A program made the translations under genes and the position numbers. A DNA stretch of 64,000 nucleotides from Pseudomonas berkeleyensis (lineage in GTDB: Bacteria > Pseudomonadota > Gammaproteobacteria > Pseudomonadales > Pseudomonadaceae), in NCBI RefSeq assembly GCF_014109765.1, contig NZ_CP059139.1, positions 372,001 through 436,000 on the forward strand, in the 5' to 3' direction. Positions 1 through 64,000 of this stretch are shown piece by piece (position 1 is the first letter of the stretch; the number at the start of each line of letters is the position of its first letter). Under the pieces are notes generated by a model. It made no database searches and had not been told where the DNA came from. It saw only the letters and a program-made list of their open reading frames with translations.

Positions 1-2
1 GT

Positions 3-983
3 TTCGAGCTGGTGGAAAGCGCCCTCGACAACCTCGACGCTGCGCAGCGCAAGACCACCGAGAAAGCGCTGATGGCTTACCGTCAGGCGTTGCAGGATGG
101 CGCCAGTGTCGCTCAGGCAGCCCAGGCGCTGGAGCTGGCCAAGGCCGAGTTGGGCAAGTCGGCGGCCTTGCTGGAAGAAGGCGCGATGGACGACAGCCTG
201 AGCTTCTTCGCCAGCCTGCTGATCCTGCTGCGTGAAGGGCTGGAGGCCATCCTCGTGCTGGCAGCGATCCTTGCCTTCCTGCGCAATACCGGTCAGCAGC
301 AGGCGGTGCGTAGCGTGCACATCGGCTGGGGGCTGGCGCTGTTGGCCGGCGTCGCCACGTGGGCCGTGGCAGCCTATCTGATCGATATCAGCGGCGCTCA
401 GCGTGAATTGCTCGAAGGCGCCACCGCGCTGTTCGCCAGTGTAGTGCTGCTGTGGGTCGGCGTGTGGATGCATGACCGGCGCCACGCGGCGGCCTGGCAG
501 GACTACATCAAGAGCAGCCTGGTCGGTGGCGGCGGTCGCTTCGGTTTTGCCGTGCTGGCGTTCTTCTCGGTGTACCGCGAGCTGTTCGAGGTGATCCTGT
601 TCTACGAGACCCTCTGGCTGCAGGCTGGCCCTGCCGGACACGGCGCCGTACTGGCGGGCGCGGCTGCGGCCCTGGTGCTGCTGATCGGCCTGGCCTGGGT
701 GATCCTGCGCGGCTCGCGCAAGCTGCCGTTGACCACCTTCTTCGGTATCAATGCCGTGCTGCTGTGCGTACTGTCGGTGGTGTTCGCCGGCCACGGCGTA
801 GCCGCGCTGCAGGAAGCCGGCGTGTTGGGCACACGGCCGGTGGCGTTCTTCGATTTCGACTGGTTGGGCATTCATGCTGATGCCTGGAGCCTCTCGGCTC
901 AGGGACTGGCACTGGCAGGTATCGCGCTGCTCTACGGGCGTAGCCTGTTGGGCGAACGACGCCGGCTGGCCGAGCAGCGTTAA
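3..983 (+). CDS. FTR1-family iron permease, 5'-truncated by window edge
   Basis: Membrane permease of the FTR1/EfeU family, which imports iron across the inner membrane. The reading frame is open from base 3 with no credible start, so the N-terminus lies outside the window. The visible N-terminal ~65 residues are soluble and helical, followed by about seven hydrophobic segments. Two REXXE-type iron-binding motifs are visible: REGLE in the first membrane segment and RELFE near the middle. The long soluble N-terminal part suggests the bacterial variant with an extra periplasmic or cytochrome-like domain, but that part is not in view. The following gene is 114 bp away. Family assignment is confident; the iron oxidation state and any partner are unknown. 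Confidence 0.85.
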   Translation, partial: FELVESALDNLDAAQRKTTEKALMAYRQALQDGASVAQAAQALELAKAELGKSAALLEEGAMDDSLSFFASLLILLREGLEAILVLAAILAFLRNTGQQQAVRSVHIGWGLALLAGVATWAVAAYLIDISGAQRELLEGATALFASVVLLWVGVWMHDRRHAAAWQDYIKSSLVGGGGRFGFAVLAFFSVYRELFEVILFYETLWLQAGPAGHGAVLAGAAAALVLLIGLAWVILRGSRKLPLTTFFGINAVLLCVLSVVFAGHGVAALQEAGVLGTRPVAFFDFDWLGIHADAWSLSAQGLALAGIALLYGRSLLGERRRLAEQR

Positions 984-1097
984 GGCGTGACCGGGGGCGG
1001 CATTTGCCGCCCTCGTTGCATCAGAGCGTGAACCGCTGCCACGACAGCTGGTCTCAGTGCACCTAGGCTGGTTCCGATCCCTTTGCCGAGTGCGCGC

Positions 1098-1433
1098 ATG
1101 ACCTCCACGATTCATTCCACCCATTACGCCGACAGTCCTGATCTGGCGTTGGCCGCGTTGCGTCATCCCACCCTGGAACAGGCGCTGTCCAGTGCCTGTG
1201 CTCAGCTTGCCGTGCGTGAGGCCTACCTGGCGGCCTTGCGCGATCCGGCCATCGGCCCGCAACCGCGGCTGTTGCTGGCGATTTCCGGCGCGGATGTGCG
1301 TGGCCAGCGCCGTCTGGCCGCACTGGTGGCTGAGCTGTTGCCCGATGAAGTGGAGTTGGATCTGATCGAGCTGGCCGACGATAACCTGTCGCGCGCTGTG
1401 CGTGAGCGCTGCCAGGCGTTCTACTGCGCCTGA
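1098..1433 (+). CDS. SseB C-terminal-domain-like small protein
   Basis: A 111-residue soluble protein. The ATG at 1098 is preferred over an in-frame TTG 15 bases upstream. Its C-terminal half (LLLAISGADVRGQ, then DEVELDLIELADDNLSRAV and a terminal RCQAFY) resembles the C-terminal domain of enhanced serine sensitivity protein SseB, whose biochemical role is not established. There is no signal peptide or membrane segment. It reads in the same direction as the iron permease before it and yaiI after it, but gaps of 114 and 74 bp leave co-transcription open. The family call is from recalled similarity and is moderate; no function should be inferred. Confidence 0.6.
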   Translation: MTSTIHSTHYADSPDLALAALRHPTLEQALSSACAQLAVREAYLAALRDPAIGPQPRLLLAISGADVRGQRRLAALVAELLPDEVELDLIELADDNLSRAVRERCQAFYCA

Positions 1434-1507
1434 GCAGCGGCGCACCCTACCCGCACAGCAGGGCGGCCAGGCATACTGGCGCCCTGTTAGGTCATTAGAG
1501 CAGCGCT

Positions 1508-1957
1508 ATGCGTGTCTGGATCGATGCCGATGCCTGCCCCAGGGCAGCGCGGGATCAGGTGGTGAAGTTCGCTCTCAAACGCGGTTTCGAAGTGGTGCTG
1601 GTGGCCGGGCAGGCCGTCGCGCGCCCTAACTTCGCCTGTGTGAAACTGATCGTGGTACCCAGCGGCCCGGATGCCGCCGATGATTATCTGGTCGAACACG
1701 CCGTGCCCGGCGAGCTGGTGATCTGCAGCGATGTGCCGCTGGCCGACCGCCTGGTGAAAAACGGCGTCGCTGCGCTCGATCCGCGTGGTCGTGAGTTCGA
1801 CGAGCGCAACATGGGCGAGCGCCTGGCCGTGCGCAACCTGTTCACCGATCTGCGTGAGCAGGGTCAGGTAGGTGGCGGTCAGGCGGCTTATTCGGACAAG
1901 GATCGCCAGGCTTTCGCCAACTCACTCGATCGGATTCTCACGCGTCTGAGTCGATAG
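1508..1957 (+). CDS. yaiI: YaiI/YqxD family protein (UPF0178, DUF188)
   Basis: A 149-residue protein of the YaiI/YqxD (DUF188) family, a PIN-like fold whose substrate is unknown. The N-terminus MRVWIDADACPRAARDQV carries the family's hallmark acidic DADACP motif, and a second acidic cluster follows at CSDVPLADR (around residue 75). A conserved GREFDERNMGERLAVRNL segment lies around residues 96-113. The length is typical of the family and there is no export signal. ATG at 1508 follows a gap of 74 bp after the SseB-like gene. It converges on a thioesterase gene with about 105 bp between stops. Confidence 0.9.
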   Translation: MRVWIDADACPRAARDQVVKFALKRGFEVVLVAGQAVARPNFACVKLIVVPSGPDAADDYLVEHAVPGELVICSDVPLADRLVKNGVAALDPRGREFDERNMGERLAVRNLFTDLREQGQVGGGQAAYSDKDRQAFANSLDRILTRLSR

Positions 1958-2063
1958 CGCTTCAGGTTATATCCAGCTTCGGGCTTTGGCTGTTTCTGTC
2001 GGCGCCGCTTTAGCAGCGACCGATCCAGTGCTCATCGCGGCCAAAGCCCTTCCCGCATCACCT

Positions 2064-2531
2064 TCACCCGCACAGATAGGTGCCGGTGCCCACGGCGACC
2101 AGCACGCCTTCATCGTTGTGCAATTCCATGCGGATCACCGCCACCTTGTTGCCGGCGCGCAGTGGCATGGCGGTGGCGATGAAGCGCTGGCCGCGGCCGG
2201 GACGCAGGTAGTCGATGCGCAGGTCGATGGTGCCGAGTTTGGATAGCTTGCTCATGCGTTCTGCCGCCGGCAGATGCTGGTGGTTGGCGAAGGCACCGAT
2301 CAGCGCCATGGCGCCACCGCAGACGTCGAGCAGCGAAGAAATCACCCCGCCATGCAGGATGCCGTGGACGAAGTTGCCGATCAGTTCGGGCTTCATCGGC
2401 AGGTGCATGGTCACCTGTTCCTCGCTCAGTTCATCGATCTCGATGCCGAGAAACTGGTTGAACGGGATACGTTGGAAGAAGGCAGTCACCGCCTGTTGCA
2501 GGTCGGCGTCCAGGCTGAAGGCTTGCGGCAT
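2064..2531 (-). CDS. YigI-like hotdog-fold acyl-CoA thioesterase
   Basis: A 155-residue hotdog-fold protein of the PaaI/YigI thioesterase group, which hydrolyses acyl-CoA thioesters in the cytoplasm. The signature stretch NFVHGILHGGVISSLLDVCGG (split here around residues 53-73) contains the conserved HGG turn and following acidic residue used for catalysis in this family. The length equals that of E. coli YigI and the central RIDYLRPGRGQ strand is also typical. The gene is monocistronic and convergent with yaiI. Chain-length preference cannot be read from sequence. Confidence 0.85.
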   Translation of the reverse strand: MPQAFSLDADLQQAVTAFFQRIPFNQFLGIEIDELSEEQVTMHLPMKPELIGNFVHGILHGGVISSLLDVCGGAMALIGAFANHQHLPAAERMSKLSKLGTIDLRIDYLRPGRGQRFIATAMPLRAGNKVAVIRMELHNDEGVLVAVGTGTYLCG

Positions 2532-2649
2532 CGTGGCACTCCGGAGATCACGTGTCTGTCACGCTGCCGCAGCCTGGCGGGCTTGGCCAGGGCTGCGGCC
2601 GGAGTGCCCTGGCCAATGACCGAAGCGCCATGTGAACGGCGATCAGTGG

Positions 2650-2686
2650 GTAGGGTGGGCCGGGCGGCGTTCCGCTTTAGCCCACC
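2650..2686. repeat. GTAGGGTGGGC-type intergenic repeat, single copy
   Basis: Imperfect palindrome starting GTAGGGTGGGCCGGGCGGC and ending TTTAGCCCACC. The same unit, reverse-complemented, is the second arm of the repeats at 15465-15545 and 53057-53127. It lies between the elbB stop and the thioesterase start, both on the minus strand. Confidence 0.8.
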
Positions 2687-2737
2687 AAGGGCGATCAGCG
2701 AGTGCTGAAACGGAACGCCCCTCGTCCGCTTCTACGG

Positions 2738-3397
2738 TCAGTGGTGCGCCAGTTCCAGCACCCGGTCGACCAGCTTGTTGATGCCCGACGCCGCTTCGGC
2801 GATGGACTGGGCGAGCATATAGGCCGGTGTGGTGACCAGCTTGCGCGCTTCGTCCTCGACGATGTCGCTGACGTCGCACTCGTGGTGCTCGGCGCCCATC
2901 TGGGTCAGTGCGCTGGCGGTGTCCGCATCGTTGCCGATGGTGCAGATCACCCCGGCGCCGAAGATTTTCGCGGCCAGCGCCGGGGCGATGCAGATCAGGC
3001 CGACCGGTTTGCCGGCATCGACGAAGGCCTTGCAGGCGGCCAGTACGTCGGGTTGCACTGTGCAGTTGGCACCGCTGGTGGCGAAGTCGGAGAGGTTCTT
3101 CGCCACGCCGAAGCCGCCGGGCAGGATCAGTGCGTCGAAGTCGGCGACGTGCAGCTGTTTGACGTCCTTGATCTGGCCACGCGCGATGCGTGCGGATTCC
3201 ACCAGCACGTTGCGTGTCTCGTTCATCTCGTCGCCGCTGTAGTGATCGACCACGTGCAACTGCGGCACGTTGGGAGCAAAGCACTGCACTTCAGCGCCGC
3301 GTTGGTCGAGGCGCAGCAGGGTGATCACGCTTTCGTGGATCTCGGCGCCATCGTAGACGCCACAGCCGGACAGAATCACTGCCACTTTTTTGCTCAT
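2738..3397 (-). CDS. elbB: Isoprenoid biosynthesis glyoxalase ElbB
   Basis: A 219-residue DJ-1/PfpI superfamily protein matching ElbB, a glyoxalase of the class I amidotransferase-like fold linked genetically to isoprenoid synthesis. The N-terminus KKVAVILSGCGVYDGAEIHE is the ElbB signature, and the nucleophile-elbow Cys is visible in LICIAPALAAKIFG around residue 138. The length is normal. There is no signal peptide. It is transcribed away from the divergent sterol desaturase gene; the 180-bp gap contains a GC-rich hairpin near 3421-3441 that would sit in the elbB leader. Confidence 0.92.
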   Translation of the reverse strand: MSKKVAVILSGCGVYDGAEIHESVITLLRLDQRGAEVQCFAPNVPQLHVVDHYSGDEMNETRNVLVESARIARGQIKDVKQLHVADFDALILPGGFGVAKNLSDFATSGANCTVQPDVLAACKAFVDAGKPVGLICIAPALAAKIFGAGVICTIGNDADTASALTQMGAEHHECDVSDIVEDEARKLVTTPAYMLAQSIAEAASGINKLVDRVLELAHH

Positions 3398-4795
3398 GCT
3401 CGACTCCTGGTGAGGAAAGACGCGCCCGTGAGGCGGGCGCGGTTGTTACCAATTCTTGGGCCTGGCTGTCGTCAAATGCCACTCGGACTGTCATTTGCCG
3501 CCGTGAAGCATAACGGGCCGGCGCATAGGATGAATAACAGCTCATTCCCGAGACAAGTACAACGATATGGCGCAGTCATGAATTACATTCTCTACGCGGT
3601 GCCCTTCTTCTTTCTTCTGATCGGCCTGGAGCTGCTCGCCGATCGCTGGCGCGGCATGCGCACCTATCGCCTGGCCGATGCCCTCAACAGCCTCAGTGCC
3701 GGCGTCCTGTCGCAGGCTACCGGCCTGGTGACCAAGGTCGTCGGATTGCTGACCTACGCGTTTGCCTGGGAGCACCTGGCGGTGTTCACGCTGGATGCCG
3801 GCAGCCTGTGGGTCTGGGTGTTCGCTTTCCTCTTCTATGACTTCTGCTACTACTGGAACCACCGCCTGGGCCATGAGCGCAACGTGCTTTGGGCTGCGCA
3901 CTCGGTGCATCACCAGAGCGAGGACTACAACCTGTCCACCGCGTTGCGCCAGACCAGCACCGGCTTCATCTTCGGCTGGATCTTCTACTTGCCGATGGCG
4001 GTTGTCGGTGTGCCACCTTTGGTATTTCTCAGTGTGGCGGCGCTCAATCTGCTTTATCAGTTCTGGGTGCACACTCGGCATATCCCCAAACTGGGCTGGT
4101 TCGAGTGGCTGTTCATCACGCCCTCCAATCACCGTGTGCACCACGCGCAGAACCCTATTTACATGGATCGCAATTACGGCGGTGTGTTCATTGTCTGGGA
4201 TCGAATTTTTGGCACCTTTCAGGAGGAGTTGGACGAGGAGCCGGTGGTCTTCGGCGTCACCGTGCCGCTGGCCAGCTGGAACCCGCTATGGGCGAATCTG
4301 CAGGTCTATGCCGGCTTGTGGAGCGATGCGCGGCGTAGCGAGTCCTGGTGGGATCGGCTGCGTATCTGGTTCATGCCCACCGGCTGGCGCCCGGCCGACG
4401 TGGCTGCGCGTTTTCCACAGGAGAAGGCCGACCTGAGTCGCTTCGTCAAATTCGAGGTGCCGCTGGGCCGTGGTCAGCAGTGCTACGCCGCGCTGCAGTT
4501 CGTCGTCTACCTGCTCGGCGGTACCTGGCTGCTGGCGCAGGCCGAGGTGTTGACGCCAGTCGGGATGCTGCTCGGCTGCGCCTGGGTTGCGTTGGGCCTC
4601 TACAGCATTGGCGCCTGGCTGGAGAACCGCAGCTGGGCCATACGTCTGGAGCTGTTGCGCTTGCTGGCCAATCTGCCGCTGCTGGCGCTGGCCGATGCAT
4701 TTGGCATGCTAACGGCTGGCACCAGCGTCTGGACGCTGTTGGCAGGCTACCTGTTGCTCAGCCTGATCGGTTTGTGGGGTGTGCGGCGCGGTTCG

Positions 4796-6581
<1,786 letters not shown>

Positions 6582-6600
6582 CGCCCCCAGGAACCCAGCG

Positions 6601-8802
6601 ATGAACACCGAAGGACTCAACAGCGAATTGCTAGACGGATCAGTGGCGCAGGCCGAAACCCCGGCGGAAGTCGTCGCCGAACCGACTGTCGCGGAGGTAC
6701 CGGCACCTGCTCCCGTGGTGGTGCCGAGCCTGGATGACAGCAGCCTGTACATCCACCGCGAGCTGTCCCAGCTGCAATTCAACATCCGCGTGCTGGAGCA
6801 GGCGCTGGACGAGTCCTATCCGCTGCTCGAGCGCCTGAAGTTCCTGCTGATCTTCTCCAGCAACCTTGACGAGTTCTTCGAGATTCGCGTCGCTGGCCTG
6901 AAGAAACAGATCAATTTTGCCCGCGAGCAGGCCGGTGCCGACGGCCTGTTGCCACATCAGGCACTGGCACGGATTTCCGAGCTGGTGCACGAACAGGTGG
7001 ATCGCCAATACGCCATCCTCAACGACACCCTGTTCCCGGCGCTGGCCAAGCACAACATCAACTTCATCCGTCGTCGCTACTGGACGACCAAGCTCAAGAC
7101 CTGGGTTCGCCGTTACTTCCGCGACGAGATCGCGCCGATCATCACGCCGATCGGTCTCGACCCGACGCACCCGTTCCCGCTGCTGGTCAACAAGAGCCTG
7201 AACTTTATCGTCGAGCTGGAAGGCGTCGATGCCTTCGGTCGCGACTCCGGCCTGGCGATCATCCCGGCGCCGCGTCTGCTGCCGCGGATCATCCGCGTGC
7301 CGGAAGAGGTGGGTGGCCCGGGCGCCAATTACGTGTTCCTGTCGTCGATGATCCACGCGCACGCCGACGACCTGTTCCAGGGCATGAAGGTCAAGGGTTG
7401 CTACCAGTTCCGCCTGACCCGTAACGCCGACCTGTCGGTGGACACCGAGGACGTCGAAGACCTGGCGCGTGCGCTGCGCGGCGAGCTGTTCAGTCGTCGC
7501 TACGGTGATGCGGTGCGTCTGGAGGTGGTCGACACCTGCCCGAAACACCTGACCGATCAGTTGCTCAAGCAGTTCGGCCTGGCCGAGAGCGAGTTGTACC
7601 AGGTCAATGGCCCGGTCAACCTGACGCGTCTGTTCAGCATCACCGGCCTGGATAGCCACCCGGAGCTGCAGTACACGCCGTTCACCCCGGTGATTCCCAA
7701 GCTGCTGCAGAACGCCGAGAACATCTTCAGCGTGGTCAGCAAGCAGGACATCCTGCTGCTGCACCCGTTCGAGTCCTTCACCCCGGTGGTCGACCTGTTG
7801 CGCCAGGCTGCGAAAGACCCGCACGTGCTGGCGATCAAGCAGACGCTGTACCGTTCCGGCGCCAACTCGGAGATCGTCGATGCGCTGGTGGAAGCCGCGC
7901 GTAACGGCAAGGAAGTCACCGCGGTGATCGAACTGCGTGCACGCTTCGACGAGGAGTCCAACCTGCAACTGGCCAGCCGCCTGCAGGCTGCCGGTGCGGT
8001 GGTGATCTACGGGGTGGTCGGCTTCAAGACCCACTCGAAGATGATGCTGATCCTGCGCCGCGAGAACGGCGAGATCCGCCGCTACGCGCACCTCGGCACC
8101 GGCAACTACCACGCTGGCAACGCGCGTCTGTATACCGACTACAGCCTGCTCACCGCCGACGTGGCGCTGGGTGAGGACGTGTCCAAGCTGTTCAGCCAGT
8201 TGATCGGCATGGGCAAGACGCTGCGCATGAAGAAGCTGTTGCATGCGCCGTTCACCCTGAAGAAAACCCTGCTCGACCTGATCGCCAAGGAAACCGCTGC
8301 GGCGGCTGAAGGCAAGCCGGCGCAGATCATCGCCAAGTTCAACGCGCTGACCGATCCGAAGATCATCCGCGCGCTGTACAAGGCCAGCCAGACCGGCGTG
8401 AAAATCGACCTGGTGGTGCGCGGCATGTGCAGCCTGCGCCCCGGCGTGCCTGGGGTTTCCCACAATATCCAGGTGCGCTCGATCATTGGTCGTTTCCTCG
8501 AGCACACCCGCGTCTACTACTTCCTCAACGGTGGCGACGAGCTGATCTACCTGTCCAGTGCCGACTGGATGGAGCGCAACCTCGACAAGCGCGTGGAGAC
8601 CTGCTTCCCGGTGGAGGGCAAGAAGCTCATCACGCGGGTGAAGAAGGAACTGGAGAGCTACCTGACCGACAACACCCAGGCCTGGGTGCTGCAGTCCGAT
8701 GGTCGCTACGTGCGCCAGCAGCCGACCGGCAACCAGAACCCGCGCAATGCGCAGGCTGGACTGCTGGAGAAACTCACCGCCCCGGTAATCGTGACTCGAT
8801 AA
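6601..8802 (+). CDS. ppk: Polyphosphate kinase 1
   Basis: Reversibly polymerises the ATP gamma-phosphate into polyphosphate. The protein is 733 residues. About 45 N-terminal residues are low-complexity and acidic, rich in A, V, E and P, before the conserved [18 protein letters not shown] start of the PPK1 core. The phospholipase-D-like catalytic part shows the phosphorylated histidine in [11 protein letters not shown], the [10 protein letters not shown] motif, and the nucleotide-binding FDEESN segment. It follows hemB closely and faces ppx across 278 bp, the usual Pseudomonas arrangement. Confidence 0.97.
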
Positions 8803-8822
8803 AAAGGCCGCTTGCTGCGGCC
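8801..8822 (-). terminator. Rho-independent terminator candidate for ppx (minus strand)
   Basis: On the minus strand GGCCGC-AGCAA-GCGGCC is followed by TTTTT; it abuts the ppk stop codon. It is 258 bp past the ppx stop, so it may end read-through or act on a long ppx 3' UTR. Confidence 0.6.
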
Positions 8823-8857
8823 ACGTCGCGTGTCATCGCTTGCTGATAACAGCGGAC

Positions 8858-9050
8858 GGCGGGTTTCACCCGCCCTACGCTTACTGCGCAAAACCCCGGT
8901 GCGCACGGCGCACCCTACGGGCGGTTGACTCAGCGCGTAGCCCGTATGCAATCCGGGGCTTTGGCTATTCCCGTATTACAGACTGACGCCACACAAGGTT
9001 TCGCGAGGTCGTCCTGCTCGCGTGCATTAATGAGAACGGCGCACCCTACG
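8858..9050. repeat. Cluster of short intergenic repeats between ppk and ppx
   Basis: Three partial units: GGCGGGTTTCACCCGCCCTAC at 8858-8878 (this unit is also the right arm of the palindrome at 45075-45123), GGTGCGCACGGCGCACCCTAC at 8899-8919, and GGCGCACCCTACGGG at 9038-9052. A degenerate CGTAGCCCGTATGCAATCC unit lies at about 8936-8955. They fill the convergent ppk/ppx gap; no ORF is convincing here. Confidence 0.75.
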
Positions 9051-9080
9051 GGGTTGTGGCGGGCCTGATTCAGAAGTTGA

Positions 9081-10583
9081 TCAGCGCACGCTCAGGGTCA
9101 GGTCGATACGCTTGAGCCACTCGGCTTCGGCTTCGAAGTCCGCCTGGGTCAGCGGGTTGGCTGCCAGCCAGCCTTCCGGGAAGAGGATTTCCAGGCTGTT
9201 ATCGCCGACCTTGAACTGCACTTCCGGCATGCTCTGCGTGCCCCGGATGTGATGGAAGAGGATGGCAAAGCGCAGCAGTACGCACAGGCGCATCAGCTTC
9301 ACGCCTTCCTCACCGAAGTCGGCGAATTTGTCCTTGGGAATGTTGCGTCGATGGCCGCGCACCAGCAGGGCGAGCATTTGCTGATCCTGGCGCGAGAAGC
9401 CCGACAGGTCGGAGTGCTCGATCAGGTAGGCGCCGTGCTTGTGGTACTGATAGTGGGCGATGTCCAGACCGACCTCGTGCACCTTGGCGCCCCAGCTCAG
9501 CAGCTCGCGGTGCCAGTCATCGTTCAGCCCCCAGTCGCCGGCCACTTTGTCCAGTGCCGAGAGTGCCTTGGCTTCGACCCGGGCGGCCTGGTCGACATCA
9601 ACGTGGTACCGCTCCATGAACGCCGCCAGAGTGCGTTCGCGTACGTCTTCATGCTGATGGCGGCCGAGCAGGTCGTAGAGCACGCCCTCACGCAATGCGC
9701 CCTCGGAATGGCTCATGCGCTGGATTTCGCAGGCATCGAAGATCGCTTCGAGAATCGCCAGGCCGGCGGGGAAGATGCCGCGACGATCCGGCTTGATGCC
9801 GTCGAGGTCGAGCTTGTCCACCTCGCCCAGCTTGAACACCTTGCGCTTGAGCCAGGCCAGGCCTTCGGCCGTCACCTCGCCGCTGCCCAAGCCCGCTGCC
9901 TTGATGGTCAGTCCGACCGCCTTGATGGTGCCGGATGCGCCGACGGCATCTTCCCAGCCGAGGCGGCGCAGGCCCTGCTCGATGCTCATGAGTTCCAGAC
10001 GGGCCGCGGTGTAGGCCTGGGCATAACGCGCCGGGGTGATCTTGCCGTCGTGAAAGTAACGCTGGGTGAAGCTTACGCAGCCCATCTGCAGGCTTTCACG
10101 CAGCAGCGGTTCGAAGCGCTGGCCGATGATGAATTCGGTGCTGCCGCCACCGATATCGGCGACCAGGCGCTTGCCGGGCGTGTCGGCGATGCTGTGGGAC
10201 ACGCCTAGATAAATCAGGCGGGCTTCCTCACGGCCGGAAATCACCTCGACCTGGTGACCGAGGATTTCCTCGGCGCGGCGGATAAACACCGCGCGGTTGC
10301 GCGCTTCGCGCAGGGCGTTGGTACCGACGATGCGCACGGCGCCTTCCGGCAGGCTGGTGGTGAACTGGGCGAAACGGCGCAGGCAATCCAGGCCGCGCTG
10401 CATGGCCTCCTCGCTGAGCTGGCGCTCATCGTCCAGGCCTGCCGCCAACTGCACCTTGTCGCCGATGCGCTCGAGGATGCGAATCTCGTGATTGTCGGCC
10501 TTGGCCAGCACCATATGGAAACTGTTCGAGCCCAGATCGATGGCGGCGATCAGGGGAAAACTCTCGGCAGGGGCTTGGGGCAT
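9081..10583 (-). CDS. ppx: Exopolyphosphatase
   Basis: Processively hydrolyses polyphosphate and is related to GppA pppGpp phosphatases. ATG at 10583 gives 500 residues beginning MPQAPAES; an upstream in-frame ATG would add 21 unconserved residues. The ASKHA-fold motifs are visible: phosphate-1 [13 protein letters not shown] near the N-terminus, and [14 protein letters not shown] around residue 145. The C-terminal HD-type region ([19 protein letters not shown], around 370) completes the long Ppx form. It is convergent with ppk, and the next genes upstream, allA and the ABC importer, run in the same direction with a 94-bp gap. Confidence 0.96.
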
Positions 10584-10677
10584 GATTGCGGCATCTCGTT
10601 CGATTTCCGCGCATCCTGCCACGACTGAAGCCATGAGCCAACGCATACGGATGTCGCATTTAACTGGTCTAGACCTG

Positions 10678-11181
10678 TTATTCCGCCAGGTTCAGCATGC
10701 TCAGCGGTTGTTTCAGCGCCTGTTCATCGCAGTTGTGCCCGGCACCGCCGCGGTCGATCACGAGGAAGCGGCCGGGGTGTTGCAGGCATAGCAACGGGTG
10801 GTGCCAGGTGCCGCGCGCGTAGTTCACGCCCTGATCCGGCGCGCTGATGAAGGCGCGGATCTTCGACTCGTCCAGCTCGCCGGGCGGGGCGACGACGATC
10901 AGCATACGCCCGCCATCTACCGGGTAGAACGCCTGGCTGCCCAGCGGATGGCGTTCGAGCATGCGGACTTCGATAGGTGCATGCCAGGCCTTGCCCTCGA
11001 ACAGGTTGACCAGCGTGCGCGGCGCTTCGCCGGCCAGTTCCACCTGCGCCAGGTCGTGGTAGCGCGTGGTGGTGCCAGCATTGATCGGGAAGGCGTTGGC
11101 GCCGGCCATCTCGATCACCTCGCCAAAGGGCGCGAAGGCGCTGCGGGTCAGCGGCTCGATGCGCAGTGGCAGCGGCGTCAT
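10678..11181 (-). CDS. allA: Ureidoglycolate lyase family protein (AllA-like)
   Basis: Predicted to cleave ureidoglycolate to glyoxylate and urea, the last step of allantoin breakdown. The 167-residue cupin-like protein starts at 11181 ([21 protein letters not shown], split) and carries the family features [16 protein letters not shown], the [13 protein letters not shown] stretch and [14 protein letters not shown], which hold the metal and substrate ligands. It starts 5 bp after the ABC ATPase stop, so it is the last gene of the importer operon. That coupling suggests the imported compound is a ureide or is metabolised to one, but this is inference; the family may include members with other substrates. 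Confidence 0.82.
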
Positions 11182-11186
11182 GGCGT

Positions 11187-11918
11187 TCACAGGTTCACCG
11201 AGCCGATGAAGTTGCGCAGTTCCTCGGTCTGCGGCGCGGCGAACAGAACCTTGGGATCGCCGATCTCGTGCACCTTGCCGTGGTGCATGAACACCAGCTT
11301 GTCGCCGACTTCGCGGGCGAAGCGCATCTCGTGGGTGACCATGATCAGGGTCATGCCCTCGCTGGCCAGTTGCTTGACCACCGCTAGCACCTCGTTGACC
11401 AGCTCCGGGTCGAGCGCCGAGGTGATCTCGTCGCACAGCAACACCTTGGGCGACATGGCCAGGGCACGGGCGATGGCCACGCGCTGCTGCTGACCGCCGG
11501 ACAGGCGCTCGGGGTAGGCGTCGAATTTCTCTGCCAGGCCCACGCGTTCGAGCATCTGCCGGGCGATTCTTTCCGCTTCGGCGCGTGAGGTCTTCTTCAC
11601 CACCTGCGGCGCCAGCATGACGTTCTCGCCGACGGTCAGGTGCGGAAACAGGTTGAACTGCTGGAACACCATGCCGACTTTCTGCCGCAGGCTGCGCAGG
11701 TCGGCGCGGGCAGCGTCGATGTACTCGCCGTCGACTTCGATCACGCCGTCGTTGATCGACTCCAGGCCGTTGAGGGTGCGCAGGAAGGTGCTCTTGCCCG
11801 AGCCGCTGCGGCCGATGATGGCGACCACTTCGCCTTCCTCGACCTTGAGGTCGATGCCCTTGAGCACGTGGTTGTCGCCGTAGTACTTGTGCAGGGCGGT
11901 GACGTTAAGCAGTGACAT
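11187..11918 (-). CDS. Polar amino acid ABC transporter, ATP-binding protein
   Basis: A 243-residue ATPase of the GlnQ/HisP class that powers a periplasmic-binding-protein-dependent importer. Walker A is GRSGSGKST (around residue 37), the signature is LSGGQQQRVAIARAL, Walker B is VLLCDEITSALD, and the switch histidine lies in MVTHEM. Its start overlaps the permease stop by 14 bp and AllA follows 5 bp later, showing tight translational coupling. The substrate cannot be told from the ATPase. Confidence 0.92.
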   Translation of the reverse strand: MSLLNVTALHKYYGDNHVLKGIDLKVEEGEVVAIIGRSGSGKSTFLRTLNGLESINDGVIEVDGEYIDAARADLRSLRQKVGMVFQQFNLFPHLTVGENVMLAPQVVKKTSRAEAERIARQMLERVGLAEKFDAYPERLSGGQQQRVAIARALAMSPKVLLCDEITSALDPELVNEVLAVVKQLASEGMTLIMVTHEMRFAREVGDKLVFMHHGKVHEIGDPKVLFAAPQTEELRNFIGSVNL

Positions 11919-12552
11919 TCAGCCTCCTTTCCAGGCGGTATGCAGCGAGCGAGAGCGGGTAGCAGAGTAGGAAGTAACCGAGGGCGACGAAGCCGTAGAC
12001 CATGAACGGTTCGAAGGTGGCGTTGGCCAGCATGCTGCCGGTCTTGGTCAGCTCGGTGAAGCCGATGATCGAGGTCACCGCAGTGCCCTTGACCACCTGT
12101 ACCGAGAAACCGACGGTGGGCGCCACGGCGATACGCAGGGCTTGCGGCAGAACGACGTGGCGCAGGGTCTCCAGGCGACTCATGGCCAGGCTTTCGGCAG
12201 CCTCCCACTGGCCGCGGGTGATCGACTCGACGCAGCCGCGCCAGATTTCGGCGAGAAAGGCGCTGGTGAACAGCGTCAGTGCGGCGGCGGCGGCCAGCCA
12301 GGGCGATACGTCGATACCGAGCAGGGCGATGCCGAAGAACACCAGGAACAGCTGCATCAACAGCGGCGTGCCCTGGAACAGTTCGATATAGCCACGGGCG
12401 AGGATGCGCGGCGCCGACAGCGGCGATAGCCGGGCCAGCAATATAAGCAGGCCGGCGATGCCGCCGCAGACGAAGGCCACCAGCGACAGCAGCAGCGTCC
12501 ACTGCAGGCCGGTGAGCAGATTGCGCAGGATGTCCCAGAGGGTGAAGTCCAT
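11905..12552 (-). CDS. Polar amino acid ABC transporter, permease 2
   Basis: A 215-residue inner-membrane permease of the HisM/GlnP type with five predicted hydrophobic helices. It starts at 12552 with MDFTLWDILRNLLTGLQWTL, in an ATGA overlap with the stop of the preceding permease. The EAA loop that docks to the ATPase is visible as GQWEAAESLAMSRLETLRHVVLPQALR (split, around residues 127-153). It probably forms a heterodimer with the other permease. Confidence 0.9.
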   Translation of the reverse strand: MDFTLWDILRNLLTGLQWTLLLSLVAFVCGGIAGLLILLARLSPLSAPRILARGYIELFQGTPLLMQLFLVFFGIALLGIDVSPWLAAAAALTLFTSAFLAEIWRGCVESITRGQWEAAESLAMSRLETLRHVVLPQALRIAVAPTVGFSVQVVKGTAVTSIIGFTELTKTGSMLANATFEPFMVYGFVALGYFLLCYPLSLAAYRLERRLNVTA

Positions 12553-13217
12553 CAGCGGGCTCCCATGATGAAGCGGCGGCCGATCCAGGCCAGCAGCTGA
12601 CGCACCAGGATGGCCATGATCAGGTACAGTGCGGTGGTCAGCAGATAGGTCTCGAAGGCGCGGAAGTTGCGCGACTGGATGAAGTTGGCGGCGAACGACA
12701 GCTCCTCGGTGGATATCTGCGAGCACACCGCCGAGCCGAGCATGACGATGATGATCTGGCTCGAAAGAGCCGGCCACACCTTGGCCAGGGCCGGGCGCAG
12801 CACCACGTAGCGGAAACTCTCGAAACGGTTCAGCGCCAGTGCCGCTGCAGCTTCCAGCTGACCATGCGGGATGGCCTGGATGCCGGCGCGGATGATCTCC
12901 GTGGAGTAGGCGCCGAGGTTGATCGCCATCGCGAGCACTGCAGCTTCCCATTCGTTCAGGCGAAAACCGAGCGAGGGCAAGCCGAAGAAGATGAAGAACA
13001 ACTGGACGATGAACGGCGTGTTGCGGATCAGCTCCACGTAGGCGCCGAAAATCCGGTCGAATGGGCGGATGCGCCAGGCGCGCAGTATCGCCCCGACGAT
13101 GCCGAGACCGACGCCCAGCAGGGTGCCGATCGCCGTCAGGCCGAGGGTGAAGGCCGCGCCCTGCAGCAGCAGATCGCTGTGCTGCAGGACGGCGGCGAAG
13201 TCGAACTGGTACGCCAT
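12552..13217 (-). CDS. Polar amino acid ABC transporter, permease 1
   Basis: A 221-residue permease, partner of the next gene. It starts with MAYQFDFAAVLQHSDLLLQG and has an EAA loop at GQLEAAAALALNRFESFRYVV (split, around residues 133-153). The ELIRNTPFIVQLFFIFFGLP segment (about residues 84-103) is the classic signature of HisM/GlnP-type subunits. It lies 20 bp after the binding-protein gene and overlaps the second permease by 1 bp (ATGA). Confidence 0.9.
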   Translation of the reverse strand: MAYQFDFAAVLQHSDLLLQGAAFTLGLTAIGTLLGVGLGIVGAILRAWRIRPFDRIFGAYVELIRNTPFIVQLFFIFFGLPSLGFRLNEWEAAVLAMAINLGAYSTEIIRAGIQAIPHGQLEAAAALALNRFESFRYVVLRPALAKVWPALSSQIIIVMLGSAVCSQISTEELSFAANFIQSRNFRAFETYLLTTALYLIMAILVRQLLAWIGRRFIMGAR

Positions 13218-13237
13218 GGCTCAGTGCTCCGTCAGGC

Positions 13238-14023
13238 TCAGAGGCCGGCCGGCAGGGGCTGCTTCAGCCACTTCTGGCTGATCGCATCGAGGCTGCCGTC
13301 GCTTTTGGCATCGGCGAGGACGGCGTTGACCTTGTCCAGCAGGGCGGCCTGGTTCTTATTCACTCCGACGTACACCGGCGAGTCCTTGAGCTTGAGTTTC
13401 ATGCTCGGCACGCGCTTGGGGTTCTTCTCGGAGATAGCCACCATCACCACGTTGCCGCTGGCGATCAGCTCGACCTGGCCGGACAGGTAGGCGGCGATGG
13501 TCGAGTTGTTGTCCTCGAAGCGCTTGATGGTGGCGCCTTTCGGGGCGACGTTGCTCAGCTCGATGTCTTCGATGGAGCCACGGGTGACGCTGATGGTCTT
13601 GCCGGCCAGGTCATCGAGGCTGACGATGGCGGCGTCTTCCGGGCCGAACACGCCGAGGTAGAAGGGGGCATAGGCGGCGGAAAAATCGATCACCGCCTCA
13701 CGCTCCGGGTTCTTGCCGAGGCTGGAGATCACCAGATCGACCTTGCCGGTGGTGAGGAAAGGAATGCGGTTGGTGCTGTTGACCGGAGTCAGTTCCAGCT
13801 TCACTGCCAGTTTGTCAGCCAGCAGCTGTGCGGTATCGATGTCCAGGCCGCGCGGTTTCATGTCCGGGCCGACCGAGCCGAATGGTGGGAAATCCTGCGG
13901 TACGGCGACTTTCAGCACGCCAGCCTTGCTGATGTCTTCAAGGGCATCGGCATGTGCGGTGGCAGCGCCAAAGGCGAGGGCAGCGAACAGGGTACCCAGC
14001 AGGGTGCGGTGAAATTTACGCAT
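13238..14023 (-). CDS. ABC transporter periplasmic substrate-binding protein (amino acid type)
   Basis: A 261-residue periplasmic binding protein of family 3. ATG at 14023 is followed by a Sec signal peptide (RKFHRTLLGTLFAALAFGAA) with probable cleavage after AHA. The mature protein has the family pattern: GVLKVAVPQDFPPFGSV at the start, GLDIDTAQLLADKL, then VDLVISSLGKNPERE and the hinge region KTISVTRGSIEDIEL. It is the first gene of the importer-allA operon. The ligand is unknown; by context a ureide, related nitrogen compound or amino acid is plausible. Confidence 0.9.
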   Translation of the reverse strand: MRKFHRTLLGTLFAALAFGAATAHADALEDISKAGVLKVAVPQDFPPFGSVGPDMKPRGLDIDTAQLLADKLAVKLELTPVNSTNRIPFLTTGKVDLVISSLGKNPEREAVIDFSAAYAPFYLGVFGPEDAAIVSLDDLAGKTISVTRGSIEDIELSNVAPKGATIKRFEDNNSTIAAYLSGQVELIASGNVVMVAISEKNPKRVPSMKLKLKDSPVYVGVNKNQAALLDKVNAVLADAKSDGSLDAISQKWLKQPLPAGL

Positions 14024-14147
14024 GTCGAACTCCCGATGAATGGACGAAAACTGAAGCGTTTTGCGTGATTCGTGCAGTGCATCGCCTGTGCCAAGTTCAA
14101 TGAAATCAGCGCTTGCACCGCTTCTGGCGAGTGATAACAAGGTCTTA

Positions 14148-14185
14148 CTGGTCTGAACAGTTGGTGTTGCTGACCAACTGGTCAG
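14148..14185. promoter_or_regulatory. FadR/GntR-type operator candidates between ABC operon and regulator
   Basis: At 14170-14185 CTGACCA-AC-TGGTCAG is a palindrome with perfect 7-bp arms. At 14148-14160 CTGGTCTGAACAG is a weaker related site (TGGT-N3-AACA). FadR-type GntR regulators are known to bind TGGT-N3-ACCA-like sequences, and the gene for one lies 126 bp away, divergent from the operon. Site assignment is inference. Confidence 0.55.
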
Positions 14186-14310
14186 AAGTTTTTCTGGGCC
14201 ATCTCGGTGCGTTCGTGAGGTGGGCTGTTCCACAAGGGTGCGTCGCTTGCCTGAAACGGTCTGATGGCCTTACAAAGGCGACTTCACTGGACTGACCGGC
14301 CCGAACAGTC

Positions 14311-15015
14311 ATGAATGCTTCTGCTCCCCGCGCGGTACCCGAATACGCCCTGCAGGCGATCCGTCGTCTGATCGAGGAAGAGGGCTATCGTCCTGGTGAT
14401 GCCTTGCCCTCGCAGCGTGACCTGGCCGAGCGTCTGGGGGTCAGCCGTGCGTCGTTGCGCGAAGCGCTGTCATCGCTCAGCGCCCTGGGCCTGGTGAGCG
14501 TGCAGGCCGGCAAGGGCGTATTCGTTCAAGAGGCGCCAAAGGCCGAAGCGACCGGTGCTTTCGTCTGGCCATTCGCTGCACAGGTGTCGGCGGCCGATAC
14601 CTTCCAGCTGCGTTTTGCCCTGGAGGGTTTCGCCTGTGGTCTGGCCGCCGGGGTGATGACCGCAGAGGAGCTGGACATCCTCGAGGACAACGTCGAGCAG
14701 ATGCGCCGGGAGTTGCGCGCCGAGAATTTCGAGCAGGCGACGCGCCTGGATTTCGAGTTTCACCAACGCATCCTCGCTGCCAGCGGCAACCAGGCGATGT
14801 TCACCCTGGTGACCTCCAGTGCCGATATCTTTCTAGAGAGCCAGAAGCTGCCGTTCATCCGCCCGGAGCGGGCGATGGAAACCTGGCAGGAGCATCGCAA
14901 GATCCTCAAGGCCCTGGCCCGGCATGCCGCGGGTTCGGCGCAGAAGGCCATGCAGCAGCATATCCGCGCCGCTGCGCTGCGTACCGGAATCGCTTTCGCC
15001 ACCTTGGGTGATTGA
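14311..15015 (+). CDS. FadR-subfamily GntR transcriptional regulator (FCD domain)
   Basis: A 234-residue one-component regulator. The N-terminal winged helix (residues ~10-75) shows [20 protein letters not shown] followed by [14 protein letters not shown] and the wing VQAGKGVFV. The C-terminal FCD effector domain (~90-225) is helical, with the metal/ligand-type acidic and histidine residues in [10 protein letters not shown]. It is divergent from the ABC importer-allA operon with palindromes in between, so it very likely controls that operon and perhaps itself. The effector is unknown. The trxA gene follows 110 bp later in the same direction. Confidence 0.92.
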
Positions 15016-15125
15016 GGCGTACATTGGCGGCTATTGAAAGGCTCAATCGTCAGTGCCTTTCGGTGTCACTCAAGCCGGGCTATGATGGCGCCACTTTTTT
15101 GCTTCCGAATATACGGAGACTCCCC

Positions 15126-15452
15126 ATGAGCGAATTCATCACCAACGTCAGCGACGCCAGCTTCGACCAGGACGTCATCCAGGCTGAAGGTCCGGTTCTG
15201 GTCGATTACTGGGCTGAGTGGTGCGGCCCGTGCAAGATGATCGCACCGGTGCTCGACGAGATCGCCAAGGAATACCAAGGCAAACTGAAGATCTGCAAAC
15301 TGAACATCGACGAGAACCAGGAAACCCCGCCGAAATACGGCGTGCGCGGTATCCCGACCCTGATGCTGTTCAAGAACGGCAACGTCGAAGCGACCAAGGT
15401 TGGCGCACTGTCCAAGTCGCAACTGGCTGCTTTCCTCGACAGCAACATCTGA
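15126..15452 (+). CDS. trxA: Thioredoxin 1
   Basis: A 108-residue cytoplasmic disulfide reductase serving ribonucleotide reductase, methionine sulfoxide reductases and peroxiredoxins. The active site is WCGPC with C33 and C36, and the cis-proline loop is RGIPTLMLF. The ATG at 15126 is preceded by an ACGGAGA ribosome-binding site. The length is exact for bacterial Trx1. In P. aeruginosa trxA is directly followed by rho, as here, but ppx is its neighbour there, whereas here the ABC/allA/FadR block intervenes. Confidence 0.98.
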
Positions 15453-15464
15453 GGGGCTGAAGAG

Positions 15465-15545
15465 GTAGGGCGGGCTTTAGCCCGTCGAGTTGGTCGCAGT
15501 TGGCGTGATGGTGGGCTGAAGCGGAGCGCCGCCCGGCCCACCCTA
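15465..15545. repeat. Paired GTAGGGCGGGC / GTGGGCTGAAGCGG repeat
   Basis: Left unit GTAGGGCGGGCTTTAGCCCG and right unit GTGGGCTGAAGCGGAGCGCC continuing GCCCGGCCCACCCTAA, separated by about 30 bp. It has the same architecture as the repeat at 53057-53127. It lies between the trxA stop and its terminator. Confidence 0.8.
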
Positions 15546-15557
15546 ACGCTCTGCAAG

Positions 15558-15583
15558 AAGCCCTGCTATTTGCGGGGCTTTTT
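15558..15583 (+). terminator. trxA rho-independent terminator
   Basis: Stem AAGCCCTGC / GCGGGGCTT with a 5-nt loop (TATTT), followed by a T run (TTTTTCGTTTTT). It lies 105 bp after the trxA stop, past the repeat. Confidence 0.8.
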
Positions 15584-15771
15584 CGTTTTTAGGGCTAGAC
15601 GCTGTTTTTTCGCGGTGTTAAATTCGGCCTCGCTGCATCCTTCATGCAGCTCTCTGCACGCCGTCGCCGATTCATACCCATACGAACTCGTTCGCGATCC
15701 TGTCGCCTTCTCTGCGGCGCGGCCTCTCAAGCTAACAGCTTTCTTCTCCTCTCGATGATCACGTCATTCCT

Positions 15772-17031
<1,260 letters not shown>

Positions 17032-17047
17032 GACATCACGTCTTGCC

Positions 17048-17073
17048 ACAAGGCCGGGGAAACCCGGCCTTGT
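17048..17073 (+). terminator. Hairpin after rho
   Basis: Perfect stem ACAAGGCCGGG / CCCGGCCTTGT with a 4-nt loop, 17 bp after the rho stop. No T run follows (CGTATC), so it may be an RNA-stabilising hairpin rather than a strong terminator. Confidence 0.55.
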
Positions 17074-17163
17074 CGTATCTGGAGGCTTTCAAGCCTTCTG
17101 AAAGCCTGACTTCGGCGCTAAACTTTGCGGCCGACTCTAGCCTGTCCGACACGAGGCTCCTGC

Positions 17164-18630
17164 ATGCAGTATCGCGACCTGCGCGACTTCATCCGTGAAC
17201 TGGAAAAGCGCGGCGAACTCAAGCGCATCCAGACTCCGGTATCGCCCGTTCTGGAAATGACCGAAATCTGCGACCGCACCCTGCGCAAGGGCGGCCCGGC
17301 GTTGCTGTTCGAAAAGCCCACCGGCTTCGATGTGCCGGTGCTCGGCAACCTGTTCGGCACGCCCAAGCGCGTGGCGCTGGGCATGGGTGCCGAAGAGGTG
17401 TCCGAACTGCGCGAGATTGGCAAGCTGCTGGCCTTTCTCAAGGAGCCGGAGCCGCCCAAGGGGCTGAAGGATGCCTGGAGCAAGCTGCCGATCTTCAAGA
17501 AGGTCATTTCCATGGCGCCCAAGGTGGTCAAGGATGCGCTTTGCCACGAAGTGATCGAGGAGGGCGACGACGTCGACCTCGGCAAGTTGCCGATCCAGCA
17601 CTGCTGGCCGGGTGACGTGGCGCCGCTGATCACCTGGGGCCTGACCATCACCAAAGGCCCGAACAAGGAGCGGCAGAACCTCGGTATCTACCGCCAGCAG
17701 GTGATCGGCCGCAACAAGGTGATCATGCGCTGGCTCAGCCACCGTGGCGGCGCACTGGATTACCGCGAGTGGTGCCAGAAGCATCCGGACAAACCGTATC
17801 CGGTTTGCGTCGCCCTGGGTGCCGACCCGGCAACTATTCTCGGCGCCGTGACGCCGGTGCCCGATACCCTCTCCGAGTACGCCTTCGCCGGCTTGCTGCG
17901 TGGCCATCGCACCGAGCTGATCAAGGCGCGTGGCAGCGACCTGCAGGTGCCGGCCAGCGCCGAGATTGTCCTCGAAGGCGTGATCCACCCGGGCGAGACC
18001 GCGCCGGAAGGCCCATACGGCGACCATACCGGCTACTACAACGAGGTCGACACCTTCCCGGTGTTCACCGTCGAGCGCATCACCCGTCGCCGCGAGCCGA
18101 TCTACCACAGCACCTACACCGGCCGGCCGCCGGATGAGCCGGCGATTCTCGGCGTGGCGCTGAACGAAGTGTTCGTGCCGATCCTGCAAAAGCAGTTCCC
18201 CGAGATCACCGATTTCTACCTGCCGCCGGAAGGCTGTTCCTACCGCATGGCGGTGGTGACCATGAAGAAGCAGTACCCGGGCCACGCCAAGCGCGTAATG
18301 CTCGGTGTGTGGTCGTTCCTGCGACAGTTCATGTACACCAAGTTCGTTATCGTCACCGACGACGACATCAACGCACGGGACTGGAATGACGTGATCTGGG
18401 CGATTACCACGCGCATGGATCCCAAGCGCGACACGGTGATGATCGACAACACGCCGATCGACTACCTCGACTTCGCTTCGCCGATCTCCGGCCTGGGCTC
18501 GAAGATGGGCCTGGACGCCACCCACAAGTGGCCGGGTGAGACCAATCGCGAATGGGGCCGCGCAATCGAGAAGGATCCGGCCGTGGTGGCGCGTATCGAT
18601 GCGCTGTGGGGCGAGCTGGGAATCGATTGA
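17164..18630 (+). CDS. ubiD: 4-hydroxy-3-polyprenylbenzoate decarboxylase UbiD
   Basis: A 488-residue prenylated-FMN-dependent decarboxylase of ubiquinone synthesis that needs UbiX (not in this window) for its cofactor. The ATG at 17164 begins [20 protein letters not shown], the standard UbiD start. Conserved regions include the pocket around [20 protein letters not shown], the [12 protein letters not shown] loop with the catalytic Glu region, and the E-x-P segment [13 protein letters not shown] near the N-terminus. It overlaps the next gene by 1 bp (TGATG), indicating one operon. Confidence 0.96.
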
Positions 18631-19598
18631 TGAACGTCACCCTGCAACCTTCCGGTGTCACCCTCGCCTTGCAGCCGGGGGAGCGCATTCTAGATGGCGC
18701 TCGGCGCCTGGGCTACGACTGCCCGCAGAGCTGCCGCAATGGCAATTGCCATATCTGTGCCGCCCTGCTGGTGGAGGGCCGGGTCAAGCAGAACGGTATC
18801 GAGCTGGATCATGGCGAGTTGTTCACCTGCCTGGCCGAACCGCTGCAAGACTGCGTGCTGCATTGGGACGGTGTGCTGGCGCCGGGTGAGCTGCCGGTGC
18901 GCGAGCTGAGCTGCCAGGTTATCGAGTGTCAGGACGTGGGTGGCGACGTGTTCCGTGTGCGCTTGCGTACGCCAGCGGGCAAGGCGCCGCGTTATCACGC
19001 CGGGCAGTACCTGCTGCTACAGCGCCCGGATGGTGAGATGGCGGCCTTCTCCCTGGCCTCGGCGCCGCATGCCGGGCGCGAGCTGGAGCTGCATATCCTC
19101 GCCCGCGAAGACAGCAGTATCGCGCTGCTGGAGCACCTGCGCGCCACGGGTATGGTGCGTGTGCAGATGCCCTATGGCGATACCCATCTCGCCGATCTGC
19201 CCGATGGCCCGCTGGTGCTGATCGCCGCCGGTACCGGCATGGGCCAGATGCACAGTCTGATCGAGCATTGCCGCGCCGCCGGCTTCGTCCACCCGTTGCA
19301 TCTGTACTGGGGCGCGCGTCGGCCCGAGGATTTTTATGCGCTGCCGCACTGGGCCGAGTGGCAGCAGCTGGACAACCTGCGCCTGCATCAGGTGGTCAGC
19401 GACCAGTGTGGCTGGCAGGGCCGTTGTGGCTTGCTGCACGAAGCGGTACGCGAGGACTTTCCCGACCTCAAGGCCTTGCACGTCTACGCCAGCGGTTCAC
19501 CTGCGATGGTCTATGCCACGCTCGATGCGTTGGTCGAGGCCGGCATGGACGCGCACCAGATGCGCGCCGATGTGTTCGCCTACGCGCCGCGAGGTTGA
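18630..19598 (+). CDS. 2Fe-2S ferredoxin/flavin reductase (CDP-6-deoxy-glucoseen reductase-like)
   Basis: A 322-residue electron-transfer protein. Residues ~1-90 form a plant-type ferredoxin domain with cluster ligands in SCRNGNCHIC plus a preceding Cys and the distal Cys in FTCLAEP. Residues ~95-322 form a ferredoxin-NADP reductase-like module with the flavin site (GQYLLLQRPDG, FSLASAPH) and the nucleotide site LIAAGTGMGQM. It is annotated in other pseudomonads as CDP-6-deoxy-delta-3,4-glucoseen reductase, but translational coupling to ubiD suggests a reductase in quinone metabolism. Partner and substrate are not proven. Confidence 0.85.
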   Translation: MNVTLQPSGVTLALQPGERILDGARRLGYDCPQSCRNGNCHICAALLVEGRVKQNGIELDHGELFTCLAEPLQDCVLHWDGVLAPGELPVRELSCQVIECQDVGGDVFRVRLRTPAGKAPRYHAGQYLLLQRPDGEMAAFSLASAPHAGRELELHILAREDSSIALLEHLRATGMVRVQMPYGDTHLADLPDGPLVLIAAGTGMGQMHSLIEHCRAAGFVHPLHLYWGARRPEDFYALPHWAEWQQLDNLRLHQVVSDQCGWQGRCGLLHEAVREDFPDLKALHVYASGSPAMVYATLDALVEAGMDAHQMRADVFAYAPRG

Positions 19599-19601
19599 AT
19601 G

Positions 19602-19627
19602 AAAAAGCCGCCCGAGGGCGGCTTTTT
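19602..19627. terminator. Bidirectional terminator
   Basis: Perfect stem AAAAAGCCGCCC / GGGCGGCTTTTT with a 2-nt loop between the convergent reductase and quinone oxidoreductase genes. It has A and T runs on both sides, so it can serve both strands. Confidence 0.9.
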
Positions 19628-19651
19628 CATGTCACGGCGTAGTGCGCAGCG

Positions 19652-20632
19652 TCAGCGAACGGTTACCACCACCTTGCCCACGGCCTTGCGCTGACCGAGT
19701 GCATTGATCGCTTCGCCGCCGCGCTCCAGCGGGAAGGTCTGCGACACCAGGGGCTTGAGCTTGCCTTCGGCGTGCCAGGCGAACAGCTGCTGGAAGTTCT
19801 CGGCGTTGTCCTGCGGCTGGCGCTGGGCGAAGGAGCCCCAGAATACGCCGACCAGGGAGGCGCCCTTGAGTAGTGGCAGGTTGGCTGGCAGTGCCGGGAT
19901 GCCACCGCCGGCGGCGAAACCCACCACCAGGAAGCGGCCATTCCAGCCGATGCTGCGGAAGGCTTCCTCGAACAGCGTGCCGCCCACCGGGTCGTAGATC
20001 ACGTCCACGCCCTGGCCGCCGGTGAGCTTCTTCACCTCATCCTTTAGGCTCTGCTCGCTGTAGTTGATCAGCTCGTCGGCGCCGGCGTTGCGCGCCACTT
20101 CCAGCTTCTCGGCGCTGCTCGCCGCGGCGATCACCTTGGCGCCCATGGCCTTGCCGATCTCCACTGCGGCCAGGCCGACGCCACCGGAGGCGCCGAGCAC
20201 CAGCAGGGTTTCGCCTGGTTGCAGGTTGGCGCGCTGCTTGAGGGCGTGCATCGAGGTGCCGTAGGTCATGCCGAAGGCTGCCGCGGTGGTCAGATCCATG
20301 CTCTTGGGCACCGGCAACACGTTGTAGGCTGGCACTGCGACCTCTTCGGCGAAGCCGCCCCAGCCGGTCAGTGCCATCACCCGGTCACCAGCACGCAGGT
20401 GGCTGACCTTCTCGCCAACGGCCTTGACCACGCCGGCCACCTCGCCGCCCGGGGCGAAGGGGAAGGGCGGTTTGAACTGGTACTTGCCTTCGATGATCAG
20501 CGTGTCGGGGAAGTTGACCCCAGCGGCCTGCACCTCGATCAGCACCTCGTTCTTCTTCGGTTCGGGGCTTGGCAGGTCTTCCAGTACCAGGGTGTCGGCA
20601 GGGCCGAAGGCTTTGCACAGCAGGGCTTTCAT
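19652..20632 (-). CDS. NADPH:quinone oxidoreductase family protein (zinc-less MDR)
   Basis: A 326-residue medium-chain dehydrogenase/reductase of the quinone oxidoreductase branch. The start at 20632 (MKALLCKAFGPAD) fits the AGAGGA ribosome-binding site better than an in-frame ATG nine bases upstream, which is too close to it. The GroES-like N-terminal half shows AAGVNFPDTLIIEGKYQ and PGGEVAGVV; the Rossmann half shows LVLGASGGVGLAAVEIGKAMG. Zinc-ligand cysteines are absent, as expected. It probably reduces quinones or enals with NADPH. Confidence 0.9.
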   Translation of the reverse strand: MKALLCKAFGPADTLVLEDLPSPEPKKNEVLIEVQAAGVNFPDTLIIEGKYQFKPPFPFAPGGEVAGVVKAVGEKVSHLRAGDRVMALTGWGGFAEEVAVPAYNVLPVPKSMDLTTAAAFGMTYGTSMHALKQRANLQPGETLLVLGASGGVGLAAVEIGKAMGAKVIAAASSAEKLEVARNAGADELINYSEQSLKDEVKKLTGGQGVDVIYDPVGGTLFEEAFRSIGWNGRFLVVGFAAGGGIPALPANLPLLKGASLVGVFWGSFAQRQPQDNAENFQQLFAWHAEGKLKPLVSQTFPLERGGEAINALGQRKAVGKVVVTVR

Positions 20633-20787
20633 GAAGGTCATTCCTCTTGCAGGGTGCCTTGCAGTGTAGGAAGCGCCTGCCGAGGGTCAACGAGCATGCC
20701 GATGCCTGATAGGTCGGCATAAGCGCCGGGCTTGGGTGCTGGCGTGTGGATGGCTATGCTAGGCACATCCCCGATGGAGTGCCGAAC

Positions 20788-21192
20788 GTGAAACTGTTGA
20801 CCGCCCTGTTGCTGAGCTTGTCGATCTGCCTGCCTGCCTTGGCCAATTCGGAGAAGAAGGAGGAGGTGCCGACGACGCTCTATTACAACCTGACGCCAGC
20901 CCTGATCGGCAACCTGGCCGATACCGGTAATCGTCTGAAGTTCTTCAAGGCCGACGTATCGCTGCGGGTGACCGGCACTGAGGCCGAGGACAAGCTCAAA
21001 CAGCATGAACCGCTGATCCGCCATCAGTTGGTGATGCTGTTCTCGGCCCAGACCAGTGAGGCCATCAACGCCCCCGATGGCCGTGAAACCCTGCGTCAGC
21101 AGGCGCTCAAACAGGTGCAGGACGCGATCAACGGCGAGGAGGGTAAGCCCATCGTCGAAGACCTGCTGTTCAACAACCTGATCATCCAGTAA
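20788..21192 (+). CDS. FliL-like periplasmic protein
   Basis: A 134-residue exported protein resembling FliL (flagellar basal-body associated). GTG at 20788 follows GGAG by 9 bp and starts directly at the signal peptide (VKLLTALLLSLSICLPALA). The mature part carries the FliL-like core: YYNLTPALIGNLAD, FFKADVSLRV, a KQHEPLIRHQLVMLFS segment and the C-terminal DLLFNNLIIQ. Unlike classical FliL it seems to be cleaved rather than membrane anchored. It is far from flagellar genes, as the paralogue in other pseudomonads is; the role is unknown. Confidence 0.8.
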   Translation: MKLLTALLLSLSICLPALANSEKKEEVPTTLYYNLTPALIGNLADTGNRLKFFKADVSLRVTGTEAEDKLKQHEPLIRHQLVMLFSAQTSEAINAPDGRETLRQQALKQVQDAINGEEGKPIVEDLLFNNLIIQ

Positions 21193-21201
21193 GCGTCATC
21201 C

Positions 21202-21226
21202 GTAGCCCGGCATGCATCCGGGCTAC
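21202..21226. repeat. GTAGCCCGGATGCATCC-type palindromic repeat
   Basis: GTAGCCCGG-CATGCAT-CCGGGCTAC, a palindrome common in pseudomonad intergenic regions. It overlaps the 3' end of the minus-strand ABC permease: the TAG stop of that gene is the TAG of the repeat. Confidence 0.85.
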
Positions 21227-22347
21227 GCCATCTGCGCCAGGGTCTTGCGGAAGCGGCTCAGTGCCGCGACGAAGAACAGCGTGCCGATGCCGGCGATGGC
21301 CAGCATGTAGGGCCAGACGATTGCGAATCCCGCACCGCGATAGAGAATGGCCTGGGCCAGGGCGACGAAGTGGGTGGTCGGCGCCGCCAGCATGATCTGC
21401 TGCACCAGTTCGGGCATGCTCTCGCGCGGCGTGGTGCCGCCGGAGAGGATCTGCAGCGGCAGCAGCACCAAGATGATCAACAGCCCCAGCTGCGGCATCG
21501 AGCGTGCCACGGTACCGAAGAAGATGCCCATCGAGGTGGTGGCGAACAGGTGCAGCGCCGCGCCGGCTAGGAACAGCGCGATCGAGCCTTCGATCGGCAC
21601 CTGCAGCCAGCCCTGCACCACCAGCAGCAGCGACAGCGCCGCTGCCGTCAGCACCACCAGCCCCATCGACCAGACCTTGGCCAGCATGATTTCCAGCGGT
21701 GTCACCGGCATCACCAGCAGGTGCTCCACGGTGCCATGTTCGCGCTCGCGGATCAGCGCCGCGCCGGTGAGGATGATCGACAGCATGGTGATCTGGTTGA
21801 TCACCTCCATCACCGAGCCGAACCAGGCGCGCGTCAGGTTCGGGTTGAACTGCACGCGTAGTGCCAGTTCCGCCGGTTGCGCCAGGTCGCCACGGTAACG
21901 GCGGACGAACTCGGCCACCTCGCTGGCGCCGATGTTCTGGATGTAGCCGGCACCGGTGAAGGCCATGCTCACCTGGGTGGCATCGACGTTGAGCTGGATC
22001 GCCGGGCTGCGGCCGGCGAGCACGTCGCGCTGGAAGTTCGGTGGGATGTTCAGGGTGAAGGTGTAGCGCCCGGAGTCCATGCCGCGATCCATCTCGCTCA
22101 GGTCGATGCGCTCTGGCGTGCGGAAGTAGGGCTCCTGGAAGGCTTGTATCAGCCGTTCGGAGAGTTGTGACTGGTCTTCGTCGACCACGGCGATGGCAGC
22201 GTTGTGCAGGCTCTCCGGCATGCTGGTGGCCGCCGAGTAGATGCCCATGCTGAAGGCCCAGAGGATCAGCAGTACCAGTGCCAGGTCGTGCTGCAGGCTG
22301 CGCAGCTCTTTGGTACCAAGATGAAAGATATTGGCCAGGCGTTCCAT
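21223..22347 (-). CDS. yhhJ: ABC-2 type exporter permease (YhhJ-like)
   Basis: A 374-residue ABC-2 membrane protein with one N-terminal helix, a periplasmic domain (about residues 45-170) and five C-terminal helices. The conserved segment LIREREHGTVEHLLVMPVTPLEIMLAK (split, around 200-226) is the family signature. It overlaps the RbbA-like gene by an ATGA, so it is the last gene of a three-gene exporter operon like E. coli yhiI-rbbA-yhhJ. The stop codon lies in an intergenic repeat. The exported substrate is unknown. Confidence 0.88.
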   Translation of the reverse strand: MERLANIFHLGTKELRSLQHDLALVLLILWAFSMGIYSAATSMPESLHNAAIAVVDEDQSQLSERLIQAFQEPYFRTPERIDLSEMDRGMDSGRYTFTLNIPPNFQRDVLAGRSPAIQLNVDATQVSMAFTGAGYIQNIGASEVAEFVRRYRGDLAQPAELALRVQFNPNLTRAWFGSVMEVINQITMLSIILTGAALIREREHGTVEHLLVMPVTPLEIMLAKVWSMGLVVLTAAALSLLLVVQGWLQVPIEGSIALFLAGAALHLFATTSMGIFFGTVARSMPQLGLLIILVLLPLQILSGGTTPRESMPELVQQIMLAAPTTHFVALAQAILYRGAGFAIVWPYMLAIAGIGTLFFVAALSRFRKTLAQMA

Positions 22348-25052
22348 CAGACCTCCTGTTTGCGCAGCAGGCTGGCGCTGAGCAGGGTCAGCAGGGGGAT
22401 GGTCAGTGCCAGGGCAACGAAGTAGCCGATCAGGTCGTGCAGCTCCAGTGCCTTGGAGAACAGGCCGCGGCTGATCACCAGGAACTGTGAGGTGGGATAG
22501 GTCTGGCCGACCAGGGCGCCGACGCCTTCCAGTGATGCTACCGGGTAGATCAACCCGGAGAACTGGATGGCCGGCAGCAGGGTGACGATGGCCGTGCCGA
22601 ACACGGCGGCGATCTGGCTTTTGGTGAAGGTCGACATGAGCAGGCCGAGGCCGGTGGCGCAGGCCAGGTAGAGCAGCGCGCCGGCCAGCAGGGTAAGCGG
22701 GTTGCCCTTGAGCGGTACGTCGAACACCGTGACTGCCAGCAGCATCAGCAGGATGAAGTTGAACAAACCCAGGGCGATGTAGGGCAGCTGTTTACCGAGC
22801 AGGAATTCCAGGCGGGTGACCGGGGTGACGTAGAGATTGATGATCGAGCCCAGCTCCTTTTCGCGCACCACACCCAGCGCCGTGAGCATCGCCGGAATCA
22901 GCATCAGCAGCAGCGGAATCACCGCCGGCACCATGGCCTTGAGGCTCTCCACGTCGGGGTTGTAGCGGTAGCGCACCTCCAGCTCGGCGGCGTTGGCCGC
23001 TTGCGGCTGCGGCGAACGCCGCGCCAGCTCGCTCAGGTAGTGCTGATGCAGGCCGGTGACGTAGCCCTTGATGGTTTCGGCGCGGGTCGGCATGGCGCCG
23101 TCGATCCACATGCCGATCTGCGGGCTGGCGCCGCGCTTGAGATCGCGACCGAAGTGCGGCGGAATCTCCACGGCGAGGCTGATGTCGCCATTGCGCAGGC
23201 GCCGTTCCAGTTCGTCGTAGTCGTGTAGCGGCGCCTTCTCCAGAAAATAGCGCGAGCCGGACAGGTTCAGATGGTATTCCTGGCTGGTGGTGGTCTGGTC
23301 GCGATCCAGCACGGCGAAGGTCAGGTCTTCGACATCGAGGCTGATGCCATAGCCGATGATGAACAGCAGCAATACCGTGCCAAGCAGCGCCATGCCGCCA
23401 CGAATCGGGTCGCGACGCAGCTCCAGCGCTTCGCGGCGGGCATAGCTGAGCAGCCGGCGCAGGCTGAATCGCTGGCGCTGCGTGGGTGGCGCCTGTTCCA
23501 GTGGCGGCGCCTCGCTGACTGGTTGCTCGCCGACGGCTTCCTGCAGGTAGGCGATGAAGGTGGCTTCCAGGCTGTCGAGGCCGCGTTTTTCCATCAGGCC
23601 CTGTGGCGTATCGCTGTCGAGCACCTTGCCGGCGTGCATCAGCGAGATGCGGTCGCAGCGCTGCGCCTCGTTCATGAAGTGGGTGGAGATGAAGATGGTC
23701 ACGCCGTCCTGGCGCGACAGGTCGAGCATCAGTTGCCAGAAGCCGTCACGGGCGACCGGGTCGACGCCCGAGGTGGGCTCGTCGAGGATCAGGATCTCTG
23801 GTTTGTGGATCACCGCCACGGCCAGCGACAGGCGCTGGCGGATGCCCAGGGGCAGGCGCTCGGGGAGCATGTCCATGACCTCGCCGAGGTCGAAGCGTGC
23901 GGCCATCTGTGCCACGCGTGGTTCGATCTCCTCGGCCGGGACATGGAACAGCTGGGCATGCAGCACCAGGTTCTGCCGCACCGTCAGTTCGCCATACAGG
24001 GAAAACGCCTGCGACATGTAGCCGACCCGCTTGCGCGTGGCCATGTCGCGCGGGTCGACCGCCTGGCCGAACAGCAGCGCCTCGCCCTCGCTGGCTGGCA
24101 GCAGGCCGGTGAGCATCTTCATGGTGGTGCTCTTGCCGCAGCCGTTGGAGCCGAGGAAGCCGAAGATCTCGCCACGGCGAATGCGAAACGACACCGAGTC
24201 GACGGCGACGAAATCACCGAAGCGCATGGTCAGGCCCTTGGCCTCGATGGCGATCTCGTTGCTGTCTTGCAGGGGGGGAATCACCACCTGCTGATGGCCG
24301 CGCCGACGCTCTTCGGGCAACAGGGCGATGAAGGCCTGCTCCAGGCTGGCGCTGCCAGTGCGCGCGCGCAATTCGGCGGGGCTGCCTTCGGCCAGCACGC
24401 GGCCGGCATCCATCGCCACCAGATGATCGAAACGCTCGGCTTCTTCCATGTAGGCCGTGGCCACCAGCACGCTCATCTGCGGGCGCTGCTTGCGAATGCG
24501 CTCGATCAGCTCCCAAAACTGGTTGCGCGACAGTGGGTCGACGCCGGTGGTCGGCTCATCGAGGATCAGCAGATCCGGATCATGGATCAGCGCGCAGCAC
24601 AGCCCGAGCTTCTGCTTCATGCCTCCGGACAACTTGCCCGCCGGGCGCTCGCGGAAGGCGGACATGCCGGTGCTGCGCAGCAGGTCGTCGATGCGCCGTT
24701 CGCGTTCGGCGGCGTCCTGGCCGAACAGGCGGCCGAAGAAGTCCAGGTTCTCGAACACCGACAGCGTCGGATACAGGTTCTTGCCCAGGCCCTGCGGCAT
24801 GTAGGCAATGTGAGGACAGACATTGCGCCGGTGGCGAGCGTCAGCCATGTCGCCGTCGAGCACTTCGACGCTGCCGTCTTGAATCTTGCGCGCCCCGGCG
24901 ATCAGCGCCAGCAGGCTGGACTTGCCGACGCCATCCGGGCCGATCAGGCCGACCATGCAGCGGGCCGGCAGTGCCAGATCGACCTGTTGCAGCGCGCGGG
25001 TCTGGCCGTAGCGCAGGCCGACGCCGCTCAGGCGTGCGACCGGCGCGTTCAT
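22347..25052 (-). CDS. rbbA: Ribosome-associated ATPase/putative transporter RbbA-like (two ABC domains plus ABC-2 permease)
   Basis: A 901-residue fusion. ATG at 25052 ([17 protein letters not shown]) overlaps the HlyD gene stop. ABC domain 1 (about 1-230) has Walker [10 protein letters not shown] and signature [14 protein letters not shown] domain 2 (about 265-500) has Walker [10 protein letters not shown] and the degenerate signature [11 protein letters not shown]. Both have Walker B LILDEPT motifs. From about 545 an ABC-2 permease domain begins with a membrane anchor, then a periplasmic loop and five helices. E. coli RbbA was reported to bind ribosomes, but the operon context with HlyD and a second permease supports an exporter. 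Confidence 0.9.
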
Positions 25053-26110
25053 TGCGGAACCTTGATCGCCAGATGTGCAGGCCACTCGGCGTCAGGGTCG
25101 AGGCGCAGGTAGGCCATGCCGGGCACGCCGGTCTTCACCTGCTGCAGGTGCTTGCTCAGCAGCTCGGGGTCGATGCGTGCTTTTACCCGGAACATCAGTT
25201 TCTCGCGTTCGCTGGCGGTTTCCACGGTCTTCGGCGTGAACTGGGCGACGCTGGCGACATAGCTGACCTTGGCCGGGATCACGTACTGCGGCGCGGCATC
25301 GATCACCAGGCGTACTTCGCTGCCGAGGGCGACGCGACCGGCCTGGCGCTCGGGCAGAAAGAAGGTCATGTAGACGTCGGTGAGATCCACCAGGTTGAGC
25401 AGCTTGCCACCGGCACCGAGCACTTCACCCGGCTGGGTCACGCGGTATTGCACGCGGCCAGCGCGAGGTGCCTTGAGCTGGCTGTCGTCGATGTCCACCT
25501 GCAGTCGTTCGACGCTGGCGCGGGCTGCTTCGGTCGCCGATTGCGCCTCGATGGCTTGCGATTGCGCAGCAGCGATACCGGCCTCGGCCGAGCTGACCTG
25601 AGCCCGCGCGGCTGCCAGCGCCGCTTCGGCGCTCTGCAGGCGGGCCAGATCGTCATCCAGCTGCTGCTGGGCCATGGCGTTGCGCTTGACCAGCGTGGCG
25701 CTACGCGCGTGACGTTTGCGCGCGGCATCCAGCTCGGCCTGGCGCTGGCGCACCACCGCCTCGGCGGTGAGCTTTTCACTCTGGCGCAGGCTGATCTGGC
25801 TGGCGGCGGTGTTCTGTCCGTTTTCGGCCTGGCGCAGTTGGGCGCGAGCCTGGGCCAGCTGCGCTTCGAGCACCTGGGTGTCCATGCGCGCGAGCACCTG
25901 TCCCGGTTCGACGAAGTCGCCTTCGTCGACTTCGATGCTGGCGATGCGTCCGGCCAGCTTGGTCGCCACGTCCACCTCGGTGGCCTCGATACGGCCGTTA
26001 CCGCTGGCAAAACCCTCGCCGAGGCCATCCGGCCGCAGTTGCCACCAGGCCACGGCTACCAGCACGGCGACGCCGGCGGCGATCAGATAGGGCAGAGGTT
26101 TTCTGTTCAT
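25049..26110 (-). CDS. yhiI: HlyD-family periplasmic adaptor (YhiI-like)
   Basis: A 353-residue membrane fusion protein that would link the RbbA/YhhJ inner-membrane pump to an outer-membrane channel. It has an N-terminal anchor ([18 protein letters not shown]), a biotinyl-lipoyl half motif [20 protein letters not shown], a long alanine/glutamine-rich coiled-coil hairpin (about 85-205), the second lipoyl half [18 protein letters not shown] and a beta-barrel domain. It is the first gene of the three-gene operon and overlaps rbbA by 4 bp. No outer-membrane factor is nearby. Confidence 0.9.
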
Positions 26111-26181
26111 CGGTCATATCCTTTCGTGAGCCTCGTGACAGAAGCTCCATCAAGAGGTTTCCATTGTCCGTCGCCACCAGT

Positions 26182-28038
26182 CTAGGTGGTTTGATGCAGG
26201 TCAACCGTGGGTTGCTGCCACAGGGCGGTGCGATTGCGCCCCTGATGTTTGGCCTGGTAGAGCGCCTGGTCGCTATGGGCGACAAGCGCGCCCGGTTGTT
26301 CGTCCATGACCGGGTCGACCGCGGTCATGCCGATGCTCAGGGTCAGCCGTCCGAATGGGCTGGCCGGATGATGGATCTCGAGGCTGGCGATGGCGCCGTG
26401 AATGCGGGCGGCGACCTGCTCGGCGCCTTCCAGGTCGGTATGGGCCAGGATGATGGCGAACTCCTCGCCGCCGTAACGGCAGGCCGTATCGCTCTCACGT
26501 TGCAGGCTGTCCTTCAGCGCGGAGCTGACTCGGCGCAGCGCGTCGTCACCGGCCAGGTGGCCAAGGGCATCGTTGTAGGCCTTGAAGTGGTCGATATCCA
26601 GCATCAGCAGAGCCATTGGCGCGCCGAGGCGGCGCAAGCGACGCCAGTCGCTCTGCAGTTGCTGATCGAAGTGGCGGCGGTTGTACAAGCCGGTCAGGCC
26701 ATCGAGTTGCGACAGGCGTTGCAGTTGCGCCTCCAGTTGCAGGCGCTCGCTGTTGTCGCGAGAAACGGCGATCAGGTATTCGCGGTCATGCAGTTGCACC
26801 AGTTGGGTGTTGATCTCGGCAGGCTGGCGGCTACCGTCGCGGCGAATCAGTTCACGCTGGAAGATCCGCGAGAGATTGGCGCGTTGCGCCTGACGTGCCT
26901 GCTCCAGCCAGCGGTGAAAGTCGGGCATCAGCTTTTCCGGGTCGTCACGCAGCAGTTCGGCGAATTGTTCGGGGCGATAGCCGAGCGTGGCGTAGGTGGC
27001 CTGGTTCATGTGCAGCAGCTCGCGGCTGCTGCTGTCGAAGATGAACAGGCCGTCATGGCTGGAATCGGTCAGGTCGAGCACCAGTTGCAGGCGTTCGCGG
27101 TTCTCGCGCAGGCGTTGCTCGGTTTCTGCCCGGCGTTCGGCTTCCTGCTTGTGGCGCCGGTTGGCCAGTTGCAGGGCGTGGGCGCGGCGACTGTTTTCCA
27201 GGGCCAGGGCCAGGGCTGCGACCAGCAGCAGACTGATCGCCAGGCTGGCGCCGAGCACGACGCCGGGCAACGGTGAATCGAGTTGATCGAGCAACTGTGC
27301 CGTTGGGCTCAGGCGCAGGCTGAAACCCTGGTTGTTGAGCAGGCTCAGGCCCAGTTGCAAGCTGTGCCACTTGCTGTTGTCCGGCTCGCCGTGGCGAAAC
27401 AGGCTGTGACCGTTTTCCAGCAGCTCCAGATTGAAGGCATCACGGTCGATCTGGCTGAGCAGCTGTTGCATCAGGGGCTCGACGCGAAACACCCCCTGGA
27501 GAAAACCATCGAACACGCGCTCGCCGTTCTGCTCGCGGTACAGCGGGGTGTAGAGCACGAAGCCGCGACCACCCTGCACCAGATCGAAACTGTTGGAGAA
27601 GCGCTGCTCTCCGGTCTCGCGAGCCTCCATCGCCAGGGGGTAGTTGGGGTGTTCGGGATACAGGCGGAAATTCAGCGCTGCTTCGTTACCTGCGACCGGG
27701 AGTAACCAGCGCATGTGCAGGTCGGGGCCGACCCACTGGATCGACTGATAGGCAGGGAAGCCACGCAGTGCGCGCTCTACCTCCTCGCCCCAGGCGGCGC
27801 GTGGCAGGCGCCCCAGGCTGTTCCACAAGCGGGCGATGCGCTCGAGGCTGGCCACCTCCAGATGCAGAGTGCTTTCCAGTTGACGGGCGAGGCTGCGCGC
27901 CTGGTAGCCCAGGCGTTCGTCAACCCGCTGTTGCTGCACACCCTCGATCTGACGCCAGAGCAGTACGCTGGAGGCGCTCAGTACCAGCAGGAGGAAGGCC
28001 AGCGCCAGGCGCGCGGGCCAGGCGGAAGAGGCTGGCAT
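26182..28038 (-). CDS. Membrane diguanylate cyclase with CHASE-type sensor, PAS and GGDEF domains
   Basis: A 618-residue sensor that synthesises cyclic di-GMP. ATG at 28038 precedes the first membrane helix (ARLALAFLLLVLSASSVLLW). Residues ~30-240 form a periplasmic CHASE-like domain, a second helix follows (~245-270), then a short coiled coil, a PAS domain (~315-440) and a C-terminal GGDEF domain. The active site reads YGGEEFAII and an inhibitory RxxD (RESD) sits five residues before the motif-flanking Y/GG, so product inhibition is expected. No EAL domain is present. It is probably monocistronic; the ligand is unknown. Confidence 0.92.
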   Translation of the reverse strand: MPASSAWPARLALAFLLLVLSASSVLLWRQIEGVQQQRVDERLGYQARSLARQLESTLHLEVASLERIARLWNSLGRLPRAAWGEEVERALRGFPAYQSIQWVGPDLHMRWLLPVAGNEAALNFRLYPEHPNYPLAMEARETGEQRFSNSFDLVQGGRGFVLYTPLYREQNGERVFDGFLQGVFRVEPLMQQLLSQIDRDAFNLELLENGHSLFRHGEPDNSKWHSLQLGLSLLNNQGFSLRLSPTAQLLDQLDSPLPGVVLGASLAISLLLVAALALALENSRRAHALQLANRRHKQEAERRAETEQRLRENRERLQLVLDLTDSSHDGLFIFDSSSRELLHMNQATYATLGYRPEQFAELLRDDPEKLMPDFHRWLEQARQAQRANLSRIFQRELIRRDGSRQPAEINTQLVQLHDREYLIAVSRDNSERLQLEAQLQRLSQLDGLTGLYNRRHFDQQLQSDWRRLRRLGAPMALLMLDIDHFKAYNDALGHLAGDDALRRVSSALKDSLQRESDTACRYGGEEFAIILAHTDLEGAEQVAARIHGAIASLEIHHPASPFGRLTLSIGMTAVDPVMDEQPGALVAHSDQALYQAKHQGRNRTALWQQPTVDLHQTT

Positions 28039-28090
28039 GGGCGTGCTCCGTAGGCTGTCGCTGTGGTGATAGCACAGCGCTGCGTGGGAC

Positions 28091-28540
<450 letters not shown>

Positions 28541-28734
28541 GAACTTTGCTCCTGCAGGTCTGTCCGTAAGCGGACGCTCGTTTGAGGGGGATCTCCGACG
28601 GCCGGTTGGCGTTGGAAATTGCACAGCGCTCTGCACTGACGGAAAATGCCCGGCTTAACGCTTGGCGTCGCCGTATTGCATACAACAATAACGCGTGGCC
28701 AACGCGCGCATTGCCTTGAAGGGGGAGGCAATAG

Positions 28735-28866
28735 ATGAAACGCAAACCAGATCTTTTGTGGGTTCTCGTCGTACTGTTCAGCCTGGGTGTGGTTACTACG
28801 GGTTACACCCAGAGCTTGTGGGAGCGCCAGAGCGACGCTCCGATCAATGTAACGCAGCAACCCTGA
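28735..28866 (+). CDS. Small conserved-looking single-helix membrane peptide (43 aa)
   Basis: A 43-residue ORF with a strong ribosome-binding site (GGGGGAGG, 5 bp before the ATG). The peptide starts MKRKPDLLW, continues into one hydrophobic helix (VLVVLFSLGVVTTGYT) and ends in a short polar tail, giving N-in topology by the positive-inside rule. I recall similar short hypotheticals in other pseudomonads but no function. It lies divergent from the EVE gene and convergent with the 5-FTHF cyclo-ligase gene. The combination of ribosome-binding site, topology and placement makes it likely to be real. Confidence 0.65.
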   Translation: MKRKPDLLWVLVVLFSLGVVTTGYTQSLWERQSDAPINVTQQP

Positions 28867-28914
28867 TTCACCGATTCCAAGCGCCGCAGGGAACGCGGTG
28901 CCGCATCTCTCGAT

Positions 28915-29511
28915 TCAGTACCACTTCTTGTCCGTCACCGTAGCCTGCAAGGGCACGTCCCAGCTGGCCATCGCCAGTTCATCCACGCGCTGACATTCGT
29001 GCGCCAGGCCCAGCAGTGTCGGCATGTGCCAATTTTTGCGCCTGTGCAGGTAGGCCAGGCTGCGGTCGTAGAAGCCGCCGCCCATGCCCAGGCGCCCACC
29101 GCAGTCATCGAAGCCCACCAGTGGCAGCAGCACCAGATCCAGTGCCCAGACCTTGCGTTGACGTTTGGGCTGCGGGCGGGGTTCGAGGATGCGGAAGCGG
29201 TTGCGCGCCAGCTTTTCGTGCCGGGCAACGTGCTGGAACACCATCTTGGTGCGCGGCCAGGCGCTGAGCACTGGCAGGTAGGTACGCTTGCCGCGTTTCT
29301 GCGCGGCAGCCAGCAGTGGTCGCGGATCGATCTCGCCGTCATTGGGCAGATACAGGGCGATATGCCTGGCGCGACGAAACTGTGGGCTTTGCACCAGTTG
29401 TCGATACAGGTTGCGCGCGGCCAGGCGTTGCTGGCTGCGGCTGAGCGCACGACGGCGCTGACGCAGTACGCGGCGCAGTTGCGGGCGACTGAGAGTGGCT
29501 GGCGTAGTCAT
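28915..29511 (-). CDS. ygfA: 5-formyltetrahydrofolate cyclo-ligase
   Basis: A 198-residue enzyme converting 5-formyl-THF to 5,10-methenyl-THF with ATP. Conserved regions are the N-terminal RVLRQRRRALSRSQQ, IALYLPNDGEIDPRPLL, and the nucleotide/folate motif DLVLLPLVGFDDCGGRLGMGGGFYDR (split, around residues 130-155). It lies directly downstream of the 6S RNA gene on the same strand, the conserved ssrS-ygfA linkage of gamma-proteobacteria, where the protein is often co-transcribed from the 6S promoter. Confidence 0.95.
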   Translation of the reverse strand: MTTPATLSRPQLRRVLRQRRRALSRSQQRLAARNLYRQLVQSPQFRRARHIALYLPNDGEIDPRPLLAAAQKRGKRTYLPVLSAWPRTKMVFQHVARHEKLARNRFRILEPRPQPKRQRKVWALDLVLLPLVGFDDCGGRLGMGGGFYDRSLAYLHRRKNWHMPTLLGLAHECQRVDELAMASWDVPLQATVTDKKWY

Positions 29512-29568
29512 GGGATGAGGTTGGGACGAGGCGGGTAGCAGTGTTGCAGGTCACTGCTGGAAAAGATG

Positions 29569-29746
29569 ACTTCCCGGCGTGCCGCTGTCGGTTTAGCCCT
29601 TGAACCCGAAAGTTCAAGGTGGAGGTTGCAGGAGGCGTTAAGGCTTTCCGTCAGGCGGACATGCACACCGGCCCCAACGTGCAACCCCCGTGGTTGTGCG
29701 TATCGGCTCAGGGACATCACCGACTGGCGCACACCCCAGGAAGTTG
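29569..29746 (-). ncRNA. ssrS: 6S RNA
   Basis: Recognised by position between zapA and ygfA and by structure. On the minus strand the 5' end (ACTTCCTGGGGTGTGC) pairs with the 3' end (GCACGCCGGGAAGT) to form the closing stem, giving about 178 nt. The interior carries GC-rich arms around a large central bubble, including the hairpin TTGAACTTTCGGGTTCAA near the 3' side. A -10 element TATACT is at 29757-29752, 6-7 bases before the inferred start. 6S RNA binds the sigma-70 holoenzyme in stationary phase. The exact ends are estimated from pairing. Confidence 0.9.
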
Positions 29747-29812
29747 CGCCCAGTATACCCGAACAGAGCGGTTGCGGGGCGGCCTGCGACGAACAGGCTG
29801 GCATGCTGGCGC

Positions 29813-30118
29813 TCAGGAACTCGAGTCGTCGGTCAGTGCGTGGTCGACACGGTCGAGCAGATCACGCACCTGCTGGCGGGTGGAGTTGGCGTCCTGATCC
29901 AGGCGCTGTTGCTTGTGCAGCAGGTCGTGGGTGATGTTCAAGGCGGCCATCACGGCAACGCGGTCGGCACCGATCACTTTGCCGCTGGTGCGGATCTCAC
30001 GCATCTTGCCGTCCAGATAGCGGGCAGCGCTCTCCAGGTTGGCGCGTTCATCCTGCGGGCAGGCGATGCAATATTCTTTGTCCAGAATGTGGACGGTCAC
30101 GGTGTTCGACTGGGTCAT
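29813..30118 (-). CDS. zapA: Cell division protein ZapA
   Basis: A 101-residue Z-ring-associated protein that bundles FtsZ filaments. The N-terminal domain shows VTVHILDKEYCIACPQDER and the conserved ARYLDGKMREIR; the C-terminal half is a coiled coil (about 65-98) mediating tetramerisation. The start overlaps the TIGR02449 gene stop by 4 bp, so the two are coupled. The 6S RNA gene follows on the same strand. Confidence 0.95.
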   Translation of the reverse strand: MTQSNTVTVHILDKEYCIACPQDERANLESAARYLDGKMREIRTSGKVIGADRVAVMAALNITHDLLHKQQRLDQDANSTRQQVRDLLDRVDHALTDDSSS

Positions 30119-30324
30119 GAGTCCTGCTCCAGGGCTTTAAGGCGCGAAATCATCGATTCGACCTTGTGCCGGGCCATTTCGTTCTTTTCGATCAGATGGG
30201 CGCGCTCCTCGCGCCAGGCCTGTTCATTCGCCAGCAGGAGTCGGTTGTGAGCCTTTAGCTGCTCGACACGCTGGATCAGCAGTTCCAGCTTGGCGGTCAA
30301 TGCGTGCAGATCGGCGTCTTCCAT
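30115..30324 (-). CDS. TIGR02449 family coiled-coil protein
   Basis: A 69-residue, almost entirely coiled-coil protein (heptads through LTAKLELLIQRVEQLKAHN and NEMARHKVESMISRLKAL). It is always found next to zapA in pseudomonads and is thought to be ZapB-like in form; its function is not established. The start codon at 30324 is preceded by GGAAG-like sequence, and the stop overlaps zapA. Confidence 0.88.
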   Translation of the reverse strand: MEDADLHALTAKLELLIQRVEQLKAHNRLLLANEQAWREERAHLIEKNEMARHKVESMISRLKALEQDS

Positions 30325-30514
30325 GGGCTCTCGCTATGGGGTGGCTGGCTGGACTGTATAGGCCTGTCCCGGTTGCAGGTCAAACCCAGATGGCGGTGGC
30401 GTGATGCATTCGGCGGCATCACTGCGGTGGCCTCGGATGGTCTTGCCGCGCCTGCCGGTGCTAGGATACGAGGCCTCCATTCTAGAGATTGCGCCGCCTG
30501 GCGCCTAGCTATCT

Positions 30515-31069
30515 ATGTCGATTCCAAGCTCTCCCTACGCCGCCTTCGCCGCTCTGTTGAACAGCGCCGGGCATTCCGTTTCCCCCGCCGAACTGCATGG
30601 CCTGCTGCTCGGTCGCAGCTGCGCCGGTGCCGGCTTCGACGCCGATGCCTGGTTGCTCGATGCTGCCGACCTGCTAGGCGGCGAGCCACAGGACAACGTG
30701 CGTCAGGCACTGATCGGTCTGCAGGAGATGGTCAAGGGTGAGCTGTGCGGTGAAGACATCACCGTGGTGCTGCTGTTGCCGGACGACGAAACCCCGCTGG
30801 CGCAGCGTGCAGCCGCGCTGGGTCAATGGTGCCAGGGCTTTCTCGGTGGCTTTGGCTTGACCGCCCGCGATGGCGCGCTGAGTGCCGAGGCCATGGAAGT
30901 GTTGCAGGATCTCTCTGCCATCGCTCAGGTACAGAGCGGCCTGGAGGAGTCCGAGGATGGCGAGAGCGACTACATGGAGGTGATGGAGTACCTGCGCGTC
31001 GCGCCGTTGCTGCTGTTCTCTGAGTGTGCCAAGCCTGTGGTGCCCGCCGCCAAACCTTCCCTGCACTGA
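30515..31069 (+). CDS. ygfB: UPF0149 family protein YgfB
   Basis: A 184-residue helical protein of the YgfB/YecA (UPF0149) family. The N-terminal repeat [19 protein letters not shown] and the later [11 protein letters not shown] and [19 protein letters not shown] segments are diagnostic. In P. aeruginosa YgfB has been linked to repression of an autolysis/ampDh3 pathway through AlpA. It is divergent from zapA and the first of a ygfB-pepP-ubiH run, 19 bp before pepP. Confidence 0.92.
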
Positions 31070-31088
31070 TTTTTCATCGGAGCCTGCC

Positions 31089-32423
31089 TTGATCAGCATC
31101 CCCAAGTCCGAATATGCCCGTCGGCGCAAGGCGCTGATGGCGCAGATGGAACCCAACAGCATCGCCATCCTGCCGGCGGCGCCGGTGTATATCCGCAATC
31201 GCGATGTCGAGCACGTCTATCGTCAGGACAGCGACTTCCAGTACCTCACCGGCTTCCCTGAGCCGGAGGCGGTGATGGCACTGATCCCTGGTCGCGAACA
31301 TGGCGAGTACGTGCTGTTCTGCCGCGAGCGTGATCCCGAGCGCGAGCTGTGGGACGGTCTGCGTGCCGGCCAGGACGGAGCGATCAAGACATTCGGCGCC
31401 GACGATGCCTTCCCGATTGGCGATATCGACGACATTCTTCCCGGTCTGATCGAAGGCCGTGAGCGCGTCTACTACGCCATCGGCTGCAATCAGGAGTTCG
31501 ATCATCGGCTGATGGAGTGGGTCAACCACATCCGCGCCAAGGCTCGCCAGGGCGCTACGCCGCCGAACGAGTTCGTCGCCCTCAACCACCTGCTGCACGA
31601 CATGCGCCTGTACAAATCGGCCGCCGAGGTGAAGGTGATGAAGGAGGCTGCCGAGATCAGTGCGCGCGCCCACATCCGCGCGATGCAGGCGAGCCGCGCC
31701 GGCCTGTTCGAATATCACCTGGAAGCCGAGCTGGATTACGAGTTCCGCAAGGGCGGGGCGAAGATGCCGGCTTACGGCAGCATCGTCGCCGCCGGTCGCA
31801 ATGCCTGCATCCTGCACTATCGCGAGAACGATGCACTGCTCAAGGATGGCGATCTGGTGTTGATCGACGCTGGCTGCGAGATCGACTGCTATGCCAGCGA
31901 CATCACCCGTACTTTCCCGGTCAGCGGCACGTTCTCGCCCGAGCAGAAGGCCATCTACGAGTTGGTGCTCAAGGCCAACGAGGAGGCGTTCAAGTTCATC
32001 GCTCCAGGCAAGCACTGGAACGAAGCCCACGAAGCCACTGTGCGCGTGATCACTGCCGGTCTGGTCGAACTGGGCCTGCTCGACGGCGACGTCGACGAGC
32101 TGATCGCCAGCGAAGCCTACAAACCCTTCTACATGCACCGTGCCGGCCACTGGTTGGGCATGGACGTGCACGATGTCGGCGACTACAAGGTCGGCGGCGA
32201 GTGGCGCGTGCTGGAAGTCGGCATGGCGATGACCGTGGAGCCGGGCATCTATATCGCCGTCGACAACGACAAGGTCGCCAAGAAGTGGCGCGGCATCGGT
32301 GTGCGTATCGAGGACGACGTGGTAGTGACCAAGAAGGGCTGCGAGATTCTCACCACCGGTGTGCCCAAGTCGGTCGCTGAAATCGAGGCGTTGATGGCTG
32401 CCGCGCGTAGCGAGGCGGCCTGA
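31089..32423 (+). CDS. pepP: Xaa-Pro aminopeptidase P
   Basis: A 444-residue metalloprotease removing the N-terminal residue before proline. The TTG at 31089 is chosen: GGAG lies 6 bp upstream and the protein then begins ISIPKSEYARRRKAL, the known PepP start and length; no ATG fits. Metal ligands of the pita-bread fold are visible: the Asp pair in LIDAGCEIDCYASDITRTF, His in MHRAGHWLGMDVHD, and Glu in MTVEPGIY and RIEDDVVV. It is followed 4 bp later by ubiH, an arrangement conserved across gamma-proteobacteria. Confidence 0.96.
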   Translation: MISIPKSEYARRRKALMAQMEPNSIAILPAAPVYIRNRDVEHVYRQDSDFQYLTGFPEPEAVMALIPGREHGEYVLFCRERDPERELWDGLRAGQDGAIKTFGADDAFPIGDIDDILPGLIEGRERVYYAIGCNQEFDHRLMEWVNHIRAKARQGATPPNEFVALNHLLHDMRLYKSAAEVKVMKEAAEISARAHIRAMQASRAGLFEYHLEAELDYEFRKGGAKMPAYGSIVAAGRNACILHYRENDALLKDGDLVLIDAGCEIDCYASDITRTFPVSGTFSPEQKAIYELVLKANEEAFKFIAPGKHWNEAHEATVRVITAGLVELGLLDGDVDELIASEAYKPFYMHRAGHWLGMDVHDVGDYKVGGEWRVLEVGMAMTVEPGIYIAVDNDKVAKKWRGIGVRIEDDVVVTKKGCEILTTGVPKSVAEIEALMAAARSEAA

Positions 32424-32427
32424 GCCC

Positions 32428-33612
32428 ATGTCACGCGTACAGCTGGCCATTATCGGCGGCGGCCTGGTGGGTGCCAGCCTGGCGTTGGCCCTGCAGGAAA
32501 CGGCACGCCAGCGTGGCTGGCGCATCGCCCTGATCGAGCCTTTCGCGCCGGGTAGCGAATACCAACCCAGTTATGACGCCCGCTCCACCGCACTGTCCTA
32601 TGGCAGCCGGCTGATCTACGAGCGTATGGGCGTGTGGCAGAGCATTGCCCAGCGCGCCGAGCCGATTCAGCAGATCCACGTTTCCGACCGTGGCCGCTTC
32701 GGTGCCACGCGTCTGCAGGCCATCGAGGAAGGTGTGCCGGCGCTCGGCTACGTGGTGGAGAACGCCTGGATCGGCCACTGCCTGTGGCAGGCACTGGATC
32801 AGGACGTGATCGAGTGGCGCTGCCCGGCCGAGGTGGTCGCCATGCAGCGTCTGGAGGACGGTTACCACCTGACGTTGAGCGACGAAACCAGTATCGATTG
32901 CGAGCTGGCCGTTCTCGCTGACGGCGGGCGTTCCGGTCTTCGTGAGCAGCTCGGTATTGGCGTTAGCATCAAGCCTTATGGGCAGAGTGCGCTGATCGCC
33001 AACGTCAGCCCGCTTGAAGCGCATCGCGGACAGGCTTTCGAACGTTTCACCGATGACGGCCCGATGGCGCTGCTGCCCTTGAGCGACAACCGCTGCGCGC
33101 TGGTCTGGACGCGTGCCGAGGCTGACGCCGAACGCCTGTTGCGCAGCAGCGAGGCCAGTTTTCTCAGCGAGTTGCAGCAGGCATTCGGCTATCGCCTGGG
33201 CGTCTTGCAGCAGGTCGGTGCGCGGCACCTCTACTCGCTGAGCTTGGTCGAGGCGCAGGAGCAGGTGCGCCCGCATCTGGTGGTGTTGGGCAATGCCGCA
33301 CACAGCCTACATCCCATCGCTGGTCAGGGTTACAACCTGTCGCTGCGCGATACCCTGGCACTGGCCGAGGTGTTGATCGACAGTGATGCGCTTCTGGGCG
33401 ACTTCACCACCTTGCAGCGTTATCAGCAGCGGCAGCAGCTCGATCAGCAAATGACCGTGAGCTTTTCCGATCAGGTGACGCGTCTGTTCAGCAACGGCCA
33501 GCCATTGTTGGCTGCCGGGCGTAATCTTGGGTTGCTCGGCCTCGACCTGCTACCGCCGGCCAAGCGCTGGTTCGCGCGTCAGGCGATGGGCATGGGAACC
33601 CGTAATTTATGA
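32428..33612 (+). CDS. ubiH: 2-octaprenyl-6-methoxyphenyl hydroxylase UbiH
   Basis: A 394-residue FAD monooxygenase of ubiquinone synthesis. The Rossmann motif IGGGLVGASLALALQ is at the N-terminus; the DG motif region is VLADGGRSGLRE; the GD-type motif reads VLGNAAHSLHPIAGQGYNLSLRD, the GN form typical of UbiH. It follows pepP by 4 bp and is separated from the paralogue ubiI by 75 bp occupied by a repeat. Confidence 0.94.
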   Translation: MSRVQLAIIGGGLVGASLALALQETARQRGWRIALIEPFAPGSEYQPSYDARSTALSYGSRLIYERMGVWQSIAQRAEPIQQIHVSDRGRFGATRLQAIEEGVPALGYVVENAWIGHCLWQALDQDVIEWRCPAEVVAMQRLEDGYHLTLSDETSIDCELAVLADGGRSGLREQLGIGVSIKPYGQSALIANVSPLEAHRGQAFERFTDDGPMALLPLSDNRCALVWTRAEADAERLLRSSEASFLSELQQAFGYRLGVLQQVGARHLYSLSLVEAQEQVRPHLVVLGNAAHSLHPIAGQGYNLSLRDTLALAEVLIDSDALLGDFTTLQRYQQRQQLDQQMTVSFSDQVTRLFSNGQPLLAAGRNLGLLGLDLLPPAKRWFARQAMGMGTRNL

Positions 33613-33620
33613 CCAGCCCC

Positions 33621-33674
33621 GTAGGGTGCGCTGTGCGCACCAACCGCAAGCCATGGTGCGTATGCACCCTACGG
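33621..33674. repeat. GTAGGGTGCGC...GCACCCTAC inverted-pair repeat
   Basis: Left unit GTAGGGTGCGCTGTGCGCACC (shown split: GTAGGGTGCGC/TGTGCGCACC) and right unit GGTGCGTATGCACCCTAC with about 14 bp between. It fills nearly the whole ubiH-ubiI gap. Confidence 0.85.
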
Positions 33675-33687
33675 TTTAAGGAGTGAT

Positions 33688-34905
33688 ATGCGCGCGGATC
33701 TGATCATCGTCGGTGCCGGTATGGTCGGCAGCACCTTGGCCCTGGCGTTGGAGCACTGCGGCCTGGACATTCTCATCGTCGACGGTAGCCCACTGAGCGT
33801 GTCGCCGTTCGACGCACAGGCACCGTTCGAGCCGCGCGTCAGTGCGTTGTCGATGGCCAGTCAGCGCATCCTTGAACGCCTGGGTGTCTGGGATGGCATT
33901 GCCGCACGCCGCGCCAGTCCTTATGGCGAGATGCGCGTGTGGGACGGCTCCGGTACCGGCAGCATTCACTTCGCCGCTGCCAGCGTGCATGCCGAGACGC
34001 TCGGCCATATCGTCGAGAACCGTGTGGTGCAGGATGCCCTGCTCGAACGCCTGCACGATAGCCAGATTGGCCTGTTGCCCGGTGCGCGCCTGGAGCAGTT
34101 ACGGCGCAGCGGCGATGACTGGCTACTGACTCTCACCGATGGTCGTCAACTGCGTGCCCCTCTGTTGGTGGCTGCCGACGGCGCCAACTCGGCGGTGCGG
34201 CGCCTGGCCGGTTGCGCCACACGGGAATGGGATTATCTGCATCACGCCATCGTCACCAGTGTGCGTTGCGAGCGTCCGCATCGGGCCACGGCTTGGCAGC
34301 GTTTCACCGACGATGGCCCGCTGGCCTTCCTGCCGCTTGATGGCCCGGCTGGCGAGCATTGGTGCTCGATCGTCTGGTCGACGCTGCCGGTCGAGGCGCA
34401 GCGCTTGATGGCACTGGACGACGAAGCCTTCTGTCATGAACTGACCAAGGCTTTCGAGGCGCGCCTCGGCAAGGTGCTGCATGCCGATCGCCGGTTGTGC
34501 ATTCCGCTGCGCCAACGCCATGCCAAACGCTATGTGGAGCCGGGGCTGGCGCTGGTCGGCGATGCCGCGCACACCATCCATCCGTTGGCCGGGCAGGGCG
34601 TCAACCTGGGCTTCCTCGACGCTGCTGTGCTGGCCGAAGTGCTGCTGCATGCTCTGGGGCGTGGCGAGAACCTGAGTGAGGAGCGCGTGCTGAGCCGTTT
34701 CGAGCGCCGACGCATGCCGCATAACCTGGCGATGATGGCGGCGATGGAAGGTTTCCAGCGCCTGTTCCAGGCCGACCCGCTGCCGCTGCGACTGCTGCGC
34801 AACGTCGGCCTCGATCTGGTCGACGGCCAGGCCGAAGCCAAGGCGCTGTTCGTGCGTCAGGCGCTGGGGCTTTCCGGTGATCTGCCGGAGCTGGCAAGGG
34901 CCTGA
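33688..34905 (+). CDS. ubiI: Ubiquinone biosynthesis FAD hydroxylase (UbiI/VisC-like)
   Basis: A 405-residue paralogue of ubiH. It has the FAD Rossmann motif VGAGMVGSTLALALE, the DG motif VAADGANSAVRRLAG and the GD motif VGDAAHTIHPLAGQGVNLGFLDA. It probably hydroxylates C5 of the ubiquinone ring. AAGGAG lies 5 bp before ATG 33688. Which of UbiI, UbiF or Coq7 roles it fills cannot be decided from sequence alone. Confidence 0.88.
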   Translation: MRADLIIVGAGMVGSTLALALEHCGLDILIVDGSPLSVSPFDAQAPFEPRVSALSMASQRILERLGVWDGIAARRASPYGEMRVWDGSGTGSIHFAAASVHAETLGHIVENRVVQDALLERLHDSQIGLLPGARLEQLRRSGDDWLLTLTDGRQLRAPLLVAADGANSAVRRLAGCATREWDYLHHAIVTSVRCERPHRATAWQRFTDDGPLAFLPLDGPAGEHWCSIVWSTLPVEAQRLMALDDEAFCHELTKAFEARLGKVLHADRRLCIPLRQRHAKRYVEPGLALVGDAAHTIHPLAGQGVNLGFLDAAVLAEVLLHALGRGENLSEERVLSRFERRRMPHNLAMMAAMEGFQRLFQADPLPLRLLRNVGLDLVDGQAEAKALFVRQALGLSGDLPELARA

Positions 34906-34960
34906 GCTGACGCAACTTGTAATAACTGCCGTGTTTCGGCTTGCTGTTTACGTTGAGAAG

Positions 34961-34979
34961 GCAAATAACATTCACTACC
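34961..34979. promoter_or_regulatory. Weak Fur-box candidate
   Basis: GCAAATAACATTCACTACC matches the 19-bp consensus GATAATGATAATCATTATC at 12 positions by eye. It is 37 bp upstream of an iron-type periplasmic binding protein gene, where Fur control would be expected. Confidence 0.4.
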
Positions 34980-35016
34980 ATTCAGCCACTTTGCCAATCC
35001 CTAAGAGGCTGATCCC

Positions 35017-36018
35017 ATGAAGGCTCGTAACGCGCTCCTCGCTGCATTCACCCTCAGCACCCTGGCGACCGCCGTCCAGGCCGCCGATGAAGTAGTGGTC
35101 TATTCCTCGCGTATCGACGAGCTGATCAAGCCGGTATTCGATGCCTACACCGAGAAGACCGGTGTGAAGGTGAAATTCATCACCGACAAGGAAGCGCCGC
35201 TGATCGCCCGCCTCAAGGCCGAGGGCGCCAACACCCCGGCCGACATGCTGATCACCGTCGACGCCGGCAACCTCTGGCAGGCCGAGCAGGAAGGCGTGCT
35301 GCAGCCGACCAAGTCCGACGTGATCGACGCCAACATTCCCGCTCAGTACCGTTCCAGCACCGACAGCTGGACGGGGCTGTCGCTGCGTGCGCGCACCATT
35401 TTCTACTCCACCGAGCGCGTCAAGCCGGAGGAGCTGTCCACCTACGAAGCCCTGGCCGACAAGAACTGGGAAGGCCGTCTGTGCCTGCGTACCAGCAAGA
35501 AGGTCTACAACCAGTCGCTGACCGCCACCCTGATCGAAACCCATGGTGCGGAGAAGACCGAGGAAATCATCAAGGGTTGGGTGAACAACCTGGCCACCGA
35601 CGTGTTCGCGGACGACACCGCGTTGCTGCAGGCCATCGACGCCGGCCAGTGCGATGTGGGTATCACCAACACCTACTACTACGGTCGTCTGCACAAGCAG
35701 AACCCAGGTCTGAAAGTGAAGCCGTTCTGGCCGAACCAGGCTGACCGTGGCGTGCACGTCAATCTGGCTGGTGCCGGTGTGACCAAGCATGCGCCGCATG
35801 CCGAGCAGGCCAAGAAGCTGCTGGAGTGGATGACCACCGAGCAAGCGCAAAGCATCTTCGCTGGCGTCAACCAGGAGTTCCCGGCCAACCCGGCGGTCGC
35901 ACCGTCTGAGGAAGTGGCTGCATGGGGCACCTTCAAGGCGGACTCCATCGCTACAGAAGTGGCAGGCAAGCGTCAGGCTGAAGCGACCATGCTGATGGAT
36001 CGCGCCGGCTGGCAGTAA
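35017..36018 (+). CDS. Ferric iron ABC transporter substrate-binding protein (FbpA/FutA-like)
   Basis: A 333-residue periplasmic binding protein. The signal peptide [21 protein letters not shown] is followed by [11 protein letters not shown], the usual mature start of this iron-binding class. Tyrosines typical of iron ligation occur in [10 protein letters not shown] around residues 219-227, and the [10 protein letters not shown] loop near the C-terminus is also characteristic. A weak Fur box lies upstream. The permease gene follows 161 bp later, after a hairpin. Confidence 0.88.
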
Positions 36019-36121
36019 GTCCGTAACGATCTGCGGCGTTTCGACCCTGCTGCGTTGACAGCAGCAGGCTCCCTCCCGCTCACGAGATCGTATGGTTTGG
36101 AGGCATCCACGCCGCTGCCGT

Positions 36122-36162
36122 TATACTGCGACGCCCCGCCTAGCCGGGGCGTCGTCTTTTTC
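36122..36162 (+). terminator. Hairpin with T run between binding protein and permease (attenuator candidate)
   Basis: Stem ACGCCCCG / CGGGGCGT (36131-36152, loop CCTAGC) followed by CGTCTTTTTCG. It would reduce read-through into the permease, giving more binding protein than permease. A TATACT at 36122-36127 could be a separate -10 for the permease, but its -35 spacing is poor. Confidence 0.55.
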
Positions 36163-36179
36163 GTCGTCTAGGAGTCCGC

Positions 36180-37796
36180 GTGCCGCATCCCGTCCAGCGT
36201 CGCTGGTATCCCATCGTCCTTGCCGTCGCCGCTCTGGTGCTGATGCCGCTTTCGGTATTGCTGCTGAGCTGGCATGAGGTGGATCAGCAGATCTGGACGC
36301 ATCTGTGGCAGACGCAGATGGGCCGCCTGATCGGCAATACGCTGACGCTGGTGATCGGTGTCGGTGTCGGCGTGACCCTGCTCGGCGTCAGCCTGGCCTG
36401 GCTCACCAGCCTCTGCGAGTTTCCCGGCCGGCGCTGGCTGGACTGGGCGCTGATGCTACCCTTCGCCATTCCCGCCTACGTACTGGCTTTCGTCTTCGTC
36501 GGCCTGCTAGATTTCGCCGGCCCGGTGCAGACGCTGCTGCGCGAGTGGTTCGGCAGCGGCTTTAGGCTGCCGCGGGTGCGCTCGACCGGTGGTGTGATCA
36601 TCGTTCTGGTGCTGGTGTTCTACCCCTACGTTTACCTGCTTGCCCGTGGTGCCTTTCTGGCTCAGGGCAAGGGCCTGATGGAGGCGGCGCGAGTGCTCGG
36701 GCAGAGCCCCTGGCAGGCGTTCTGGCGTGTGGCCTTGCCAATGGCGCGGCCGGCCATCGGTGCCGGTCTGGCGCTGGCGATCATGGAAACCCTGGCCGAT
36801 TTCGGCGCGGTGTCGGTGTTCAATTTCGATACGTTCACCACGGCCATCTACAAGACCTGGTACAGCTTCTACAGCCTGACCAGTGCCACTCAACTGGCCA
36901 GCTTGCTGCTGCTCGCCGTCGCGCTGGTGCTTTACGGCGAGCGCCGTGCCCGCGGCGCTGCGCGGCCGGCCAACGAGCGGCCAAGAGGCAAGGCGCTGTA
37001 TCACCTGCATGGCTGGAAGGCCTTCGCCGCCAGTGCCTGGTGCGGTCTGGTGTTCGCCTGCGCCTTCGTCATCCCGTTGCTGCAACTGCTGGCGTGGTTC
37101 TGGCAGCGCGGCCGTTTCGATCTCGATGAGCGTTACGCCGGGCTGATCCTGCATACCCTGTACCTGGGCGGCATGGCAGCGCTGATTACCGTCAGCGTTG
37201 CGATGCTGCTGGCCTTTGCCCGCCGTCAGGCGCCGAATCGCAGCGTGCGCTTCGGTGTGGCGCTGGGCAACATCGGCTATGCATTGCCGGGCTCGGTGCT
37301 GGCGGTGGCGATCATGCTGGCGTTCAGCTTCCTGGATCGCGAGCTGGTGATTCCGTTGTCCACCGCCCTGGGGGGCGCCGGTAAGCCGCTGCTGCTGGGC
37401 AGCCTGGCGGCGCTGCTGGTGGCCTACCTGATCCGTTTCATGGCGGTGGCATTCGGGCCGCTGGAAACCAGCCTGGCGCGCATTCGCCCCTCCCTGCCTG
37501 AGGCTTCGCGCAGCCTGGGCGTCGGCGGTTTCGGGCTGTTCTTCAAGGTGTACTTGCCACTCTTGCTGCCGGGCACCTTGTCGGCCGCGCTGCTGGTATT
37601 CGTCGACGTGCTCAAGGAAATGCCAGCGACCTTGCTGATGCGCCCCTTCGGCTGGGACACCCTGTCGGTGCGGGTATTCGAGATGACCAGCGAGGGTGAG
37701 TGGGCGCGTGCTGCGTTGCCCGCCCTGACGCTGGTGCTGGTCGGTCTGTTGCCGGTGATTCTGCTGATTCGTCGCTCGGCGCGCAGTTTCGGCTGA
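36180..37796 (+). CDS. Ferric iron ABC transporter permease (fused double permease)
   Basis: A 538-residue inner-membrane protein made of two BinderProtein-type permease halves, each with about six helices, as in FbpB. GTG at 36180 follows AGGAG by 6-7 bp. EAA loops are at GLMEAARVLGQSPWQAFWRVALP (about 160-182) and SLPEASRSLGVGGFGLFFKVYLP (about 438-460). No ATP-binding gene follows, so the ATPase must be encoded elsewhere or borrowed; the same split occurs in P. aeruginosa. Confidence 0.92.
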   Translation: MPHPVQRRWYPIVLAVAALVLMPLSVLLLSWHEVDQQIWTHLWQTQMGRLIGNTLTLVIGVGVGVTLLGVSLAWLTSLCEFPGRRWLDWALMLPFAIPAYVLAFVFVGLLDFAGPVQTLLREWFGSGFRLPRVRSTGGVIIVLVLVFYPYVYLLARGAFLAQGKGLMEAARVLGQSPWQAFWRVALPMARPAIGAGLALAIMETLADFGAVSVFNFDTFTTAIYKTWYSFYSLTSATQLASLLLLAVALVLYGERRARGAARPANERPRGKALYHLHGWKAFAASAWCGLVFACAFVIPLLQLLAWFWQRGRFDLDERYAGLILHTLYLGGMAALITVSVAMLLAFARRQAPNRSVRFGVALGNIGYALPGSVLAVAIMLAFSFLDRELVIPLSTALGGAGKPLLLGSLAALLVAYLIRFMAVAFGPLETSLARIRPSLPEASRSLGVGGFGLFFKVYLPLLLPGTLSAALLVFVDVLKEMPATLLMRPFGWDTLSVRVFEMTSEGEWARAALPALTLVLVGLLPVILLIRRSARSFG

Positions 37797-38045
37797 GGGT
37801 GGTGGATTGTCTGCTGGTGCTCAGAGCAGGGCGGGTTTCCCTCGCAGGTAGGGCGTACCGGTCGGCGATCCGTTCGCGCAGCAGTACACCATGGGTTTCG
37901 ATGGCAAGGTGAGGCGCTCTGGCGGACTGTTCGCTTCGCTCCTGAGTCCGCCCTACGCTCCGCGCGACCTTTGGTCAGATGACCCCCGCCGACCTTGCGG
38001 CTACAATGCGCGCCATTCGCGAGCCGGGGTAACCCGACGGACGTG
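37797..38045. repeat. Non-coding gap with degenerate intergenic repeats
   Basis: No gene is convincing between the permease stop and the element at 38046. The gap holds a GTAGGGCGTACC fragment near 37848 and a hairpin unit GGCGGACT...AGTCCGCC followed by CTAC at 37921-37956. A promoter for gcvT could lie here, but I see no clear -35/-10 pair. Confidence 0.6.
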
Positions 38046-38170
38046 CCGAGAAGCGTAAGCGAGGCCGCCAGTGCAAGGCGCAGGCAGGTGAAAAAGCGGA
38101 GTGTGCTTTTGCACATGAGCATTTTGAACCTGGTTGCAACACCGCAATGGCAACGCAGCTAGCTTCTCGG
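38046..38170 (+). repeat. MITE-like repeat, diverged copy A (upstream of gcvT)
   Basis: 125-bp element bounded by perfect 9-bp inverted ends CCGAGAAGC / GCTTCTCGG. Its core (GCAAGGC...GGTGAAAAAGCGGAGT, then GTGTGC-TTTT-GCACAT, GAGCATTTTGAACCTG) aligns with the minus strand of the element at 49388-49523, including compensatory changes in the internal hairpin. It ends 39 bp before the gcvT start. Confidence 0.7.
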
Positions 38171-38209
38171 GGGTCTGAATCGCTTCGCCAAGCCCGGAAG
38201 GAGACACCC

Positions 38210-39292
38210 ATGGGACAGCGTACCCCCCTCTATGACCTGCACCTGGCGCTGGGGGCCAAGATGGTGGATTTCGGCGGCTGGGACATGCCGCTGCACTACG
38301 GTTCGCAAGTGGAGGAGCACCATCAGGTGCGCCGCGAGTGCGGCGTGTTCGACGTCTCGCACATGTGCGTGGTGGACGTCAGCGGCAGCCAGGCGCAGGC
38401 CTATCTGCAACGCCTGCTGGCCAACGATGTAGCGCGCCTGCAGGGCACCGGCAAGGCGTTGTACAGCGCCATGCTCAACGAGCAGGGCGGGGTGATCGAC
38501 GACCTGATCGTCTACCGCAGCGCAGACGGTTATCGCCTGGTGCTCAACGCCGGTACCCGCGACAAGGATCTGGCATGGATGCACGCTCAGGCCGCTGACT
38601 TTGACGTGCAACTGCGCGAGCGCCGCGACCTGGCCATGCTCGCCATCCAGGGCCCCAAGGCCCGCGTGCGCACGGCGGAGCTGGTGACCCAGGCTCGCGC
38701 TGCCCTGATCCAGGAGCTCAAGCCGTTCGAGGGACTGCCTGAAGGCGACTGGTTCATCGCCCGTACCGGCTACACCGGCGAGGATGGTCTGGAAATCGTA
38801 TTGCCGAGCAGCGAGGTGGTGTACTTCCTCAACGAGCTGGTCGGCGCGGGGATCGCCCCCATTGGCCTGGGCGCGCGCGACACCCTGCGTCTGGAGGCCG
38901 GTATGAATCTCTACGGCCAGGACATGGACGAGAGCGTATCGCCGCTGGCTGCCAACATGGCCTGGACGTTGGCCTGGGAGCCAGCCGAGCGTGATTTCAT
39001 CGGCCGTGCCGCATTGCAGGCGCAACGCGCCGCTGGTTGCCCGAGCAAGCTGGTCGGCCTGGTGCTGGAGGAGCGTGGCGTGCTGCGTGCTCACCAGGTG
39101 GTGCGTGTCGAAGGTATCGGTGAGGGTGAGATCACCAGTGGCAGCTTCTCGCCCACGCTGAACAAATCCATCGCGTTGGCCCGGGTGCCTGCGGCCACGG
39201 GGGATCGTGCCGAGGTGGAAATCCGCGGCAAGTGGTTCCCGGTGCGCGTGGTCAAGCCGAGCTTCGTGCGTCACGGCAAGACGCTTATCTGA
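38210..39292 (+). CDS. gcvT: Glycine cleavage system T protein (aminomethyltransferase)
   Basis: A 360-residue tetrahydrofolate-dependent aminomethyltransferase that releases ammonia from the H-protein-bound intermediate. ATG at 38210 has GGAAGGAG 7 bp upstream. The start [27 protein letters not shown] (split) is typical; [13 protein letters not shown] and the catalytic Asp region, and [13 protein letters not shown] with [19 protein letters not shown] around 220-240, are diagnostic. gcvH follows 92 bp later. gcvP, which normally comes next, is absent from this window. Confidence 0.96.
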
Positions 39293-39384
39293 ACATCGGC
39301 TGCGGCGCGGGCTTCCCCTCTCGTCGTGGCCTGCTAAATTGTCCTGACGGCCCGCTTGCCGTCATCGCTTACGAGGAATGAGAC

Positions 39385-39774
39385 ATGAGCAATATCCCCG
39401 CCGATCTGCGTTACGCCGCCAGCCATGAGTGGGCGCGTCTGGAGGCCGATGGCAGCGTGACCGTGGGCATTTCCGACCACGCTCAGGAAGCCCTCGGCGA
39501 CGTGGTGTTCATCGAGCTGCCGGAAGTCGGCAAGCAACTGAGCGCTGGCCAGGAAGCCGGTGTGGTCGAGTCGGTCAAGGCCGCCTCGGACATCTATGCG
39601 CCGGTCGGCGGTGAAGTGATCGCCATCAACGAAGCCCTGGCCGATAGCCCGGAAAGCGTCAACAGCGATCCCTACGGTAGCTGGTTCTTCAAGCTCAAGC
39701 CGAGCGATGCCAGCGAGCTGGATAAGCTGCTCGATGCAACTGCCTATCAGGCTGCTGCCGACGCCGATTCCTGA
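39385..39774 (+). CDS. gcvH: Glycine cleavage system H protein
   Basis: A 129-residue lipoylated carrier that shuttles the aminomethyl group among P, T and L proteins. The lipoyl lysine is K65 in [15 protein letters not shown]. The N-terminal [12 protein letters not shown] and C-terminal [12 protein letters not shown] are standard. ACGAGGAATG lies just upstream. A strong terminator follows, so the operon here is gcvT-gcvH only. Confidence 0.97.
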
Positions 39775-39797
39775 TCGCGCCCACAGCATCGACAAAG

Positions 39798-39817
39798 ACC
39801 CGCCTCGGCGGGTTTTT
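39798..39817 (+). terminator. gcvTH rho-independent terminator
   Basis: Stem ACCCGCC-TC-GGCGGGT followed by TTTTGC, 24 bp after the gcvH stop. Confidence 0.9.
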
Positions 39818-39928
39818 GCTTTTATGGCACTGGCTGGAGTAGCTCGCCAACCACGCTGGCAGTTTTGCCTTCGCCCGCCATCTGCTTTCACTGCGACCGT
39901 CGGTCGCCTTGGCCAACGCTCTTCAAAA

Positions 39929-39956
39929 ATACAGTATATAAAAATATATATTGTAT
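39929..39956. promoter_or_regulatory. BigR-type operator candidate in an AT-rich promoter
   Basis: Inverted repeat ATACAGTATAT-AAAAAT-ATATATTGTAT (11-bp arms, one mismatch, 6-bp spacer) inside an AT-only stretch in otherwise high-GC DNA. It is 16 bp before the bigR start. BigR/SqrR regulators are known to bind AT-rich dyads overlapping their own promoter. Confidence 0.75.
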
Positions 39957-39972
39957 AAATTGAAGGTGTCTC

Positions 39973-40287
39973 ATGGTCGATTCCCTCGACATCCAGCAAC
40001 TGCGCACCAATGCCGATGCGGCCGGGCAGTTGCTCAAGGCGCTGGCCAATCCGGATCGTCTGCTGCTGCTTTGCCAGCTTTCCCAGGGTGAACGCAACGT
40101 CAGCGAGCTGGAGGCCCAGCTTGGTATCCAGCAGCCGACGCTGTCGCAGCAACTGGCCGTATTGAGGCGCGAAGGGTTGGTCGAGACCCGGCGTGACGGC
40201 AAGCAGATCTTCTACCGTATCAGCAGTCCGGCCGCGCTCGCGGTGATCGAGACGCTGTATCGCCTGTTCTGCGAGGGGCAGCAATGA
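39973..40287 (+). CDS. bigR: ArsR-family persulfide-responsive repressor (BigR/SqrR-like)
   Basis: A 104-residue winged-helix ArsR/SmtB repressor. The recognition helix region is LEAQLGIQQPTLSQQLAVLRREGLV. Two cysteines, C34 (RLLLLCQLSQGE) and C100 (LYRLFCEG), match the dithiol pair that forms a tetrasulfide bridge in SqrR/BigR when persulfides appear; metal-binding ArsR motifs such as CVC are absent. The stop overlaps the next gene by 4 bp. The downstream genes are the classical BigR regulon, which supports the assignment. Confidence 0.88.
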   Translation: MVDSLDIQQLRTNADAAGQLLKALANPDRLLLLCQLSQGERNVSELEAQLGIQQPTLSQQLAVLRREGLVETRRDGKQIFYRISSPAALAVIETLYRLFCEGQQ

Positions 40288-40718
40288 ACGTCGACTGGGC
40301 CAATTTCACACCCTGGAGCGCCTTGGCCGGTGGCGCGCTGATCGGTTTGGCGGTGGCGCTCTTCGCTCTGGCCAACGGCCGCGTCGCGGGCATCAGCGGC
40401 CTGCTGGGCAGTGTGTTGCAGCGCGGCGCTGAGGGGCGTGGCGAGAAAGCGCTGTTTCTCCTCGGCCTGTTGCTGGCGCCCTTGCTATGGCTGGCGTTCG
40501 CCGACCTGCCGCCGGTGCGTTTCGAGGGTGGCACGCTGAGCCTGGTCGCCGCCGGGCTGCTGGTGGGCCTTGGCACCCGCTATGGTTCAGGCTGCACCAG
40601 CGGGCATGGCGTGTGTGGTGTTTCCCGTCTTTCGCCACGCTCGCAGGTGGCCACGCTGTGCTTCATGGCCAGTGGCTTCGCCACGGTGTTCGTGCTGCGC
40701 CACCTGCTGGAGGGCTGA
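40284..40718 (+). CDS. pmpA: YeeE/YedE family transporter subunit (PmpA-like)
   Basis: A 144-residue membrane protein, the N-terminal half-type of a YeeE/YedE thiosulfate/sulfur transporter. It has about four hydrophobic helices and the signature GSGCTSGHGVCG with C104 and C111, cysteines that relay sulfur in YeeE. It overlaps bigR by 4 bp and is 2 bp before its partner pmpB. It is thought to move sulfur compounds across the inner membrane; direction and species are not established for this split form. Confidence 0.85.
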   Translation: MNVDWANFTPWSALAGGALIGLAVALFALANGRVAGISGLLGSVLQRGAEGRGEKALFLLGLLLAPLLWLAFADLPPVRFEGGTLSLVAAGLLVGLGTRYGSGCTSGHGVCGVSRLSPRSQVATLCFMASGFATVFVLRHLLEG

Positions 40719-40720
40719 TC

Positions 40721-41140
40721 ATGGCCAGGCTCAGTGCATTCGTGGCGGGCTTGCTGTTCGGTTTAGGCCTGTTGCTGGCCGGTATGGCCGACCCGGCCAA
40801 GGTGCTTGCTTTTCTCGATCTGTCCGGCAACTGGGATCCGACCCTGGCGCTGGTGATGGCAGGTGCCATCGCTGTTGCAATGCTGCCGTTGAAGTTGGCA
40901 GGCAAGCGTTCCCGGGCATTGTCGGGCGGCACCATGCAGTTGCCGACTCGCCGCGATCTGGATGCTCGGCTGATTGGCGGCAGCCTGCTGTTCGGCGTCG
41001 GCTGGGGCATCGCCGGCATCTGCCCAGGGCCGGCCCTTGCGCTGCTGTCGGCCGGCCATTGGCAGGGGCTGCTGTTCGTGGCGGCGATGCTCACCGGCAT
41101 GCTGATTTTTGCCGCGCTGGAAGGCCAGCGCGCACGTTGA
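40721..41140 (+). CDS. pmpB: YeeE/YedE family transporter subunit (PmpB-like, DUF6691)
   Basis: A 139-residue partner of pmpA with about four helices. Family marks are GLLFGLGLLLAGMADPAKVLAF at the N-terminus, DLSGNWDPTLALVM, and GWGIAGICPGPAL with C101, the equivalent of the sulfur-relay cysteine in the second YeeE half. ATG at 40721 lies two bases after the pmpA stop. The two probably form one transporter. Confidence 0.85.
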   Translation: MARLSAFVAGLLFGLGLLLAGMADPAKVLAFLDLSGNWDPTLALVMAGAIAVAMLPLKLAGKRSRALSGGTMQLPTRRDLDARLIGGSLLFGVGWGIAGICPGPALALLSAGHWQGLLFVAAMLTGMLIFAALEGQRAR

Positions 41141-41154
41141 CCTGGAGGTACTCG

Positions 41155-41346
41155 ATGAACGCCAATGTGGGAACCCTCGACCGTAGCCTGCGCATTGCCG
41201 CTGGCCTGATCCTCATTGCACTGAGCCTGGGCGGTGTCATCGGCCCGTGGGGCTGGCTCGGCGTGTTGCCGCTGGCCACTGGCATCTTGCGCTTCTGCCC
41301 GGCTTATCCGCTGCTGGGCATCAATACTTGCAAGCGCAGGCCCTGA
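41155..41346 (+). CDS. DUF2892 (YgaP-like) small membrane protein
   Basis: A 63-residue membrane protein with two helices (SLRIAAGLILIALSL and GVLPLATGILRFC). The DUF2892 signature GxLDRSLRI at the N-terminus and CPAYPLLGINTC at the end are present; in YgaP this domain anchors a rhodanese. It has an excellent ribosome-binding site (TGGAGG, 6 bp upstream). It sits inside the bigR operon; its own role is unknown but is likely to handle sulfane sulfur at the membrane. Confidence 0.85.
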   Translation: MNANVGTLDRSLRIAAGLILIALSLGGVIGPWGWLGVLPLATGILRFCPAYPLLGINTCKRRP

Positions 41347-41362
41347 CCATTCGGGAGTCGTT

Positions 41363-42226
41363 ATGTCCGCCGTCATCACCCCATTCTTCGATTCGGCCAC
41401 GTTCACCTACAGCTATGTGGTCAGTGATCCGGCTACGGGGCGCTGCGCCATCATCGACTCGGTGCTCGATTACGACCCCGCTTCGGGGCGTACCTCGCAT
41501 GCCGGTGCCGAGCGCATCGTCGAGCATGTCCGGGCGCAGGGGCTGGCGGTGGATTGGCTGCTGGAAACCCATGTGCACGCCGATCATCTGTCTGCCGCTC
41601 CCTATCTCAAGCAGGCGCTGGGCGGTCGGCTGGCCATCGGTGCGCAGATCACCCAGGTGCAGAGCACTTTCGGCAAGCTGTTCAATGCGGGGAGTGCGTT
41701 TTCCTGCGATGGCAGGCAGTTCGATCAGCTGTTCAGCGATGGCGAGTGCTTTCGCATCGGTGGTCTGGAGGCTCGTGCGCTGCATACGCCGGGTCATACC
41801 CCGGCTTGCATGACCTACGTGATCGGTGATGCGGCTTTCGTCGGCGATACCCTGTTCATGCCGGACTATGGCACCGCACGTTGCGACTTCCCCGGTGGTG
41901 ATGCCCGCGTACTGTATCGCTCGATTCAACGGCTGTTCAGCCTGCCGGATACGACTCGTCTGTTCCTCTGCCATGACTACAAGGTGCCAGGGCGCGAGCA
42001 TTTTCAGTTTCAGAGCACGGTAGCCGAGCAGCGTCTCCACAACGTGCATGTGCACGAAGGGATCGGCGAGGACGAGTTCGTCGCCATGCGCACCAAGCGT
42101 GATGCCACGCTAGGCATGCCGACGTTGATCCTGCCGTCGGTACAGGTGAACATGCGCGGCGGCGAACTGCCCCCGCCGGAAGACAACGGGGTGCGTTATC
42201 TCAAGGTGCCCTTGAATGTCCTTTGA
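41363..42226 (+). CDS. blh: MBL-fold persulfide dioxygenase-like hydrolase (Blh/ETHE1 type)
   Basis: A 287-residue metallo-beta-lactamase-fold protein. The metal motif HVHADH (H70, H72, D74, H75), the GHTPACMTY histidine and VGDTLFMPDYGTARCDFPGG are those of ETHE1-type persulfide dioxygenases, which oxidise glutathione persulfide to sulfite using iron. The CHDY motif supplies another metal ligand. There is no fused rhodanese, unlike some BigR-linked Blh proteins. It overlaps the SulP gene by 11 bp, so sulfite or sulfate made here could be exported by the next protein. Confidence 0.88.
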   Translation: MSAVITPFFDSATFTYSYVVSDPATGRCAIIDSVLDYDPASGRTSHAGAERIVEHVRAQGLAVDWLLETHVHADHLSAAPYLKQALGGRLAIGAQITQVQSTFGKLFNAGSAFSCDGRQFDQLFSDGECFRIGGLEARALHTPGHTPACMTYVIGDAAFVGDTLFMPDYGTARCDFPGGDARVLYRSIQRLFSLPDTTRLFLCHDYKVPGREHFQFQSTVAEQRLHNVHVHEGIGEDEFVAMRTKRDATLGMPTLILPSVQVNMRGGELPPPEDNGVRYLKVPLNVL

Positions 42227-43919
42227 GCCCTTGCGCGGCTATTTGCGCAACTCGGCCAGTGCTGATCTGATCGCGGCGCTGCTGGTCTCTCTGCTTCTGG
42301 TGCCGCAGGCGCTGGCCTATGCGCAACTGGCCGGCTTGCCAGCGGTTGCCGGGCTGTACGCGAGCATCCTGCCGCTGGCGGTGTATGCCTGGCTCGGCGG
42401 CAGTGCCGGTGTGGCGCTGTCGTTGGGGCCGGTGGCGATTCTCTCGCTGATGACCGCTGCCGCCCTGCAACCGCTCGCTGCCGCCGGCAGCGCCGCATAC
42501 ATGGCCGGCGCGGTCATGCTGACGGCTCTGGTCGGGCTGTTTCTATTGGCGATGAGTATCCTGCGCCTGGGCGTGCTGGCCAATTTCCTCAGCCACCCGG
42601 TGATTGCCGGATTCGTCAGCGGTTCGGCGATTTTGATCGCGGCCAGCCAGCTGGGCCATCTGCTCGGTATTCGTGGCGCGGGGCAGAGTCTGCCGGATCT
42701 GTTGCCCTCGCTGTGGGCGCAACTCGATCAGGTGCATCTGCCGACCTTGTTGCTGGGGCTGGGCAGCATCTGCTTCCTGCTGACACTCAGGCAGTTGCAT
42801 CGCTGCGGCCTGCCGGTGCGTCTGGCCGGTTGGCTGGTGCGCCTTGGGGCGCTGTTGCTGGTGCTGCTGGGCATTGCCGCCAGTGCTCTGTTTGGCCTGG
42901 AAGCGCTGGGCGTGCGCGTGGTCGGGACGGTGCCAGCGGGGTTGCCGCCCTTGACCCTGCCGCCGCTCGATCTGCAGTTGCTGCGTGAGCTATGGCCGGC
43001 GGCGTTGCTGATCGCACTGGTTGGCTTCGTCGAGTCGGTATCCATCGCTCAGAGCCTGGAGGCGCGCCGGCGGCGTTCGGTCAATCCGGATCAGGAGCTG
43101 TGTGGTCAGGCCGGAGCCAACCTGGCAGCGGCCTTCACCGGCGGCTTTCCGGTAGCGGCCAGTTTCTCGCGTTCGGCGCTGGCGCTGGAAACGCCGGTAG
43201 CCACACCGCGGGTCGGCCTGTGGGTCGCGGCGCTGATGCTTGGCGCAGCGTTGGGCCTGGCGCCACTGTTGCAGCATCTGCCCCAGGCGGTGTTGGCGGC
43301 GAGCATCCTGGTGGCGATTCTCGGTCTGATCGACCTGCGCACGCTGCGTCGTACCTGGCGCTACTCGCGGCAGGATGGCGTGGCGCAACTGGTCACCCTG
43401 GTTGGTGTGCTTGCCCATGGTGTCGAGGCCGGCATTGTTCTCGGCGTCGGTCTGTCGCTGTTGCTGTTTCTCTGGCGCACCAGCCGGCCTCATATCGCCG
43501 TGATTGGCTTGTTGCCCGGCAGCGAGCATTTCCGCAACGTCGAGCGCTTCGACACGCTCGACAGTGCCACGGTGTTGTCGCTTCGGGTCGACGAGAGCCT
43601 GTATTTCCCCAATGCCCGTTATCTGGAGGAACGCATTGCCGAACTGGTGGCGGCACGGCCGCAGGCGCGGCATGTGGTGCTGCAGTGTTCGGGGGTCAAC
43701 CTGATCGACGCCAGCGCCCTGGATTCGCTGGAGACCATCGGCGCTCGCCTGGCCAGCGCCGGTTTGCAGTTGCACTTCTCCGAGGTCAAGGGCCCGGTGA
43801 TGGACAGGCTCAAGCGTTCGGACTTTCTCGAGCGCTTCGGCGGGCAGGTATTCGTCAGCCAGTACCAGGCGCTGGCGACGCTCGATCCTGAGTTGATCGC
43901 ACGCAACAGAGCACTCTGA
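42216..43919 (+). CDS. SulP-family anion transporter with STAS domain
   Basis: A 567-residue membrane protein of the SulP (SLC26) family. About 12 helices are followed by a C-terminal STAS domain (~440-560) with VNLIDASALDSLETIGARL. The N-terminal signature ALLVSLLLVPQALAYAQLAGLP, ending in GLYASILP, is typical. Family members carry sulfate, bicarbonate or other anions; operon context suggests it moves sulfur oxyanions formed from persulfide oxidation. It is the last gene of the bigR operon. Confidence 0.88.
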   Translation: MSFEPLRGYLRNSASADLIAALLVSLLLVPQALAYAQLAGLPAVAGLYASILPLAVYAWLGGSAGVALSLGPVAILSLMTAAALQPLAAAGSAAYMAGAVMLTALVGLFLLAMSILRLGVLANFLSHPVIAGFVSGSAILIAASQLGHLLGIRGAGQSLPDLLPSLWAQLDQVHLPTLLLGLGSICFLLTLRQLHRCGLPVRLAGWLVRLGALLLVLLGIAASALFGLEALGVRVVGTVPAGLPPLTLPPLDLQLLRELWPAALLIALVGFVESVSIAQSLEARRRRSVNPDQELCGQAGANLAAAFTGGFPVAASFSRSALALETPVATPRVGLWVAALMLGAALGLAPLLQHLPQAVLAASILVAILGLIDLRTLRRTWRYSRQDGVAQLVTLVGVLAHGVEAGIVLGVGLSLLLFLWRTSRPHIAVIGLLPGSEHFRNVERFDTLDSATVLSLRVDESLYFPNARYLEERIAELVAARPQARHVVLQCSGVNLIDASALDSLETIGARLASAGLQLHFSEVKGPVMDRLKRSDFLERFGGQVFVSQYQALATLDPELIARNRAL

Positions 43920-43957
43920 GCGGATTTGTTGCAAATTCTTAACGTGCCGGGTGGGGC

Positions 43958-43971
43958 TTGATCTGGGTCAA
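43958..43971. promoter_or_regulatory. Anr/FNR-type box upstream of ccpA
   Basis: TTGATCTGGGTCAA matches TTGAT-N4-ATCAA at 9 of 10 positions, 71 bp before the peroxidase start. Pseudomonas cytochrome c peroxidase genes are known Anr targets. The -10 region is not clear; CATAAC at 44005-44010 is a candidate. Confidence 0.7.
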
Positions 43972-44041
43972 GCCCAGGGCAGTGGTTGGCGCGCATGGTC
44001 GAGGCATAACCAGATAAGCCAACACCTGAGGAAACATCACC

Positions 44042-45031
44042 ATGCGCACGCTGAGCCTGCTGGCCGGACTGTGTCTGGGCGCCAGCGCCTGGGCCAATGT
44101 ACCGAGCAACGAACCCGTGGAGCCCATCGCCCCCGCCGAGATCACCGACCCCGCCAAGGTCGAGCTGGGCAAGCAGCTGTTCTTCGACCCGCGCCTGTCG
44201 CGCTCGGGCTTCATTTCCTGCAACTCCTGCCACAACCTGTCGATGGGCGGCAGCGACAACCTGCCCAGTTCCATTGGCCACAACTGGCAGCAGGGGCCGA
44301 TCAACTCGCCCACCGTACTCAATTCCAGCTTCAACCTCGCGCAGTTCTGGGATGGCCGCGCCGCCGACCTCAAGGAGCAGGCTGCCGGCCCTATCGCCAA
44401 CCCGAAGGAGATGGCCTTCACCCACATTCTCGCCATCGACGTGCTGCGCTCGATCCCGCAATACCGCGAGTCGTTCAAGACGGTGTACAAGACCGACGAA
44501 ATCACCCTGGACGAAGTGACCGATGCCATCGCCGAGTTCGAGAAGACCCTGGTCACGCCCAACTCGCGCTTCGACCTGTGGCTCAAGGGCGATGCCAAGG
44601 CCATCACTCAGACCGAGCGGGAGGGGTATGAGCTGTTCAAGTCCATCGGCTGCGTGGCCTGCCACAACGGGCCGGCGCTGGGCGGCAACTCGTTCCAGAA
44701 GATGGGCCTGGTCGAACCCTATGAAACCAGCAATCCCGCCGAGGGTGTGGCCGGCCTGACCGGCAAGGATGCCGACCGCTTCAAATTCAAGGTGCCGACC
44801 CTGCGCAACGTCGAACTGACCTATCCCTACTTCCACGACGGCGCTTACTGGAAGCTGGAGGAGTCGGTGGACATCATGGCCCGCCTGCAACTGGGGCGAC
44901 AGCTGAGTGAGGACGAGATCGGCAAGATCACCGCCTTCCTCAAGACCCTGACCGGCGAGCAGCCGAGCTTCGCCCTGCCGATCCTGCCGCCGTCGAACAA
45001 CGATACGCCGCGTCCGCAGCCGTTCGAGTGA
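44042..45031 (+). CDS. ccpA: Di-haem cytochrome c peroxidase
   Basis: A 329-residue periplasmic enzyme reducing hydrogen peroxide with electrons from cytochrome c or azurin. The signal peptide RTLSLLAGLCLGASAWA is cleaved before NVPS. Two haem-binding motifs are CNSCH (C60/C63/H64, low-potential peroxidatic haem) and CVACH (C204/C207/H208, high-potential haem). The distal-side segments FWDGRAADLKEQA and PTLRNVELTYPYFHDGA are conserved. An Anr-type box upstream suggests low-oxygen induction. It is monogenic, ended by a strong hairpin. Confidence 0.95.
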   Translation: MRTLSLLAGLCLGASAWANVPSNEPVEPIAPAEITDPAKVELGKQLFFDPRLSRSGFISCNSCHNLSMGGSDNLPSSIGHNWQQGPINSPTVLNSSFNLAQFWDGRAADLKEQAAGPIANPKEMAFTHILAIDVLRSIPQYRESFKTVYKTDEITLDEVTDAIAEFEKTLVTPNSRFDLWLKGDAKAITQTEREGYELFKSIGCVACHNGPALGGNSFQKMGLVEPYETSNPAEGVAGLTGKDADRFKFKVPTLRNVELTYPYFHDGAYWKLEESVDIMARLQLGRQLSEDEIGKITAFLKTLTGEQPSFALPILPPSNNDTPRPQPFE

Positions 45032-45040
45032 GTTGGCCCT

Positions 45041-45076
45041 ACACGAAACGCCCGGCATGTGCCGGGCGTTTCGTGT
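45041..45076. terminator. Bidirectional terminator with perfect 16-bp stem
   Basis: ACACGAAACGCCCGGC-ATGT-GCCGGGCGTTTCGTGT, perfect arms, 10 bp past the ccpA stop and between convergent ccpA and aguA. T runs are short (GTTT), so strength rests on the stem. Confidence 0.75.
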
Positions 45077-45123
45077 AGGGCGGGTGAAACCCGCCGAGGG
45101 TTGGCGGGTTTCACCCGCCCTAC
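45075..45123. repeat. GTAGGGCGGGT...ACCCGCCCTAC long palindrome
   Basis: Perfect inverted repeat with 21-bp arms (GTAGGGCGGGTGAAACC-CGCC and its complement) and a 7-bp loop. Its right arm is the same unit as 8858-8878. It overlaps the preceding terminator by 2 bp and ends 6 bp before the aguA stop. Confidence 0.85.
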
Positions 45124-45128
45124 ATGGT

Positions 45129-46235
45129 TCAGCGCCCTTGCGGCGCTGGCTGCTGCTGGGTGATGCAGTGGATATTGCCGCCACCGAGCAGAATCTCGCG
45201 GCCCGGCACCATCACCACGCGATGCTCGGGGAAGATGCGCTGGAGAATGGCGCGGGCTTCTTCGTCCTTCGGGTCATCGAAACTCGGCGCGACGATGCCG
45301 CCGTTGACGATGAGGAAGTTGACGTAGGAGCCGGCCAGGCGAACCTCCGGGCTACGCTCCTGACTGCCATCGACGATATCGACGCCCGCGCACTCTTCGG
45401 CCGTGGCGTGGATCGGGCCGGGAATCGGCATCTTGTGCACGGTCAGTTGACGACCCTTGGCGTCGCGAGCGCTTTCCAGCACGCGCATGGCGGCCTGGCA
45501 GCGCGGATAGTTGGGGTCATTCTGATCCTCGGTCCAGGCCAGCAGCACTTCACCGGGGCGCACGTAGCAACAGAAGTTGTCGACGTGGCCGTCGGTTTCG
45601 TCGTTGAACAGGCCGTCCGGTAGCCAGATCACCGTGTCGACGGCCAGGTGCTCGCGCAGCACGGCTTCGATCTCTTCACGTGACAGGTGTGGGTTGCGGT
45701 TCCTGTTCAGCAGGCACTCTTCGGTGGTGATCAGGGTGCCTTCGCCATCGACATGGATCGAGCCGCCTTCGAGCACGAAACCCTCGGTGCGGTAGCGCTT
45801 GCAGCCTTCGATTTCGAGAACCTTGCGTGCCACCTGGTCGTCACGCAGCCAGGGCCAGTACAGGCCACCGTCGAAGCCGCCCCAGGCGTTGAACGCCCAG
45901 TCCACGCCGCGCACTTCACCGCTGGCATTGGTGACGAAGGTCGGCCCGGTGTCACGCACCCAGGCGTCGTCGGTGGTGATTTCCACCAGGCGGATGTTGG
46001 CGTCGTCCAGGCGCGCGCGGGCGTTTTCGTACTGCGCTGCGGACACGCAGACGGTCACCGGTTCGAACTGGGCGATGGCCTTGGCCACCGCGGCGAAGGC
46101 GGCCTGTGCCGGCTTGCCGCCGTTGCGCCAGTTGTCAGGGCGTTCGGGCCAGACCATCCAGGTCTTGCTGTGGGTTTCCCATTCCGCCGGCATGCGGAAG
46201 CCATCGGCGCGTGGAGTCGTGTTCAGGGTGGTCAT
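45129..46235 (-). CDS. aguA: Agmatine deiminase
   Basis: A 368-residue guanidino-group-modifying enzyme converting agmatine to N-carbamoylputrescine and ammonia. The catalytic cysteine is C357 in [15 protein letters not shown]; the general-base region RDTGPTFV and the [14 protein letters not shown] (Glu/His) motif are visible. Length and ends match the Pseudomonas enzyme. It is second in the aguBA operon, 71 bp after aguB, with a repeat between them. Confidence 0.97.
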
Positions 46236-46246
46236 ATTTCGCTTCC

Positions 46247-46309
46247 GTAGGGTGCGTCATGCGCACCGGCAAAGTGTTTGGAGGGTTAGGTGCGCATAGC
46301 GCACCCTAC
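46247..46309. repeat. GTAGGGTGCG...GCGCACCCTAC inverted-pair repeat inside aguBA
   Basis: Left unit GTAGGGTGCGTCATGCGCAC and right unit GGTGCGCATAGCGCACCCTAC (first 20 bases GGTGCGCATAGCGCACCCTA) face each other. The TAG stop of aguB (46308-46306, minus strand) is the TAG of the right unit. Confidence 0.85.
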
Positions 46310-47190
46310 GGGATCGAGGGTGTTTCACCGTCGAGCGTGGAAAGCGGCCAGTATAGGTTCGGCCGGCGGTCGCGGAACACACCCCAGGCGGTGCGGATCT
46401 TCTCCAGCGCGTCCAGATCGAAGCTGTGCAGCGCAATGCCTTCCTCGGTCTGGTTCAGCTCCTTGACCTTCTCGCCGTACTGATCGGCGATGAACGAGCT
46501 GCCGTAGAAGGTGATGTCGTAGCCGTCCTGTTCCTCGCGTCCGATGCGGTTGCTGGCCACCAGCGGCATCACGTTGGCGCCGGCATGGCCTTGCTGCACA
46601 CGCTGCCAGTGCTCACGTGAGGTGATGTTGGCATCGTGCGGTTCGCTGCCGATGGCGGTGGGGTAGAAGAGGATTTCCGCGCCCATCAGCGCCATGCTGC
46701 GTGCGCATTCCGGGAACCACTGATCCCAGCAGATACCCACGCCGATGCGTGCGTAGGCGGTGTCCCAGACCTTGAAGCCGGTATCGCCCGGGTTGAAGTA
46801 GTACTTCTCGTGATAGCCGGGCCCGTCCGGGATATGGCTTTTCCGATAAATCCCGAGATTTGTGCCGTCGGCATCGAGGATGGCGATGCTGTTGAAGCGG
46901 GCGCGGCCGGCGCGCTCGAAGAAGCTGATCGGCAGCACGACCTTCAGCTCGGCAGCGACCTTCCGGAAGTGCGCGATGGCCGGATTTTCCTCCACCGTGG
47001 TGGCCAGCTGGGTGTAGTCGGCGTTGGGCTTTTGGCAGAAGTAGGGTGCCTCGAACAGCTCCTGGATCAGGATGATCTGGGCGCCCTGGGCTGCGGCCTG
47101 ACGCACCAGCTTCTCGGCATTGGCGATGTTTGCAGGGGTATCCCAGGAGCAGGCCATCTGGGTCGCAGCGACGGTAACGATACGGGACAT
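46306..47190 (-). CDS. aguB: N-carbamoylputrescine amidase
   Basis: A 294-residue nitrilase-superfamily enzyme hydrolysing N-carbamoylputrescine to putrescine, carbon dioxide and ammonia. The catalytic triad is visible as E44 (LIQELFEAPY), K117 (YRKSHIPD) and C154 (VGICWDQWFPE). AGAGGTG lies upstream of ATG 47190. It is the first gene of aguBA; two matching dyads upstream probably bind AguR. Its stop codon is donated by an intergenic repeat. Confidence 0.97.
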   Translation of the reverse strand: MSRIVTVAATQMACSWDTPANIANAEKLVRQAAAQGAQIILIQELFEAPYFCQKPNADYTQLATTVEENPAIAHFRKVAAELKVVLPISFFERAGRARFNSIAILDADGTNLGIYRKSHIPDGPGYHEKYYFNPGDTGFKVWDTAYARIGVGICWDQWFPECARSMALMGAEILFYPTAIGSEPHDANITSREHWQRVQQGHAGANVMPLVASNRIGREEQDGYDITFYGSSFIADQYGEKVKELNQTEEGIALHSFDLDALEKIRTAWGVFRDRRPNLYWPLSTLDGETPSIP

Positions 47191-47281
47191 GAAGCACCTC
47201 TTGGCTCGTTCGCAGGCCGCTCCGGCGGCCCATTCAGAGTGCCGTGGCTGAACCTCGACCAGGGCGGGATGCTCGATTTAT

Positions 47282-47351
47282 ATCCGATAAATATCGGTAT
47301 TAGAAGATGCTTTTAGTCGGCTGAGTGAAATAAATGCGATTTTTATCGGAT
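47282..47351. promoter_or_regulatory. Pair of inverted dyads upstream of aguB (AguR operator candidates)
   Basis: ATCCGATAAATATCG at 47282-47296 and, on the opposite strand, ATCCGATAAAAATCG at 47351-47337 differ at one base. Each is itself partly palindromic (CGATAAATATCG). They lie in an AT-rich stretch 90-160 bp before aguB. In P. aeruginosa AguR represses aguBA and is relieved by agmatine and N-carbamoylputrescine. Confidence 0.65.
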
Positions 47352-47426
47352 TTATATTGGTTCGGGCCTTAGGTGGCGGGGCGCCTTGGTTGTGTAACGC
47401 GATTGGTCGCAGCGTCAGATGCCATC

Positions 47427-47447
47427 GGTGCGCACGGCGCACCCTTC
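47427..47447. repeat. Single GGTGCGC...GCGCACCC repeat
   Basis: GGTGCGCACGGCGCACCCTT, a lone half unit just after the aguR stop on the minus strand. Confidence 0.7.
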
Positions 47448-47453
47448 GGTGGA

Positions 47454-48095
47454 TTACACCAGCGGTGCAGGCCTTTTCGGCAGCGCGGCCGGCAGGTACA
47501 GGCCCAGGTAGGCGTCGAATACGCGCATGCCTTCCTCGGCCAGGCGCGGGGTGATCTCCCCGTGCAGTTGCACGGAGCGGGCGTAAACGCGATCCCCCAG
47601 GGACATGGCCAGAGTGAATACGTCGATATCCATCGGCAATTGCGGCAGAGGGAAGTGTCGCTCGAACAGTGCCCGCATCAATCGGCCCAGCTCCAGATCG
47701 TGCTGGTGATCAGCCTGGGTCACCTCGGCCAGACCGTGCTGGGCGAGGATCAGCTGCCGTGCGGCGGCGTCCTTGGCATAGATAGCCAGCATGCGCTGCT
47801 CGACCAGGCGCGAGAGGTCGTGCCAGGTGCGTAATGCGGCGTGCTCGACCGGTTCGAGCAGGCTGCCACGGAAGGCGGCGTGCACGTCTGCGGTCAGCCC
47901 TTCGAGCAGGGCCGGCACGCTGGCGAAGAAGTGATACACCGAGGACGGCGGAATGCCGGCGCGTTCGGCTACCGTGTAGATCGACAGGTTGGCCATGCCC
48001 TGCTCGGCCAGCAGCTCACGAGCGGCAGAGAGGATCACGGCGATACGGGCCTGGCTGCTGGCGCGCGGCTTGCGGGTGCTGGCGGGGCGCGACAT
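47454..48095 (-). CDS. aguR: TetR-family regulator AguR
   Basis: A 213-residue TetR-type repressor of agmatine use. ATG at 48095 begins MSRPASTRKPRASSQARIAV; the helix-turn-helix is MANLSIYTVAERAGIPPSS followed by VYHFFASVPALLEGL (about residues 35-70). The C-terminal part is the variable ligand domain. It is directly upstream of aguBA on the same strand, as in P. aeruginosa, and downstream of a polyamine-binding protein gene with a 70-bp gap. Confidence 0.9.
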   Translation of the reverse strand: MSRPASTRKPRASSQARIAVILSAARELLAEQGMANLSIYTVAERAGIPPSSVYHFFASVPALLEGLTADVHAAFRGSLLEPVEHAALRTWHDLSRLVEQRMLAIYAKDAAARQLILAQHGLAEVTQADHQHDLELGRLMRALFERHFPLPQLPMDIDVFTLAMSLGDRVYARSVQLHGEITPRLAEEGMRVFDAYLGLYLPAALPKRPAPLV

Positions 48096-48165
48096 GGTGG
48101 GCTCCTCGGTGGGCGAGGCGCTATTGGACGTCAGCTGGCGCCGGCGAGGCAAGCCTCGCCGGGGG

Positions 48166-49224
48166 TCAACTGCCGTCGCGGAAACGCTGCCAGACGTTGC
48201 TGCGTACCTGCGCGTGTTTCTCCGAGAGCACTTCCAGTGGATACAGGCGGCGCTTGGTGTCCTGATCCGGATACAGGCCGGGTTGTTCCAGCAGGGCGCT
48301 GTCGATGAACTGCATGGAGTCGGCATTGCCATTGGGGTAGAGCGTCTCGGCAGTGATCTGGGCGATCACCTGCGGCTGCATCAGGTAGTCGATGAAGCGG
48401 TGGGCGAGATCCGGGCGGCTGGCATTGGCGGGAATCACCAGGTTGTCGATGAACAGCACCGAGCCTTCGTCAGGCACCACGAAACTCACTGGCTGACCCG
48501 CCTGCGCGGCGGCAAGGGCATCACCGACCCAGGCCATTGCCAGGCACAGGCGGCCATTGTTGAGGTCTTCGATATAGCGCTCGCTGTCGACGTAACGCAG
48601 GTTCGGGCGTAGGCCGTCGAGCACGCCTCCAGCGCGTTCGACGCGGCTCGGAGCGCTGCGCGCCAGGCTGCGGCCCTGGTAGTTGAGCAGCAGCGACAGG
48701 GTTTCATCCGGTGCATCCAGCACGCTGATGCCACAACTGGCCAGGCGCTTGCTCTGCTCGGCGTCGAACAGCAGGCTCCAGCTGCTCGGCAGTGGCCCGC
48801 CATAGGCGGCTTCGGCCTTGGGTGTATTGATCGCCAGGCCAACCGCACCCCACAGGTAGGGCACGGCATGACGGTTCTGCGGGTCGACCGCAGCCAGTTT
48901 GCTCAGCAGCTGTTTGTCCAGGTGCGTGCGGTTGGGGAGCAGGTTGAAATCCAGGGGGCGAATGCGGCCGCTGGCGATCAGCGCTGGCAGTTCATTGTGC
49001 GAGGGCACGGCGATGTCGATGGGTTGCCCGCTGTTCAGCGCTGCGCCCAGTTCTTCGGCACTGGCGAAGGTGTGGTACTCGACCTCGATACCGGTGTCCC
49101 GGGTGAAGTTTTCCAGCACCTGCGGCGCGATGTAATCGTTCCAGTTGTAGACACGGATGCTGTCGGCGGCCTGAGCCAGGCCACTGATCAGGCCCAGCAG
49201 GACGGCGGCAATAGCGCGTTGCAT
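48166..49224 (-). CDS. Orphan polyamine-type periplasmic binding protein
   Basis: A 352-residue PotF/SpuD-family binding protein. The start at 49224 has GGGGAG 6 bp upstream and begins at the signal peptide (MQRAIAAVLLGLISGLAQA). The mature start ADSIRVYNWNDYIAPQVLENF (split) carries the polyamine aromatic box YNWNDYI. It is diverged from the three spu binding proteins. It is placed between aguR and spuI as in P. aeruginosa, so it may feed agmatine or a related amine to the SpuFGH channel. The ligand is unknown. Confidence 0.85.
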   Translation of the reverse strand: MQRAIAAVLLGLISGLAQAADSIRVYNWNDYIAPQVLENFTRDTGIEVEYHTFASAEELGAALNSGQPIDIAVPSHNELPALIASGRIRPLDFNLLPNRTHLDKQLLSKLAAVDPQNRHAVPYLWGAVGLAINTPKAEAAYGGPLPSSWSLLFDAEQSKRLASCGISVLDAPDETLSLLLNYQGRSLARSAPSRVERAGGVLDGLRPNLRYVDSERYIEDLNNGRLCLAMAWVGDALAAAQAGQPVSFVVPDEGSVLFIDNLVIPANASRPDLAHRFIDYLMQPQVIAQITAETLYPNGNADSMQFIDSALLEQPGLYPDQDTKRRLYPLEVLSEKHAQVRSNVWQRFRDGS

Positions 49225-49370
49225 GAGTAGCTCCCCGATGGATGAAGGCAACAGTATCCGGCGGCCTTGCTCGCCGGAGGTTGATTCATGTCAGCGGAGT
49301 CGCCGTGCGGCGAACCGCTGGCCCCGGTGCAGAGCGCCGGAGCAGGCAGTTGGCAGTTGGCAGGTAAAAA

Positions 49371-49540
49371 GAAGCCGGCTCTATTCAGGCCGTGTGAAAA
49401 CTACTGCGCTCGGTCGTGCTGCGTTAAAAACAGGCTCAGAATGCTCATTTACTACTTGTAAACTGCGCTTCTTCGCCTGTTTTTGCCTTGCCTGACCTTC
49501 GCTCGCTACGTTTTCACATGGCCTTCTACGGCCGGCTTTC
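49371..49540 (-). terminator. spuI terminator arms split by a MITE-like element
   Basis: On the minus strand AAGCCGGC (49538-49531) can pair with GCCGGCTT (49379-49372), which is followed by CTTTTT. Together they would form an ordinary terminator just after spuI, but 151 bp, mostly the element at 49388-49523, separate the arms. Confidence 0.5.
49388..49523 (-). mobile_element. MITE-like palindromic element, copy B (136 bp)
   Basis: Bounded by 14-bp inverted ends GGCCATGTGAAAAC / GTTTTCACACGGCC (one mismatch). On the minus strand the core reads GCAAGGC...AGGCGAAGAAGCG, TTTAC-AAGTA-GTAAA, TGAGCATTCTGAGCCTG. It has no ORF. A diverged relative is at 38046-38170. It fits a non-autonomous transposon-like repeat. 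Confidence 0.75.
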
Positions 49541-49546
49541 TCGGTG

Positions 49547-50926
49547 TTACACGGTATGCAGGTACCAGTTGTACTCGAGGTCGGAGATGGTGGTCTCGAA
49601 CTCTTGCAGTTCGGCTTCCTTGCACGCGACGAAGATGTCGATGTACTTGGAGTCGATGTATTTGTTCATCACTTCGCTGTCGTCCAGCTCGCGCAGGGCA
49701 TCGCGCAGGTTGTTCGGCAGGCTGGGTTCGAGCTGCTCGTAGGAGTTGCCTTCGATCGGCTCGCCCGGTTCGATCTGGTTGGTCAGGCCGTGGTGGATAC
49801 CGGCGAGGATCGAGGCCAGCATCAGGTAGGGGTTGGCATCGGCGCCGGCCACGCGGTGTTCGATGCGCACGGCATCCGGGCTGCCGGTGGGGATGCGAAC
49901 GGCCACGGTGCGGTTGTCCAGTGCCCAGCTCGGCGCGTTGGGCACATAGAACTGTGCACCGAAGCGGCGGTAGGAGTTGACGTTGGGGCAGAGGAACGCC
50001 ATCGACGCGGACATGGTGTCGAGAATGCCGCCGACGGCATGGCGCAACGAAGAGTTCTCCAGCGGATCTTCGGCAGCGAAGATGTTCTTGCCGGTCTTCT
50101 TGTCCAGCAGCGAGATGTGCACGTGCAGACCGTTGCCCGCCTGGCCCGGGTAGGGCTTGGCCATGAAGGTGGAGTCCATCTCATGGTCGTAGGCGATGTT
50201 CTTGATCAGGCGCTTGAGCAGCAGGGCGTAATCGCAGGCCTTGATCGCGTCTTCGACGTGATGCAGGTTGACCTCGAACTGCGCCGGGGCGCTTTCCTTG
50301 ACGATGGCGTCGGCCGGGATGTCCTGCTCCTTGGCGGCTTCGAGCATGTCTTGCAGGCAATCGACGTACTCGTCGAGGTCGTCGATCAAGTAAACCTGGG
50401 TGGAGTGCGGGCGCTTGCCGGAGATCGGCGAACGCGGCGGCTGCGGACGGCCGTTCACGTTCTCCTGGTCGATCAGGTAGAACTCCAGTTCGAAGGCTGC
50501 GCAGATACGCAGGCCCAGTTCGTCGAACTTCTGCACCACCTGGCGCAATACCTCGCGCGGGTCGGCGAAGAAAGGCGTGCCGTCCAGCTCGTGCATGGTC
50601 ATCAACAGTTGCGCGGTCGGGCGCTTCTGCCAGGGTTCGTTGCACAGGGTATTGGGGATGGGGAAGCAGATACGGTCGGCGTCGCCGATGTCCAGACCAA
50701 GGCCGGTGCTTTCGACGGTGGAACCGTTGATGTCGAGCGCGAAGAGCGAGGCGGGCAGATTGATGCCTTTCTCGTACACCTTGTGGAGGGCGTTTCGGTC
50801 GATGCGCTTGCCGCGCACCACACCATTCATATCTGCAATAAGAAGGTCGACGAACTGGACCTCAGGATGTTCCTTAAGGAACGCGTTCGCTTCGTTAAGC
50901 TGAACGGCACGCGGGGGTACCGACAT
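49547..50926 (-). CDS. spuI: Glutamine synthetase family gamma-glutamylpolyamine synthetase SpuI
   Basis: A 459-residue glutamine-synthetase-fold ligase that attaches glutamate to a polyamine amino group using ATP. The start at 50926 (MSVPPRAVQLNEAN) has AAGGTG upstream; ten in-frame codons before it are unlikely. The metal and catalytic motifs are AFELEFYLID, the FEVNLHH segment, NGLHVHISLLD, and the NRTVAVRIP / RIEHRVAGADANPYLMLA region. It is divergent from spuB with a large dyad between them. Confidence 0.93.
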   Translation of the reverse strand: MSVPPRAVQLNEANAFLKEHPEVQFVDLLIADMNGVVRGKRIDRNALHKVYEKGINLPASLFALDINGSTVESTGLGLDIGDADRICFPIPNTLCNEPWQKRPTAQLLMTMHELDGTPFFADPREVLRQVVQKFDELGLRICAAFELEFYLIDQENVNGRPQPPRSPISGKRPHSTQVYLIDDLDEYVDCLQDMLEAAKEQDIPADAIVKESAPAQFEVNLHHVEDAIKACDYALLLKRLIKNIAYDHEMDSTFMAKPYPGQAGNGLHVHISLLDKKTGKNIFAAEDPLENSSLRHAVGGILDTMSASMAFLCPNVNSYRRFGAQFYVPNAPSWALDNRTVAVRIPTGSPDAVRIEHRVAGADANPYLMLASILAGIHHGLTNQIEPGEPIEGNSYEQLEPSLPNNLRDALRELDDSEVMNKYIDSKYIDIFVACKEAELQEFETTISDLEYNWYLHTV

Positions 50927-51113
50927 GATGCAACACCTTTTTGTTAAATATATCAATCATGCGACTGCATGGGTGTGAGTCAATCTGAAACGCACTTTAC
51001 TGTCAAGCTGGCCCCATGATGCCCTGTAGTGGGGCGTGATGGCCATTTTTGGGGCATTTCAAGGCCTTTCAGGGGGGGGCAGCTGGCGATCTTTCTGGGT
51101 GCTCAACGGGGTG

Positions 51114-51154
51114 TGTTCAATTTTTTACAGAGCTATTGTGTAAAAAAATGAACA
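51114..51154. promoter_or_regulatory. Large dyad operator (PuuR/PauR-like) in the spuI-spuB intergenic region
   Basis: TGTTCAATTTTTTACA (51114-51129) and TGTAAAAAAATGAACA (51139-51154) are inverted repeats with 15 of 16 pairs matching, spaced by 9 bp. Each arm ends in ATGAACA, the conserved end of the E. coli PuuR site AAAATATAATGAACA as I recall it; PauR is the Pseudomonas PuuR homologue. It is the best-matched dyad in the window and sits between divergent polyamine genes. Confidence 0.7.
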
Positions 51155-51201
51155 AGGCTAAGCTCGGTTCAAACCCATAACAGCAATAATACGGGTGTCT
51201 C

Positions 51202-51576
51202 ATGTTTCGCCTGCCGATTCTCGGCGTCAGCGCTTGTACCAGAACCACCGGTCACGCCCTTTCTCCCCTCGCCGACGAGGTGAGCATTCGCTTCATGCGA
51301 GTGGGTGCGGGTGACATGTCCGCTATCGTCGAGGCACGGCAGCATTCTTCTTCGGCGGCTTCAGCGCCGCTCGGCATATTTTCTCGAGTCTTCATGTTAC
51401 CCGCTACCCTGCACCATAGCGCAGGTGGCGCCTCGCTGCTGCGTGGCGCACGGCCTGGCGCGGGCTGTGCAACACGCAAGCGTCTTGAGCTAGACACATC
51501 GCGCTTTGTTCGCGAAGGCGAAAGCTTTTCTTTCCGTGGAGTGAAAAGCCAGGTGCCGGAGGTGCTGCGCCCCTAG
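51202..51576 (+). pseudogene. spuA: Probable spuA remnant (N-terminus only)
   Basis: A 124-codon ORF beginning MFRLPILGVSACTRTTGHA. The first ~13 residues resemble the start of class I glutamine amidotransferase-like gamma-Glu-polyamine hydrolases (SpuA/PuuD), and spuA occupies this place between spuI and spuB in P. aeruginosa. The rest lacks the family's nucleophile-elbow, HPEW and other motifs and reads as low-quality coding sequence. The likely explanation is that spuA was deleted, leaving its first codons joined to unrelated DNA. It could instead be a leader peptide gene for spuB. Confidence 0.5.
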
Positions 51577-51693
51577 TAGCATCCACTCGAATATCTCGCC
51601 TTCTTCCAGGCCTTTGGTGAGGCTTGCAGGGAGAGGGCGGGGCAACGCTGAACCAGCTATAACCCTAGTTGGTTCTACAACCCTGAGGTCTCT

Positions 51694-53052
51694 ATGAGTA
51701 CCAAGTTAGACCAGCTCACGAGCTGGCTGAAAGAACGCAAAATCACCGAAGTCGAATGCCTGATCAGCGACCTGACCGGCATTGCCCGCGGCAAGATCTC
51801 GCCGACCAACAAGTTCCTCGACGAGAAGGGCATGCGCCTCCCTGAGAGCGTGCTGCTGCAGACCGTGACCGGCGACTACGTCGAGGACGACATCTACTAC
51901 GACCTGCTGGACGAAGCGGACATCGACATGTTCTGCCGTCCCGACGCCAATGCGGTCTTCGTCGTGCCATGGGCCATCGAGCCTACTGCCATGGTGATCC
52001 ACGACACCTTTGACAAGCAGGGCAACCCCATCGAGCTGTCGCCGCGCAACATCCTCAAGAAAGTGTTGCAGATGTATGCAGACAAAGGCTGGAAGCCCAT
52101 CGTCGCGCCGGAGATGGAGTTCTACCTGACCAAGCGCAACAGCGACCCGGACTTCCCGCTGGTGGCCCCGGTAGGCCGCTCCGGCCGTCCGGAAACCGGC
52201 CGTCAGAGCTTCTCCATCGACGCGGCGAACGAATTCGACCCGCTGTTCGAAGACATGTACGACTGGTGCGAACTGCAAGGCCTGGATCTGGACACCCTGA
52301 TCCACGAAGAGGGCCCGGCGCAGATGGAAATCAACTTCCGCCACGGCGACGCGTTGCACCTGGCCGACCAGATTCTGGTGTTCAAGCGCACCATGCGCGA
52401 GGCCGCGCTCAAGCATGACGTGGCGGCCACCTTCATGGCCAAGCCGATCACCGATGAGCCCGGCAGCGCCATGCATATCCACCAGAGCGTGGTCGACCTG
52501 AAGACCGGCAAGAACATCTTCTCCAACGAAGATGGGACGATGAGCGAGCTGTTCCTCCATCACATCGGCGGCCTGCAGAAGTACATCCCCGAGCTGCTGC
52601 CGCTGTTCGCGCCGAACGTCAACTCGTTCCGCCGTTTCCTGCCCGATACCTCGGCGCCGGTGAACGTGGAGTGGGGCGAGGAGAACCGCACCGTGGGCCT
52701 GCGCGTGCCGGAAGCCAGCCCGCAGAACCGCCGCGTGGAAAACCGCCTGGCCGGTGCCGATGCCAACCCCTATCTGGTGCTGGCAGCGACCCTGCTGTGC
52801 GGCTACATGGGCATGGTCGGCAACGTCAAACCAGGCGCTCCGGTGAAAGGCCGCGGTTACGAGCGTCGCAACCTGCGCCTGCCGGTGACCATCGAAAGCG
52901 CGCTGGAGCGGATGGAAGCCTGCAAGGACGCCGAGAAGTTCCTCGGCGAGAAGTTCATCCGCGGCTATGTCGCGGTCAAGCGTGCCGAACACGAGAACTT
53001 CAAGCGCGTGATCAGCTCCTGGGAACGCGAGTTCCTCCTGCTGTCGGTTTAG
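51694..53052 (+). CDS. spuB: Glutamine synthetase family gamma-glutamylpolyamine synthetase SpuB
   Basis: A 452-residue paralogue of spuI. Motifs are VAPEMEFYL, AQMEINFRHGD, SAMHIHQSVVDL, ENRTVGLRVPEAS and RVENRLAGADANPYLVLAA. ATG at 51694 has CTGAGG upstream. It starts the plus-strand spuBCD-FGH run after the spuA remnant. The two synthetases probably differ in amine preference; sequence alone does not say which. Confidence 0.93.
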   Translation: MSTKLDQLTSWLKERKITEVECLISDLTGIARGKISPTNKFLDEKGMRLPESVLLQTVTGDYVEDDIYYDLLDEADIDMFCRPDANAVFVVPWAIEPTAMVIHDTFDKQGNPIELSPRNILKKVLQMYADKGWKPIVAPEMEFYLTKRNSDPDFPLVAPVGRSGRPETGRQSFSIDAANEFDPLFEDMYDWCELQGLDLDTLIHEEGPAQMEINFRHGDALHLADQILVFKRTMREAALKHDVAATFMAKPITDEPGSAMHIHQSVVDLKTGKNIFSNEDGTMSELFLHHIGGLQKYIPELLPLFAPNVNSFRRFLPDTSAPVNVEWGEENRTVGLRVPEASPQNRRVENRLAGADANPYLVLAATLLCGYMGMVGNVKPGAPVKGRGYERRNLRLPVTIESALERMEACKDAEKFLGEKFIRGYVAVKRAEHENFKRVISSWEREFLLLSV

Positions 53053-53056
53053 CAGG

Positions 53057-53127
53057 GTAGGGTGGGCTTCAGCCCACCATTGCAGGCCGACTCGGTGGGC
53101 TGAAGCGGATCGCCGCCCGGCCCACCC
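53057..53127. repeat. Paired GTAGGGTGGGC / GTGGGCTGAAGCGG repeat
   Basis: Left unit GTAGGGTGGGCTTCAGCCCA and right unit GTGGGCTGAAGCGGATCGCC continuing GCCCGGCCCACCC; the same layout as 15465-15545. It occupies most of the spuB-spuC gap, inside a probable operon. Confidence 0.85.
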
Positions 53128-53170
53128 GGCAGCGCCGCGAGCCTGCAGGGCCAACAGATAAGGTGTGGTA

Positions 53171-54544
53171 ATGAACAAGCAAGCGAACAATCCCAAGACC
53201 GCCCAGTGGCAGGCGATGAGCCAGGCCCATCACCTGGCGCCGTTCAGTGATTACAAGCAGCTGGCCGAGAAGGGCCCGCGCATCATCACCGAGGCCAAGG
53301 GCGTGCACCTGTGGGACAGCGAGGGCCACAAGATCCTCGATGGGATGGCGGGTCTGTGGTGTGTGGCCGTCGGCTACGGCCGCGAGGAGCTGGTCGAAGC
53401 CGCCGCCAAGCAGATGCTGCAACTGCCGTTCTACAACACTTTCTTCCAGACCGCCCATCCGCCGGTGCTGGAGCTGGCGCAGGCCATCTCACAGGTGGCG
53501 CCGGCCGGCATGAACCACGTGTTCTTCACCGGTTCAGGCTCGGAAGGCAACGACACCATGCTGCGCCTGGTACGCCACTACTGGGCGTGCAAGGGCCAAC
53601 CGCAGAAGAAGATCATCATCGGCCGCGATAACGGCTACCACGGTTCTACCGTGGCCGGTGCCAGCCTCGGCGGCATGAAGTTCATGCACGAGCAGGGCGA
53701 CCTGCCGATTCCCGGCATCGCGCATATCCCGCAGCCGTACTGGTTCGGTGAAGGCGGCGACATGACCCCGGAAGCCTTTGGCATCTGGGCGGCTGACCAG
53801 TTGGAGAAGAAGATTCTCGAACTGGGTGAAGAAAATGTTGCAGCGTTTATCGCCGAGCCGATCCAGGGGGCTGGTGGCGTGATCATTCCGCCGGACAGCT
53901 ACTGGCCGCGCATCAAGGAAATCCTCGCCAAGTACGACATCTTGTTCGTCGCCGACGAAGTGATCTGCGGTTTCGGCCGTACCGGCGAGTGGTTCGGCAG
54001 CCAGTACTACGATCTCAAGCCTGACCTGATGACCATCGCTAAAGGGCTAACCAGCGGCTACGTGCCAATGGGCGGGCTGATCGTCAGCGACAAGGTGTTC
54101 GAGGTGATCGAGGCGCACGGCGACTTCAACCATGGCTTCACCTATTCCGGGCATCCGGTAGCGGCGGCAGTCGGGTTGGAGAACCTGCGGATTCTCAAGG
54201 AAGAGGGCATCGTCGAGCGGGTGAAAGCAGAAACGGCACCGTATTTGCAGAGTCGTCTGCGTGAGCTGGCGGATCATCCGTTGGTAGGCGAAGTGCGTGG
54301 CGTCGGCATGCTCGGTGCGATCGAGTTGGTGCAGGACAAAGCGACGCGCAAGCGTTATCCGGGTGATGTGGGCGTGGGCATGATCTGCCGCGGCCACTGC
54401 TTTAATAACGGCCTGATCATGCGCGCGGTGGGCGACACCATGATCATCGCCCCGCCGCTGGTGATCAGCCAGGCGGAAGTAGACGAACTGGTAGAGAAAG
54501 CACGCAAGTGCCTGGATCTGACCTTGCGCGACCTGTCGGTCTGA
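53171..54544 (+). CDS. spuC: Polyamine:pyruvate aminotransferase SpuC
   Basis: A 457-residue class III PLP aminotransferase that transfers the amino group of putrescine, cadaverine or spermidine to pyruvate. ATG at 53171 follows AAGGTG by 5 bp. The PLP lysine is about K291 in [27 protein letters not shown] binds phosphate and [13 protein letters not shown] holds the Asp for the pyridine ring. It gives a route to 4-aminobutanal that does not need gamma-glutamylation, which matters if spuA is lost. Confidence 0.95.
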
Positions 54545-54634
54545 AAAGCCCGCAGTCACGGAAAGTTGTCAGCGGTGCCATGACCTTGCCAGACTGCGCC
54601 AGAGTGCGTGAGCCAGGCTGATTCGAGCGGCTAG

Positions 54635-58095
<3,461 letters not shown>

Positions 58096-58148
58096 TCGTT
58101 CCTGCCCGGCCGCGGCGGCCGGGCACAATCTTCCGGGAGTTTTCCTAA

Positions 58149-59303
58149 ATGGCTGTTGCCTCCAGCGCCTACAAAAAAGCCCTCGAGGGGGATCAGACAC
58201 CGAAAGAGGTGCTGGTCAAAATCGATCGGGTGACCAAGAAGTTCGATGAGACCGTGGCCGTCGACGATGTCTCGCTGACCATCAACAAGGGCGAAATCTT
58301 TGCCCTGCTCGGTGGTTCGGGATCGGGCAAGTCGACCTTGCTGCGCATGCTCGCCGGCTTCGAGAAGCCGACCGAGGGGCGCATCATTCTCGATGGCGTC
58401 GACATCACCGACATGCCGCCGTACCAGCGCCCGATCAACATGATGTTCCAGTCCTACGCGCTGTTCCCGCACATGACCGTGGCGCAGAACATCGCCTTCG
58501 GCCTGCAGCAGGACAAGATGCCCAAGGCCGAGATCGACGAGCGTGTGTCGGAGATGCTCAAGCTGGTGCACATGACCCAGTACGCCAAGCGCAAGCCGCA
58601 CCAGCTCTCCGGTGGCCAGCGTCAGCGCGTGGCCCTGGCCCGCTCGCTGGCCAAGCGCCCCAAGCTGCTGCTGCTCGACGAGCCGATGGGCGCGCTGGAC
58701 AAGAAACTGCGTTCGCAGATGCAGCTGGAGCTGGTGGAAATCATCGAACGCGTCGGCGTGACCTGCGTCATGGTGACCCACGACCAGGAAGAGGCCATGA
58801 CCATGGCCCAGCGCATCGCCATCATGCACCTGGGCTGGATCGCCCAGACCGGCAGCCCGGTGGACATCTACGAGACGCCGTCCAGCCGCCTGGTCTGCGA
58901 GTTCATCGGTAACGTCAACCTGTTCGAAGGCTCGATCACCACCGACGATGCCGACCACGCGATCATCAGCTGCCCGCACCTGGACAAGCCGATCTACATC
59001 GGCCACGGCATCAGTACCCGTGCCGAAGAGAAGAAGGTCAGCTACGCCCTGCGTCCGGAAAAACTGCTGATGGCCACCGCCTTGCCGGCCGACCATGAGC
59101 ATCCCGAGTACAACTGGAGCAATGGCCACGTCCACGATATCGCCTACCTGGGCGGGCACTCGGTGTACCACGTCAAGCTCACGTCGGGGCAGATCGTGCA
59201 GTGCTTCATCGCCAACGCCGAGCGTCGCGGCAAGCGTCCGACCTGGGACGATCCGGTCGTGGTGTACTGGGAAGACGACAGCGGCGTGGTACTGCAATCA
59301 TGA
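58149..59303 (+). CDS. spuF: Polyamine ABC transporter ATP-binding protein SpuF
   Basis: A 384-residue ATPase (PotG-like). Walker A is GGSGSGKST, signature LSGGQRQRVALARSL, Walker B LLLLDEPMGALD, switch histidine VMVTHDQEEAMT. Residues ~260-384 form the regulatory TOBE domain, with GHSVYHVKLTSGQIVQC and YWEDDSGVVL. Its stop overlaps the spuG start by an ATGA, so the subunits are made together. Confidence 0.95.
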   Translation: MAVASSAYKKALEGDQTPKEVLVKIDRVTKKFDETVAVDDVSLTINKGEIFALLGGSGSGKSTLLRMLAGFEKPTEGRIILDGVDITDMPPYQRPINMMFQSYALFPHMTVAQNIAFGLQQDKMPKAEIDERVSEMLKLVHMTQYAKRKPHQLSGGQRQRVALARSLAKRPKLLLLDEPMGALDKKLRSQMQLELVEIIERVGVTCVMVTHDQEEAMTMAQRIAIMHLGWIAQTGSPVDIYETPSSRLVCEFIGNVNLFEGSITTDDADHAIISCPHLDKPIYIGHGISTRAEEKKVSYALRPEKLLMATALPADHEHPEYNWSNGHVHDIAYLGGHSVYHVKLTSGQIVQCFIANAERRGKRPTWDDPVVVYWEDDSGVVLQS

Positions 59304-60208
59304 AACTGGCCAAACTCTCGCGCTACCTGCCGAGTGGCCGGCATGCCGTGATCGGCATACCGTTCCTCTGGCTGTTTCTGTTCTTCCTGCTGCCGTTCGT
59401 CATCGTGCTGAAGATCAGCTTCGCCGAGGCCGACGTAGCCATTCCGCCCTACACGGAAATCTACGAATGGGCGGACAACAAGCTGACCATTCTGCTGAAC
59501 CTGGGCAACTACATCTTCCTCACTGAAGATGCGCTGTATTTGTCGGCCTACCTGGGCTCGTTGCAGATCGCCACGCTCAGCACCTTGCTGTGCCTGGTGA
59601 TCGGCTACCCGATGGCCTACGCCATCGCCCGTGCGCCGAAGGAAAAGCAGACCGTCCTGCTGCTGCTGATCATGATGCCGACCTGGACCGCGATCCTGAT
59701 CCGCGTCTACGCCTGGATGGGCATCCTCGGCAACAACGGCCTGCTCAACAGCCTGCTGATGGGCATCGGCCTGATCGACTCGCCGCTGCAGATCCTCAAC
59801 ACCAACACCGCGGTGTATATCGGTATCGTCTACTCCTACCTGCCATTCATGATCCTGCCGCTCTACGCCAACCTGGTGAAGCATGATCTGAGCCTGCTGG
59901 AAGCAGCTTCCGACCTCGGTTCGAGCAACTTCAACAGCTTCTGGAAGATCACCGTGCCGCTTTCCAAGAACGGCATCATCGCCGGCTGCATGCTGGTGTT
60001 CATCCCGGTGGTGGGTGAGTTCGTCATCCCTGAACTGCTCGGCGGGCCGGAGACCCTGATGATTGGCAAGGTGCTGTGGCAGGAGTTCTTCAACAACCGC
60101 GACTGGCCGGTGGCGTCCGCCCTGGCGGTAGTCATGCTGGCGATCCTGATTGTGCCCATCATTCTCTTTAACCGTAACCAGGCCAAAGAGCTGGAGGGGC
60201 GACCATGA
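59300..60208 (+). CDS. spuG: Polyamine ABC transporter permease SpuG
   Basis: A 302-residue permease (PotH-like) with six helices. ATG at 59300 overlaps the spuF stop. The EAA loop is LLEAASDLGSSNFNSFWKITVP (split; about residues 198-219). The C-terminus ILFNRNQAKELEGRP is echoed by a second, frameshifted copy of the same DNA just downstream, so the present 3' end is probably a rearranged version of an older one. Confidence 0.94.
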   Translation: MKLAKLSRYLPSGRHAVIGIPFLWLFLFFLLPFVIVLKISFAEADVAIPPYTEIYEWADNKLTILLNLGNYIFLTEDALYLSAYLGSLQIATLSTLLCLVIGYPMAYAIARAPKEKQTVLLLLIMMPTWTAILIRVYAWMGILGNNGLLNSLLMGIGLIDSPLQILNTNTAVYIGIVYSYLPFMILPLYANLVKHDLSLLEAASDLGSSNFNSFWKITVPLSKNGIIAGCMLVFIPVVGEFVIPELLGGPETLMIGKVLWQEFFNNRDWPVASALAVVMLAILIVPIILFNRNQAKELEGRP

Positions 60209-60293
60209 TCCGTTCAATCACAATGAGCCCATCATTCTCTTCAACCGGCTTTCCAACCAGAAGCGGAGCCAAAGAGCTGGAGGGCCGCCCATG
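60154..60293 (+). repeat. Imperfect tandem duplication at the spuG-spuH junction
   Basis: GCCCATCATTCTCTTTAACC...CCAAAGAGCTGGAGGGGCGA (60154-60203) recurs as GCCCATCATTCTCTTCAACC...CCAAAGAGCTGGAGGGCCGC (60227-60288). The second copy carries an extra ~13-bp stretch in the middle. It also duplicates the CTGGAGGG ribosome-binding site in front of spuH. Confidence 0.85.
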
Positions 60294-61157
60294 AAACGCT
60301 GGAGCTTCTCCAACATCATGCTGTGGGCAGGGTTGCTGTTCATCTACCTGCCGATGGTCATCCTGGTCATCTACTCGTTCAACGCCTCGCGCCTGGTGAC
60401 GGTATGGGGCGGCTGGTCGGTGAAGTGGTACGTCGGCCTGCTGGACAACACCCAGCTGATGAACGCGGTGATGCGTTCGCTGGAGATCGCCCTGTACACC
60501 GCCATCGCAGCGACTGCACTGGGTACTCTGGCGGCCTTCGTGCTGACCCGTATCACCCACTTCAAAGGGCGCACGCTGTTCGGTGGCCTGGTCACCGCGC
60601 CGCTGGTAATGCCCGAGGTGATCACCGGTCTGTCGCTGCTGCTGCTGTTCGTGTTGATGGCACAGCTGATCGGCTGGCCGGCGCAGCGCGGCATGACCAC
60701 CATCTGGATCGCCCACACCACCTTCTGCTCGGCCTACGTGGCGGTGGTGGTGTCGTCGCGCCTGCGTGAGCTGGACATGTCCATCGAAGAGGCGGCCATG
60801 GATCTCGGTGCGCGGCCGTGGAAGGTGTTCTTCCTGATCACCGTGCCGATGATCGCGCCATCGCTGGCTGCGGGGGCGATGATGTCCTTCGCCCTGTCGT
60901 TGGACGACCTGGTGCTGGCCAGCTTCGTGTCCGGTCCCGGCTCCACCACGTTGCCGATGGAGATCTTCTCCGCCGTGCGCCTGGGGGTTAAGCCGGAGAT
61001 CAACGCCGTGGCCAGCCTGATCCTGCTGGTGGTGTCGTTCGCCACCTTCCTGGCCTGGTTCTTCGCCCATCGCGCCGAAGAGAAACGCAAGAAAGCGTTG
61101 CAGCAGGCCATGGACGAGACCACCAACCCTTCCAGCACCAGTCCCAGCGCCAACTGA
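60291..61157 (+). CDS. spuH: Polyamine ABC transporter permease SpuH
   Basis: A 288-residue permease (PotI-like) with six helices. ATG at 60291 has CTGGAGGG about 6 bp upstream, supplied by the duplicated DNA. The EAA loop is SIEEAAMDLGARPWKVFFLITVP (about 164-186). The C-terminal tail is polar and Ser/Thr rich. It is the last gene of the spu operon, followed by a strong terminator. Confidence 0.94.
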   Translation: MKRWSFSNIMLWAGLLFIYLPMVILVIYSFNASRLVTVWGGWSVKWYVGLLDNTQLMNAVMRSLEIALYTAIAATALGTLAAFVLTRITHFKGRTLFGGLVTAPLVMPEVITGLSLLLLFVLMAQLIGWPAQRGMTTIWIAHTTFCSAYVAVVVSSRLRELDMSIEEAAMDLGARPWKVFFLITVPMIAPSLAAGAMMSFALSLDDLVLASFVSGPGSTTLPMEIFSAVRLGVKPEINAVASLILLVVSFATFLAWFFAHRAEEKRKKALQQAMDETTNPSSTSPSAN

Positions 61158-61176
61158 GTGACGAAATGCTGAAACG

Positions 61177-61203
61177 AAAACGGGCCCTGCGGGGCCCGTT
61201 TTT
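61177..61203 (+). terminator. spu operon terminator
   Basis: AAAACGGGCCC / GGGCCCGTTTT stem with a 4-nt loop and a trailing T, 19 bp after spuH. A and T runs on both sides suggest it may also end the convergent CYTH-CHAD transcript. Confidence 0.92.
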
Positions 61204-61219
61204 CATGGTGTTACTGATG

Positions 61220-61240
61220 GTAGGGTGCGGCGTGCGCACC
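61220..61240. repeat. Single GTAGGGTGCG repeat
   Basis: GTAGGGTGCGGCGTGCGCAC, a lone unit of the family, between the spu terminator and the CYTH-CHAD stop. Confidence 0.75.
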
Positions 61241-61280
61241 AACGTGTTCGCAGGCGCTCGGCTAGCGCCTGCTTAGCGGT

Positions 61281-62642
61281 TTACACCAGCGCTTTCCAGG
61301 CCTTCAGGCTGCTGACGATCTGCGCCTGAGTAGTCCGCAGCTGGCGCTGCTCATCGTCCAGCGGCTGCTGAGCGAGAAGGTTCAGCTTGTTCAGCTCGCC
61401 ATACAGGCGGTCGACCTCGGGCACTTCCAGTACGCCACGCGCCAGACGCAGCCACACCAGCAGGCGCTCCAGGCGCGGCAGTTGCTCGGCGAGATCCTCC
61501 GGCTGCTGCTGATAGCGGCGCAGTTGCAACGCCGCGCCTTCTTCGCTTAGCAGCGTTGGCAGCCAGTTGCCCAGCGGCGCGTTGCCCTGGCGATTGCCAC
61601 GGTTGTTGCGATCCAGCGTCCAGCCACGTTGCAGCAACCAGCGCGACAGTTGCAGTGACAACAGGCCCCAGCGGCAGCCATCCAGCTCGGCAGCGAACAG
61701 CGCCGGGGCGTTGCGTCGCATGCTTTCGTCGGTCTGGCCCGCGGCCAGGCGCGGGCGCCAGTCGCCGAGCAGGGCGTCGAGCCCTTCACGCAACTCCCGC
61801 GAGCTGGCGCGAGGAGCGGCCTGGCCAAGGCTGGCGAGCAGGGCGCGCAGGTCGATCAGTTGCTGCAACCAGTCCTGCAGCAGGCTCCAGTGACCGCTCC
61901 AGCGATACTGCTCAGCCAGGCGCTGGCTGCTGCCCAGCAGGTGCCAGGCAAGGATGGCGAAGGCATCGTCCAGCACCTGTTCGGCCTGCACTGTCGGTGC
62001 GGCCAGGCTCAGGCTGTAGCTGCCGGAGTCGAACAGTCGATAGCCGCGTTCGGCCTTGCTGATATCGCAGGGCATCAGCGGCAGCTCGGCGGCCAGTTCG
62101 CAGGCCAGCTCCAGCAGGGCGGCGGGTTCGCCTTGGCGCAGTTCCAGCTCCAGCTCACAGATTTCTTCTTCGCCCTCGCCAGCGACTACCTTGCCAAGAT
62201 CCAGCGCAGCCTCGATGACCACCTTGGCCTTGCCGCGGCCCCAGGCGATCTCGGCTTTCTCGCGGACGAAATCGGTGGTGAACAGCGGTTGCAGGGTTTT
62301 CTTGTCCAGCTCGGCGAGGCTCGCTGGCCAGCAACTGTCGTCGAGCTTCTTCAGGTCGAGCTTGGCCTTGCTCAGGTACCAGTCCCACTCGTTGCGCTCG
62401 GACAGGCCGGCCACACTCTGGCCACGGCTCTTGAGCGTCTGGATGAGCTGCTCGCCATCACGGCGGATGCGTAGGGCGACCTTGGCGCCAGCCAGCTCGC
62501 GATCCGGCGTGTCGTAGTACTGGTTGAACAGTTCCACGCGCTGCCAGCCGCTCTTGTTGCGTTTCTTCAGCAGCGGGTGCTCACGCAGCGCAGCCAGAGT
62601 GGCGCGGCTGGCGCGCAGTTTGATTTCGGTTTCTTTGTTCAT
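61281..62642 (-). CDS. CYTH-CHAD protein (YgiF-like inorganic triphosphatase family)
   Basis: A 453-residue protein. ATG at 62642 is chosen because the CYTH domain begins at once: MNKETEIKLRAS holds the ExExK metal/triphosphate motif (E4, E6, K8). Residues ~1-200 show further tunnel motifs (FNQYYDTPDREL, VALRIRRDGEQLIQTLKS, ICELELELRQGE). Residues ~215-453 form a helical CHAD domain, of a type known to bind polyphosphate. E. coli YgiF hydrolyses triphosphate. It is divergent from a DUF47-pit pair, which fits phosphate or polyphosphate metabolism. Confidence 0.9.
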   Translation of the reverse strand: MNKETEIKLRASRATLAALREHPLLKKRNKSGWQRVELFNQYYDTPDRELAGAKVALRIRRDGEQLIQTLKSRGQSVAGLSERNEWDWYLSKAKLDLKKLDDSCWPASLAELDKKTLQPLFTTDFVREKAEIAWGRGKAKVVIEAALDLGKVVAGEGEEEICELELELRQGEPAALLELACELAAELPLMPCDISKAERGYRLFDSGSYSLSLAAPTVQAEQVLDDAFAILAWHLLGSSQRLAEQYRWSGHWSLLQDWLQQLIDLRALLASLGQAAPRASSRELREGLDALLGDWRPRLAAGQTDESMRRNAPALFAAELDGCRWGLLSLQLSRWLLQRGWTLDRNNRGNRQGNAPLGNWLPTLLSEEGAALQLRRYQQQPEDLAEQLPRLERLLVWLRLARGVLEVPEVDRLYGELNKLNLLAQQPLDDEQRQLRTTQAQIVSSLKAWKALV

Positions 62643-62841
62643 CGCGATGACGGGCTCGCAGCAGCGGTGGAAGGCGGAGTTCGGCGGGCGAGGCTCCGGG
62701 CGCACAAGGGTAGTGCAAAGGGCGTGCGCTGTCAGGTCGCAGCGTCGGACGTACAGAAATGTGACGAACTGATGACATGCGCTGGCAGGCGCTGGGGACG
62801 GCCCGTATACTTGCCGCCTCTTTTCAACCAGGGGCAACCCT

Positions 62842-63519
62842 ATGCCTACCAATCCCTTCGTCAGTCTGTTCGGCCGTTCTCCCATCGGCCCCATGCAACA
62901 GCACATCACCAAGGCGCACGAATGCGCGGCCAATCTGGTGCCGTTCTTCGAGGCGGTGATGGCCGAAGACTGGGTTCGTGTCGAGCAGGTGCAGCAGGAA
63001 ATGGTGCGCCTGGAGCGCGAAGCCGACAAGCTCAAGAAAAGCGTGCGCATGCACCTGCCCAAGAGCCTGTTCCTGCCGGTACCGCGCTCAGACCTGCTGG
63101 AACTGCTCAGCGTGCAGGACAAGGTGGCCAACCGTGCCAAGGACATCGCCGGCCTGATGCTCGGCCGTCAGATGGCCATTCCAACTGCTCTGCAACCGCT
63201 GATGCTGGCGTATGTGCAGCGTTGCGTGGACGCCAGCGCCCAGGCGCTGAAGGCAATGAACGAATTGGACGAGTTGCTGGAAACCGGTTTCGGTGGTCGT
63301 GAAGCCACCCTGGTACAGCACATGGTCGAAGAGCTCGAGGAGATCGAGCACGATACCGACCGTCAGCAGATCGAGGTGCGCCGCACCTTGTTCAAGCTGG
63401 AAAAGGAATTACCCGCCGTTGATGTGATGTTCCTCTACCGGATCATCGACTGGGTTGGCGACGTCGCCGACCGTGCCGAGCGTGTCGGCAACCGACTGGA
63501 ACAACTGCTGGCGCGCTAG
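62842..63519 (+). CDS. DUF47 / TIGR00153 phosphate transport regulator-like protein
   Basis: A 225-residue helical PhoU-like protein, always beside a Pit transporter. The start MPTNPFVSLFGRSPIGPMQQH, the ADKLKKSVRMHLPKSLFLPVPRSDLLELL stretch (split, around 54-82) and the C-terminal DWVGDVADRAERVGNRLEQLL with conserved acidic metal ligands are diagnostic. It probably modulates the adjacent transporter; the mechanism is unknown. pit starts 38 bp later. Confidence 0.92.
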   Translation: MPTNPFVSLFGRSPIGPMQQHITKAHECAANLVPFFEAVMAEDWVRVEQVQQEMVRLEREADKLKKSVRMHLPKSLFLPVPRSDLLELLSVQDKVANRAKDIAGLMLGRQMAIPTALQPLMLAYVQRCVDASAQALKAMNELDELLETGFGGREATLVQHMVEELEEIEHDTDRQQIEVRRTLFKLEKELPAVDVMFLYRIIDWVGDVADRAERVGNRLEQLLAR

Positions 63520-63557
63520 CCGCCAGCTGCCATTCAGGAATCCACAGGTAATCTTTT

Positions 63558-64000
63558 ATGACTCTTGTCGCGGAATACGGCTTCGTACTCCTCGTGCTCG
63601 CCTGCTGCTTTGGTTTTTTCATGGCATGGGGCGTGGGCGCCAACGATGTATCCAACGCCATGGGCACTTCGGTCGGCTCCAAGGCGCTGACCATCAAGCA
63701 GGCGATTCTGATCGCCATGGTGTTCGAGTTCTGCGGTGCTTACCTGGCCGGCGGCCAGGTCACCGAAACCATCAAGAACGGCATCGTCGACAGCACGGCT
63801 ATCCCGCCTGATCTGTTCGTGCTGGGCATGATGTCGGCGCTGCTGTCCGCCGGTACCTGGCTGCTCATCGCCTCGCTGCGTGGCTGGCCGGTATCCACCA
63901 CGCACTCCATCGTCGGCGCCCTGATCGGCTTCGCCTCCGTTGGCGTATCGATGGATGCGGTCAACTGGGGCGGTCTGGTGCCGATCGTTTCCAGCTGGGT
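63558..64000 (+). CDS. pitA: Inorganic phosphate transporter (Pit family), 3'-truncated by window edge
   Basis: The first 147 codons of a Pit/PiT sodium- or proton-coupled phosphate carrier. The N-terminus crosses the membrane (LVAEYGFVLLVLACCFGFFM) and then shows the family signature MAWGVGANDVSNAMGTSVGS; a second motif, GWPVSTTHSIVGALIGF, follows around residue 113. The remainder lies beyond the window. It forms an operon with the DUF47 gene. Confidence 0.93.
   Translation, partial: MTLVAEYGFVLLVLACCFGFFMAWGVGANDVSNAMGTSVGSKALTIKQAILIAMVFEFCGAYLAGGQVTETIKNGIVDSTAIPPDLFVLGMMSALLSAGTWLLIASLRGWPVSTTHSIVGALIGFASVGVSMDAVNWGGLVPIVSSW

Follow-up and report, generated by a model that had tools for sequence, protein, structure and literature searches.

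Between the divergent polyamine genes spuI and spuB of Pseudomonas berkeleyensis lies an inverted repeat that is very probably a double operator of the XRE-cupin repressor PauR, which in Pseudomonas is orthologous to PuuR of E. coli. The first-pass annotation of this DNA had noted a resemblance to PuuR and PauR operators; the reading developed here, which is drawn from sequence comparison, gives that resemblance good support, in the form of a box found throughout the genus, of boxes of the same type before pauC and pauB3, and of a PauR gene in the same genome. In what follows, the window is the whole 64-kb stretch of DNA that was analysed, and the features that matter to the argument are collected in Table 1.

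To our knowledge the operator has not been described before for this strain. It is, however, known in kind: the PauR operator of the P. aeruginosa pauA1(spuI)-spuABCDEFGH region, known from PMC7901475 and reportedly from the work of Chou in 2013, involves the same gene pair, the same regulator family and the same intergenic region. Unlike in P. aeruginosa, spuA is decayed here, and the rightward operon effectively starts at spuB. The comparison also yields a genus-wide definition of the PauR box, TGT-W7-TGAACA, with two copies 25 bp apart at spu, which is useful for predicting the PauR regulon and for building putrescine sensors.

Table 1. Features of the spuI-spuB region, in positions of the window
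Feature	Positions	Strand	Evidence
spuI (pauA1), glutamine-synthetase-like gamma-glutamylpolyamine synthetase	49547..50923	-	open reading frame; name from the first-pass annotation and PMC7901475
Promoter-like site toward spuI, TTGACT-16-CATGAT	50956..50983	-	consensus scan
Rfam RF00623, Pseudomonas sRNA P1, containing the whole dyad	51019..51198	-	150.8 bits, gathering score 100, E 2.5e-31
Left arm of the dyad, TGTTCAATTTTTTACA; box as read on the other strand, TGTAAAAAATTGAACA	51114..51129	-	inverted-repeat and pattern search; conservation
Presumed spuA/spuB promoter, TTGTGT (51136-51141)-17 nt-TAAGCT (51159-51164)	51136..51164	+	suggested by conservation and spacing
Right arm of the dyad, PauR/PuuR-type box, TGTAAAAAAATGAACA	51139..51154	+	inverted-repeat and pattern search; conservation
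spuA remnant, 124-codon open frame, start kept, interior diverged, ended by TAGTAG (51574-51579)	51202..51573	+	
3' spuA remnant, same frame, through the old stop TGA (51649-51651)	51580..51651	+	90% identical to intact SpuA (locus L020, residues 231-250)
spuB, glutamine-synthetase-like, first intact gene downstream of the operator	51694..53052	+	open reading frame; family matches

The dyad

The two arms of the dyad are inverted, 16 nucleotides long and separated by a gap of 9, and they are complementary at 15 of 16 positions (94%), just as had been described. Some finer points of the first description need correction. Read outward, the right arm does end in ATGAACA, but the left arm, for which the same ending was claimed, has TTGAACA; and the formula given for the arms, TGTTCA-N6-ACA, should read TGTTCA-N7-ACA.

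Inverted repeats with at least 15 complementary positions of 16 and gaps of 0 to 20 start at four places in the 64-kb window, the dyad included; the other three are one at about 19598 and two adjacent long hairpins, with arms from about 45035-45043 and 45074-45082. These two adjoining hairpins, which together cover 45035-45125 downstream of a cytochrome-peroxidase-like gene, are probably ordinary terminators. In 60 dinucleotide shuffles of the window, dyads of such quality occur at a mean of 0.03 per 64 kb. Shuffling the 278-bp intergenic stretch or the 66 bp around the dyad, 5000 times each, never reached it, and these local shuffles keep the AT-richer composition of its surroundings; a chance origin was rejected on these results. 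A transcription terminator at this place was also considered and rejected, the dyad being AT-rich, without a downstream run of T, and absent from the output of a terminator scan.

Proposed action of the operator

According to PMC7901475, PauR and its relatives are repressors of the kind that binds core promoters. The same paper states that PauR of P. aeruginosa binds and represses the spu promoter region and is released by putrescine; in PAO1, a single PauR site governs pauA1 and spuABCDEFGH together through a palindromic motif, the targets also include pauC and PA2776, and each target gene is up in the mutant of the regulator (PMC7901475).

In the region studied here, each 16-bp arm would be one repressor box, TGTnnA-N4-TnnACA, best conserved in its run of A and in its GAACA end, and each would receive one PauR dimer; that PauR sits on these very arms in this strain is something that we infer. 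The two boxes face each other, 25 bp centre to centre, and the right box falls between the hexamers presumed to be the -35 and -10 elements of the spuA/spuB operon. The right arm starts inside the first hexamer and occupies most of the 17-nt spacer. Since the right box fills most of the promoter spacer, repression in the spuA/spuB direction would act by occlusion, PauR on this box blocking RNA polymerase at the promoter, and putrescine or cadaverine would release the repressor. The hexamers of this presumed promoter are weak, and it is absent from the output of a consensus promoter scan; in the alignment of 78 sequences presented in the next section they are almost invariant, with column identities of 0.88-1.0.

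In the first-pass annotation, the two arms would allow one regulator tetramer or two dimers to control both directions. The dyad coincides with the presumed spuA promoter, but some 190 bp separate it from the start of spuI, beside which a matrix scan revealed no second good box (best score 4.8 bits); control of both directions is a conjecture. The consensus promoter scan reported instead one site in the spuI direction, against 0.3 expected in shuffles, and the arms lie about 130 to 170 bp upstream of it; in the 78 rows, its TTGACT is conserved and its second hexamer is conserved in part only. The effect on spuI might be exerted on a longer transcript starting beyond the boxes, by looping, or through a weaker box that escaped recognition. 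The 36 bases that adjoin the spuI start (50924-50959) are near-invariant in the 78 sequences, but for one column. As for spuI itself, its family matches are of the glutamine-synthetase type, all of them under the cut-offs of the models.

Conservation at spu loci

Among the matches listed, there are 80 spuI loci in named genomes, and 77 of them have spuB as a neighbour. Together with the window these make up the 78 rows of the alignment; the loci L038, L041 and L042, which lack the spuB neighbour, are left out of all counts over 78 rows. The right arm is found letter for letter in 56 of the 78 rows, with column identities of 0.90-1.0. Most columns of the left arm are conserved at about 0.9, and the centre spacing is fixed at 25 bp; its variable columns are 51118, 51119 and 51129, at 0.38, 0.29 and 0.38. 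In six of the 78 rows (L031-L036), the left arm is replaced by unrelated sequence. These are six related loci, which keep a recognisable right arm and in which spuA is also cut down.

When the cores TGTTCA and TGAACA are both required, with at most one mismatch per core, dyads with 12 to 15 complementary positions of 16 are present in 27 of the 80 loci. From this pattern of conservation, it appears that near-perfect symmetry belongs to part of the genus, and that two facing boxes are the more general trait.

The box in the genome and in the genus

The pattern WWWWWWWTGAACA has four matches in the 5.65-Mb genome, two of which are the arms of the dyad, and its reversed control has none. The two remaining matches (L007 and L008) were discarded as polyamine sites, their neighbours being non-polyamine genes: as named from the translations, the first precedes a GbdR-like AraC gene, and the second lies between a branched-chain amino-acid carrier and a DUF599-like gene. 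Allowing up to two mismatches, the box TGTWWWWWWWTGAACA has 27 matches in this genome versus 13 for the reversed control. Besides the arms, there are 25 such matches, 16 intergenic and 9 intragenic according to a simple gene caller, and for one of the 25, at 291740, the gene that follows was recognised as a polyamine gene, pauC. This match was at first called intragenic, on account of an over-long divergent frame, and was re-examined; the other eight intragenic matches are left as called.

On the scale of the genus, exact copies of TGTWWWWWWWTGAACA are present in 78 of 99 Pseudomonas genomes and absent from 21, compared with 4 of 99 for the reversed control and 12 of 99 for a spacing control in which the box is longer by one base. 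In 76 of the 78 positive genomes, the box is either single or forms one pair 25 bp apart (10 pairs, counting the genome studied here), and genomes G026 and G060 have it at two distant places each. All of the 30 loci that were inspected adjoin spuI, with the closest arm 191-233 bp from its start.

PauR and its other targets

The first-pass annotation had noted that PauR is not encoded in the window; its orthologue is found 59 kb before it, at G000:C1:312192-312737, and is the best match to PuuR in the genome. It is 41% identical to E. coli PuuR over 179 residues, and its best NCBIfam match is PuuR, at 170.6 bits, under that model's cut-off of 211. Its neighbours, named from their translations, are an alanine-racemase-like gene before and a cytochrome-like gene behind; cycB is a conserved neighbour of pauR according to PMC7901475.

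In order to score boxes, a weight matrix was derived from 26 distinct spu arm sequences, leaving out 8 of the 20 distinct left arms that are unrelated or contain indels, and was applied to individual loci and to the window. With a score of at least 12 bits, a box stands before pauC in 26 of the 30 genomes examined, as against 10 of 450 shuffles; the remaining four score 9.7-10.2 bits. Before pauB3 such a box is present in 29 of 30, locus L196 being without one, and in 23 of 450 shuffles. For each gene 40 genomes were searched, of which 30 were scored with the matrix; they are related, so that the counts are not independent. Apart from one exception per gene (L149, L180), the distances of the boxes hardly vary. 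In the genome of the window, the pauC boxes score 23.4 and 11.7 bits and the pauB3 boxes 18.8 and 13.1 bits. The former (L097/L144) have the same orientation and a centre spacing of 41 bp, the latter (L129) are opposed with a centre spacing of 63 bp, versus 25 bp at spu. Through their relatives PuuC and PuuB of E. coli, we infer that pauC and pauB3 are orthologues of PauR targets of PAO1; the presumed counterparts of the P. aeruginosa targets pauC and PA2776 would then bear the same box here.

The expectation that the motif would precede other polyamine genes is thus borne out by pauC and pauB3 across genomes, and is thinly borne out within this genome, by 1 of 25 matches. Before its own pauR no box is found, the best score being 0.2 bits, although PAO1 is reported to have such a site. 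Six other glutamine-synthetase loci and three other pauB-like loci of the genome are without a site of fewer than four mismatches. Elsewhere, at G000:C1:2589610-2592828, a glutamine-synthetase paralogue is grouped with a pauB-like gene and the gene of a small XRE regulator, perhaps as a separate local amine-use unit.

Applied to the 10-kb puu locus of E. coli MG1655, the matrix places three of its four best sites at or between the starts of puuA and puuD, the region in which PuuR boxes were reportedly described by Nemoto in 2012. Like the spu boxes, these are A-rich and occur several to a region, two of the three ending in TGAACA, and in both systems a ligase gene and a hydrolase gene diverge. 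The E. coli boxes differ in that they lack the TGT end, score 11-15 bits versus 30-31 bits at spu, and all three point in the same direction, whereas the spu boxes face each other.

Alternative readings of the dyad

It is most improbable that the dyad is the site of another XRE-cupin or of an unrelated regulator. There are three more PuuR-like places in the genome (E 2.7e-11 to 5.4e-5), two of them beside glutamine-synthetase paralogues, but they are 22-35% identical to PuuR, versus 42% for PauR; L091 and L093, the two of these loci that were scanned, are without a site of fewer than four mismatches; and no targets are reported to be shared by XRE-cupins in PAO1 (PMC7901475). A second alternative comes from the small RNA P1, whose match covers 180 nt including the dyad, on the strand of the spuI direction; of 15 other spu loci that were scanned, 8 exceed the threshold of the P1 model, and both control loci fall short of it. 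The dyad might be a hairpin of this RNA, transcribed from the minus strand toward spuI, with arms conserved for base-pairing, a reading that we regard as unlikely. The consensus structure of RF00623 pairs the arms as its central stem, as an RNA, the dyad's plus strand has a better fold than its shuffled versions (z -3.0, with 3 of 200 as good), and P1 is said to have been seen on a Northern blot by Livny in 2006. At spuA of strain PA14, an antisense (class III) RNA of the minus strand, validated by Northern blot, figures in Table 2 of PMC3349714. RNAalifold, on the other hand, predicts no pair at the dyad from the 78 sequences, and among the 77 distinct rows pairing is lacking at arm positions 5 (45 rows), 6 (54), 7 (69) and 16 (47). 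In these 77 rows, 1 of 500 shuffles reaches the percentage of paired cells, 1 of 500 the covariation score, and none the six cells changed on both sides, all three being measures that related rows inflate; yet pairs with a change on both sides number two, which is matched by 335 of 500 shuffles, and five of the six cells consist of one pair type at one pair. Versions of the pairing slid by one or two columns have nine and eight such cells, and one of them scores 0.060 versus 0.038. The stem formed by the arms is therefore not one that is kept through paired changes (78 sequences, with 77 distinct rows in the shuffle test). Furthermore, the box stands without its partner arm at six loci, and before pauC the orientation is the same rather than opposed. 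Each arm keeps its own letters better than the pairing is kept, as is to be expected of a protein-binding site.

A combination of operator and small RNA is possible, if doubtful: a PauR operator that is also crossed by minus-strand transcription, P1 being either the leader of spuI or an antisense RNA controlled by PauR, and the operator acting both ways. It would then be a promoter block for spuA/B, and a road-block or promoter block for P1/spuI. RF00623 does overlie the operator in the spuI direction, and the PAO1 site is assigned to both pauA1 and spuABCDEFGH, with target genes up in the mutant (PMC7901475). Transcription of the minus strand at the dyad is plausible, because PMC3349714 tables an antisense RNA at spuA of PA14. 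The combination is weakened by the minus-strand TATTAT, for which no good partner hexamer could be seen by eye, and by the separate promoter-like site closer to spuI. Nor do we know of any start site for P1.

The conserved letters of P1 are those of the boxes and of the presumed spuA promoter. P1 coincides with the probable PauR operator and the presumed promoter, and the conservation captured by RF00623 may be that of DNA rather than that of RNA. The second half of P1, on the minus strand, contains another conserved block, at 51018-51057, with GCCC/GGGC flanks and without compensated pairs.

The decay of spuA

The first-pass annotation had placed the dyad between spuI and spuB, which is correct as to place but overlooks a decayed spuA: the frame next to the operator is a spuA remnant. 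Downstream of the operator, spuA is intact in 34 of the 78 rows, with 249-261 codons, and cut down in 44, including the window. A quick spuI tree requires 10 switches between the two states, and well-supported branches force no fewer than 8 of them; the tree is directionless, and loss is an easier direction than gain.

In the 44 cut rows, the frame that begins at the old start stays open for a median of 121 codons and a minimum of 44, and in 42 of them the other two frames are shorter. The window belongs to a clade of nine members in which net length differences are always divisible by three and all nine frames stop exactly 117 nt short of spuB. About 14 stop-making changes are expected in this clade, and none is found upstream of the common stop. 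Among the other 35 cut rows, two groups chosen by hand (12 and 7 rows) have 9.8 and 9.3 stop-making changes expected, a weaker test in that their frames end at different places. In the nine-member clade dN/dS has a median of 0.86, and the three codon positions have taken up substitutions almost equally; consequently, the protein itself appears to be drifting.

The simplest reading of these frames would be selection for translation of the spuA remnant. We lean slightly towards a scenario in which spuA was lost repeatedly, and in which a frame of some 120 codons has been kept free of stops and frameshifts as a translated placeholder before spuB, while its sequence drifts almost neutrally. Translating such a placeholder could counter Rho-dependent polarity, allow coupling, or make the remnant a translation-reporting leader. 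It would be a decayed gene whose reading frame seems kept just to be translated.

A narrow literature search, over titles and the beginnings of abstracts, returned no published account of the spuA remnant. In P. putida, spuA is rearranged to another cluster, according to PMC10606097. The genome of the window has another spuA-like hydrolase gene, 44% identical.
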